A DNA stretch of 48,528 nucleotides from a bacterium HR24 (GTDB taxonomy: Bacteria > Chloroflexota > Dehalococcoidia > SM23-28-2 > HRBIN24). A model generated the notes under the pieces. That model was not told the origin of the DNA and made no database searches. It saw nothing but the letters and a program-made list of their open reading frames with translations. The stretch is from contig BEIA01000003.1 of assembly GCA_002898715.1 (NCBI GenBank), forward strand, positions 1 through 48,528. Reading direction: 5' to 3'. The position numbers and the translations under genes were made by a program. This document shows, piece after piece, positions 1 to 48,528 of this stretch (position 1 is its first letter; each line of letters begins with the position of its first letter).

Positions 1-183
1 GCCTGTGCCGCCGATGGCCTGGGGAACCTGTACCGCCTGCAGGTGAACAGCGTGGCCGAGTCCATGCCCCTGGTGCTCTCCCGTCTGGCCGAGCTGGGCA
101 TGGAGCTGGTGGACCTGTCGGTGGAGAGGGCCACGCTGGAAGACGTGTTCCTGGCACTCACCGGCAAGGAGCTGCGCGACTGA
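1..183 (+). CDS. ABC transporter ATP-binding protein, C-terminal fragment (truncated by window start)
   Basis: Frame 1 open from base 1: ...LAELGMELVDLSVERATLEDVFLALTGKELRD*, typical C-terminus of drug/multidrug ABC ATPases; stop overlaps the ATG of the permease (TGATG). Confidence 0.85.
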   Translation, partial: ACAADGLGNLYRLQVNSVAESMPLVLSRLAELGMELVDLSVERATLEDVFLALTGKELRD

Positions 184-1238
184 TGTTGCTCAAGCTCATC
201 GTCGCCGACCTGAAGATGATGTTCCGCGACCGGGTGAGCCTCTTCTGGGCCCTCGCCTTCCCGGTGATGTTCATGGGCGTCTTCGCTCTGTTCAACCTGG
301 ACGAGCCGCCACGCGTCGACCTGGCGGTGGTGGAGCAGACGCCTGGCCCCCTGGGCCAGCCACTGCGACAGGCCCTCTCCCGAATGGAGCTCTTCGAGAC
401 CAAAGACGAGCCCAGCGAGGCCGAGGCCCTGCGCAAGCTGCGCAATGGCGACTACGACGTGGTGCTGGTCCTGCCGGGGCCGGCGGGCGAACAGCGGGCG
501 CAGGCCTACTACAACGTGGCCAATATGCAGCTCAACCAGATGGCGCTGAGCGCCCTGGAGCGGTTCTTCGATGAGTTCAACCTGCAGGCGTCAGGCGTGC
601 AGCCGGTGGTGCGCCTGGAGCAACAGGCTGTTTCCGGCCGCGATGTCGGCTATATGGACTTCCTGGTCCCGGGCATCCTGGGCATGGGACTGATGCAGTA
701 CGCCATCATCGGCATGGCGACGGTACTGGTGGGCTACCGGGCCAAACGCATCCTGAGACGGATCCAGACCACCCCCTTGCCCGTGTCACGGTTCGTGCTG
801 GCCCAGGTAGCCGCGTTCTTGGTCCTGTCGCTCCTGCAGACGTCGGTCATCCTGGGGGCGGGACGGCTGGTGGGGGCGGACATACCGGGGACTTTCTTCT
901 GGGCCTTCCCCCTGGCCCTGCTCGGCAATTTCGTCTTCCTCAACATAGGTATAGTGGTGGCAGGCCTTACGTCCACGGAGCCGGCTGCGGCAGGCATGGG
1001 CAACGCCATCGGCCTGCCCCTCATGTTCCTGTCCGGCGTTTTCTTCCCCACCGACCAGCTGCCGCCCTTCCTCGCCAAGGCGGTCTCCTTCCTGCCGCTG
1101 GCGCCGCTGCTGGAAGCGCTGCGGGCCGTGCTGCTGGACGGCGAGCCCGTGCTGACAGCCTGGCGCGAGGTCCTGCTAGTGGGCGTGTGGGCCCTGGTCA
1201 GCCTCGCGCTCGCCGTCAGGACTTTTCGGCTGGAGTGA
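183..1238 (+). CDS. ABC-2 type transporter permease
   Basis: 351 aa, N-terminal TM then large extracytoplasmic loop, C-terminal TM cluster with LSGVFFPTDQLPPFL motif; translationally coupled to the ATPase. Confidence 0.88.
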   Translation: MLLKLIVADLKMMFRDRVSLFWALAFPVMFMGVFALFNLDEPPRVDLAVVEQTPGPLGQPLRQALSRMELFETKDEPSEAEALRKLRNGDYDVVLVLPGPAGEQRAQAYYNVANMQLNQMALSALERFFDEFNLQASGVQPVVRLEQQAVSGRDVGYMDFLVPGILGMGLMQYAIIGMATVLVGYRAKRILRRIQTTPLPVSRFVLAQVAAFLVLSLLQTSVILGAGRLVGADIPGTFFWAFPLALLGNFVFLNIGIVVAGLTSTEPAAAGMGNAIGLPLMFLSGVFFPTDQLPPFLAKAVSFLPLAPLLEALRAVLLDGEPVLTAWREVLLVGVWALVSLALAVRTFRLE

Positions 1239-1250
1239 GCGCAGCGGGCC

Positions 1251-2525
1251 TCAGCGGCTGGGCGAGCCCGATACCGGGCCCGGAGTCAGCGCTCTCAGGG
1301 TGCCATCGGCCTGGACTTCAACGGGCTGCAGCGCCTCGATGGAGAAGGGATCGCGGGGGCCGAGGGTCACCGTAATGCCGGGCCACAACGTGGACGGATG
1401 GAAATCGCTGATGGTGCGGGCGGCCCGCAGCACCCCCTCGCGCGTCATGTCGCCCTGCTGGCAGGCGCGCCGCAGCGCCTCCATGGTCAGCTCGGCAGCC
1501 GCGGCGATGAAGATGGTCGGCGGCTGGACGGGAGGCGCTCCGTAGCGGGCGCTGAGGTCGGCGAGGCTTTGCAGTTCGGGCGTGTTGCGGTGCATGGTCG
1601 GCTCTAGGGTGTACACGTTCAGGATAGCCCCCGCCAGTTGCCGGTACCCCACCTCCGGGTTGCCATCGCCCACGAGCCTGGCCAGGACCGAAGGGGTATT
1701 GGGGCTGGACATGACCACCTGCGGTCGCCAGCCGCTGCCGGCCATATACCGGAAGACCTGGGCAGTGAAGGTGGGCGAGGCAGTCAGCGCCACCAACACG
1801 TCGGGGGCGGCTGCACGCAGGTTAGCGAGCTGCGAGGTCAGCTCCGGGGCGGTGGCCTCGTAGGACTGCTCAGCGACTATACGCCCCTGGAACGTGGCCT
1901 TGAACCCGTCCAGCGCATCGCGGCCCGAGTCGTCGTTCTGGTAGAGGATGCCCACTGTCCGCCCGGGGAAACGCTCGTTGACCAGGCGCGCCATGATGCG
2001 GGCGTCAGCGGCGAACGTGGGCGTGAAAGTGATGGTGTAAGGGTAACGGTCCGGGTCGAGGGCGCGCTCTATCCCCAGGGTGACGAAGAGCTGGGGCACC
2101 CGCCGCTGGTTCATGTACTCCAGAGTGGAAACGATGGCCACGCTCCCCAGGTCGCCCATGGTGGCCAGCACCTGGTCGGCCTCCACCAGCTTTATGCTGT
2201 CCTGCATGGCCTTAGCCGGGCTGTTCTGGTGGTCCTCGACGATAAGGCGGAGGCTGCGGCCGCAGATGCCGCCTTCGTCGTTGACCTTGCGCACGTAGGC
2301 TTCGAGAAAATACGCGCTGGGGGCGAACACGGCCTGAGCGCCTGTGAGGGCGTTGCGGTGACCCAGCCGTATCTCCGAGTCGGTGACCCCGTAATCGGCC
2401 CTGACCGCTCGCCAGCCGGGTGGGCGGGCCGCGCCCGGGGTCTCCGTGGCTGGAGAGCGGGCGGCCCCTCCGCACGCTGCTAGAGCCAGGGCCAGGACGA
2501 CCAGCGCTGCGCTCCATTTCCTCAC
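1251..2525 (-). CDS. ABC transporter substrate-binding lipoprotein, branched-chain amino acid/LivK-type (periplasmic binding protein family 6)
   Basis: Lipobox LALAAC; DSEIRLGHRNALTG...GICGRSLRLIVEDHQNSP; clear paralogue of the CDS at 39197..40474. Confidence 0.88.
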   Translation of the reverse strand: MRKWSAALVVLALALAACGGAARSPATETPGAARPPGWRAVRADYGVTDSEIRLGHRNALTGAQAVFAPSAYFLEAYVRKVNDEGGICGRSLRLIVEDHQNSPAKAMQDSIKLVEADQVLATMGDLGSVAIVSTLEYMNQRRVPQLFVTLGIERALDPDRYPYTITFTPTFAADARIMARLVNERFPGRTVGILYQNDDSGRDALDGFKATFQGRIVAEQSYEATAPELTSQLANLRAAAPDVLVALTASPTFTAQVFRYMAGSGWRPQVVMSSPNTPSVLARLVGDGNPEVGYRQLAGAILNVYTLEPTMHRNTPELQSLADLSARYGAPPVQPPTIFIAAAAELTMEALRRACQQGDMTREGVLRAARTISDFHPSTLWPGITVTLGPRDPFSIEALQPVEVQADGTLRALTPGPVSGSPSR

Positions 2526-2535
2526 AGGCGTTACC

Positions 2536-3144
2536 TCACAGATGCAGTCTGACCACGTGCCGCCGGCTGCCGGCGGTGCCGACCTCCCGCAAGCCGGCCG
2601 CTAAGAAGGTGGGCAGGAAGCCCATGAAGCGGTAGCTAGGGGAGTCGGGGTCAACGGGGTAAGCCTCCACCACTCGGGCGCCCCTGGCACGGGCATGTTC
2701 CACGGCCGCCTCGAGCAGCCGACGGGTGATGCCCTGTCCCCTGAGCCGCCTGACGACGAAGAAGCACACCAGCGACCATACGCCCTCGTCCGGCCCTGGG
2801 TCGTCGGTCAGGCGGCGGTAGGTGGAGCGGGGAGCGATGGAGCACCAGGCGACAGGCTCGCCGTCCAGGTAGCCCAGGATGCCCACGGGGACGCCGGCGG
2901 CTACCCGCCGGGCCATGGCCGCTTTGCGGCTGGCACCGTCCCGACGGCGTGTCTCTTCGCCCCGGGCGCGCCAGGCCATGCACCAGCATGCCTTGGGGCC
3001 GCCCCGGGACTCGAACAGGCGCTTCATGTCGGGCCAGCGTTCGGCGTCCACCTCGTGGAAGGCCAGGCGCTCGGCGGCCCCCGCGGCCCTGTCTGGCGGG
3101 CCCTCGCCCTTCCCCATGTGTCCTCCTCGCAACGAGGCGGTCAT
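2536..3144 (-). CDS. GNAT family N-acetyltransferase
   Basis: SLVCFFVVRRLRGQGITRRLLEAAVEHARARGARVVEAYPVD acetyl-CoA-binding motif. Confidence 0.85.
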   Translation of the reverse strand: MTASLRGGHMGKGEGPPDRAAGAAERLAFHEVDAERWPDMKRLFESRGGPKACWCMAWRARGEETRRRDGASRKAAMARRVAAGVPVGILGYLDGEPVAWCSIAPRSTYRRLTDDPGPDEGVWSLVCFFVVRRLRGQGITRRLLEAAVEHARARGARVVEAYPVDPDSPSYRFMGFLPTFLAAGLREVGTAGSRRHVVRLHL

Positions 3145-3238
3145 TCCAGGCTACTACACCGAGGCTGCCCGAAAAAGCTTGCCCGTAGCCCGCCCGAGGC
3201 CCGGCGCGGCGATGGGGCAGATTTCTTGTCGTATCTCG

Positions 3239-3267
3239 TTGACACAGGGCGGGGGCCATGGTAGCAT
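3239..3267 (+). promoter_or_regulatory. Sigma70-type promoter for riboswitch transcript
   Basis: TTGACA (3239-3244), 17-nt spacer, TAGCAT (3262-3267), about 25 nt upstream of the riboswitch P1 5' strand. Confidence 0.7.
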
Positions 3268-3291
3268 ACGCACTCGACAACAGAATATGGC

Positions 3292-3425
3292 CCCTCTTAT
3301 CCAGAGTGGTGGAGGGAACGGCCCGGTGAAGCCCGGCAACCGGCCGGGGCCTGCCTGAGCAGCGAGCGAGGCCCCTGCAGCGGTGCCAACGCCGTCCCCG
3401 CCTCCGGCGGGGGACGATAAGGGGG
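3292..3425 (+). ncRNA. SAM-I (S-box) riboswitch
   Basis: Core CTTATCcAGAGtGGtgGAGGGAacGGCCCggTGAAgCCCgGCAACC ... GGTGCCAA ... GATAAG; P1 5' strand 3292-3301 pairs with 3416-3425. Sits upstream of a thrC-like gene. Confidence 0.93.
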
Positions 3426-3442
3426 AGAAAAGGCGAAGCAAG

Positions 3443-3475
3443 GCCTCTTCTCGACACCGGAAGGGGCTTTTATTT
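3443..3475 (+). terminator. Intrinsic terminator (riboswitch expression platform)
   Basis: GCCTCTTCT (3443-3451) pairs with GGAAGGGGC (3459-3467), followed by TTTTATTT; candidate antiterminator 3425-3434 (GAGAAAAGGC) pairs with 3443-3452. Confidence 0.78.
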
Positions 3476-3571
3476 AGCCAGGCGGAGGCAGAGCAGGGGC
3501 GAGGGACGCAGAGGCCAGGCCACAGCCGGCGGGCGGTCGGGCCCGCCATTTCCGGCAGGAGGTCTGGTGCC

Positions 3572-4822
3572 ATGTCCTTCGCGAAGAACCTGCGCTGTCG
3601 AGAGTGCGGGCGACTCTACCCGCTCGACCCCATCTACGTCTGCGAGTTCTGCTTCGGGCCCCTGGAGGTCATGTACGACTACGAGGGGCTGAGACGGCAC
3701 CTCACCCGCGAGCGCATCGAGCAGGGGCCACTGACTATCTGGCGCTACGCCGACCTCCTGCCTGCCCAGGGCGAACCGGTGGATATCGGCGCCGGCTTCA
3801 CCCCCCTGCTGGAGGCCCGCAACCTGGGCCGTGCCCTGGGGCTGCGCCGCCTTTACCTGAAGAACGACTGCGTGAACCCCACCTGGTCGTTCAAGGACAG
3901 GGTGGTGTCGGTGGCGGCTACCAAGTCTCGCGAGTTCGGCTTCGACACCCTGGCCTGCGCCTCCACTGGCAACCTGGCCAACTCGGTGGCCGCCCATGCC
4001 GCCCGGGCCGGGCTGCGCGCCCTGGTCTTCGTTCCCGCCGACCTGGAGGTAGGCAAGATGCTGGGCTCGGCGGTGTACGGCCCGGTGCTGGTGGCCGTGC
4101 GCGGCTCCTATGACGACGTGAACCGCCTCTGCAGCGAGCTGGCCGAGAAGTACCGCTGGGCGTTCGTCAACATCAACGTCCGGCCCTACTACGCCGAGGG
4201 CTCCAAGACCCTGGGCTACGAGGTGTGCGAGCAGCTAGGCTGGCGCGTGCCCGACCACTGCATCGTCCCCGCTGCCAGCGGCTCCCTCTTCACCAAGATC
4301 TACAAAGGCATCAAAGAGCTGGCCTGGCTAGGCCTGGTAGAGTGGCGACAGCCGCGCATGAGCGTTGCCCAGGCCCTGGGCTGCTCCCCTATCATCGAGG
4401 CCTGGGAGCGCAACAGTTTCGACATCCGCCCCCAGCGGCCCCGTACCATCGCCAAGTCTCTGGCCATCGGCAATCCGGCTGACGGCTATTATGCCCTCAA
4501 GGTGCTGGCAGAGACGGGCGGCTACGGCGTGGCCGTCAGCGACGAGGAAGTGGTGGAAGGGATGAAACTGCTGGCTGAGACAGAGGGCATCTTCGCCGAG
4601 ACAGCCGGCGGCGTGGTGGTGGCGGCCCTGCGCCGTCTCGTCCAGCAAGGGCGTATCGACCCGGACGAGACTGTGGTAGCCTTCATTACAGGGGCAGGAC
4701 TGAAGACGGCCGAGGCGGTCCAGGATGCCCTCAACGAGCCGGTGCTGGTGGAGCCCAGCATCGCCTCGTTCGAGGAGGCGATGGCCCAGCGGAGCGGCGC
4801 CCTGCCCACTGCCCGGGGATAG
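3572..4822 (+). CDS. Threonine synthase-like PLP enzyme with N-terminal zinc ribbon
   Basis: MSFAKNLRCRECGRLYPLDPIYVCEFCFGPLEV; PLP lysine motif NPTWSFKDR; STGNLANSVAAHAA. ATG 3572 with RBS GGCAGGAGG; the longer ORF start at 3383 lies inside the riboswitch. Confidence 0.85.
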   Translation: MSFAKNLRCRECGRLYPLDPIYVCEFCFGPLEVMYDYEGLRRHLTRERIEQGPLTIWRYADLLPAQGEPVDIGAGFTPLLEARNLGRALGLRRLYLKNDCVNPTWSFKDRVVSVAATKSREFGFDTLACASTGNLANSVAAHAARAGLRALVFVPADLEVGKMLGSAVYGPVLVAVRGSYDDVNRLCSELAEKYRWAFVNINVRPYYAEGSKTLGYEVCEQLGWRVPDHCIVPAASGSLFTKIYKGIKELAWLGLVEWRQPRMSVAQALGCSPIIEAWERNSFDIRPQRPRTIAKSLAIGNPADGYYALKVLAETGGYGVAVSDEEVVEGMKLLAETEGIFAETAGGVVVAALRRLVQQGRIDPDETVVAFITGAGLKTAEAVQDALNEPVLVEPSIASFEEAMAQRSGALPTARG

Positions 4823-4831
4823 GAGTCGGCT

Positions 4832-5074
4832 GTGGCCAGGCAACGAGTCAAGTTCACTTTCCCGCCCGACCTGATCCAGGAGCCCATTATCTGGCGGCTG
4901 GGCCGGCACTTCGACCTGGTGACCAATATCCGCCGGGCCGACGTGACCGAAGACCGGGGCTGGGTAATACTGGAGCTGGAAGGGGAATTGGAAGAGATCG
5001 AGCGGGGCATCCGCTGGGTCCAGGAACAGGGGGTGCGGGTGGACCCCGTCCCCGGCGACATCGTGGAGGGCTAG
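4832..5074 (+). CDS. NIL domain-containing protein, stand-alone (80 aa)
   Basis: VKFTFPPDLIQEPIIWRLGRHFDLVTNIRRADVTEDRGWVILELEGELEEIERGIRWVQEQGVRV matches NIL-domain pattern. Confidence 0.82.
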   Translation: MARQRVKFTFPPDLIQEPIIWRLGRHFDLVTNIRRADVTEDRGWVILELEGELEEIERGIRWVQEQGVRVDPVPGDIVEG

Positions 5075-5082
5075 AGGAGGAC

Positions 5083-5358
5083 ATGAGCGTCACGGTACGC
5101 ATACCTACACCGCTGCGCAGCCTCACTGGCCAGCAGGACGTGGTGGTCGGTGATGGCGGCCGCCTGATCGAGTGCATCGAGGCCCTGGATGCCCAGTACC
5201 CGGGCCTGAAGGAGAGGCTGGTGGACGAGGCGGGCCAGATACGCCGCTTCGTCAACATCTACGTCAACGGCGAGGACGTCCGCTTCCTGCAGGGCCTGGA
5301 GACGCCCCTCAAGCCGGGGGACGAGGTGAGCATCGTCCCGGCCGTCGCCGGTGGCTAG
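5083..5358 (+). CDS. MoaD/ThiS family ubiquitin-like sulfur carrier, CysO-like (carrier 1)
   Basis: 91 aa ending exactly in GG: RRFVNIYVNGEDVRFLQGLETPLKPGDEVSIVPAVAGG*. Confidence 0.9.
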   Translation: MSVTVRIPTPLRSLTGQQDVVVGDGGRLIECIEALDAQYPGLKERLVDEAGQIRRFVNIYVNGEDVRFLQGLETPLKPGDEVSIVPAVAGG

Positions 5359-5616
5359 GGGCTGGCCCGCGCTCGCGGTACCCGCCCCATCTAGCCCTGG
5401 CCGCAGGTGATGATGACGCGCCAGGGGCCCCTGAATGCCCTGTTGCTGGCAGGCCGCCGATGGGCCGCTCTCTGCGGTCGGCGAGCTCGCTCCCCCCACA
5501 GTGGCGCGCCCGGACGCCGGACCGTAGCGCGTGACCGACACCGCTCCCGGCGGCGCGCGCTGAGAAGGCGTCCCTTTGCCAGGCGTTGCGTCGCTACACG
5601 AAACGCTCCCCTCGCC

Positions 5617-5646
5617 TTGTAGCTTGCGGAGACGGCATGGTATGAT
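5617..5646 (+). promoter_or_regulatory. Putative promoter of Rrf2-cysK operon
   Basis: TTGTAG, 18-nt spacer, TATGAT, about 43 nt upstream of the Rrf2 ATG in a 330-bp gap. Confidence 0.45.
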
Positions 5647-5688
5647 TGTTGAGGGAATTAGTCTACTTTTTTGCCCAGGGCGAGCGGC

Positions 5689-6132
5689 ATGCGCATTTCT
5701 ACCAAGGGCGATTACGGCATACGGGCCCTCATCGAGCTGGCCCACCACTACGGCGAGGGGCGGCCCATCCAGAGCAGCGAGATAGCAGCCCGGCAGCGGA
5801 TACCCGAGTCCTACCTGGAGCAGCTCCTCGCTACCCTGCGCCGGGCCGGCCTCATTCGCTCCATCCGGGGGCCCGCGGGCGGTCACTCACTGGTCCGCCA
5901 CCCCGACGAGATCCGGGTGAGCGAGGTTGTGCAGGCCCTGGAGGGCAGGATCATGCCCATCGAGTGTCTGGACGACTCGTCGGAGTGTAGCCGCAGTGGC
6001 GGCTGTGCCCAGCGGGAGATGTGGGAACGGGTCCAGCAGGCCATTCTGGATGTGCTGGAAGGCACCACTATCGGCGAGCTGGCGGCCAAGGACAGGCAGC
6101 GGGCAGTGAGGGCAGACCGGTATGTCATCTGA
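5689..6132 (+). CDS. Rrf2 family transcriptional regulator (CymR/IscR-like)
   Basis: [68 protein letters not shown]; directly upstream of cysK. Confidence 0.92.
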
Positions 6133-6142
6133 GGTACGGGCC

Positions 6143-7063
6143 ATGGCCAGGCGAGGCCGCATTGCCGACAGCGTCCTGGACCTCATCGGCGATACGCCCA
6201 TGGTGCGTCTGCGGCGTGTGGTGCCGGACGGCGCGGCCGAAGTCCTGGCCAAGCTGGAGTCCCTCAACCCTGCTGGCTCGGTCAAGGACCGCATCGCCCT
6301 GGCCATGATCGAGGACGCCGAGCGGCGTGGGCTCCTCAAGCCCGGGGACACCATCGTGGAGCCTACCAGCGGCAACACCGGCATCGGCCTGGCCATGGTG
6401 GCCGCGGTCAAAGGCTACCGCCTCATCGTTACCATGCCCGAGGACATGAGCCTGGCCCGCCGCGACCTGCTGGCCCGCTTCGGGGCGGAGGTGGTGCTCA
6501 CGCCCGCCATCGAGGGCATGACCGGCGCCGTCTATGCTGCCGAGGAGCTGGTGCGCAACAACCCTGGCTATTTCATGCCCCAGCAGTTCGAGAACCCCGC
6601 CAACCCGGAGGTCCATCGCCGCACTACTGCCCTGGAGATCCTGGAGGCCACCGGCGGACGCCTGGACGCCTTCGTCGCCGGGGTCGGCACCGGGGGCACC
6701 ATCACCGGCGTGGGCGAGGTGCTCAAGGAACACGACCCGAGCATACAGGTGATAGCGGTAGAGCCCTCCCGCTCGCCGGTACTGCAGGGCGGGCGGCCGG
6801 GCCTGCACGGCATCCAGGGCATCGGCGCCAGCTTCGTGCCCGGGGTGCTCAACCGGCGCATCATCGACCGGGTGATAGGTGTGAGCGACGAGGAGGCCAT
6901 GGCCATGGCCCGCCGACTGGCTCGGGAGGAGGGGCTGCTGGTGGGCATTTCGGCCGGGGCCAACGTGGTGGCGGCCATAAAGGTGGCGCGGCGTCTCGGG
7001 AAGGGGAAGCGGGTGGTCACCGTCCTGCCCGATACGGGCGAGCGTTACAGCTTTACGGAGTGA
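6143..7063 (+). CDS. cysK: Cysteine synthase A (O-acetylserine sulfhydrylase); alternative ATG at 6122
   Basis: [62 protein letters not shown]. Confidence 0.9.
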
Positions 7064-7079
7064 CAGGAGGAGAGGAGTC

Positions 7080-8171
7080 TTGGCGGTGAACGTCTACATA
7101 CCGACGCCGTTCCGCAAGCTGGCGGGGAACCAGGCCTACGTGCAGGCCGAGGGCCAGACGGTGCAGGAGGTGCTGGAGCACCTGGCCCGGCGCTACCCGG
7201 GCCTGGCCACCATGGTCTTCGATCAGGATCGGCGCATCCAAGCCCACATCAACGTCTACCTGAACAGCCAGGAGATCCACAGCCTGCAGGGGCCCGATAC
7301 GCCGGTGCGCGATGGCGACGAGGTGGCCGTAATCCCTGCCCTGGCGGGCGGACAGGTGCTCACGCCGGAGCAGGTCATGCGCTATTCGCGGCACATCATC
7401 ATGCCCCAGGTGGGGCCAGTGGGCCAGCGCAAGCTCATGGCCGCCAGGGTGTTGGTGGTGGGCGCGGGTGGCCTGGGCGGGCCGGCCGCCCTGTACCTGG
7501 CGCTGGCCGGGGTCGGGACCATCGGCATAGTCGATTTCGACGTGGTGGACCTGTCCAACCTGCAGCGGCAGGTCCTGCACCAGAACGACGACGTGGGCAA
7601 GCCCAAGACCCAGTCGGCCAAGGAGACGCTCCTCGCCTACAACCCGGACGTGAACGTGGTGCTGCACGAGGCGCCCCTCACGTCCGACAACGCCATGGAC
7701 ATCATCCCCCAGTACGACATCGTCATAAACGGGGCCGACAACTTCACTACCCGCTACCTGGTCAACGATGCCTGTTACTTCGCCCGCAAGCCGCTGGTAG
7801 ATGCTGCTATCCTGATGTTCGATGCCCAGCTGACGGTGTTCGTGCCCGGACAGGGCTGCTACCGCTGCCTGTTTCCTTCGCCGCCGCCGCCCGGCGCGGT
7901 GCCCAACTGCGCCGAGGCAGGGGTGCTGGGGGCGCTGACCGGTGTCATAGGCTCGCTGCAGGCCATCGAGGCCATGAAGCTCATCCTGGGCATCGGCGAG
8001 CCCATGGTGGGCAGGCTGCTGCTCTACGATGCCCTCTCGGGGGAGTTCCGGGTGGTGAAGGTGCGGCGGGACCCCAAGTGCCCGCTGTGCGGCGACGACC
8101 CCACCATCACCGAGCTCATCGACTACGAAGGGTTCTGCGGCGCGCCCTTCCCGGGTCGGGACGAGGCGTAG
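7080..8171 (+). CDS. Fusion of MoaD/ThiS-like sulfur carrier with MoeB/ThiF E1-like adenylyltransferase (carrier 2)
   Basis: N-terminal ubiquitin-like domain to ALAGG, then QVLTPEQVMRYSRHIIMPQVGPVGQRKLMAARVLVVGAGGLGG...; Zn motifs CYRC and CPLC; NCAEAGVLGALTGVIGSLQAIEAMK. Confidence 0.92.
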   Translation: MAVNVYIPTPFRKLAGNQAYVQAEGQTVQEVLEHLARRYPGLATMVFDQDRRIQAHINVYLNSQEIHSLQGPDTPVRDGDEVAVIPALAGGQVLTPEQVMRYSRHIIMPQVGPVGQRKLMAARVLVVGAGGLGGPAALYLALAGVGTIGIVDFDVVDLSNLQRQVLHQNDDVGKPKTQSAKETLLAYNPDVNVVLHEAPLTSDNAMDIIPQYDIVINGADNFTTRYLVNDACYFARKPLVDAAILMFDAQLTVFVPGQGCYRCLFPSPPPPGAVPNCAEAGVLGALTGVIGSLQAIEAMKLILGIGEPMVGRLLLYDALSGEFRVVKVRRDPKCPLCGDDPTITELIDYEGFCGAPFPGRDEA

Positions 8172-8196
8172 GTATGCGCAAAATAGACAGCGCAAT

Positions 8197-8202
8197 TATA
8201 AT
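8197..8202 (+). promoter_or_regulatory. Candidate -10 element (TATAAT) upstream of carrier 3/cysM
   Basis: TATAAT in a short AT-rich island, preceded by TGCGC-N10-GCGCA inverted repeat (8175-8194); no good -35. Confidence 0.4.
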
Positions 8203-8220
8203 GAAGTGCGGGCAGGTGCC

Positions 8221-8505
8221 ATGACGGTCGAAGTGAGGCTGACGGCCAACCTCCAGCGCCTGGCCGGGGGCCAGCGCGCGGTGCAGGTGGAGGCCCACAC
8301 GGTGGGCGAGCTCCTCGAGCGCCTGGACCATATGTACCCGGGCTTCAAGAGCAGCGTACTCGATAACGGTCAGTTGCACCGCTTCGTCAACATCTTCCTG
8401 AACGACGAGGACATACGCTTCCTGCAGCAACTGGAGACCCCCCTGAAGGACGGGGACGTGGTCTCCATCTTGCCGGCCCTGGCCGGGGGACAAAGTGGGC
8501 CCTGA
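8221..8505 (+). CDS. CysO-like ubiquitin-fold sulfur carrier with C-terminal extension after GG (carrier 3)
   Basis: LHRFVNIFLNDEDIRFLQQLETPLKDGDVVSILPALAGGQSGP*; ATG 8221 (ORF track GTG 8206 in frame). Overlaps the start of cysM. Confidence 0.9.
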   Translation: MTVEVRLTANLQRLAGGQRAVQVEAHTVGELLERLDHMYPGFKSSVLDNGQLHRFVNIFLNDEDIRFLQQLETPLKDGDVVSILPALAGGQSGP

Positions 8506-9499
8506 AGGAGTCGGCTCCAGGGGCGAGGGGCCCTTGGCAGTTGTCAGGCGGGGCGGTCGCGTCTACGGCAACATCCTGGAGTGCATAGGCGACACGCCCC
8601 TGGTGGAGCTGCGCAGCTTCAGTCCTAAGCCGGGGGTGCGCATATTCGCCAAGCTGGAGGGCCAGAACCCCACCGGCAGCCTGAAGGACCGCATCGCCCT
8701 GTACATGATCAGGGCGGCCGAGGAGTCGGGACAGCTCACCCCGGGCAAGGTCATCCTGGAGCCCACCAGCGGCAACACCGGCATCAGCCTGGCCATGGTG
8801 GCCAGGATGAAGGGCTATCGTCTCATCTGCGTCCTGCCCGATAACGTGACCCCGGAGCGCGAGCAGCTCATTCGCTCCTTCGGCGCCGAAGTGGTGTATG
8901 CCCGCGGCGCCCGCTCCACCAACGACGCCATCGCCCTGGCCCAGAAGATGCTGGAGGAGGACCCCGAGCGCTACTACATGCCCTACCAGTACGGCAACGA
9001 GCACAACCCCCGCGCCCACTACGAGACCACTGCCGAGGAGATCATCCGCGACCTGCCCGAGGTGGACGTGTTCGTGGCGGGGCTGGGCACCGGTGGGACG
9101 CTGACGGGAGTGGGGAGGCGCCTCAAAGAGCACAATCCCAACGTGAAGGTGGTAGCCACCGTGCCTCACCCGGGAGACCTTGTACAGGGCCTGCGCAGCC
9201 TGGAGGAAGGTTTCATCCCGCCGGTGCTGGACGAGTCGGTGCTGGACGGCCGCTTCGTGGTGGACTCTCGTACCTCCTTCGCCATGACGAAGGAACTGCT
9301 CGAGCGGGAAGGCATCTTCGCCGGCATCTCTTCCGGAGCGGTGCTGAGGACGGCCCTCAAGGTGGCCGAACGCCTGGAGCGGGGCAACATCGTCTGCCTT
9401 CTCGCCGACGGCGGCTGGAAGTACCTGTCTACCGGCCTCTGGCTCAAGACCTACGACGACCTGCGCCCCGAGGACGTGGAAGGCAAGGTCTGGTGGTAG
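8495..9499 (+). CDS. cysM: Cysteine synthase, CysM-type (carrier-dependent, probably O-phosphoserine-using); alternative TTG start at 8534
   Basis: [44 protein letters not shown]-terminal [30 protein letters not shown] like M. tuberculosis CysM. Confidence 0.9.
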   Translation: [334 protein letters not shown]

Positions 9500-9532
9500 G
9501 CCCCGAGTCGCAGGGCCGCCGCCCTGGCCCCG

Positions 9533-9541
9533 TGCTATACT
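9533..9541 (+). promoter_or_regulatory. Putative extended -10 promoter element for degV
   Basis: TGcTATACT about 30 nt upstream of the TTG start with RBS GGAGG. Confidence 0.4.
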
Positions 9542-9570
9542 AGCCCTAGCCTTCGCTCCGGAGGTGGCGC

Positions 9571-10416
9571 TTGCCGGTAAAGATCGTCACCGACAGCACG
9601 GCCGACCTTCCGGCGGAGATCGTGCGCGAGCTGGACATCGCCGTCGTCCCGCTGACTGTCATCTTCGGCGACCGGGCCTACAGGGAGGGGGTGGACATCG
9701 ACCATGAGACCTTCTACCGCCTCCTCCAGGAGAGCAAGACGCTGCCCACCACTTCCGCTCCCTCGGTGGGGGAGTTGCTGCAGGCCTACGAGGAGCTGGC
9801 ACGCGAGAGCGAGGAGCTTGTCTGCATCCACCTCTCCTCCAAGCTCTCGGCCACATATAACAACGCCTGTCGTGCCGCCGAGGCGCTGCGCGAGCGTGGC
9901 GTCCGCATCGAGGTGGTGGACTCCCTGAACGTCTCCATGGGGATGGGGTTCACCGTGATGGCGGCTGCCCGGGCTGCCCGGGGCGGGGCCAGCATGGAGC
10001 AGGTGCTCGCCATCGCCCGTCATTGCGTGGAGAGGGTGCGCCTGTACTTCGTGCTGGACACCCTGGAGTACCTGAGGCGCGGGGGCCGCATCGGTCGCGC
10101 CCGCGCCTTCCTGGGCTCGCTGCTGCATGTCAAGCCCATCCTCTCCCTCCGGGAGGGCGAGGTGCACCCGGAGGGCCGAGTGCGCACGCGGCAGCAGGCC
10201 CGCGAGCGTCTGGTTCAGCTGGCAGTGGCTGCCCCCCGCATCAGGGAGCTGGGCGTGGGCTACACGACCGACCGCGAGGAGGCCGAGGCCCTGTTGGAGC
10301 GGCTGCAGCCTATGCTGCCCCACGCCAGGGCCCACCTGGTGCGCATCGGGCCGGTGGTAGGCACCCACGCTGGCCCTGGCCTGCTGGGGGTCGGTACCCT
10401 GGAAGGGGAGGAGTGA
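9571..10416 (+). CDS. DegV family fatty-acid-binding protein
   Basis: VKIVTDSTADLPAEIVRELDIAVVPLTVIFGDRAYREGVDI; TTG start after GGAGGTGGCGC. Confidence 0.93.
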   Translation: MPVKIVTDSTADLPAEIVRELDIAVVPLTVIFGDRAYREGVDIDHETFYRLLQESKTLPTTSAPSVGELLQAYEELARESEELVCIHLSSKLSATYNNACRAAEALRERGVRIEVVDSLNVSMGMGFTVMAAARAARGGASMEQVLAIARHCVERVRLYFVLDTLEYLRRGGRIGRARAFLGSLLHVKPILSLREGEVHPEGRVRTRQQARERLVQLAVAAPRIRELGVGYTTDREEAEALLERLQPMLPHARAHLVRIGPVVGTHAGPGLLGVGTLEGEE

Positions 10417-10468
10417 GCCCATACGGCCCCGGCGCCTCAGCCGGGGCACTCGCGGCGCGACGGCGTGC

Positions 10469-12928
10469 GTGGGGAGGGGAAGACGCAGCTTGACGGCACG
10501 GCTCGAGGAGCTGCGAAAGGTCCTGGAGCTGGAGCGCGCCAGGAAGTTCACCGATACCGCCGTAGTAGGGGGTCTGGACGCCTATCTGAGGCGCTTCCTG
10601 GCCGCCAACCCCCTGCCCGATGGCCATGAGGTTCGGCGTGTGCTCTCGGTCCTACCGCCGAAGGGCTATGCCTCGCTCCACCCCATCCAGCGCCGGCGGA
10701 TAGTCGACGCCCTGCTGAGGGCCATCTCGGGGCCGCAGCGCCAGGCAGGCCGGCGGTGGCCGCGGGAGGCGGCGGACGAGCGACCAGCGGCGCCTCTCTC
10801 TCCGAGCAGCCCTGTCACTGTGCTTCGTGGGGTCAGCCGCACCTATGCTGCCAAGCTGGAGCGCCTGGGAGTGCGGACGGTGGGCGACCTGCTATACCAC
10901 TTTCCCCACCGTTACAACGACTATGCGGCCATCCGTCCCATCTCCCAACTGGTGATAGGGGAGGAGCAGACCGTTATCGCCACTGTGTGGACGGCGGGTC
11001 AGGCCTCCCTGGGTGGTCGCAAGGCTACCGAGGCCGTGGTGGGCGACAAGACGGGCACTCTGCGCCTGGTCTGGTGGGGGCAGACCCACGTGGCCCGTCA
11101 GCTCCGCCCGGGCATGCAGGCCGCCTTCTCGGGTAAGGTGACGGTCTTCCGCGGCCAGCGCCAGATGGAGAACCCCGAATGGGAGCCCCTCGACCAGGAG
11201 TCCGTCAATACCCGTCGGCTGGTGCCGGTATACCCCAGCACCGAGGGGCTTTCGCAGCGTTTCTTGCGTCGCTTGACGCGAGAGGCCCTGGACGCTTGCG
11301 CCCACCAGGTTCCCGAGGCCTTGCCAGATTCGCTGCGGGCCCGTTTAGGGCTGGTGCCCGTCGCGGAGGCCCTCTGGCAGATGCATTTCCCCGATAACCG
11401 GCAGCGGGCCGAGGAAGCGCGCCGTCGCTTCGCCTTCGAGGAGTTGCTGACCATCGAGCTGGGAGTCATGCGCCGGCGCAAGGAGTGGCAGGAGGGGGCG
11501 AGCGCGCCTGCCCTGACTCTGCCGGAGGAGGTGCTCCGCGCCTTCGTCTCGTCGCTGCCCTTCGCGCTCACCAGCGCTCAGCAGCGGGCCATCGGCGAGG
11601 TACTGGCCGACCTGGCCCGCGCTGTGCCCATGAGCCGCTTGCTGGAGGGCGATGTGGGCAGCGGCAAGACGGTGGTGGCGGCGGCGGCGCTGCTGGCCGC
11701 GGCCTGGTCCGGCTGGCAGGGGGCTATCATGGCCCCCACCGAGATCCTGGCCGAGCAGCACTTTCGCACCCTGTGTCGCCTGTTCGGCGCTGGGGGTGAA
11801 GGGCCAGCGGGCGATGGCCCGTGGTTCGGCCTCTCGGGCCCGGGATATGCTGTCGCATGCCCACCCTATCTGGACAGGCCGCTGCGCATCGGGCTCCTCG
11901 TCGGTGGCCTCCGGCCTGGCGAAAAGGCACAGGTGCAGGAGGCCATCGCCAGGGGAGAAGTGGACATCGCCGTGGGCACCCACGCCCTCATCCAGGAGCA
12001 TGTGCAGTTCGCTCGCCTGGGGCTGGCGGTCATCGACGAGCAGCACCGCTTCGGCGTGGTGCAGCGCGCGGCCCTGCGCGAGAAGGGGCAGAGTCCCCAC
12101 GTGCTGGTGATGACGGCCACGCCCATTCCCCGCACTCTGGCCCTGACCATATATAGCGACCTCGACATAACCGTGCTGGACGAAATGCCGCCCGGCCGGC
12201 CGCCGGTGAAGACCTACCGGCTGCGGCCCCACCAACGGCAGCAAGCGTACGATTTCATCCGCCGCCAGGTCCGGCAGGGTCGGCAGGCATACGTCGTCTG
12301 CCCCCTCATCGAGGAGTCGGAGGCGGTGGCCGCCCGCGCCGCCGAGGCGGAGTACGAGCGCCTTTCCCGGGAGGTGTTCCCGGACCTGCGCCTGGGCCTG
12401 ATGCACGGACGCATGTCGTCGCGCGAGCGGGACGAGACGATGCGGCGCTTCCGCGATGGCGAGCTGGACATTCTGGTGACCACCACGGTGGTGGAGGTGG
12501 GCGTGGACGTACCCAACGCCACTGTGGTCCTCATCGAGGCGGCCGACCGATTCGGGCTGGCCCAGCTCCACCAGCTCCGGGGACGGGTGCGCAGGGGCCA
12601 GCACCAGAGCTTCTGTCTGCTCCTCTCGGAGAACGCGTCCGAGGAAGCACAGGAGCGGCTGCGCATCCTGGAGACGGTGCACGACGGCTTCCGGCTGGCG
12701 GAGGAGGACCTGCGCCTGCGCGGGCCGGGCGAGTACTTCGGCGTGCGCCAATCGGGCCTGCCCGACCTGAAGGTCGCCAGCATCGCCGATGTTGCCCTCA
12801 TCGAGCTGGCCCGGCAGGAGGCGATGCGCATCCTGGACGAGGATCCCGACCTGTCGCGGCCCGAGCACCGGCTCCTGGGCCGGCGCCTTTCCCGTCTATG
12901 GGAAGGGCTCACGGCCGAAGTTAGCTAG
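10469..12928 (+). CDS. recG: ATP-dependent DNA helicase RecG
   Basis: LLEGDVGSGKTVVA, MAPTEILAEQHF, VIDEQHRFGVVQR, MTATPIPRTLALTIYSDLDITVLDEMPPGR, QLRGRVRRGQHQSFC. Confidence 0.95.
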   Translation: MGRGRRSLTARLEELRKVLELERARKFTDTAVVGGLDAYLRRFLAANPLPDGHEVRRVLSVLPPKGYASLHPIQRRRIVDALLRAISGPQRQAGRRWPREAADERPAAPLSPSSPVTVLRGVSRTYAAKLERLGVRTVGDLLYHFPHRYNDYAAIRPISQLVIGEEQTVIATVWTAGQASLGGRKATEAVVGDKTGTLRLVWWGQTHVARQLRPGMQAAFSGKVTVFRGQRQMENPEWEPLDQESVNTRRLVPVYPSTEGLSQRFLRRLTREALDACAHQVPEALPDSLRARLGLVPVAEALWQMHFPDNRQRAEEARRRFAFEELLTIELGVMRRRKEWQEGASAPALTLPEEVLRAFVSSLPFALTSAQQRAIGEVLADLARAVPMSRLLEGDVGSGKTVVAAAALLAAAWSGWQGAIMAPTEILAEQHFRTLCRLFGAGGEGPAGDGPWFGLSGPGYAVACPPYLDRPLRIGLLVGGLRPGEKAQVQEAIARGEVDIAVGTHALIQEHVQFARLGLAVIDEQHRFGVVQRAALREKGQSPHVLVMTATPIPRTLALTIYSDLDITVLDEMPPGRPPVKTYRLRPHQRQQAYDFIRRQVRQGRQAYVVCPLIEESEAVAARAAEAEYERLSREVFPDLRLGLMHGRMSSRERDETMRRFRDGELDILVTTTVVEVGVDVPNATVVLIEAADRFGLAQLHQLRGRVRRGQHQSFCLLLSENASEEAQERLRILETVHDGFRLAEEDLRLRGPGEYFGVRQSGLPDLKVASIADVALIELARQEAMRILDEDPDLSRPEHRLLGRRLSRLWEGLTAEVS

Positions 12929-12961
12929 GTGCGCCCCGGCTGCCCTTGCGTTAGAATGCTC

Positions 12962-14662
12962 ATGGAGCCGCCCGCGCGAGGGGCGGCGTCGCTTTTGGGA
13001 CGACCTGTGGTCAGGCGAGACATCGAGGCTCTGGTGCAGGAGGCGGCCCGCCGCGCTATGGATGCGGGGGCACTCCCCCACGTCTCCCTGCCGGAGTCGA
13101 CGGTGGAACGACCCCAGCGCCCGGAGCACGGCGACTACGCCTCCAATATAGCCTTGCGGCTGGCCCGGGCCGCCGGCACCACACCGCTGGCGCTGGCGGA
13201 GGCCATCGCTGCGCGCATCCCCGAAAGCGATATCGTGGCCCGGGTGGAGGTCGCGCCCCCGGGGTTCATCAACTTCCGCCTGTCGCCCGCCTGGCTGGCC
13301 AGGCAGGTGGAAGAGGTGCTGCGCCAGGGCGACGCCTTCGCCAGGGTGGACGTCGGCCGGGGCCAGCGGGTCCAGGTGGAGTACGTATCGGCCAACCCCA
13401 CCGGCCCCCTGACGGTGGCGGCCGGCCGGGGGCTGGCCATCGGCGACACGCTGGCCAACTTGCTGGAGGCCACCGGACACCAGGTGGAGCGGGAGTACTA
13501 CATCAACGACGCCGGCACCCAGACGGAGACCTTCGCCGCAACGCTGTTCGCTCGCTATCGCCAGCTCCACGGCCAAGCCGTCGAGGTGCCGCCTGGTGCG
13601 TACACTGGCGAGTACGTCATCGACCTGGCCCGCGAAGCAAAAGAGCGCTTCGGCGACCGCTTCCTCGCTTACGCCGAGGGCCCCTGCCCGCCGGAGTTGC
13701 ACGACTTCGGCATGCAGCGAATGCTGGAGCGGATACGGGAAGACCTGGCCCTTATGGGCGCCCATTACGATTCCTGGTTCAGCGAGCGCTCCCTGTACCC
13801 CGAGCCGTACCAGACGGTGATGCGTCTGCTGGAGGAGCGGGGCTACGTGGCCCGCAAGGAGGGCGCAGTCTGGTTCACTTCCTCCGCCCTGGGCGAGGAC
13901 AAGGACAACGTGCTGGTGCGCTCCAACGGCCGGCCGACCTACTTCGCCTCCGATATCGCTTACCACTACCACAAGTTTTTGGTCCGCGGATACGACCGCG
14001 TAGTGGACATATGGGGCGCCGACCACCAGGGCCACGTGCCGCGCATGAAAGCAGCGGTAGCGGCCCTGGGCATCGACCCCGAGCGGCTGGTCATCATCAT
14101 CCACCAGCTCGTCACGCTGAAGCGCGGCGGCGAGGAGGTACGGGTGTCCAAGCGGGCGGGCGAGATCGTAACCCTCCGGGAGGTGGTGGAGGAGGTGGGA
14201 GCGGACGCGTGCCGCTTCTTCTTCCTGTCGCGGGCGCCCAATTCGCACATGGACTTCGACCTGGAGCTGGCCGCTCGCCAGTCCGCTGAGAACCCGGTCT
14301 ATTACGTGCAGTATGCCCATGCCCGCATGGCCGGCATCCTGGCCCATGCCCGCGAGCGCGTGCCCGACTACGCCGATGGCGACGTGTCCCTGTTGCGAGA
14401 GGACGTGGAGCTGGCGCTGGTGCGCCAGTTGCTGCGCCTCCCCGAACTGGTCGAGACGGCTGCCCGCAAGCTGGAGCCTCACTTGCTCCCCTATTACGCC
14501 ATCGACCTGGCCACGGCCTTCCACGACTTCTACGAGCGTTGCCGGGTCGTATCCGAAGACGTGCCGCTCTCCAAGGCCAGACTGAAGCTGGTGGCGGCCA
14601 CCAAGGGCGTGCTCGCCCGCACGCTGGGCCTGATGGGCATGTCTGCCCCCGACCGCATGTGA
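12962..14662 (+). CDS. argS: Arginyl-tRNA synthetase (start uncertain; GTG 13007 possible)
   Basis: VEYVSANPTGPLTVAAGRGLAIGDTLANLLEATGHQVEREYYINDAGTQ; VSKRAGEIVTLREVVEEVG; C-terminal anticodon-binding domain ending LGLMGMSAPDRM. Confidence 0.95.
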   Translation: MEPPARGAASLLGRPVVRRDIEALVQEAARRAMDAGALPHVSLPESTVERPQRPEHGDYASNIALRLARAAGTTPLALAEAIAARIPESDIVARVEVAPPGFINFRLSPAWLARQVEEVLRQGDAFARVDVGRGQRVQVEYVSANPTGPLTVAAGRGLAIGDTLANLLEATGHQVEREYYINDAGTQTETFAATLFARYRQLHGQAVEVPPGAYTGEYVIDLAREAKERFGDRFLAYAEGPCPPELHDFGMQRMLERIREDLALMGAHYDSWFSERSLYPEPYQTVMRLLEERGYVARKEGAVWFTSSALGEDKDNVLVRSNGRPTYFASDIAYHYHKFLVRGYDRVVDIWGADHQGHVPRMKAAVAALGIDPERLVIIIHQLVTLKRGGEEVRVSKRAGEIVTLREVVEEVGADACRFFFLSRAPNSHMDFDLELAARQSAENPVYYVQYAHARMAGILAHARERVPDYADGDVSLLREDVELALVRQLLRLPELVETAARKLEPHLLPYYAIDLATAFHDFYERCRVVSEDVPLSKARLKLVAATKGVLARTLGLMGMSAPDRM

Positions 14663-14668
14663 GGGGGC

Positions 14669-15484
14669 ATGGGCGCCGCGCTACCCGTCTCGGCCAGCGG
14701 CAAGTCCGCCCTCGATGTGGCGCGTGAGTGCGCACAGGCAGCAGGCCGCATCCTCTGTGAACGCTTCGGCCCGCGGCAGGCAGTGCGGGCCAAGGGCCGC
14801 CGCGATTTCGTTACCGAGGCTGATGTGCTGGCCGAAAGGGAGACGCTGCGACTGCTGGCCCGGGAGTTCCCGGGGCACGCCGTGCTCTCCGAGGAGACGG
14901 CCGGCAGCACCCCAGCCGGCGACGGCTGGGCGTGGGTGGTGGACCCCCTGGACGGCACGCATAACTATTCCCGTGGCATCCCCCACTTCTGCTACAGCAT
15001 CGCCCTGTGCCGCGACGGGCGTCCCCTGCTGGCGCTGACCTACGCGCCCCTGCTGGGCGAGGAGTTCCTGGCGGTGGCCGGGCAGGGCTGCTCAGTGAAC
15101 GGCCAGCCCGCCCGTGTGTCGGGGGCCGAGTCGGTGTCCCAGTCCCTCATTGGCATCGACCTGGGCTACGACGATGCCAGAGCGTCCCATCTGCTGGATA
15201 CCATGCGCTCCCTCTGGCCTGACATGATGGGCTTTCGGCTGATGGGTTCGGCTGCCCTCGGCCTGGCCTACGCCGCCTGCGGCCGGTTCGATATCTACGT
15301 GCACCACAATCTGAAGCCGTGGGACGTGGCGGCGGGCATTCTTCTGGTGGAAGAGGCGGGGGGCCTGATCCTGGACAGAGACGGCGGGCCGGCGCGGCTG
15401 GACAGCCAGGGGGTCATCGCGGGGTCGCCGGGCGCAGTCCAGGATCTGATGGCGCGGGCCGCGGGCCGGCCCTGGCGGACCTAG
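14669..15484 (+). CDS. Inositol monophosphatase family protein
   Basis: LSEETAG, WVVDPLDGTHNYSRGIPHFCYSIAL, WDVAAGILLVEEAGG. Confidence 0.92.
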   Translation: MGAALPVSASGKSALDVARECAQAAGRILCERFGPRQAVRAKGRRDFVTEADVLAERETLRLLAREFPGHAVLSEETAGSTPAGDGWAWVVDPLDGTHNYSRGIPHFCYSIALCRDGRPLLALTYAPLLGEEFLAVAGQGCSVNGQPARVSGAESVSQSLIGIDLGYDDARASHLLDTMRSLWPDMMGFRLMGSAALGLAYAACGRFDIYVHHNLKPWDVAAGILLVEEAGGLILDRDGGPARLDSQGVIAGSPGAVQDLMARAAGRPWRT

Positions 15485-15496
15485 GCCCCATCTCCT

Positions 15497-16675
15497 CTAG
15501 AGACGGTGCAGGAACCGCGCCATGCGCTCCAAGGCCTCTTCCAGGTGGTGCCTGGGCGCGGCGTAGCAGATGCGGACGTGGCCGCGGCCTCGCTCGCCGA
15601 AGGCGGAGCCGGGGATGACGGCCACCTTCTCCTCCTGCAGCAGGCGGTGGGCGAACTCCACGTCGTCCAGGCCCGTAGCGCGGACGCTGGGGAAGGCGTA
15701 GAAGGCACCCCGGGGTGGCGGACAGGGCAGGCCCATGCTGGCCAGGGCGTCCATCACCAGATGACGGCGGCGGTCGAAGTCCTCCACCATGCGCCGGCTG
15801 TCCTCCTCCCCCTCGGTGAGGGCGGCCAGGGCGGCGTACTGGCTGGGCGTCGGCGCCGACATGATGACGTACTGGTGGACCTTCATCATCGCTTCCAGGA
15901 TGGGCGCCGGCGCGCAGGCCCAGCCGACGCGCCAGCCCGTCAGGGCATAGGCCTTGGACAGGCCGCCCAGGAGCACCGTCCGCTCCTTCATGCCGGGCAG
16001 GGAGGCGAAGCAAGTGTGGGGAATGTCGTAGCTGAGGCGGTCGTAGATCTCGTCGGAGATGACCACCAAGTCGTGGCGCTCTACCACTCGGGCGATGGCC
16101 AGGAGGTCGTCGCGGGCCATCTGCGCTCCCGTGGGGTTAGAGGGGTAGCCGATGAGCAGGGCCTTCGACCGGGGCGTAATGCGTTCCTCCAGGTCTTCGG
16201 CCCGCAGGCGAAACTCGCTCTCCTCGTCGGTGGGCACGGGCACGAAGGTGCCCCCGGCCAGCACGCACACGGGCTGATAGGCCACGTAATAAGGGTCAGG
16301 GCAGAGGAGTTCGTCGCCAGGGTCCAGAAGGGCATGGGTCGCGAGGAGCAGGCCCTCGCTCACACCCACGGTGACGATGATCTCGTTGTCCGGGTCGTAA
16401 CAGACGCCGTACAGGCGCTCCAGGTGCCGGGCGATGGCCCGTCGGAGTTCGGGGAGGCCGTAGTTGGACGTGTAGTGGGTCTCGCCGCGAGCGACGGCCT
16501 GGAAGGCGGCGCGGCTGAAGGGCTCGGGCGTCACGAAGTCTGGCTCGCCGACTCCCAGGGAGATGACGCCGTCCAGGCTGGCGATGAGTTCGAAGAAGCG
16601 CCGGATGCCTGACGAGGGGATGGACTCTACCTTGCGCGAGATATAGCCGCGTACTGGCGTGGGGCTGTCACTCAA
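15497..16675 (-). CDS. Pyridoxal phosphate-dependent aminotransferase (class I/II, AspC-like)
   Basis: GVGEPDFVTPEPF, YPSNPTGAQM, ISDEIYDRLSYD, GGLSKAYALTGWRVGW. 4-nt overlap with the MOSC gene. Confidence 0.93.
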   Translation of the reverse strand: MSDSPTPVRGYISRKVESIPSSGIRRFFELIASLDGVISLGVGEPDFVTPEPFSRAAFQAVARGETHYTSNYGLPELRRAIARHLERLYGVCYDPDNEIIVTVGVSEGLLLATHALLDPGDELLCPDPYYVAYQPVCVLAGGTFVPVPTDEESEFRLRAEDLEERITPRSKALLIGYPSNPTGAQMARDDLLAIARVVERHDLVVISDEIYDRLSYDIPHTCFASLPGMKERTVLLGGLSKAYALTGWRVGWACAPAPILEAMMKVHQYVIMSAPTPSQYAALAALTEGEEDSRRMVEDFDRRRHLVMDALASMGLPCPPPRGAFYAFPSVRATGLDDVEFAHRLLQEEKVAVIPGSAFGERGRGHVRICYAAPRHHLEEALERMARFLHRL

Positions 16676-17391
16676 CTCCGCGTCCTCCTGAGCGAGCGCA
16701 GGCTCCAGCGGTCTTGCCCCTCATAGTAGCAAAGCATGACGTGAAGGTCATCCTCCAGTAGAACAACGTACAGGCGGCGCCCCGGTTGCTTGCCCTGGCT
16801 CAGGATTCCTCTGACGTCCCACCACCTGTCCCGCCACTGGACGCGCAAGGGCCGCTCGGGGTAGAACGAGCCGCCGTACGCCTCCACCTGCACTTCCTCG
16901 CTGCCGCGGACCACCGTCACCACTTCGCCCGGCCGCAGGGTGCCGGTCGCGCGGACCACCCCCACGATGCCCCGCCGGCCGTAGACCAACCTGGGCACCA
17001 GCGGGTGGTAGACCATGAGGTTGTTGCAGGGGACGTTCTGGTCGGTGACCTCGAACTCCACCCCGCCTGCGAAGCGCAGCAGGTCGCCTGGCTCCAGGTC
17101 GCTCAAGTCGCCGAGGCCCTCCACCAGCACGTTCTCGGAGAAGCCCCCGGGTGGCACCCGCACGCCCAGTTGCGCCTCTAACTCGTCGTAGACTTCGCGG
17201 GCGCAGACGGACACCTGGCGCAGGTTGGGAACGGTCTGCCCCGTGCGGCGGCTGGTGCGAAAGGCGCCGTAGTGATAGTCGCCCTCGACGCCGTACGGGC
17301 CCACGGTCACCTGCTCTTGCGGGTACTTGGGCACGCCGCCGCGTGTGCTGAGGCAGACGGCGATGACGGTGCCCGACCGCTCTCTGTCCAT
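16672..17391 (-). CDS. MOSC domain protein with additional C-terminal domain (DUF6504-like)
   Basis: VTVGPYGVEGDYHYGAFRTSRRTGQTVPNLRQVSV...SENVLVEG; C-terminal VQVEAYGGSFYPERPLRVQWRDRWWDVRGI...YYEGQDRWSLRSL. Confidence 0.8.
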   Translation of the reverse strand: MDRERSGTVIAVCLSTRGGVPKYPQEQVTVGPYGVEGDYHYGAFRTSRRTGQTVPNLRQVSVCAREVYDELEAQLGVRVPPGGFSENVLVEGLGDLSDLEPGDLLRFAGGVEFEVTDQNVPCNNLMVYHPLVPRLVYGRRGIVGVVRATGTLRPGEVVTVVRGSEEVQVEAYGGSFYPERPLRVQWRDRWWDVRGILSQGKQPGRRLYVVLLEDDLHVMLCYYEGQDRWSLRSLRRTRS

Positions 17392-17442
17392 ATCTCGCCT
17401 CTCGCTCGGCGAGGTCGGATTGGCTTTGGCCCGATTTTAGCA

Positions 17443-18909
17443 CTAGAGGGGCGGCCTGCGATGGCGCCAACCCGCTGCCTGCTCGTAAGCGTAGGCGACG
17501 CGCAGCACAGTGGCCTCGTCGAAGGGCCGACCGATGACCTGCAGCCCCACCGGCAGCCCCTGGCTGAAGCCGCAGGGCACGCTGATGGCCGGCAGTCCAG
17601 CGATGTTCACCGGGATAGTGAAGACATCGCTCAGGTACATCTGCAAGGGGTCCTCCAGCTTTTCGCCCAGGCGGAAGGCAGGCGTGGGCGAGACGGGGGT
17701 CAGCAGCACGTCGTAGCGCTGGAAGGCGGACTCGAACTCGCGACGGATGAGGGTGCGCACCTTCTGGGCCTTCAGATAGTAGGCGTCGTAGTAGCCAGCG
17801 GAGAGGGCGTAGGTGCCCAGCATAATGCGCCGCTTCACCTCGGCCCCGAAGCCGAACTGGCGCGTCCGCTCCATGTTCTCCCACATGGAGGCCCCTTCGG
17901 TGTACGAATACCCGTACTTGACGCCGTCATAGCGGGCCAGGTTGGCCGAGGCCTCGCTGGGAGCGATGATGTAATAGCAGGCCAGGGCGTAGGGGGTAGA
18001 GGGCAAGGACGCCTCCCAGTCCACCTCGGCGCCCATCTCGGCCAGCCGCTCGATGGCGTCCGTCACCGCCTGTCGCACTCCCTCCTCCACCCCTTCGCCC
18101 ATGTACTCCCGCGGCACGCCGATGCGCAGCCCCTTCACGTCGGGCACCAGCCCGGCAGCGTAATCGGGCACCTCTACCGGCGCCGATGTGGAGTCGTTGG
18201 GGTCGTGGCCGGCGATGGCCTGGAGCACAAGGGCGGCGTCGGTCACGTCCTTGGTCATGGGGCCGATCTGGTCCAGGGAGGAGGCGAAGGCCACCAGGCC
18301 GTAACGGGAGACGCGGCCATAGGTGGGCTTCAGCCCCACGATGCCGCAGAGGGCGGCCGGCTGCCGGATGCTGCCGCCCGTGTCGCTGCCCAGGGCATAG
18401 AGGCAGGCATCGGCCGCCACCGCCGCCGCAGAGCCGGAGGACGAGCCCCCCGGCACCCGTTCCCTGTCCCATGGGTTGCGAGTGGGCCCGAAATACGAGT
18501 TCTCTCCCGAGGAGCCCATGGCGAACTCGTCCATATTAGTCTTGCCCACCATCACCAGGCCGGCCCGCTTCAGGCGCACGATTACGGTGGCGTCGTAGGG
18601 TGGGACGAAGTTCTCCAGCATCCGCGACCCGCAGGTGGTGCGCACGCCGAGGGTGCAGATGACGTCTTTGATGGCGGCGGGGATGCCCGTCAGCGGGGTC
18701 ACGTCCTCGCCCCTCGCCAGCCGCTCGTCGGCCTGGCGGGCCTGCTCCAGGGCCAGTTCGGGCGTGAGAGTGACGAACGCGTTGAGTTGGCCCTCCACCC
18801 CCTGCAGTCGGTCCAGCACCGCCGCTGTCAGCTCCCGGGACGAGACCTCGCGACGGGCCAGCAGGTGCGCGGCCTCGTGGACGGTGAGCCGGAACAGGTC
18901 GTCTCCCAT
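17443..18909 (-). CDS. gatA: Asp-tRNA(Asn)/Glu-tRNA(Gln) amidotransferase subunit A
   Basis: Amidase signature [63 protein letters not shown]. Confidence 0.95.
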
Positions 18910-18912
18910 CGG

Positions 18913-19203
18913 CTACTCCTCGAAGACGGCCCGAACCTTGAAGAAGTCGCCTTCCCGTTGGGGTGCGTTGGCCAGCACCTCCTGCGAGGGCAGCGAGGCG
19001 CCGGGCTCATCGTCCCGCATGACGTTCTGGAGGGGGAGGACGTGGGAAGTAGGGGGCACCTCACTGGTATCGAGTTCCTGCAGGACCTGGAAGTAGTCCA
19101 GGATCTGCGAGAGCTGCTCCTGAAAACGGTGGACGTCTTCTTCGCTCAGGCCAACGCGGGCCAGGCGTGCTATGTGCAGGACTTCGTCGCGGTCGATGGG
19201 CAT
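18913..19203 (-). CDS. gatC: Asp-tRNA(Asn)/Glu-tRNA(Gln) amidotransferase subunit C
   Basis: MPIDRDEVLHIARLARVGLSEEDVHRFQEQLSQILDYFQVLQELDTSEVPPTSHVLPLQNVMRDDEPGASL. Confidence 0.93.
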   Translation of the reverse strand: MPIDRDEVLHIARLARVGLSEEDVHRFQEQLSQILDYFQVLQELDTSEVPPTSHVLPLQNVMRDDEPGASLPSQEVLANAPQREGDFFKVRAVFEE

Positions 19204-19287
19204 GTCGCGGGGGGCGCGCTGGCGGCCCGGCTCTGTCGAAACTATTATAGCAAGCGAGTGCCTTGCGGCCAGTTCGTGGAGGGAGGG

Positions 19288-20022
19288 ATGCGGAAGCTGG
19301 AGACCACCGACCGCCGCGCCCTGCTGGGCCACCCGAGCCAGGTGTGGACTTCGGGCCTGGCGCGACGTCTCGCCCTCGTCCAGCGGTATATACCTCTGGA
19401 GGGGAGACGGCTGCTGGACGTGGGCTGTGGTGTGGGCATCTTCTTACGCCGTTTCCTGGAGCTGTCCCCTGCCGTGTGCGGCATCGACATCGACCCCAAG
19501 AGCCTGCGGGAGGCAGTCCAGGTCACGCCCACCGTGGCGCTGGCGGTGGCGGAGCACCTGCCCTTCCGTGATGCGGCGTTCGATGTAGTGTTCATGCACG
19601 AGGTGCTGGAGCACGTGCAGGATGACCGTGCGGCCTTGCAGGAGGCGTGTCGAGTCCTGGGGCCGGGCGGGCACCTGGTAGTGTTCTGTCCCAACCGCTT
19701 TTTCCCTTTCGAGACGCACGGCGTCTTTCTCGGGCGGCGGTACATCTTCGGCAACGCGCCTCTGGTCAACTACCTGCCTGACCCTCTGCGGCGGCGGCTC
19801 GTGCCCCACGCTCGCGCCTACACGGCGGCAGGGCTGCGCCGCCTGTGGCGGGGGTTGCCCGTGCGAGTGTTGGTGCACACGCAGGTCTTTCCCGGGTTCG
19901 ATAAGGCAGCCTGGCGCTGGGGGCCTGCCGGCCGGGCCCTCAGGGAGCTGCAGAGGCTGGAAGGGACTCCTCTCCGAATCCTGGGGCTGTCGCATTTCGT
20001 TATCTTATCGAGGGAGTCTTGA
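19288..20022 (+). CDS. Class I SAM-dependent methyltransferase
   Basis: LLDVGCGVGIFLRRFLELSPAVCGIDID, FDVVFMHEVLEHVQDDRAALQEACRVLGPGG. The 17272 start in the ORF track extends antisense through gatA/gatC and is rejected. Confidence 0.9.
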   Translation: MRKLETTDRRALLGHPSQVWTSGLARRLALVQRYIPLEGRRLLDVGCGVGIFLRRFLELSPAVCGIDIDPKSLREAVQVTPTVALAVAEHLPFRDAAFDVVFMHEVLEHVQDDRAALQEACRVLGPGGHLVVFCPNRFFPFETHGVFLGRRYIFGNAPLVNYLPDPLRRRLVPHARAYTAAGLRRLWRGLPVRVLVHTQVFPGFDKAAWRWGPAGRALRELQRLEGTPLRILGLSHFVILSRES

Positions 20023-22454
20023 ACGGGGCCATCAGGACGAGGCGGTCGCGGCTGCGGAGGGCCGAGGCCCACCGGGAGGGTGCGGGGAGGGCCCGCCTGG
20101 GGGTGGCGGTGCTGGTGGCCCTGGCGTCCCTCGCCGTCCTCGCCCTGGGTGGCATCGGGGCTGCCTACGCCGTCTACCAGCACTTCGCCGACGAGTTCAT
20201 CCCCCCCAACGAGGTCATCGAGCAGACTTCCTGGCAGAGCTCCACCTTCTACGACCGCAACGGCAATTTTCTGTACCGGGCGGTGGACCCGGTAGGCGGG
20301 CTTTACGACCCGGTGCCGCTGTCGGAGATTTCGCCATACCTCATCGCTGCCACCATCGCCACCGAGGACGCCAGCTTCTACGAGAACCCGGGCGTCAACT
20401 TTCGCGGTCTGGCCCGCGCCTTCCTCGAGAACTTCACGCCCTTCGGTCCGGGGTTCCTGGAGGGGAGCGGCGGCAGCTCCATCACCCAGCAGCTAGTGCG
20501 CAACCTGTACGGCCGCATCGAGGAGGGCTGGTTCGAGCGCACCATAGAGCGAAAGGCGAAGGAGGTGGTGCTGGCGCTGGAGATGAGGCGCCAGTACTCC
20601 AGCGACCAGGTCCTGGAGTGGTACCTGAACCAGGTCTTTTACGGCAACAACTCATACGGGGTGGAGGCGGCAGCGCGGAACTATTTCGGCAAGTCGGCCA
20701 AGGACCTGACCCTGGGCGAGGCGGCCCTCCTGGCAGGCATTCCCAAGGCGCCGGCCCTGTACGACCCCACGCGTCCCGACCGGCCGGAGAACAAGGAGCG
20801 GGCCGAGCAGCGGCGGCAGGAGGTGCTGGACCTGTTGCTGCGCCACCTGGACACCGTGAACCGCATCCCGCCCCTGGCCGAACGGGGCACCGTCATCACC
20901 CCCCAGCAGATCGAGGCAGCGCGACAGGAGAAGATAGAGCCCCGCCAGGCGTCATTCCCCAAGCAGGCGGGGCACTTCGTGGACTTCGTAGAGGGCCAGG
21001 TCGTGCGCATGTGCGAGCGGGGCCTGTTCAAGGCCCCGGGCGGCGTGGACTGCGAGGAGGTGGTGACCAAAGGCGGCCTCAAGATCACTACCACCCTCGA
21101 CCTGGGGCTGCAGCACATCGGCGAGCAGACAGTCAATGACATACTGGCCCGCATCGGCAGCCGCTACAACGCCCACAACGGGGCCATCGTGGCCATCCGC
21201 CCCCAGTCGGGCGAGATCCTGGCCATGGTGGGCTCCCGCGATTACTTCGACACCAGCCCCCAGGTCCAGGGCAACGTGAACATGGCCGTGAGCTGCCGCT
21301 CCCACGGCTCGACGATGAAGGTGTTCACGTACATCACCGCCTTCGAGCGCGGTTGGGTGCCCTCGACCATCGTCGAGGACGAGCCGTACGAGTACCGCGG
21401 GCCGGGTGGCCAGGTTCAGCGGATACGCAACTGGAACGGCGACGTGTATCTCGGGCGGATCACCGTCCGCAAGGCGCTGTCCGAATCGGTGAACACGCCC
21501 GCCGTCCGCACCCTGGAGGCCATGGGGGAGGCCAATGTGGTGCGCACCGCCGCCCGCATGGGCCTCACCTTCACCAATCCGGTCGGGTCGGCCTCCTGCA
21601 ACGTACCGGTCACGGAGCGGTCTTGCGGCATCACCTGGACGCTGGGGACCTGCGAGGTGAAGCTGCTGGACATGACGTACGCCTACTCGAGCCTAGCGAC
21701 CAACGGCGCCATGGCCGGAATGCCCACGCTGGAAGACCTGCCCAGCGGGTACCGCAAGCTGGACCCGTCCGGGGTGCTCAAGATCGAGGACTCGCAAGGG
21801 CGGGTGCTGTACGAGTACAGGCCGCAGGTGGACCAGGTGGTGAGGCCTGCCTTCGCCTACATGATCACCGACATACTCTCCAAGGAGGCCATCAACTGGT
21901 CCAGGCTGACCATCGGCCGGCCGGCGGCCTCCAAGACGGGCACCGAGAACGACTTCCGCGACAACGTGGTGGTGGGCTATACACCCGAACTGGCCGTGGG
22001 CGTGTGGATGGGCAACAGCGATGGGACGCCCATGGCCCAGGGCGCTTTCAGCTCATCCGGCGCAGGGCCTATGTGGCAGCAATTCATGCGGGAGGCCCTG
22101 GCCCACCTGCAGTACCCGCCCACGCCCTTCCGCCCGCCCGACGACGTGGTGCTGGCCGAGTGCGACGGCAGGCAGGAGGTCTTCGCCCGGGGAGTGCCGG
22201 TGACGCGTCCGGGCGCCTGCAAGTCCCCCACGGGCGGCGCCGAGCCAGCCGTCACCCCCACGCCTACTCCGACGCCGAGCCCTACCCCTACGCCTACCCC
22301 TACGCCGTCGCCGACGCCGACGCTCACCCCAACGCAGCAGCCTGCCCGCACGCCTACGGCCACTGCCACGCCTACGCCGGACGAAGACGAGGGGACGGGG
22401 AACAATGACAACGGCAACGGACGCGGAGGCCGTGGCTCCAACGCCCGCAGGTGA
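20019..22454 (+). CDS. Penicillin-binding protein 1A-type transglycosylase/transpeptidase with TP-rich C-terminal tail
   Basis: IATEDASFYENPGVNFRGLARAF, GGSSITQQLVRNLYG, SHGSTMKVFTYITAFE, SKTGTENDFRDNVVVGYTPELAVGVWMGN. Confidence 0.95.
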   Translation: MNGAIRTRRSRLRRAEAHREGAGRARLGVAVLVALASLAVLALGGIGAAYAVYQHFADEFIPPNEVIEQTSWQSSTFYDRNGNFLYRAVDPVGGLYDPVPLSEISPYLIAATIATEDASFYENPGVNFRGLARAFLENFTPFGPGFLEGSGGSSITQQLVRNLYGRIEEGWFERTIERKAKEVVLALEMRRQYSSDQVLEWYLNQVFYGNNSYGVEAAARNYFGKSAKDLTLGEAALLAGIPKAPALYDPTRPDRPENKERAEQRRQEVLDLLLRHLDTVNRIPPLAERGTVITPQQIEAARQEKIEPRQASFPKQAGHFVDFVEGQVVRMCERGLFKAPGGVDCEEVVTKGGLKITTTLDLGLQHIGEQTVNDILARIGSRYNAHNGAIVAIRPQSGEILAMVGSRDYFDTSPQVQGNVNMAVSCRSHGSTMKVFTYITAFERGWVPSTIVEDEPYEYRGPGGQVQRIRNWNGDVYLGRITVRKALSESVNTPAVRTLEAMGEANVVRTAARMGLTFTNPVGSASCNVPVTERSCGITWTLGTCEVKLLDMTYAYSSLATNGAMAGMPTLEDLPSGYRKLDPSGVLKIEDSQGRVLYEYRPQVDQVVRPAFAYMITDILSKEAINWSRLTIGRPAASKTGTENDFRDNVVVGYTPELAVGVWMGNSDGTPMAQGAFSSSGAGPMWQQFMREALAHLQYPPTPFRPPDDVVLAECDGRQEVFARGVPVTRPGACKSPTGGAEPAVTPTPTPTPSPTPTPTPTPSPTPTLTPTQQPARTPTATATPTPDEDEGTGNNDNGNGRGGRGSNARR
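22251..22380 (+). repeat. Coding low-complexity (T-P)n tract in PBP tail
   Basis: Imperfect acnCCn repeats encoding VTPTPTPTPSPTPTPTPTPSPTPTLTPT...TPTATATPTP. Confidence 0.85.
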
Positions 22455-22512
22455 CCTAAAGAAAGCCTCGCGCTAGTCTGAATGGAAAGGGGCGGAGCGC
22501 CCCCGCGCCGGC

Positions 22513-24711
22513 ATGGACGAGTCCAGGCCCCGTCGGTCATCCTTTGTGCGCGTGAAGCGGCCCCGGGACAGGGACGAGGCCGCGCCTGAACCCCCTCAGG
22601 TTACGGAAGCCAGGCCCGCGGCGCCGCCCGACGCCCATACGCGCGTGGTGATCCCCCGCCAGGAGAGGGGGAGGGCAACCGTCTCTCCCGATGCCGACAT
22701 CGAGGTACGGGAGGTGCGCTACGGGGCGACTTCGCGCACGCCCTACCTGCGCATCGTCCCCAAACAGCAGCGGCTGACCAAGGTCGCGCCCGGCTACCTG
22801 GAGGCCACGCCTCTGGGCAGCCGGCCCATCGATGCGGTGGGGCGGTACCTGGCCGACCTGCGTCGCCTTCTCATAGGCAGCCCCTTCGCCACTTCTCAGG
22901 CCATCCACGAGCGGCTCAGCAAGGTGAAGGCGCTGGCGGTGTTCTCGTCTGACGCTCTGTCCAGCTCGGCCTACGCCACCGAGGAGATACTGATCGTGCT
23001 GGCCCTGGCTGGTTCGGGGGCGCTCAAGTGGTCGCTGCCCATCGCCGCGGTCATCGTGGCCCTGCTGGCTATCGTGGCGCTTTCGTATCACCAGACCATC
23101 CGCGCCTATCCCAGCGGCGGCGGGGCATATATCGTTGCTCACGATAATCTGGGACAGCTGCCGGGACTGGTGGCGGCGGCGGCCCTGCTGGTGGACTACA
23201 CCCTGACGGTGGCGGTGAGCGTGGCGGCGGGGGTGGCCGCCATCACCTCGGCGGCGCCGGCGCTCTTCGACCTGAAGGTGCCCCTGGCGGTGGCGGTGGT
23301 GGCTGTCTTCACCTGGGGCAACCTGCGGGGCATCCGCGAGTCCGGCACCATCTTTTCGGCCCCCACCTATTTCTTCATCGCGTCCATGGGCCTGGTCATA
23401 CTGGTGGGGGTGGCGAAGGTGGTCCTGGGCTACGCCCCGGGCAGCCTGTTTCACGCTGCGCCGCCGCAGCACCCCATCGAGCCGGTAGAGGCCCTGAGCA
23501 TACTGCTCATCCTGCGTGCCTTTTCCTCGGGCAGCGCCGCCCTCACCGGTGTGGAAGCGATTTCCAACGGTGTGCCGGCCTTCAAGCCGCCCGAGAGCTA
23601 CAACGCCCGTGTCACCCTGACCTGGATGGCCTGCATCCTGGCCTTCCTGTTCCTGGGCATCACCTTCCTGGCCAGCCGCTACGGGCTGGTGCCGGAGGAG
23701 CGGGAGACCATCGTCTCCCAGCTGGGGCGGGAGGTGCTGGGCGAGAGCCCCCTCTACTACGTGTACCAGGCGGCCACGGCCATGGTCCTGTTCCTGGCGG
23801 CCAACACGGCCTTCGCGGACTTCCCGCGCCTGTCGGCCATCCTGGCAGGCGATGGCTACATGCCGCGGCAGTTCACCTTCAAAGGCGACCGGCTGGCCTT
23901 CACCAACGGCATCCTGGCGCTGGCTGTGGGTGCGTGCGTGCTTCTGGCCGTCTTCAACGCCAGCGTCACGCGTCTGATCCCGCTGTATGCCGTGGGCGTG
24001 TTCGTGTCCTTCACCCTGTCCCAGTCGGGGATGGTGCGTCGCTGGTGGCGGCTGCGGGAGCCGGGCTGGCGGACGAGTATGCTGTTCAACGGTGTGGGCG
24101 CCGCGGCCACGGCTGTGGTGGCCATGATCTTCCTCCTCACCAAGTTCACCCACGGCGCCTGGATCTCCACCCTGCTTATGGGCCTGCTGGTGGTGCTGTT
24201 CCTCCTTGTGCACCGTCACTACCGGCGCTTTCAGGAGCTGGTGCAGGTCAGCGAAGAGGACGTGGCGCGGCTCCCGCCTCCGGCCAGCATGCCACTGGCG
24301 CCCGGTGCCCACCGGCCGCTCATTGTCATCCCGGTGGACGACCTGAACCGCATCACCCTGAGCGCTGTGCAGGTGGCGCGGGAATGGGGCGGGCGCATTA
24401 CCGCCGTGCACGTGAGCGACGAGCGCGAGAAGGCCGAGGAGTTCCGGCAGCGCTGGGAGCGACTGCTGCCCGATGCCCCCTTGCTGGTGGTGGAATCTCC
24501 CTATCGGGCCTTCCTCGCCCCCATGCTCGCCTGCATCGATTACCTCTCCCGTTCCGCCGATGGGCACGTGCTGGTGCTCCTGCCCAGCCTGCGCACCCGC
24601 CACTGGTGGGAGCGGCTGCTGCACAACCAGACCGTCCTCGGCCTGAAGCGCTACCTGAAGGACAGGGACGGCGTGCGCGTCCTGGAGGTGCCCGTGGAGC
24701 TGGAGCGCTAG
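22513..24711 (+). CDS. APC family amino acid permease with C-terminal soluble domain
   Basis: LAVFSSDALSSSAYATEEILIVLALAG, TIRAYPSGGGAYIVAHDNLG, multiple TM segments. Confidence 0.9.
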   Translation: MDESRPRRSSFVRVKRPRDRDEAAPEPPQVTEARPAAPPDAHTRVVIPRQERGRATVSPDADIEVREVRYGATSRTPYLRIVPKQQRLTKVAPGYLEATPLGSRPIDAVGRYLADLRRLLIGSPFATSQAIHERLSKVKALAVFSSDALSSSAYATEEILIVLALAGSGALKWSLPIAAVIVALLAIVALSYHQTIRAYPSGGGAYIVAHDNLGQLPGLVAAAALLVDYTLTVAVSVAAGVAAITSAAPALFDLKVPLAVAVVAVFTWGNLRGIRESGTIFSAPTYFFIASMGLVILVGVAKVVLGYAPGSLFHAAPPQHPIEPVEALSILLILRAFSSGSAALTGVEAISNGVPAFKPPESYNARVTLTWMACILAFLFLGITFLASRYGLVPEERETIVSQLGREVLGESPLYYVYQAATAMVLFLAANTAFADFPRLSAILAGDGYMPRQFTFKGDRLAFTNGILALAVGACVLLAVFNASVTRLIPLYAVGVFVSFTLSQSGMVRRWWRLREPGWRTSMLFNGVGAAATAVVAMIFLLTKFTHGAWISTLLMGLLVVLFLLVHRHYRRFQELVQVSEEDVARLPPPASMPLAPGAHRPLIVIPVDDLNRITLSAVQVAREWGGRITAVHVSDEREKAEEFRQRWERLLPDAPLLVVESPYRAFLAPMLACIDYLSRSADGHVLVLLPSLRTRHWWERLLHNQTVLGLKRYLKDRDGVRVLEVPVELER

Positions 24712-25925
24712 GGCCGGGTAGGCGATGCGGCCGAGAGCTGGGCCACCAGCGCGTCCAGCTCGGCCTCACTGGTAATAGCGCGCACCGTCTCCAGGAAGCG
24801 TCGCAGGCTGCCGGCCTGCAGCCTCAGTAGCTCCAGCTTGGGCCCCACAACGCTGGTCGAGGCCGGATTGTCGGCATAGAGGCCGAAGAAGGCGAAGTAG
24901 GCCTGGTTCAGTCGGCGAATGTAGTATCCCTGGGCGGCAAGCTCTTGCCGCTTGGACTCCATCAGCCCCTCTGCGTCGGCCACGCGGCCCGCCGCCAGCA
25001 GCGACTCGACCTCGAAGTGCAGGGCCCTCAGCTCTCTCACCAGAGCCGCGGGTGGCTCGCTGGGGCCTGGCACGGCGCTGTCCACCGGATAGCGCCGGAA
25101 GTACTCCTTGGTCAGCTCCTCAGCCACCAGGTCCGCCACCGATTCGTTGAGGGTGCGGGTCTCGGTGCTGCGGAAGTAATTGCGGCCCAGCGGGTAAAGC
25201 GCCAGGTAATGGTGCACCCACTCGTGGATGGCCGTCTCGACGAGGAAGGTGTAGCTGTCGCTGACGGGGACCATGCTGGGGTACGCGCCCAGCCCGCCCA
25301 CGTCTATCACCAGAGACGAAACGCCGGTGGCGTCCACCGCCGACTCCAGGGCATCCCGCTGAGCGGCCGTGAGGCGCGGGCTGATAAGAAAGGCGGAGTC
25401 CAGGTGGATACGCTGGCGCGGCGAGATGGCCAGGACCTTGGGCGTGGACCCCAGCTCCACCGCCACCGGTGGAAATACGAGGCCGAGGCGCCCGAACAGC
25501 GGCGGGCGGGCCGTCAGCCCCGCCTCCTCGAGCAGCGCTGTTATGCGCCCTTCCAGCAGCAGCTCGACGCTGTTTTCGGTGGCGGACAGCTCGTTCGCGA
25601 GCGCCTGGCGCTCCCTAGGGTCTGCCTGGTCGGGCTGCCGGGCGAGCTGACGGAGCCGTGCGGCAGCCTGGAGGAACCGCTCCAGGTCGCGCTGGCGGTC
25701 CTGGTCGCTCTGCCGCCTGAGCAGCGCGCCCAGCTTCACGGCCAGCTTCTGGGGCACATAGCGCAGCTCCCAGGACAGGGCGCTGTAGCTGTAGCGACCT
25801 GCCAGCCTCTCTACCGCCGTGCGGGGGCCGAGGGCCGCGTACAGGCGGGCGCCGAGCAGCATGCAGCCGCCCACGAGGGCGGCCAGCAGCACCAGATAGG
25901 CTGCTGCCCAGGTCCACCGCGCCAC
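24708..25925 (-). CDS. Membrane-anchored putative zinc metallopeptidase
   Basis: N-terminal TM (WTWAAAYLVLLAALVGGCMLLG); AIHEWVHHYLALYPLGRNYFRSTETRTLNESVADLVAEEL. Shares the CTAG stop palindrome with the convergent permease. Confidence 0.65.
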   Translation of the reverse strand: MARWTWAAAYLVLLAALVGGCMLLGARLYAALGPRTAVERLAGRYSYSALSWELRYVPQKLAVKLGALLRRQSDQDRQRDLERFLQAAARLRQLARQPDQADPRERQALANELSATENSVELLLEGRITALLEEAGLTARPPLFGRLGLVFPPVAVELGSTPKVLAISPRQRIHLDSAFLISPRLTAAQRDALESAVDATGVSSLVIDVGGLGAYPSMVPVSDSYTFLVETAIHEWVHHYLALYPLGRNYFRSTETRTLNESVADLVAEELTKEYFRRYPVDSAVPGPSEPPAALVRELRALHFEVESLLAAGRVADAEGLMESKRQELAAQGYYIRRLNQAYFAFFGLYADNPASTSVVGPKLELLRLQAGSLRRFLETVRAITSEAELDALVAQLSAASPTRP

Positions 25926-26009
25926 GGCGTCGACTCCTGTTCGCTGCTGAAGGCCGGTGCCATAATAACAGCTAGACCACCGAGCCAGGAGGCGGGAGGA
26001 GAACGAGGA

Positions 26010-26660
26010 ATGACACGCATCGCGTTCATCGGCGGCACGGGGCCCGAGGGTCTGGGCCTGGCCATGCGCTTCGCAAAGGCGGGGGAAGAAGTGTTCATAG
26101 GCTCACGGTCCGAGCAGCGCGCGGCCGAAGCGGTGGCTAAGGTCCTGGAGAAGGTGCCCAGCGCACGCGTCTCCGGCGGGCTCAACGCCGAGGCCTGCCG
26201 TGCCGGCGAGATCGTGTTTGTCACGGTACCGTACGAGGCCCACAAGGACACGCTGGCCTCACTGGCCGAGCTCATCGACGACAAGATACTGGTGGATGTG
26301 GCGGTTCCCCTGCAGTTCGGCGGGCACGGCGTGCGGGCCCTCGATGTGCCCGAGGGCTCGGCGGCGGAGCAGGCCCGGGCGCTGGTGCCCAACGCCAAAG
26401 TGGTCAGCGGCTTCCATCACCTGGATGCGACCCTGCTCCAGAACGTGGAGAAGCCCATGCAGGGCGACGTCATCGTCTGTTCCGACCACCGGGCCGCCAA
26501 GCGCACGGTGATGGAGCTGGCCGAGAAGATAGAATACCTGCGGGCCGTGGACGGCGGCGTCCTGGCCAACTCTCGTTACGTGGAGGAGTGGACGGCCCTG
26601 CTTTTGAACATCAACCGCATCTACAAGGCGCGCACGGGAGTGCGCATCGTTGGCATATAG
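26010..26660 (+). CDS. npdG: NADPH-dependent F420 reductase
   Basis: MTRIAFIGGTGPEGLGLAMRFAKAGEEVFIGSRSEQRA; ATG 26010 with RBS. Confidence 0.88.
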   Translation: MTRIAFIGGTGPEGLGLAMRFAKAGEEVFIGSRSEQRAAEAVAKVLEKVPSARVSGGLNAEACRAGEIVFVTVPYEAHKDTLASLAELIDDKILVDVAVPLQFGGHGVRALDVPEGSAAEQARALVPNAKVVSGFHHLDATLLQNVEKPMQGDVIVCSDHRAAKRTVMELAEKIEYLRAVDGGVLANSRYVEEWTALLLNINRIYKARTGVRIVGI

Positions 26661-26712
26661 GAGCGGCCATGCGCAGGCGATCGGGCGGCAGAGCGATCCG
26701 GGGTGGGCAGTG

Positions 26713-27489
26713 ATGGCGGCTCTCGGCGACCGGGCAGCGCGCGAGGTGCGCATCATACCTATCGACGGCATCGGTGAGGTGCGGCGGGGCGACGATGTGG
26801 CGGAACTGGTGGTGGCGGCGGCGCGGGCCCAGGGCACGCCCATCGAGACGGGCGACGTGGTAGTAGTCACGCAGAAGATCGTCTCCAAGGCGGAGGGGCG
26901 GTTGGTGGCCCTGGCCGATGTAATGCCCTCTCCCCGGGCGCTGGAGCTGGCGGCGGCGCTGGACAAGGACCCCCGCCTGGTGGAGGTGGTGCTGCGGGAA
27001 AGCCGCCGCATCGTGCGCGCGGAGCGGGGTGTGCTCATCACCGAGACCCGGCATGGCTTCGTCTGCGCCAACGCCGGGGTAGACTCGTCCAATGTGGCGG
27101 GAGAGGGCTACGTCGCTCTGCTGCCCGAAGACCCGGACGCCTCTGCCGAGGCCATCCGCCGGGGAATCCGCCGCCTGAGCGGGGCGGAGGTAGCCGTCGT
27201 CATCAGCGACACCTTCGGCCGGCCGTGGCGGGAGGGGCATGTGAACGTGGCCGTGGGAGTGGCGGGCATGTCGCCCTTCATCGACTACGTCGGGCAGACG
27301 GACCCCTACGGCTACGTGCTGCGCGTCACCACCATGGCCGTGGCCGATGAGTTGGCAGCAGCCGCGGAGCTGGTGATGGGCAAGCTGGACAGGGTGCCCG
27401 TCGCTATCGTGCGCGGCTACCCCTACCAGCCAGGCGAAGGCCGCGCCGCCGACATGGTGCGCCCGCCCGAGCGGGACCTCTTCCGCTAG
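26713..27489 (+). CDS. cofE: Coenzyme F420-0:L-glutamate ligase
   Basis: VRIIPIDGIGEVRRGDDVAELV, DVVVVTQKIVSKAEGR, VCANAGVDSSNV, VVISDTFGRPWREGHVNVAVGVAG. Confidence 0.93.
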   Translation: MAALGDRAAREVRIIPIDGIGEVRRGDDVAELVVAAARAQGTPIETGDVVVVTQKIVSKAEGRLVALADVMPSPRALELAAALDKDPRLVEVVLRESRRIVRAERGVLITETRHGFVCANAGVDSSNVAGEGYVALLPEDPDASAEAIRRGIRRLSGAEVAVVISDTFGRPWREGHVNVAVGVAGMSPFIDYVGQTDPYGYVLRVTTMAVADELAAAAELVMGKLDRVPVAIVRGYPYQPGEGRAADMVRPPERDLFR

Positions 27490-27491
27490 AC

Positions 27492-28406
27492 CTACCAGCT
27501 ACGCGGCAGGTTGGGGTCGCCGCCCCGCGCCTCGACCTCGTCGGCTGGGCCGAAGCTGCCGTCCTCGCGGCGCATGATCCAGCGCCCGATGTCCCCGGTG
27601 ATGGTCACCTGCCCGCGCGGGTCGATCTCGGTACGGAGCAGCGTGAGCTCCTCCTCGGTGGGCGTCTCCAGGGTCAGGAGCTGGTCGGCCATCTTGGGGC
27701 GGAAGGACATTTCGGCCAGCACCTGCTCCAGCGTCACGAACGGCGAAATGCCTATGAGCCGCAGGTAGCGGTCCTCGTAGTCGAACAGGGCCCAGGGCGT
27801 CAGCACGAGGTACGGGCCGGTGCCGCGGGGCAGGCCGGCACGCTCCCGGGCCCCCTCGGAGCCGTCCAGAAAGCCCGGGGACGAGATGAAGTCCACCCGT
27901 GGCACGAACTTGCGCTTCTGGTGGTCGGTCATGAGGATGGTCCGCCAGCACAGGGAGGCGATGGAGTCGGCACCGCCCGGGCCACCGAAGCGCCGGAACT
28001 CGCCGCTCTCGTAATCGCCCAGCAGCGTAGAGTTAATGTTGCCGTACGGGTCGACTTGCAGCGTGTTCAGGATGCCGTAGTCCATGTACCCCATCTGCGC
28101 ATGGAAGCCGATGCTGTTCATGGTGCCCCACTGCAGGGCGCGATACCCGGCGCGGGAGCTTACCATGGTCATGATGGGATCGAAGGGGAGGACCGGCTCC
28201 GGCGCCAGCACGCCGTCCTCGGTGACGTACACAGCGTTGGGGGCATAGAGTTTCTTGGCCAGCAGGATGCTGGCCATAGGGGAGCCGCCGCCCGCCACCC
28301 AGTAGGTCTTGCCGTCCTCGATGAGGCGGGCCATGAGGCAGATCTGGTGCTCCCGCTCGTTGAAGTAAGAGGCCTTCTCGCCCTTGGCCGTGTGGATCTG
28401 GATCAT
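27492..28406 (-). CDS. CoA-transferase subunit B (glutaconate CoA-transferase-like)
   Basis: VAGGGSPMASILLAKKLYAPNAVYVTEDGVL, FHAQMGYMDYGILNTLQVDPYGNINSTLLG; 4-nt overlap with subunit A. Confidence 0.85.
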   Translation of the reverse strand: MIQIHTAKGEKASYFNEREHQICLMARLIEDGKTYWVAGGGSPMASILLAKKLYAPNAVYVTEDGVLAPEPVLPFDPIMTMVSSRAGYRALQWGTMNSIGFHAQMGYMDYGILNTLQVDPYGNINSTLLGDYESGEFRRFGGPGGADSIASLCWRTILMTDHQKRKFVPRVDFISSPGFLDGSEGARERAGLPRGTGPYLVLTPWALFDYEDRYLRLIGISPFVTLEQVLAEMSFRPKMADQLLTLETPTEEELTLLRTEIDPRGQVTITGDIGRWIMRREDGSFGPADEVEARGGDPNLPRSW

Positions 28407-29392
28407 GGCAGGTACCCCTCCTTTATGGTGGCCCGCTGCACCATTTCCTGCAGCTTCCTCCAGCCCACCAGCTTGTCAAGCATCTCGAAGTGGTCCTGGG
28501 CGCTGTATACCCACTTGTCCAGGTACTGGCGGACGAAGCCCCGCATGGTGGCGCCCACCACCTCCACGACGTGCTCTACGTCGGAGGCGTAGCGGCCGGC
28601 CATCTCGCCCGGGTAGGCGCCGAAGGGCAGGTGCACGACTGCGTCCACACAGTAGTATGGGATGGCGGTGATGCCCGGATTGTTGCGGATCTCCTCCGTG
28701 TCCACTATCTCCTCGGTGGAGATGATGACCTTGCGCGAGGCCAGGGCCGATTCCACGTCGGAGATGCCGGTGCCGAACACACGGGCGTTGCCGTAGATGT
28801 CGGCCTGGTGCACGTGGATGAGGGCCACGTCCGGGTTTAGGGCGGGCACGATGGTAATGGGCTGGCCTGTGTACGGGTCCTTGATGAGCTTGGCGCCGGA
28901 GTACTTGAAGCCGTCGGTGCCGCCGAAGGAGCGCACCGGTATGAAGGGCAGCCCCATAGCGCCGGCCTTGATGCGGTTGGTCATGACCACGTTGGAGTAC
29001 TCGTATATCTTGACGCGACCTTCTTTAACTGCCCGGTCCACCACCGGACCGAAGAGGAAGAAGCCGACGTCCAGTTTGGAGGCGCAGCCCGCCTCCACCA
29101 GCAGCGCCACGTCAACCCAGGTGAACTTGGCGCCGACCCACAGGTCCTTCTTCCCCTGGCGAATGATCTCGCGGATGAGGGCGGCGGGCCCGCGCTGGAT
29201 GTAGTTGCACTCGTAGACGATGTAGTCGCCGTCCTGGACGAAGCGTTCGACGGCCTCTTTCGCGCTCATGAGCTTGGGCACCATGGCCCGCTGCTTGTGG
29301 TCGCGGACCCATTCGCGGAAGCCGTCGGGGTCTACCCGGTGGTACTCTCCCTGGCCTTCGGCCAGCACCTCCAGTTCACGCGCCATGCTCAT
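28403..29392 (-). CDS. CoA-transferase subunit A (glutaconate CoA-transferase-like)
   Basis: LMSAKEAVERFVQDGDYIVYECNYIQRGPAALIREIIRQGKKDL, NPDVALIHVHQADIYGNARVFG. Confidence 0.87.
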   Translation of the reverse strand: MSMARELEVLAEGQGEYHRVDPDGFREWVRDHKQRAMVPKLMSAKEAVERFVQDGDYIVYECNYIQRGPAALIREIIRQGKKDLWVGAKFTWVDVALLVEAGCASKLDVGFFLFGPVVDRAVKEGRVKIYEYSNVVMTNRIKAGAMGLPFIPVRSFGGTDGFKYSGAKLIKDPYTGQPITIVPALNPDVALIHVHQADIYGNARVFGTGISDVESALASRKVIISTEEIVDTEEIRNNPGITAIPYYCVDAVVHLPFGAYPGEMAGRYASDVEHVVEVVGATMRGFVRQYLDKWVYSAQDHFEMLDKLVGWRKLQEMVQRATIKEGYLP

Positions 29393-29424
29393 CCCCCTTC
29401 GCGTCTGGTTGGGAGGGTAGGGGC

Positions 29425-29438
29425 CGCTCCGCGGAGCG
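29425..29438. repeat. 14-bp perfect palindrome upstream of CoA-transferase operon
   Basis: CGCTCCGCGGAGCG, about 33 bp upstream of the subunit A start. Confidence 0.6.
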
Positions 29439-29599
29439 TACGCTGACGTGATAACGGTGCGGGAGCCGGGCGCGAGGACAGCGCAGGTGCGAAGCCCTTC
29501 TCTGCTCCACTGGTCTGGCCCCCGGCCGGGCCACCGGCCCAGCCCTCAAGTATCATGGGTCAGGCCGGAAGGGCTGTCAATAGCGGTGCTAGCTCAAGC

Positions 29600-29977
29600 T
29601 CAGAAGCCGCCCGCCGGGCCGCTGCCGGCGTCGAGCCCCAGCCTGAACCGGACCTGCCCCCACACTGCCTGCTGGCGCGCTGCCGCCACGTGGCGGAGGT
29701 ACCGGGACAGTCGGTAGCGAAGGCGCGCCACCTCCAGGAGGTCGGACAGCTCGTCGTCCTCCCCCAGCGACGGTTCTTCGCCCCGCAGCAACTGCCCGAT
29801 AGCCTCGTCCAGCAGGCGCGCCCGTGCTGTCTCTTCTCTCGGCACTGCCATCGCTATCGTCCCTGCCCTGACCGGCCCCCCGCCATAGCTGATGCTCCGG
29901 GCGGTCACGGACATTGTACCCAGTTTGGTGGCCAAGGCCAACAGCGCCGCTCGACCAATATGTCGTTCTGCTGACAT
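29600..29977 (-). CDS. Hypothetical protein, 125 aa
   Basis: ORF in the gap downstream of glcF; LLDEAIGQLLRGEEPSLGEDDELSDLLEVARLRYRLSRYLRHV resembles N-termini of Chloroflexota anti-sigma-like proteins (weak). Confidence 0.5.
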   Translation of the reverse strand: MSAERHIGRAALLALATKLGTMSVTARSISYGGGPVRAGTIAMAVPREETARARLLDEAIGQLLRGEEPSLGEDDELSDLLEVARLRYRLSRYLRHVAAARQQAVWGQVRFRLGLDAGSGPAGGF

Positions 29978-30019
29978 CTTCTCTACTTCCTCTCCTGGCC
30001 TGCGCCCTGGGCCCGGTCA

Positions 30020-31282
30020 TTAGCCCTCGTAGGCCTGGGCCAGTAGCTCGACGACGTGAGCAACGCGGACCGGCATCCGCCACAGCCGCACGCCAGCCTG
30101 CAGTTGCAGCATGCAACCCGGGTTGGCCGTGGCGATCACCTGAGCGTCGGTGGAGGCTGCCTGCTGCATGCGCTCGGACAGGAGCACATGAGCCAGTCCC
30201 GGATGGGAGAGGGAGTAGACGCCAGCGCTGCCACAGCACCTGTCCGGATGCTCCATCTCTATAAGAGCCAGGTGGGGCACCCGCCGTAACAGCCGCCTGG
30301 GCGCCTCGCGCACCCTCTGGGCGTGGGCCAGGTGGCAGGGGTCCTGGTAGGTCACTCGCAGGGGCAGCGGGCGCGTCGGCGGGGGCAGGTTGGCCTCGTC
30401 CAGGAACTCAGTGACGTCTCGCACCAGAGACGAGAAGAGCCGTGCCTTGGCGGCGTAGGCCGGGTCGTGCGCGAGAAGGTGAGCGTATTCCTTCATCAGC
30501 GCGCCGCAGCCGGCGGCGTTCACCACAACGGCGTCCACTCCCACGGCCAGGAAGGCGTCGATATTGCGCCTGGCCAGCGCCAGGGCCATGTCCATATCGC
30601 CGCTGTGAGCGAAGAGGGCGCCGCAGCAGGCCTGCCCGGCCGGCGAGACCACCTCGCAGCCGGCCAGCGCCAGCAGGCGCACGGTGGCGCGGTGTACCGC
30701 CGGGAACAGGGCCGGCATCACGCACCCCAGCAGCAGCCCGACCCTTCGGGAGGGGCGAGGGGGCCGGGCCAGCACGCCGTGCCGACGATAGGGCCTTGCT
30801 TCCGGACGCGGCGTCGATGCGGCCAGCAGGCGCAGCGGCGGTGGCAAGCGGCCCGCCAGCCGGTGGGCCAGAGGGGCGATGGGGGACGCCGCGGCGATGG
30901 CGGCGTCAGCCAGCGGCGAGCGCGCCAGGAACAGGCGCAGCAGGGCCTGCCGAACCCGCCAGGACAGGGGGGCGCTGCGTCTTTTGGTCACCATCGCCCG
31001 GGCCGATTCCATGATGCGACCGAAAGGCACTCCTGAGGGGCAGACTGCCTCGCAGTTGCGGCACTGGAGGCACAGCTCCAGGTGCTCCAGTGCGACGGGC
31101 GTGGGGCCGATCCGTCCCTCTACCAGGGAGCGGATGATGTGTATCCGACCACGGGGGGAATCGGGCTCGAGCCGGAGCACACGGTAGGTGGGGCAGCTCT
31201 GCAGGCAGAGGCCACAGTGGACGCAGCGGGACAGGTCAGCCTCGCTGGGCAGGAAGGGCGGCGCCGGAGGCCCGTCGGTCAT
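30020..31282 (-). CDS. glcF: Glycolate oxidase iron-sulfur subunit
   Basis: CVHCGLCLQSCPTYR, CLQCRNCEAVCPSGV, CCGALFAHSGD, DPCHLAHAQRV, CCGSAGVYSL; 4-nt overlap with glcE. Confidence 0.92.
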   Translation of the reverse strand: MTDGPPAPPFLPSEADLSRCVHCGLCLQSCPTYRVLRLEPDSPRGRIHIIRSLVEGRIGPTPVALEHLELCLQCRNCEAVCPSGVPFGRIMESARAMVTKRRSAPLSWRVRQALLRLFLARSPLADAAIAAASPIAPLAHRLAGRLPPPLRLLAASTPRPEARPYRRHGVLARPPRPSRRVGLLLGCVMPALFPAVHRATVRLLALAGCEVVSPAGQACCGALFAHSGDMDMALALARRNIDAFLAVGVDAVVVNAAGCGALMKEYAHLLAHDPAYAAKARLFSSLVRDVTEFLDEANLPPPTRPLPLRVTYQDPCHLAHAQRVREAPRRLLRRVPHLALIEMEHPDRCCGSAGVYSLSHPGLAHVLLSERMQQAASTDAQVIATANPGCMLQLQAGVRLWRMPVRVAHVVELLAQAYEG

Positions 31283-32535
31283 ATCCCGGCCACCATTCTC
31301 CCTGGGGCGAGGACGCCTGCGGGGTCCCAGGCCTCCTTCACACGCCGCATCAGGGCGGCGGAAGGCGGCGGCGGGCCCCACACGTCAACGAGCGGGGCGC
31401 CGGCCGCGAGCCAGGGCCAGGAGTGGACGACCCCCGTCCCTCCGACGGCCCGTGCGACGGCCAGCGCCTGCCCCACCACGGCCCGGGCGTCCGCCCCCTC
31501 CGGCCAGCGGGCGTAAATATGGCCGACAGTGGGGAATGCCACCACCAGGGTGGGGCCCAGGGCCTCGAGCGACGCCAGCGCCTCAGCCAGCCGCGACGGC
31601 AGTACCGTTAGTCGCACCGTCAGGTGCCGGGACGCCACGGGCGAGGCCAGCGCCTCCTGCCAGAAGGGCTCCGAGCCGGCCTCTCGACCGCCTTGCGCCA
31701 CGGCCAGCTCCGTCGCCTCGCGCTGGCTGCGGGCCACCGCGCCCGGGCTCCCGCCGAGATCGACGAGCAGTTCGTACTGCCCGCCCTGTGTTTGCAGGGC
31801 CATGCCCGTGACCGCCAGGCCGCGGCGCCATAGCTCCCGCGCTGTCTGGCAGGCGGGCCCTGGCCCCGGGAACGAAAAGGCGAGACCGGCGCTGGCCCGC
31901 GGCAGAGGCAGGAGCTTGAACGTGGCCTCGACGATGATGGCGAGGGTGCCCAGGGACCCGATGTACAGCTTGCACAGGTCGTAGCCGGCCACGTTCTTGA
32001 CCACCTTGCCCCCTGCCCTGGTGATACGGCCATCGGCCAGTACCACCCTCATGCCGATGGTGAAGTCCCGCGGGTGGCCCCAGGCGTATCGGCGCGGGCC
32101 GGCGATGGCCGTAGCCAGGGTACCCCCGACGGTAGCGCGCTCTGGCCAGGGCGGGTCCAGTCCCACGGTCTGCCCGGCGGCCGCCAGACGGGAGCGCAGG
32201 TCGCCTATGGCAATGCCGGCCTCCACCGTGCAGGTCAGGTCGGCTGGCTCGTGCTCCAGGACGCGGTCGAGGTGCCTCATGTCGACGGCGAGGTCGTAGC
32301 GGCGGGGAGGATTGCCCAGGCCCATCATGGTGCCGCCGCCCCAGGGCAGCACGGCCAGCCCCCGGGCATGGGCGAGGCGCATCACCGCGGCTAGCTGCTC
32401 CACCGTAGCTGGGCGGACGGCGGCCGTGGGCGCGAGGCCAGCGACGGCATAGGCGGCGGCACCCTCCCCCGTGAGCACCGCTTCGGGGCCGAGGATGTCC
32501 GCCAGGGCGGCTTCCAGGGCAGCAGCCAGGCCCAA
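31279..32535 (-). CDS. glcE: Glycolate oxidase FAD-binding subunit
   Basis: VLPWGGGTMMGLGNPP, GGTLATAIAGPRRYAWGHPRDFTIGMRVVLADGRITRAGGKVVKNVAGYDLCKLYIGSLGTL. Confidence 0.92.
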   Translation of the reverse strand: MGLAAALEAALADILGPEAVLTGEGAAAYAVAGLAPTAAVRPATVEQLAAVMRLAHARGLAVLPWGGGTMMGLGNPPRRYDLAVDMRHLDRVLEHEPADLTCTVEAGIAIGDLRSRLAAAGQTVGLDPPWPERATVGGTLATAIAGPRRYAWGHPRDFTIGMRVVLADGRITRAGGKVVKNVAGYDLCKLYIGSLGTLAIIVEATFKLLPLPRASAGLAFSFPGPGPACQTARELWRRGLAVTGMALQTQGGQYELLVDLGGSPGAVARSQREATELAVAQGGREAGSEPFWQEALASPVASRHLTVRLTVLPSRLAEALASLEALGPTLVVAFPTVGHIYARWPEGADARAVVGQALAVARAVGGTGVVHSWPWLAAGAPLVDVWGPPPPSAALMRRVKEAWDPAGVLAPGRMVAGI

Positions 32536-32545
32536 TCCCGCTCCC

Positions 32546-33991
32546 CTAGACGTAGGCGTCAGGTCCCAGCTTGGCGATGGCCGAGCGCATGCGCGACGAA
32601 ACCTCCCCGCAGCCCTTGTGGGTGGGGAACACCTTGCCCGGGTTGAACGCGTCGCCGGCGCCGAAGGCCCGCTTCAGCGCGGCCATGGTGGCCAGGTCGT
32701 CGTCGGAGAACGTCCAGCGCATGTAGTCCCGCTTCTCGTAGCCGACACCGTGCTCGCCAGTGATGGAGCCTCCTGCCTCCACGCAGACGCGCAGGATCTC
32801 CTCGCCGCAGTCCAGGACGCGGCGGGCAGCCCCGGGTTCGCGCTCGTCGAACAAGATGTTGGGGTGGAGGTTGCCGTCGCCGGCGTGGAACACATTGGCC
32901 ACGTGCAGGCCGAAGTGGTCGCAAATCTCGTAGACGCGACGCATGACGTGGGGCAACCGCGTCCTGGGTACCACGCCGTCCAGAATGTAGTACGAGGGTG
33001 CGAGGCGGCCCAGGGCCCCCAGGGCGGCTTTGCGACCGGCCCACAGCCTCTCCCGCTCCTCGGGAGTGAAGCCCATGCGTATCTCGCGGGCGGCGAGCTC
33101 CGCGCAGATGCCGCGCACCGCTTCCGCCTGCTCCTCGGCCTCTTCCCGCAGCCCCTCCACTTCGATGAGGAGTACAGCGCCGGCATCGGGCGGGTATCCT
33201 GCCTGGACGTACGGCTCCACCGCCAGCATGGTGTTCCGGTCCAGCATCTCCAGGGCTGCAGGGACGATGCCATGGGCGATGACGGACGAGACGGCCTCGC
33301 AGGCCGCGTCCACGCCGTCGAAGATAGCGAGGATGGTGACGGTGGTCTCCGGCCGGGGCAGGAGGCGCAGCACCACCTTGGTGACGATGCCCAGGGTGCC
33401 TTCGGAGCCCACCACCACGCCCACCAGGTCGTAGCCGGGGGAGTCGGCAGTCTTGCCCCCCAGCCATACCAGTTCGCCCTCCGCGGTCACCAGCTCCAGT
33501 CCCAGCACATGGTTGGTGGTGGTGCCGTACCGGAGGCAGTGGGGGCCTCCGGCGTTCTCGGCCACGTTGCCGCCAATGGTGCATGCCTTCTGGCTGGACG
33601 GGTCCGGCGCATAGTACAGGCCGAAAGGAGCGGCGGCCAGGGAGACCTCCAGGTTCACCACGCCCGGCTCCACCACGGCGACGGCGTTCTCCGGGTCGAT
33701 CTCCAGGATGCGATGCAAGCGGCTGGTGGCCAGGACGATGCCGCCCTCGCAGGGGACGGCGCCTCCCGACAGCCCGGTGCCGGCGCCGCGGGGCGTCACG
33801 GGCACGCCATAGCCCCGGGCGAGCCTGACCACGGCCGCCACTTCCTCGGCCGAGCCGGGCAGGACGACCGCCTCGGGCAGGGCGCGCTCGATAGTGGCGT
33901 CATACTCGTAGACGACGAGCTCCTCCGGCCGGTGGAGGACGTATCGCGGCCCCACTATGCGCTTCAGTTCGCTGAGCAGGCGCGCGTTCAC
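32546..33991 (-). CDS. glcD: Glycolate oxidase subunit D, FAD-linked
   Basis: PVTPRGAGTGLSGGAVPCEGGIVLATSRLHRILEIDPENAVAVVEPGVVN, GGNVAENAGGPHCLRYGTT, GGSITGEHGVGYEKR. Confidence 0.95.
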   Translation of the reverse strand: MNARLLSELKRIVGPRYVLHRPEELVVYEYDATIERALPEAVVLPGSAEEVAAVVRLARGYGVPVTPRGAGTGLSGGAVPCEGGIVLATSRLHRILEIDPENAVAVVEPGVVNLEVSLAAAPFGLYYAPDPSSQKACTIGGNVAENAGGPHCLRYGTTTNHVLGLELVTAEGELVWLGGKTADSPGYDLVGVVVGSEGTLGIVTKVVLRLLPRPETTVTILAIFDGVDAACEAVSSVIAHGIVPAALEMLDRNTMLAVEPYVQAGYPPDAGAVLLIEVEGLREEAEEQAEAVRGICAELAAREIRMGFTPEERERLWAGRKAALGALGRLAPSYYILDGVVPRTRLPHVMRRVYEICDHFGLHVANVFHAGDGNLHPNILFDEREPGAARRVLDCGEEILRVCVEAGGSITGEHGVGYEKRDYMRWTFSDDDLATMAALKRAFGAGDAFNPGKVFPTHKGCGEVSSRMRSAIAKLGPDAYV

Positions 33992-34062
33992 ACCCCAAGT
34001 CTATCACTGGCGTGGCAAAGGTGGATATGATGGGGCCGACTCCAAGGCGCGAGGAGGGCGAG

Positions 34063-34980
34063 ATGCAGTTCGGCGTGCACCTGCCCCAGATCGGCGTAGC
34101 CTGGCCAGGAGCGGAGATAGCGCGGTTCGCCCGGGCAGTGGAGGAGATGGGCTTCGACGCCGTGTGGGCCAGCGACCACATCGTCTTCCCGCTCAATGTG
34201 CGCTCCCGCTACCCGTATGCCGAGTCGGGCGACTTCCCCTTGTCGCCGGCGGCCCCCTGGCTGGAGGCCGTGACTACCCTGGCCTTCGTGGCCGGCGCCA
34301 CGTCCAGGGTCCTGCTGGGGACCACCGTACTGGTGCTGCCCTACCGCCCTCCGGTGCTCAATGCCAAGATGCTGGGCACGCTGCAGGTGCTGTCGGGCGG
34401 GCGGCTGGTGCTGGGGGTGGGGGCTGGCTGGATGGCAGAGGAGGCTATGGCCCTGGACATGCCGTGGGACGACCGCGGCCGCCGCACCGATGAGCACATT
34501 CAGGTGCTGCGGGTCCTGTGGGGGCAGGAAGACCCCCGCTTCGAAGGCCGGTACTATCGTGTGGCCGGTGTCCGCTGCGAGCCCCGCCCCTCCGTCATGC
34601 CTCCCATCTGGGTGGGTGGCCACGGGATGGCCTCCCTGCGCAGGGCCGCTCGCCTGGGCGACGGCTGGCATGCCGTCGGTCTTCCTCCCGATGAGCTGGC
34701 GGAGTCCTGGCGCAGGGTGCAGGACATGGCGCGGGAATGTGGCCGCGATCCCGCTGCCCTCGTTCTTTCGGTGCGCTGCCTGCTCCGCTTTCGGGACAAG
34801 CCCCGGCCCGACGACCGCCCGCTGGCCGGCACGCCCGAGCAAATAGTCCGCTGGCTGGAGGAGTACCGCCGCATCGGCGTGGGGCATGTCCTGCTGGAGC
34901 CACCGCTGAGGCCTGGCCCCGAGGTAGCCCTGTCGGTTCTGGAGCGCTTCGCCAGGGAGGTGCGGGGCCGACTGGCCTGA
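34063..34980 (+). CDS. LLM class F420-dependent oxidoreductase
   Basis: MQFGVHLPQIGVAWPGAEIARFARAVEEMGFDAVWASDHIVFP; LGVGAGWMAEE; IWVGGHGMASLRRAARLGDGWHAVG. Confidence 0.9.
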   Translation: MQFGVHLPQIGVAWPGAEIARFARAVEEMGFDAVWASDHIVFPLNVRSRYPYAESGDFPLSPAAPWLEAVTTLAFVAGATSRVLLGTTVLVLPYRPPVLNAKMLGTLQVLSGGRLVLGVGAGWMAEEAMALDMPWDDRGRRTDEHIQVLRVLWGQEDPRFEGRYYRVAGVRCEPRPSVMPPIWVGGHGMASLRRAARLGDGWHAVGLPPDELAESWRRVQDMARECGRDPAALVLSVRCLLRFRDKPRPDDRPLAGTPEQIVRWLEEYRRIGVGHVLLEPPLRPGPEVALSVLERFAREVRGRLA

Positions 34981-34986
34981 ATCGGC

Positions 34987-36474
34987 TCAGCCCCCGTCCC
35001 GGGCCCACTCTCGGGCCCGCTCCACCGCTCGCTGCCAGCCGGCGTAAAGGCGGTCGCGCTCGGCGGGCGTCAGGGCGGGCGCGAAGCGGGCCTCCTCCCG
35101 CCACAGGCGCGCGATGTCCTCGCTGCCTTTCCACAGCCCTGCGGCTACGCCGGCCATCAGGGCCACTCCCAGGGCGGTGGTCTCCACCACCCTGGGCCGG
35201 ACCACCGGCTTGCCGAGGATGTCGGCCTGGAGCTGGAGCAGCAGGTCGTCGCGGGCTGCGCCCCCGTCCACTCGCAACTCGGGCAGCGGAAGTCCCGCGC
35301 CCGCTTCCATCGCCTCCACCACGTCCCGCGTCTGGAAGGCCATGGCCTCCAGCACAGCGCGAGCGACGTGGGCCCGATTGGTGCCCCGCGTAAGGCCGAT
35401 GATCAGGCCGCGGGCGCTGGGATCCCAGTAGGGAGAGCCCAGGCCAGCGAGGGCGGGAACGACGTACACGCCGCCGTTGTCCGGCACCTGGCGCGCCAGC
35501 GCTTCTACCTCGTCCGACGAGTCTATGATGCCCAGGCCATCGCGTAGCCACTGGACCATGGCACCAGAGATGAAGTTGGAGCCCTCCAGCGCGTAGGTCA
35601 CTTCATCGCCGAGTTGCCAGGCGACGGTGGTGATGAGCCCGGGAGCGTAGGCAGGGCTGCGACCGGCGTTCGTCAACAGGAAGGAGCCGGTGCCGTAGGT
35701 GTTCTTGGCCATTCCTGGCTGGAGGCACGCCTGCCCGAAAAGGGCAGCCTGCTGGTCGCCCAGCACCGCCAGCACGGGTATCGGGGCGCCGAAGTGCTCG
35801 GCCCTCGTCTCGCCGAAGTAGCCGCAGGACGGCAGCACCTCCGGCAACGGGGCCGCGGGGACGCCCAGGAGCGCCAGCAACTCTTCGTCCCAGCGCAGCC
35901 GCTGAATGTCGAGCATGAGGGTGCGGGAGGCGTTGGAGGGGTCAGTCGCGTGGCGGCCAGTCAGGCGGTAGACGAGCCACGAGTCCACGGTACCGAAGCG
36001 CAGTTCGCCACGGGCGGCGAGCTGTCGCCGAGATGGGTCCTGGTCCAGTAGCCAGCGCAGCTTGGTGCCCGAGAAGTAAGGGTCCAGCACCAGGCCCGTG
36101 CGCTGCCGAAAGAGAGGCTCGAGACCCTCCTCTCTGAGGCGCTGGCACATGGAGGCGGTGCGCCTGTCCTGCCAGACGATGGCGTTGGCCACGGGATGCC
36201 CGTCTCTGTCCCACAACAGCGTGGTCTCCCTCTGGTTGGCGATGCCGATGGCCGCTACCTGCCGCGGTCTCGCCCCGGCGTGAGCCAACGCTTCACGGGC
36301 GGCGGCGAGCTGCGATTGCCAGATCTCCTCCGGGTCGTGCTCCACCCAACCGGGCTGGGGGAAGTGCTGGGTGAAGGGCACCTGCGCCCAGGCCACCGGC
36401 CGGGCCTCCGAGTCGAACAGGAAGGCGCGGGAACTGGAGGTGCCCTGGTCCAGAGCCAGCACGAACTCCGCCAT
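34987..36474 (-). CDS. glpK: Glycerol kinase
   Basis: [64 protein letters not shown]. Confidence 0.95.
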
Positions 36475-36537
36475 ACTGTCGCCAGCATAGGCTAGCCGCT
36501 GCGCGGGTCTCAAGGGCCAGTGCTACCATGCTCTGGG

Positions 36538-36840
36538 ATGGCTCTGAAGTTCCTGGAAGAGTACCTGCGTCGAGAACTGGAACGCATCGGCCGTGCCGAC
36601 CTGATGGCGGGAGCGGTAGGGGGCATCGGCTTCACCGACGACGGCTCTACCATCTACGTGCACCTGTTCCCGGGGCCCGCGGCGGCGCGGCGGCCTGGCC
36701 GCGCCTACGTCCTCGCCTGGCAGGACTACGCCGAAGACCCTTCGCAGCGACTGGACTGTTTCCGCTGGCTGGTCAGAGAGGCGAAGCTCAACATCCGCGA
36801 CCACGTACACGACATCGTGCGCTGGCTGGAAGCGCGGTGA
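36538..36840 (+). CDS. Hypothetical small protein, about 100 aa
   Basis: MALKFLEEYLRRELERIGRADLMAGAVGGIGFTDDGSTIYVHLFPGP...; only plausible ORF in the gap. Confidence 0.6.
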   Translation: MALKFLEEYLRRELERIGRADLMAGAVGGIGFTDDGSTIYVHLFPGPAAARRPGRAYVLAWQDYAEDPSQRLDCFRWLVREAKLNIRDHVHDIVRWLEAR

Positions 36841-36888
36841 GACAGGGCCAGTCCACCCGCGCTGCGGGGGCCGCGTTCCAGAGAGGCC

Positions 36889-37614
36889 TTACTTGTCCCG
36901 AAGGGCCTCGACAATGTGTCGTATGGTTCCGTCATCGAGCGCCTGCGGCAGAGAGCGGAGGTGCTCCATCGCCTGGCGTGGTCCCAGATGCCCGTAGAAT
37001 ATCGGCATCCCCAAGTCTTCTTCCGCGCTTTCGCGGGTGCGTTCCAGCTTCTGCGTCCCGACCATGATCACCAACGGCATCACCGGCGCCTCGATCCCCT
37101 CCGCGTGCAGGCGTCGGCGGATAGCGGCTGCCCCTCGGGATGCCTGATTGACAGGTGATTCCCTTTTCTGCCATTTCCTCGTGTCTGCCCGCCATACCCA
37201 GGCTTCCTTGATGCCCAGCTTTACCCAGTGCCCCCAGTGTTTGACCTCTATGGGGCAGACGCCGCCAGGTCCGATGGCCAGCAGGTCCACCTCTGCCCAG
37301 GAGTTACCATCTCTCAGGACTACAGAGCGGGAAACGGTCCACCGCCAGCCCAGGCGGCCCAGCATTTCGCCTACGCGAAGCTCGCCTGCATTGCCGCGCT
37401 GTTTTTCCATGCCGCGCGTATACCGCAGGTAGGCCCACAAGGCAGGGCGGAGCCAGGGGGCCAATGCTGAGGGTAGCCTCCCTTCTGCCCTCTGCAGCGT
37501 TTTGCGGTCGTCCTCAATGCCTATCTCATGGACAAGGCGATGAAATTCCTTACGGCTTTGAGGAGTGAGGTCGACCCGGCGCGGGACATCGAGCAGCTTG
37601 CGCACCAACTCCAT
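36889..37614 (-). CDS. NERD (nuclease-related) domain protein; ORF may start at GTG 37641
   Basis: GNAGELRVGEMLGRLGWRWTVSRSVVL...AEVDLLAIGPGGVCPIEVKHWGHWV (G-x-x-GE ... E-x-D ... EVK). Confidence 0.85.
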   Translation of the reverse strand: MELVRKLLDVPRRVDLTPQSRKEFHRLVHEIGIEDDRKTLQRAEGRLPSALAPWLRPALWAYLRYTRGMEKQRGNAGELRVGEMLGRLGWRWTVSRSVVLRDGNSWAEVDLLAIGPGGVCPIEVKHWGHWVKLGIKEAWVWRADTRKWQKRESPVNQASRGAAAIRRRLHAEGIEAPVMPLVIMVGTQKLERTRESAEEDLGMPIFYGHLGPRQAMEHLRSLPQALDDGTIRHIVEALRDK

Positions 37615-37789
37615 CCGTGCCCTCCCTGATATGGTGACCACTAGTATGGAATCGCGCCGACTGCCCTGGCGTTACACCGGCTGGGGCGGTCAGACACACG
37701 GAGCATCGGGTGGCCGGCAGGAATTCTGGCTGGGCTTGCTTTGACTGGCCGTGCGGTATAATGGCCCCACAATCCTTGAGGTGTACGGA

Positions 37790-38479
37790 GTGGCCCAGGC
37801 AGCAGCGCGAAAGCCGTACTATCCGGAAGAACTGGAGCGGCGCATCCTGAGCGCTGTCCTTTCCGGCAACCGCCCGGGCGCCGTCCGTTACCTGGATGCC
37901 TTCATGCAGAGCGTCCTGGCCGGCACCGGGCAGCTCGACCAACTACGCTCTTACGTCCTTCAGCTCCAGATCGTCCTCCTGCGTAAGTGCCGGCAGGCAG
38001 GAGTGGACACTGAAGAGCAGCTATGCCAGGCGGCGGCCTATGCCCGCGCCGTCCTGTCCGCCGGTCCGAGCGACCTGCGACGCATGACCCAGCAGCTCAT
38101 CGACGAGCTCATCGATATGGTGGTATGCCTGAAGAGCAGCGGCCGCCTGCGCACCATGGAGATGGCCTGCCGCTATATCCGAAGCAACTTCCACCGTCAC
38201 CTGCCCATGCAGGAGGTGGCAGCCATCGTCAACATGGGCTACCACTACTTCAGCCGTCTCTTCGCCCGCTACACGGGCATGACCTACCGCGATTTCCTCA
38301 TCGAGGTGCGCCTGCAGAGGGCCAAGGAGTTGCTCTCGGCCAGCGAGCTGAGCCTGGAAGAGATTGCGCGACAGGTGGGCTACAGCGATGCCAGCCACTT
38401 CAGCCGTGTTTTCAAGAGCCGTACGGGGATGAGCCCTCGGCGCTTCGCCGCCCGCCGGGGCGTGATGCCCGTGGCCTAG
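37790..38479 (+). CDS. AraC family transcriptional regulator
   Basis: C-terminal HTH YRDFLIEVRLQRAKELLSASELSLEEIARQVGYSDASHFSRVFKSRTGMSPRRF. Start moved from 37751 because that codon overlaps a TATAAT box. Confidence 0.92.
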   Translation: MAQAAARKPYYPEELERRILSAVLSGNRPGAVRYLDAFMQSVLAGTGQLDQLRSYVLQLQIVLLRKCRQAGVDTEEQLCQAAAYARAVLSAGPSDLRRMTQQLIDELIDMVVCLKSSGRLRTMEMACRYIRSNFHRHLPMQEVAAIVNMGYHYFSRLFARYTGMTYRDFLIEVRLQRAKELLSASELSLEEIARQVGYSDASHFSRVFKSRTGMSPRRFAARRGVMPVA

Positions 38480-38602
38480 AATCGCCCCGGCGAAGGGCAA
38501 AAAGGCACAATAAAACCTGCAAGGCATGGTCATGACACCCCTCCCTGCGCCCTCTATAGCTCTATTGCAAAGGAGAGACAACCCCGCGAGGAGGGAGAGG
38601 CA

Positions 38603-39103
38603 ATGGGATTCCAGCGACCGAGCGGCTTCAACCATGTAGCTTTCCCCACCTGGGACCTGGAGGCCACTCACGAGTTCTACACCAAGGTGTTGGGCCTCCC
38701 GCTGGTGGACGCAGTGAGCGGCGTGCCCCGCACGGGCGGCACGGGCGGGCGGTTCCTGCACGTCTTTTATGCTCTGGGCGACGGTACCTGCCTGGCGTTC
38801 TTCGCCGTGGAAGGGCTGCCCAGGGAGGAGGTCATCCAGCCCGTGCCCTGGTGGGCGCGGCACATCGCCCTGGCGGTGGACAGCATGGACGAGCTGATGG
38901 AGGCCAAGAAGCGGCTCGAGGCCCACGGCGTGCAGGTGAGCGACGTCATCGACCACGAGGGCGTCTGGGAGTCCATCTATTTCCGCGACCCCAACGGCCT
39001 CCAGCTCGAGATTACCTATCAGAGCCGCGACCTGACGGAGGAGGAGGCCCGCCGCGCCCAGCAGATGCTGGAGAGCTGGCTCAAGGAGCATGCCCCTGCC
39101 TGA
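38603..39103 (+). CDS. VOC family (glyoxalase/bleomycin-resistance/dioxygenase) protein
   Basis: FNHVAFPTWDLEATHEFYTKVLGLPLVDAVSG, HIALAVDSMDELMEAKKRLEAHGVQVSDV, SIYFRDPNGLQLEITY. Confidence 0.92.
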   Translation: MGFQRPSGFNHVAFPTWDLEATHEFYTKVLGLPLVDAVSGVPRTGGTGGRFLHVFYALGDGTCLAFFAVEGLPREEVIQPVPWWARHIALAVDSMDELMEAKKRLEAHGVQVSDVIDHEGVWESIYFRDPNGLQLEITYQSRDLTEEEARRAQQMLESWLKEHAPA

Positions 39104-39196
39104 GCGGGTGGGCCTCCCTGGATAGACCGCGGCATCGGATCGTCCACGGCACAGCGCCATAACCAGGGGGCACATATGCCCCGGGAGGAAGCTGGC

Positions 39197-40474
39197 ATGA
39201 AGAAGTGGCTGCTTTTCGCACTGGCAGGGCTGGCGCTGCTGGCTGTCGCCTGCGGCGGCGGCGGAGAGGCGACGCCTGGCGGCACGCCCCAGACGGGACT
39301 ACCGCCCGGCTGGAAACAGGTCAAGACCGACTACGGGGTAACCGACACGGAGATCCGGGTCGGGCACCGCAACATCCTGAGTGGGCCCCTGGCCGTGTTC
39401 GCCGCCGGCGCGCCCTTCCTGGAGGCATACGTGAGGAAGGTCAATGCCGAAGGCGGCATCTGCGGTCGCAACCTCCGCCTCATCGTCGAGGATCACCAGG
39501 GGAATCCGGCCCGCGCCCTGGAGGTGAGCCAGAAGCTGGTAGACCGGGACCAGGTGGTGGCCACGATAGGGGATGTGGGCACCAGCGCCGTGGCCGCCAC
39601 GCTGGACTACATGAACCAGGCTAAGGTGCCGCAACTGTTCGCCACGCTGGGCGTCGAGAGGCTCCTCGATCCCCAGAAGTACCCCTACACCATCACCTTC
39701 GTCCCCACCTTCGCCTCCGACTTCCGCATCATGGCCCGGCTCATCAACGAGCGGTTCCCCAACGCGACGGTGGCCATCCTGTACCAGAACGATGCCGCCG
39801 GGCAGGATGGGCTAGCGGGATTCAAACAAGAGTTCCGCGGGCGCATCGTGGCCGAGCAGTCCTACGAGTCCACCGCCACCGAGCTGACGTCCCAGCTCGC
39901 CAACCTGAAGGCCGCCAACCCCGACCTGCTCGTGTCCATCAGCCTGTCCATCACCTTTACGCAGCAAGTATTCCGCTACATGGCTGGCACCAACTGGCAG
40001 ACCAAGGTCTTCATGGCCTACCCCAACACTCCCTCGGGCCTGGCCAGCGCGGTGGGTGGAGGCAACGCCGAGGCCGGCTACCGGCAGATCGCCGGCGCGG
40101 TCCTGAACGTGTACGTGATGGAGGCGGCCCTTCACCGCAACACGCCCGAGTGGCGCGAACTGGAGCAGATAACCCAGCAGTACGGGGCGCCGCCGGTACA
40201 GCCCGCCACCATCTACATGGCCTCGGCGGCGCACCTTTCCGTGGAGGCGCTCAAGCGGGCCTGCGACCAGGGCGACATGACCCGCGACGGGGTGCTGCGG
40301 GCGGCCCAGACCATCCGCGACTTCCATCCCTTCAGCCTGTGGCCGGGCATCCTGGTCACGGTGGCGCCGGGCGACCCCTACACCATCGAGACGATGGTGC
40401 CGGTGGAGGTGCAGGCTGACGGCTCCCTCCGTCCCCTGAGCGACCGGCCCATCTCGGGCGAGGCCCGCAGGTAG
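39197..40474 (+). CDS. ABC transporter substrate-binding lipoprotein, branched-chain amino acid/LivK-type
   Basis: Lipobox LAVAC; DTEIRVGHRNILSGPLAVFA; paralogue of 1251..2525. Confidence 0.9.
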   Translation: MKKWLLFALAGLALLAVACGGGGEATPGGTPQTGLPPGWKQVKTDYGVTDTEIRVGHRNILSGPLAVFAAGAPFLEAYVRKVNAEGGICGRNLRLIVEDHQGNPARALEVSQKLVDRDQVVATIGDVGTSAVAATLDYMNQAKVPQLFATLGVERLLDPQKYPYTITFVPTFASDFRIMARLINERFPNATVAILYQNDAAGQDGLAGFKQEFRGRIVAEQSYESTATELTSQLANLKAANPDLLVSISLSITFTQQVFRYMAGTNWQTKVFMAYPNTPSGLASAVGGGNAEAGYRQIAGAVLNVYVMEAALHRNTPEWRELEQITQQYGAPPVQPATIYMASAAHLSVEALKRACDQGDMTRDGVLRAAQTIRDFHPFSLWPGILVTVAPGDPYTIETMVPVEVQADGSLRPLSDRPISGEARR

Positions 40475-40500
40475 CTGTTCGTCCGGGAACGGGGGATGCC

Positions 40501-41751
40501 ATGAGGACTGCCTCTCGCAACCTGCTCGTCCGCCACCAGTACTACGAGACGCTGGAAGGGGTGCATCGGGAGCCGGTGGTCGTCACCGCCAGCGACGGCA
40601 TTCAGACCCTGGGCCTCCTCCACGAACCGCCCACCGGCCGCGCCAGGACGGCATTGCTGGTGATCCATCCGCGGGCCGACTTCACGCGCCACTACCTGGC
40701 GCCTCTCCTCGCCCAGCGCGGGTACGCCGTCCTTGGCCACAACAGCCGCTACGTGAACAACGACAGCGACGCCCTGCACGAGCGCATGCTGCTGGACATA
40801 GCGGCGGCGCTGCGGGAGCTGAGGGCCAGGGGTTACGAGCGGCTCGTGCTGCTCGGGAACAGCGGCGGCGGCTCCCTCACTGCCTTCTATCAGTGGCAGG
40901 CGACCACGCCCCCGGCCGAGCGCCTGACGGCGAGTCCTGCCGGAGACCCGGTGCCCCTGGCCGAGGAGGACATGCCCGTGGCCGAGGCGATGGTGCACAT
41001 TGCCGTCCACTCTGGCCAGGGCAACGTCATGCGGAGGGTCATCGACCCGGCGGTGGTGGACGAGAACGACCCCCTCCTCACCGACTCATCCGTAGATATG
41101 TACCATCCCGCCAACGGTCGGCGCCCCTGGCCCGAGCCCTCCCGGTACGACCGCGGCTGGCTGCAGGCGTACTGGCGGGCACAGGAAGAGCGCTGCCGCC
41201 GCCTCGACGTCCTGGCGCGGGCATACCTGGACGAGCACTCGGCGGCCGAGGCCGGCGACGGCGGCCCGGAGGGCCGCTACGCCCGCGAACGGCGTAGACG
41301 CCTGGCGCGGTATCTGGTCGTCTACCGCACGCTGGCCGACCCGGCCTATCTCGACCCGAGCATCGACCCTTCGGAAAGGCCCCTGGGCTCCATGTTCACG
41401 CCCGGGCTCGACCCGGTGGTGGGCAACTACGGCCCGGGCGGCCTGGGCCGCGTCCTCACACCACGTGGTTGGCTCAGCACGTGGTCGCCCTTCTCTACCA
41501 ACGCCGACCTCACCCGCAGCCTGCGCCACATCACCTGCCCTTGCCTGTTCGTGCAGGCCACCGGCGACACGGAGATACGGCCCCAGGAGTTTGCGGCCAT
41601 TGTCGCCAGCAGCGCTGCCAGCGACAAAACGGCCGTCGAGGTGCGGGGCGACCATTACCTGCTGCCCCTGGAAGGCCAGGAGGACGATCCTCGCCCCAAA
41701 GCGGCCGACATCATAGCTGACTGGCTGGCGGCGAGAGTGCCACCGCGATAG
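40501..41751 (+). CDS. Alpha/beta hydrolase
   Basis: LLVIHPRADFTRHYLAPLLAQRGYAVLGHNSR, nucleophile elbow LLGNSGGGSLTAF, C-terminal GDHYLLPLEGQ. Confidence 0.82.
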   Translation: MRTASRNLLVRHQYYETLEGVHREPVVVTASDGIQTLGLLHEPPTGRARTALLVIHPRADFTRHYLAPLLAQRGYAVLGHNSRYVNNDSDALHERMLLDIAAALRELRARGYERLVLLGNSGGGSLTAFYQWQATTPPAERLTASPAGDPVPLAEEDMPVAEAMVHIAVHSGQGNVMRRVIDPAVVDENDPLLTDSSVDMYHPANGRRPWPEPSRYDRGWLQAYWRAQEERCRRLDVLARAYLDEHSAAEAGDGGPEGRYARERRRRLARYLVVYRTLADPAYLDPSIDPSERPLGSMFTPGLDPVVGNYGPGGLGRVLTPRGWLSTWSPFSTNADLTRSLRHITCPCLFVQATGDTEIRPQEFAAIVASSAASDKTAVEVRGDHYLLPLEGQEDDPRPKAADIIADWLAARVPPR

Positions 41752-41778
41752 GGGCAGGTAGGAGGAGCGACAGCGGAC

Positions 41779-42876
41779 ATGACCACCCCGGACGCGCCCC
41801 GCAGGCCCAAGGTCAGCCTGCTGCATCACCCCATCTATCCCCTCGCATATTCGCTGGAGGTATTCCGCGCGGCGGAGGAGCTCGGCTTTCACGCCTGCTA
41901 CTGCGCCGACGCCTACCGCTTCAAGGACCCGTGGACGGTGCTGGCTGCGGCCGCCGTGCACACGCGCCGCATCCGGCTCGGGCCCAGCGCCACCCACGTC
42001 TTCCTGCGCGACCCGACCCTCATAGCCCAGTCACTGGCGACCCTGGACGAGCTGTCCGAGGGGAGGGTGGAGGCGGTGGTCAGCTTCGGCGGGCCCGCCC
42101 TGCTGCGCCGCTACCACGTGCAGTGGCAGGGCACCAGGCCAGTAGAGCGGGTGAAGGAGGCGCTCCAGGTGATGCGCTCCTTCCTGGACAGCGGCCAGTG
42201 CGACCACCAGGGCCGGTTCTTCCGCTACGCTGCTCTGGCCACCCTCTCGCGGCCGGTCCAGGCCCACCTGCCCTTGATGATGGCCAGCACCGGCGGCAAG
42301 CTGGCCATGCGAGCGGCAGGCGAGGTAGCCGACGGGGCCCATGTGCTCCTGGCCCGGTCGCGTCGGGCATGGGAGTATGCCTGGGAGCAGGTGCGGGCGG
42401 GGGCACGCAGGGCGGGCCGCGACGACGGGTCGCTGGACATGGCTGCCGTCCAAATCGTCGTCTGCTCCCAGGACGGTGAAGCGGCCCACGAGTTGGCCCG
42501 TCTGTTCGTCGCTACGTACCTGCCCATCGTGCCCGACGTCCTGGCCGAGCTGAACGGGATCCCGCCCGAGAGGCTCGTGCCGGTCCGCGAGGCCTTCGCC
42601 CGGGGGGATGTGGTGCGGATGGTCTCGCTCTCCACTCGCGACCTGACCGACAGGATAGCCATCGCCGGCACGCCAGAGGAATGTCTGCACGAACTCCGGG
42701 AGCACGTGCTGGCCTCCGGCGCGCGGCACCTGGTACTGATGGTGGTGGGGCCCCGTTATGCCCAGACGACCTTCGGGCTGACGGTGGATGGGGTGCCCGA
42801 GATAGCGGACCAGCTCAGGCTGCTGGCGGAACGGGTCTTAGGGCCCCTCGGGCTCGCGCGGGCGCAGACCCTGTGA
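41779..42876 (+). CDS. LLM class flavin/F420-dependent oxidoreductase
   Basis: EVFRAAEELGFHACYCADAYRFKDPWTVLAAAAVHTRRIRLGPSATHVFLRDPTLIAQSLATLDELSEGRVEAVVSFG. Confidence 0.87.
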   Translation: MTTPDAPRRPKVSLLHHPIYPLAYSLEVFRAAEELGFHACYCADAYRFKDPWTVLAAAAVHTRRIRLGPSATHVFLRDPTLIAQSLATLDELSEGRVEAVVSFGGPALLRRYHVQWQGTRPVERVKEALQVMRSFLDSGQCDHQGRFFRYAALATLSRPVQAHLPLMMASTGGKLAMRAAGEVADGAHVLLARSRRAWEYAWEQVRAGARRAGRDDGSLDMAAVQIVVCSQDGEAAHELARLFVATYLPIVPDVLAELNGIPPERLVPVREAFARGDVVRMVSLSTRDLTDRIAIAGTPEECLHELREHVLASGARHLVLMVVGPRYAQTTFGLTVDGVPEIADQLRLLAERVLGPLGLARAQTL

Positions 42877-45033
42877 AGGCCCCTGACTGCCAGCGCTGTC
42901 CGTAGCAAGTCTCTCTCCGGCTTCTGTTCCCAGGGCCTCCAACGCTTCCATGAGCTCTCGAGGGCCGACAGCCACGTCTTCGCCCTCGACTGCTGTGGCC
43001 AGCGCTCGTCGGCGCGCCTCCACGGCCAGCTCGGCCAGAGCGGCGGGGCTCCACCCCTCGGTGCGCCGGGCCAGGGACTCTATCAGGTCCCCGTCCTCGG
43101 CCAGGCCGAGTGGCCTCAACACTACTCGCAGGATGTCCTCTCGTTCCCGTTGGTCGGGCAGAGAGAGGCTGATGCGGAGGCCGAATCGGCCCGGCCGCAG
43201 CAGAGCGGGGTCGAGCAGATCGGCGCGGTTGGTGGCGCCGATGACCACCACCTGGGCGCCGCTGTCGAGTCCGTCCATCTCGGCCAGGAGCTGGTTCACC
43301 ACCCGCTCGGAGGTGCGGGTGGAAGCGTCGCTGCCGCGACGGGGGGCCACAGCATCGAGCTGGTCGATGAACACCAGCGCCGGGGCCAGCTGCCGGGCGA
43401 GTCGGAATATCTGTCGCACCGCCTCTTCGGACTCGCCCAGCCACTGGCTAAACACCTCTGGCCCGTCCACGGCGATGAAGTTGACCTGCGTCTCGTGGGC
43501 CAGGGCGCGGGCCAGGTGGGTCTTGCCGCTGCCCGGGGGCCCCTCCAGCAGCACCCCCGCCGGGGGGTGCAGGCCCAGCCGGCGGTACCGCTCGGGCTCC
43601 CTCAACGGCCGCACCACGAGGTCCCACAGACGGCGCTTGGCCGCGAACAGGCCGCCCACGTCCTGCCAGGATACCTGGGGCACCGCCACCAGGGCCTGTC
43701 GCAGGGCGGAGGGCCGCACTCGCGCCAGGGCGGATTCCAGGTCCTGCCGGGTCACGTGCAGGCGCGAGAGGTCGGCGTCGGGGGGCCGGAGGGATGGATC
43801 GGCCGGGCGGAGGTGGCGTCGCAGGGCCGAAAGCCCCGCCTCCCGGCATAGCTCCATCAGGTCGGCACCGACGAAGCCGTGGGTGCGGGCCGCCAGCTCG
43901 GGCAGGAACTCTGCGGCGTCGGGCGAGAGAGGCATCTCGCGGGTGTGGATGCGCAGTATCTCCAGGCGGCCATGCTGGTCTGGCGGGCCGATGTACACCT
44001 CGCAGTCGAAGCGCCCGGGACGTCGCAGGGCAGGCTCGAGGCTGTCCAGCCGGTTGGTAGTGGCGATGGCCACCACGCCGTCCATCTGGTGCAGGCCGTC
44101 CAGGAGCGCGAGCAGCTGGCTTACGAGCCGTGCCTCGGCCTGGGTGGACGCCACCGAGCGGCGGGGCGCTATGGAGTCGATCTCGTCGAAAAAGATGATA
44201 GCGGGCGCATTGTGGGCGGCCTCGCCGAATATGCGCCTGAGGTTCCCCTCCCCCTCGCCGTAGTAGGTGCCGATGATGTCCGGCCCGCTGACGTAGTAGA
44301 AACGGGCGTCGATCTCGTTGGCGATAGCTCTCAGAAGGAGGGTCTTGCCCACCCCTGGCGGCCCGTGGAGGAGGATGCCCCGCGGACCCTGAATGCCTAG
44401 CTGGTGGTAGACGTGGGGCAGCAGCAAGGGCACCTCCACCAGTTCGCGCAGGAGCCGAATGTGCTGCGCCATGCCCCCCACGTCCTCGAAGGTCACCGCC
44501 AGTTCGGCCTCGTGCTCGGCGTAAGGGGCCAGCTCCACCTGCGTGTCGGCGGTCACCACTCCCGGGCCCGGCTCCACCAGCGCCGCCCTGTAGACGGTGC
44601 CGCCGCGGCCGCCCGGGAAGGGCGCGTACACCAGCGACCCCTCTCCCACCAGCGCCCCCTGGGCCGCCAGGTAGCGGGCCAGGTGCTCGTACAGGCGGGG
44701 CACCATGGACACGTCCACCGCCGCTGACAGGACCAAATGGCGCACCGGCGGCGGGTGCGGGAAGGGCTCTACGCTTATTTGCTCGCCCACACGGGCGCCC
44801 AGTGCCTGGCGCAGGTAACGGTCCAGGCGCGCTGTGCCCTGGCCTTGGTCTCCCGACAGGGGCCCGGCCGTTCTCGCCGGCAGTCTGCGGCCGCGCCTGC
44901 TGACCAGCAGCACGGCATCGCCCGGGGCGAGGTGCAGCTCGTCCATGCACACGGGGTCCAGGTAGGCGAAGGCGCCGGCTCCCGGGGCGTGGTCGGGCGG
45001 AAGCCGGTCGACGACCAGGCGCATGGGCACCAC
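42838..45033 (-). CDS. Cdc48/p97-like AAA+ ATPase with two AAA modules and N-terminal double-psi-like domain
   Basis: D1 GPPGVGKTLLLRAIANE, IIFFDEIDSIAPRR; D2 GPPGSGKTHLARALAHE, LVFIDQLDAVAPRRG, ALLRPGRFG. Confidence 0.93.
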   Translation of the reverse strand: MVPMRLVVDRLPPDHAPGAGAFAYLDPVCMDELHLAPGDAVLLVSRRGRRLPARTAGPLSGDQGQGTARLDRYLRQALGARVGEQISVEPFPHPPPVRHLVLSAAVDVSMVPRLYEHLARYLAAQGALVGEGSLVYAPFPGGRGGTVYRAALVEPGPGVVTADTQVELAPYAEHEAELAVTFEDVGGMAQHIRLLRELVEVPLLLPHVYHQLGIQGPRGILLHGPPGVGKTLLLRAIANEIDARFYYVSGPDIIGTYYGEGEGNLRRIFGEAAHNAPAIIFFDEIDSIAPRRSVASTQAEARLVSQLLALLDGLHQMDGVVAIATTNRLDSLEPALRRPGRFDCEVYIGPPDQHGRLEILRIHTREMPLSPDAAEFLPELAARTHGFVGADLMELCREAGLSALRRHLRPADPSLRPPDADLSRLHVTRQDLESALARVRPSALRQALVAVPQVSWQDVGGLFAAKRRLWDLVVRPLREPERYRRLGLHPPAGVLLEGPPGSGKTHLARALAHETQVNFIAVDGPEVFSQWLGESEEAVRQIFRLARQLAPALVFIDQLDAVAPRRGSDASTRTSERVVNQLLAEMDGLDSGAQVVVIGATNRADLLDPALLRPGRFGLRISLSLPDQREREDILRVVLRPLGLAEDGDLIESLARRTEGWSPAALAELAVEARRRALATAVEGEDVAVGPRELMEALEALGTEAGERLATDSAGSQGPSQGLRPREPEGP

Positions 45034-45037
45034 GCGT

Positions 45038-45556
45038 CTAGCGCTGGGCGGCCAGCCACTCGGGGCAGGGCTCCAGGAGCTCGAAGCCGCTCCCCTGGTC
45101 GACGTACAGGGCGTCCACCAGGTTCTCCTGGGCCGCCACCAGCACTACTGTGTCTTCGCCGTCGTTGAAGTGCTGGAAGACGACGCCCTCGGGGCGCAGA
45201 GGTATGTTGATCACGCAGCCCTGCGCCCAGTCGTAGCGGACGCCGTCCAGGACCGTGTGTCCTGTGGAGCCCTTCCAGACGTAGTAGACGTGGCCGCCCT
45301 GGCACTTGAGCCGGCCGGTGCGGCTGCCAGGCGGTATGTGCATCGTCCACACGATGAGGGCCCGGTTGGACGTGTCGGTGATGGAGGGGTGGAGGTACCA
45401 CTGCACCAGGCCCCAGGGGTTCAGCTCGACGGGCACCTCGCTGCCCTTCACCAGGTTCAGGGCGGAGCGACGCCACTCGCGCTGGCGGTCGCGCAGCTCC
45501 AGCAGCTCCTGGAACAGGTTGCGCGATTTGAGTTGCTGGTAGCGCTCCGTCTCCAT
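45038..45556 (-). CDS. Cupin domain-containing protein
   Basis: MHIPPGSRTGRLKCQGGHVYYVWKGSTGHTVLDGVRYDWAQGCVINIPLRPEGVVFQHFNDGEDTVVLV. Confidence 0.82.
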   Translation of the reverse strand: METERYQQLKSRNLFQELLELRDRQREWRRSALNLVKGSEVPVELNPWGLVQWYLHPSITDTSNRALIVWTMHIPPGSRTGRLKCQGGHVYYVWKGSTGHTVLDGVRYDWAQGCVINIPLRPEGVVFQHFNDGEDTVVLVAAQENLVDALYVDQGSGFELLEPCPEWLAAQR

Positions 45557-45560
45557 CGTC

Positions 45561-46100
45561 TCACCTGCCCCGGGCCTGCCCCTGCTGCTCTAGCCAGAGG
45601 GGAGAAAGCTCCAGTTGCTCCATCTCGCTGCCCACGTGGTCCCAGATGAAGTCGTTGATGAAGGCCAGCCAGAAGGAGGACTGGCCGTCCTGGCGGCGAT
45701 TGAAGTGCTGGTGGACTACGCCGCCCTCCTTCACCGGCAGGATGAGCAGGTCGCCGGCCTCCCAGTGGTGGGGCACGTCGTCCATGGTGGTGGTGCCCTC
45801 CCCTTCCAGGGCGAAGATCACCAGACCGCCCTGGTGCCGGTGCTTCCCCGAGACCCTGGGGATCTCCTGCACGAAGACGTACCAGTCCTGCAGACAGGTG
45901 TCCTTGTAGGCCCCCGGGTGCAGGAACCACATGATCTTCCCCTGCCGGCTCACGTCCCACTCCCGCTCGTGGGGCCAGACCACCACTTTCCCCCGGTGCT
46001 GGCGCTCGACGAAGGTCTGGCGTCTCTCGAAGCAGAGCTCGTACCCGGGCCTGGGGCCCGGCCCCTCCTCCCGTTCTCGCTGGCGTACCCGCTCCCGCAC
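45561..46100 (-). CDS. Cupin domain-containing protein, paralogue of the downstream cupin
   Basis: VQEIPRVSGKHRHQGGLVIFALEGEGTTTMDDVPHHWEAGDLLILPVKEGGVVHQHFNRRQDGQSSFWLAF. Confidence 0.82.
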   Translation of the reverse strand: MRERVRQREREEGPGPRPGYELCFERRQTFVERQHRGKVVVWPHEREWDVSRQGKIMWFLHPGAYKDTCLQDWYVFVQEIPRVSGKHRHQGGLVIFALEGEGTTTMDDVPHHWEAGDLLILPVKEGGVVHQHFNRRQDGQSSFWLAFINDFIWDHVGSEMEQLELSPLWLEQQGQARGR

Positions 46101-46252
46101 GGCACCCTCCTGCGACTTCGGCTGATGAGTCCTTTATAGGCCGGCACCTCCCCGCCTACACGACCTGGATTTGCAAATTGCGTTGCGCGGTGTTGCCCTG
46201 TCTTCCGCCGACGAAGTGGCTGGCACCGGGAACGGCGCCCCGCCCCCTGGAG

Positions 46253-46258
46253 TATAAT
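46253..46258 (+). promoter_or_regulatory. Putative -10 element (TATAAT) 9 nt before the AmrS ATG
   Basis: gagTATAATctgtgtggaATG; implies a leaderless or near-leaderless mRNA if active. Confidence 0.4.
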
Positions 46259-46267
46259 CTGTGTGGA

Positions 46268-47395
46268 ATGCCTAAGCTCATCGGCCGCTCTTTGACCCTC
46301 GCCCAGGTCATCGACCGCTACGCCCGCCCCGGCGAGCTGTACGAACGGCTCGAGGGGGGCAAGGTGCGCTGTTACGCCTGTGGGCACCGCTGCGTGGTGC
46401 TGGACGGGCAGCGGGGTATCTGTCAGGTGCGGTTCAACCGGGGCGGCACACTCATGGTCCCCCATAACTATGTGGCTGCCCTGCAGTGCGACCCCATCGA
46501 GAAGAAGCCGTTCTTCCACGCCCTGCCCGGCGCGCTTGCCCTCACCTTCGGCATGCTGGGCTGCGACTACCATTGCCCCTACTGCCAGAACTGGGTCACC
46601 TCCCAGGCCCTGCGCGACCCGGTAGCCGGGGTGGAGCCCATGGAGGTCTCGGCTGAGGAGCTGGTCCAGATAGGCGAGCGCATGGGGGCCCGGGCCTATG
46701 TCAGCTCTTACAACGAGCCCCTCATCACCTCGGAATGGGCGGCGGAGGTGTTCCGCCTGGCCAAGGCGAGGGGGCACTTGACTGCCTACGTCTCCAACGG
46801 CAACGCCACTCGCGAGGCACTGGAGTACCTCCGGCCCTGGCTGGACTGCTACAAGGTCGACCTCAAGTCCATGAACCCTAAGAACTATCGCGTCCTCGGC
46901 GGCAAGCTGGAGCACGTGCTCGAGACCATCCGCATGACCTGGGAGATGGGGTTCTGGGTAGAAGTGGTGACGCTGGTCGTGCCGGGCTTCAACGACTCGA
47001 ATGAAGAGCTGCGCGATGCGGCCCGGTTCATCGCCTCGGTCTCTCCCGACATTCCCTGGCACGTCACCGCCTTCCACAAGGACTACAAGATGACCGACCC
47101 GGAAAACACGGACGCCCGCACACTGATGCGCGCCGCCGCCATCGGCCGGGAGGAGGGCCTGCGCTACGTGTACGCCGGCAACCTGCCGGGCATGGTGGGC
47201 GACTTCGAGAACACCCGCTGCCCTCGCTGCCAGCGCCTCCTCATCGGCCGCTACGGCTACCGCATCCTCGCCTACGAGCTGACGCCCGAGGGAGCATGCC
47301 CGGGTTGCGGCGAGCGCATACCGGGCGTCTGGTGGCAGGGAGAGCGGCCGCGACAGGTGGCCGACGCTCCCATTCCCCTGACGTACCGTATCTGA
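46268..47395 (+). CDS. amrS: AmmeMemoRadiSam-system radical SAM enzyme (AmrS-like)
   Basis: CYACGHRCVVLDGQRGICQVRFNRGG, ALTFGMLGCDYHCPYCQNW (CxxxCxxC), SSYNEPLITSEWAAEVFRLAKARG. Confidence 0.9.
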   Translation: MPKLIGRSLTLAQVIDRYARPGELYERLEGGKVRCYACGHRCVVLDGQRGICQVRFNRGGTLMVPHNYVAALQCDPIEKKPFFHALPGALALTFGMLGCDYHCPYCQNWVTSQALRDPVAGVEPMEVSAEELVQIGERMGARAYVSSYNEPLITSEWAAEVFRLAKARGHLTAYVSNGNATREALEYLRPWLDCYKVDLKSMNPKNYRVLGGKLEHVLETIRMTWEMGFWVEVVTLVVPGFNDSNEELRDAARFIASVSPDIPWHVTAFHKDYKMTDPENTDARTLMRAAAIGREEGLRYVYAGNLPGMVGDFENTRCPRCQRLLIGRYGYRILAYELTPEGACPGCGERIPGVWWQGERPRQVADAPIPLTYRI

Positions 47396-47499
47396 ACTCC
47401 GGCCCGCACGGCGGCAACTCACAGCGCCTCGGCACCCTCTCACAAGCCAGCGCCCGGGGATCAGCAGTGGGGCCCCGGTGTCATCGGTGGGGCATGCGC

Positions 47500-48528
47500 T
47501 CAGTCGGGTCGCAAGGCGGCGCCCACCTCGCCCGTCGGCGGGAAGTCCTGGGAAACGCTGGTCCAGGGGTCGGAGCTCGCCCAACTCCGCGAGCAGGACT
47601 CGCCGGGCTGGACCAGGGTGCACGACTGGACCCTCGGCCCCCCGAACCCCTGAACGCCCTCATAGAAGTGCATGTTGGACGCCTTCCCGGGCACGCTCAC
47701 CTGATTCTGGGCCCAGGCGAACGCCACGCCCAGGAACCGGTACACGCCTGCCACGAAGGCCCAGTGCTCGGTAGTGTCCCCGGGGAACCTGCGCGCGACC
47801 ATGCCTCCGACGAAGACGGCCTGTGAACAGCCGGCCCCGTTGCAGGCGGACAGCCGGTAGTAGAACGACCACATGTCGCCCGTGGGCATGCCGACGGGGA
47901 TTGTGTTGCCCCAGAGCAGAGAGGGGACAGGCACCTGTACCGAGTTGGTGCCGAAGTTGAACTCCCGGTTCAGGGCCGACTCCAGGAGGTAGGTGCTGGC
48001 CCCTTCTGAAGGGAGGAAGGAGATGCAGGCCACCCCCATCCCACAGGGCCAGATGGAGGCCAGCGACGGGGCCGACGGAGGCTCCTGGGCGGTCGGGATG
48101 GCGGGCCCGCCCGGGTCGGTGATGACCCCGTTGGCGATGCCGTCCCCGTCGCCCAGCCCGCCATCGATGAGGGTGAGGAAGATGACGTTGTCGCCGTCGT
48201 TGTCGCCCAGGGAGAGCGGGGCCCACAACCGGCCCCCTCCGCCTTCACCCCCTCCACCGATGCCACCACTGCCGCCGCTTCCGCCTCCGCCGTCGACGCC
48301 ATCGCCACCCCCGCCGCCGCTTCCGCCTCCGCCGTCGACGCCATCGCCACCACTGCCGCCGCTTCCGCCTCCGCCGCCGATCCCGCCGCCCCCGCCGCCG
48401 ATCCCGCCGCCCCCGCCGCCTCCGCTCCTCCGGAGCTTCAGCCAAACGGCATTGGAGGGAATGGCCTGGGGCAGGGTGACCTGAACCGTGATACTGCCGC
48501 CCAGGGGCACCTCCGCGGCGCTCAGGCA
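47500..48528 (-). CDS. Secreted choice-of-anchor-type protein with Gly-rich insertion, N-terminus beyond window
   Basis: Frame open to the right edge (CLSAAEVPLGGSITVQVTLPQAIPSNAVWLKLRR...); LGDNDGDNVIFLTLIDGGLGDGDGIANGVITDPGGP resembles choice-of-anchor U domain. Confidence 0.72.
   Translation of the reverse strand, partial: CLSAAEVPLGGSITVQVTLPQAIPSNAVWLKLRRSGGGGGGGIGGGGGGIGGGGGSGGSGGDGVDGGGGSGGGGGDGVDGGGGSGGSGGIGGGGEGGGGRLWAPLSLGDNDGDNVIFLTLIDGGLGDGDGIANGVITDPGGPAIPTAQEPPSAPSLASIWPCGMGVACISFLPSEGASTYLLESALNREFNFGTNSVQVPVPSLLWGNTIPVGMPTGDMWSFYYRLSACNGAGCSQAVFVGGMVARRFPGDTTEHWAFVAGVYRFLGVAFAWAQNQVSVPGKASNMHFYEGVQGFGGPRVQSCTLVQPGESCSRSWASSDPWTSVSQDFPPTGEVGAALRPD
48242..48432 (-). repeat. Gly-rich coding tandem repeat including 42-bp units
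   Basis: Two units DGVDGGGGSGGGGG / DGVDGGGGSGGSGG flanked by G-rich (GGGGIG)n sequence. Confidence 0.85.

Follow-up and report, generated by a model that had tools for sequence, protein, structure and literature searches.

A probable MetM/MetO-type homocysteine synthase operon with an added NIL-domain protein in bacterium HR24 (Chloroflexota)

Related systems and the layout of the HR24 operon

MetM of Streptomyces albulus is reported to be a homocysteine synthase that uses O-phosphohomoserine, with a SAM riboswitch upstream of its gene and metO adjoining (Hasebe et al. 2024, AEM 90:e01247-24, cited in PMC12172450). Compared with what that citing paper relates of the Streptomyces system, the operon of the uncultured bacterium HR24 is alike in having a ThrC-homologous enzyme, an adjacent carrier and an upstream SAM riboswitch, in a genome where no conventional homocysteine pathway was detected; it differs in having a NIL gene between metM and metO, in the ThiS-ThiF fusion and cysteine cluster nearby, and in its phylum, Chloroflexota. 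The CysM/CysO/Mec+ system of Mycobacterium tuberculosis also combines a fold-type II PLP enzyme, an O-phospho amino acid and the thiocarboxylate of a GG-tailed carrier, and a JAMM peptidase is encoded in the HR24 genome as well. However, its product is cysteine and its enzyme belongs to the CysK/CysM family, and HR24 has a separate CysM/CysO-like pair at 8206-9499. The HcyS/HcyD/HcyF system of Wolinella likewise uses a protein thiocarboxylate for homocysteine, but works with MetY (PF01053), and no such enzyme was detected in the HR24 genome. In the DUF39 (HcyBio) pathway with NIL/ferredoxin and COG2122, a NIL domain accompanies the homocysteine-forming enzyme, as in HR24, whereas that pathway starts from aspartate semialdehyde, DUF39 was not detected in HR24, and the HR24 NIL protein has no ferredoxin domains and an NI-R rather than an NI-L motif.

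Within the window (the whole stretch of DNA analysed, 48,528 nucleotides), the following features make up the operon and its candidate activating enzyme:

3239-3267, + strand: promoter-like site, TTGACA, 17-nt spacer, TAGCAT and extended -10 (10 of 12 consensus positions)
3294-3423, + strand: SAM-I riboswitch aptamer (S box leader; RF00162, 71.8 bits)
3443-3475, + strand: putative intrinsic terminator of the riboswitch, a hairpin with arms of 8 bp (3443-3450 and 3460-3467) followed by UUUUAUUU (folding)
3572-4822, + strand: metM-like gene for a ThrC homologue (PLP fold type II, with a Cys4 ribbon), proposed to make homocysteine from O-phosphohomoserine
4832-5074, + strand: free NIL-domain protein of 80 aa, starting with GTG; proposed subunit for methionine sensing or substrate binding
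5083-5358, + strand: metO-like gene, ThiS/MoaD-like (SAMP1-like) sulfur carrier, C-terminal GG exposed without processing
7080-8171, + strand: ThiS-ThiF fusion, a candidate carrier-activating enzyme of the E1 type

The riboswitch, ThrC-like enzyme, NIL protein and carrier form one tight operon, with gaps of only 9 bp between the metM-like and NIL genes and 8 bp between the NIL and metO-like genes, and with a ribosome-binding-site-like sequence before each of the three genes. These four components had been named in a preliminary description of the DNA, and profile matches and coordinates place all of them where it had put them. One promoter-like site was found against 0.3 expected in shuffled sequences. 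The arrangement is not a chance one, since in most of 58 related loci this enzyme has the NIL protein and/or the carrier beside it, and in 30 of them a SAM riboswitch lies upstream of the MetM-class gene.

The aptamer match (gathering score 44.4, E 6e-15) is the only RF00162 match in the 2.05-Mb host genome, which is about 92% complete. By folding, a terminator hairpin lies behind the aptamer, and an alternative hairpin (3425-3452) uses its 5′ arm. The terminator was absent from the promoter/terminator pattern scan, the hairpin loop exceeding the length which that scan permits. Strict mutual exclusion of P1 and the alternative hairpin was not seen on folding, and the wiring of the switch therefore remains inferred. 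In S-box riboswitches in general, SAM switches the operon off by termination; with the riboswitch present here as sequence and its wiring modelled on that general case, plentiful SAM would shut off the HR24 operon.

The MetM-like enzyme and the homocysteine routes of its host

The enzyme encoded at 3572-4822 has an N-terminal Cys4 ribbon and matches PF00291 (248 bits), and it scores above the cut-offs of both NF006050 (316.8 bits; cut-off 303) and TIGR00260. Its matches among 301 Chloroflexota genomes form two classes separated by a gap, one at 48-73% identity (E < 1e-95) and the other at about 41% or below. A tree was reconstructed from 71 sequences of the first class together with solved threonine synthases, the second copy of the host and other ThrC-like proteins. 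All 71 MetM-like sequences form one clade (local support 0.84; 0.94 for the next node within, of 67 sequences), which leaves out the solved ThrC proteins and the ThrC of the host itself.

The clade has 28 diagnostic positions, all of them common to a Nonomuraea protein (L073) and an Actinomycetes MAG protein (L057). The PLP-binding loop, PVGNAGN in ThrC, is of the P-x-A-S-G-S type in the clade (PAASGSL in the HR24 enzyme), EPASA is replaced by ETAGG, also in HR24, and NPYRxEGQKT by RPYYxEGSKT. The canonical signatures PVGNAGN and EPASA, found in solved ThrC, are absent from the HR24 enzyme. The actinobacterial reference for MetM was the protein of Nonomuraea gerenzanensis (L073, from a plasmid collection), standing in for the S. 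albulus MetM sequence; it is 52% identical to the HR24 enzyme and carries every diagnostic residue, and its locus, with a SAM riboswitch immediately before the gene and a GG-ending carrier immediately after it, is laid out like metM/metO of S. albulus. Five other Chloroflexota proteins (L131, L133, L136, L137 and L139) belong to another ThrC-like subfamily with a PTGGGTG loop and an SFKAR-type motif, and are neither ThrC nor MetM by motifs.

The host genome carries a separate canonical thrC (G000:C47; TIGR00260, 320 bits; PVGNAGN loop), a homoserine dehydrogenase gene (hom) on the same contig and a homoserine kinase gene (thrB, C21). A third ThrC candidate, on C80, was rejected as TrpB. Family searches of this approximately 92% complete genome found no enzyme of PF01053, to which MetB, MetY, MetZ and MetC belong, and no DUF39 (PF01837), nor any MetH-type methionine synthase (PF02574, PF02965). 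For MetX there were only weak matches over short stretches, none above the TIGR01392 cut-off; that cut-off was missed even in genomes known to have MetX (control search), so that only the weakness and shortness of the host matches are telling. With no PF01053, no DUF39 and no MetX above the cut-off, MetM is the only homocysteine route detected.

These results bear on the central proposal of the preliminary description, that the ThrC homologue makes homocysteine from O-phosphohomoserine and a thiocarboxylated carrier, for which it had looked to a separate canonical thrC and to the absence of metY, metB and metZ. The canonical thrC is there, and neither PF01053 nor DUF39 was detected while hom and thrB are present; together with the position of the enzyme in the MetM clade, this supports the proposal, which is very probably right. 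Chemistry of this kind is already known from MetM/MetO of Streptomyces and is not new.

A wider comparison used 80 Chloroflexota genomes, 40 with and 40 without a MetM-class enzyme, hand-picked from the list of matches. No other homocysteine route was found in 24/40 genomes with MetM, compared with 1/40 without it (Fisher p 1.4e-8, a value that overstates independence, as the genomes are related, partly incomplete and hand-picked). DUF39 occurred in none of the 40 MetM genomes versus 14 of the 40 others, and PF01053 in 16/40 versus 29/40. In this sample, MetM largely replaces the classical and DUF39 routes, and the pattern is strong. An exception is locus L064 (G282:C1), where a PF01053 gene ends about 20 bp before metM; this genome also has a second NIL elsewhere.

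The NIL protein, the carrier and alternative readings

The NIL protein (PF09383, 57.1 bits; gathering score 24) is the only NIL of the host genome. Of the 58 related loci, 47 have a NIL within the flank fetched with metM, and metM-linked NILs were found across Chloroflexota, Omnitrophota, Elusimicrobia/Endomicrobia and Manganitrophus/Troglogloeales MAGs; none was present in the fetched flanks of the Nonomuraea cassette or of the Nitrospinaceae and Dadabacteria metM loci. In the 80-genome sample, NIL occurred in 30/40 genomes with MetM, leaving about a quarter without, in all 14 genomes with DUF39, where it adjoins and follows the DUF39 gene, and in 3/26 genomes with neither, two of these three looking like MetN by frame length. 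As NIL stands beside both MetM and DUF39, the domain is common to two unrelated homocysteine synthases, and because it is lacking in the actinobacterial cassette and in about one in four MetM genomes, the chemistry does not require it. A free NIL protein of the NI-R type was also seen in a genome without a MetM-class enzyme (L099, G198), and in four genomes of one genus NIL forms part of open frames (431-960 aa) located on a different contig from metM (G008:C8, G045:C14, G053:C34, G125:C24).

An AlphaFold2 model of the NIL protein has a beta-alpha-beta-beta-alpha-beta fold (pLDDT 91), and its eleven best PDB matches are all NIL domains of MetN/ABC transporters (Foldseek E 1e-6, TMq 0.8). The predicted fold is thus that of the MetN C2 (NIL) regulatory domain, with the methionine-binding Asn295 kept; in contrast to MetN, the HR24 NIL is a free 80-residue protein beside a biosynthetic enzyme and is not fused to an ABC ATPase. 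Its residue N32 aligns with N295 of MetN, where the N295A change abolished L-methionine binding at the C2/NIL domain and raised the Ki 28-fold (PMC12357092). N32 does not vary: 52/52 cassette NILs have it, as do 13 NILs linked to DUF39 and the MetNs used for comparison, while the third motif residue is Arg (NI-R) in 52/52 cassette NILs versus Leu (NI-L) in 13/13 DUF39-linked ones.

The NIL protein is probably a subunit that senses methionine or binds a substrate; a ligand-binding and probably methionine-sensing role is favoured, and a partner in substrate handling is the main rival. That it serves as the methionine sensor of the pathway is a tentative reading, and the proximity of the genes suggests that it may contact MetM. 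Somewhat unlikely is a catalytic or sulfur-relay role, as presumed for NIL/ferredoxin with DUF39. Such a partner would fit the occurrence of NIL after DUF39 in all DUF39 genomes and with MetM in most MetM genomes, and its near absence otherwise, and Desulfovibrio and Methanosarcina need NIL/ferredoxin to synthesise homocysteine (PMC5764234). However, the HR24 protein has neither a cysteine nor a ferredoxin domain, and the lack of cysteine speaks against NIL itself relaying sulfur; moreover, about a quarter of MetM genomes manage without NIL, and in its fold and conserved Asn the protein agrees with the MetN regulatory domain. On the sensor reading, free NIL would be a methionine-sensing or homocysteine-binding regulatory subunit acquired separately by DUF39 and MetM, and in the MetM branch it would form a separate NI-R subfamily and add feedback at the protein level to the control by the SAM riboswitch; this is conceivable, and put forward with some reserve. 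Literature searches returned nothing on MetM together with NIL, and the conserved NIL protein beside metM looks to be a new part.

The carrier (PF02597, 71.1 bits) ends in ...VPAVAGG followed directly by the stop codon. About half of the MetM-linked carriers end exactly in GG and the others have 1 to about 14 further residues, which would need trimming. A MetO-like carrier gene is near MetM in 52/58 related loci, and in one (L056) carrier and ThiF share a single frame. Because ThiF-type activating enzyme genes adjoin metM/metO in many other loci, the ThiS-ThiF fusion at 7080-8171 is the candidate E1 for MetO, and we infer that it activates the carriers of HR24, MetO included. The ThiS part of this fusion has an internal ...LAGGQ, so its own GG is not free unless cleaved. 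The neighbouring cysteine cluster consists of an Rrf2/CymR-like gene (5671-6132), CysK (6122-7063) and the CysO-like/CysM-like pair (8206-9499), in which the carrier ends in ...LAGGQSGP, needing trimming, and overlaps the CysM-like gene.

It is improbable that homocysteine is made from O-phosphohomoserine and free sulfide, with the carrier serving another process. Sulfide can serve related enzymes of fold type II (CysK, archaeal O-phosphoserine sulfhydrylase), and no adjoining carrier was detected in a few MetM loci (L019, L021, L024, L032 and L052), but in 52 of the 58 loci MetM has a carrier beside it, often with a ThiF-type E1, and the thiocarboxylate of MetO is reportedly the sulfur donor in Streptomyces. 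Very unlikely is a second, SAM-regulated threonine synthase, the name that automatic annotation would give. It is favoured by the NCBIfam models, which call the enzyme threonine synthase above cut-off, by the conserved SFKDR lysine motif, and by a MetM homologue from a cyanobacterium for which threonine synthase and deaminase activities but no clear part in methionine metabolism were reported (PMC12172450); the models and this homologue also count against the MetM reading. Against a threonine synthase, the contig with hom also carries a canonical ThrC, the PLP-binding loop and the motifs around it show conserved differences from ThrC, neither SAM control nor linkage to a sulfur carrier would make sense for a threonine enzyme, and the genome would be left without a detected homocysteine route.

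Proposed pathway and significance

Judged from its sequence, the operon is very likely a MetM/MetO-type homocysteine synthase module, to which a NIL protein would have been added. In the proposed pathway, the E1-like ThiF protein would adenylate the C-terminal GG of the carrier, and a sulfurtransferase would convert it to the thiocarboxylate. Hom and ThrB, whose genes were found, would supply O-phosphohomoserine, from which MetM would eliminate phosphate to give a PLP-bound vinylglycine intermediate. Addition of the thiocarboxylate sulfur at the gamma carbon would then yield homocysteine, either directly or as a carrier adduct that, by analogy with MetM/MetO and CysM/CysO, would be released by the JAMM peptidase of the genome (C33), which has an intact HSH...S..D motif. 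NIL would most probably bind methionine or a close analogue, such as homocysteine, via the site corresponding to MetN C2, and could inhibit MetM as a feedback subunit (the favoured option) or assist substrate or sulfur handling.

With the NCBIfam equivalog model NF006050 ('threonine synthase'), the MetM-like protein of HR24 passes the cut-off, and so does a close relative (L034); genes of this kind therefore probably bear the wrong name in public annotation. The MetM/MetO route is spread widely through Chloroflexota and is also present in several further phyla whose genomes seem incapable of methionine synthesis, and there the MetM enzyme carries the annotation threonine synthase. Price et al. 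(2018, PMC5764234) remarked that for several thermophilic autotrophs one or more homocysteine pathways had yet to be found, and MetM is a candidate. The sharing of NIL by two unrelated homocysteine synthases, with the methionine-binding Asn of MetN kept, gives the domain a testable role, and if the sensor reading is true, the pathway may gain a feedback sensor besides its SAM riboswitch.
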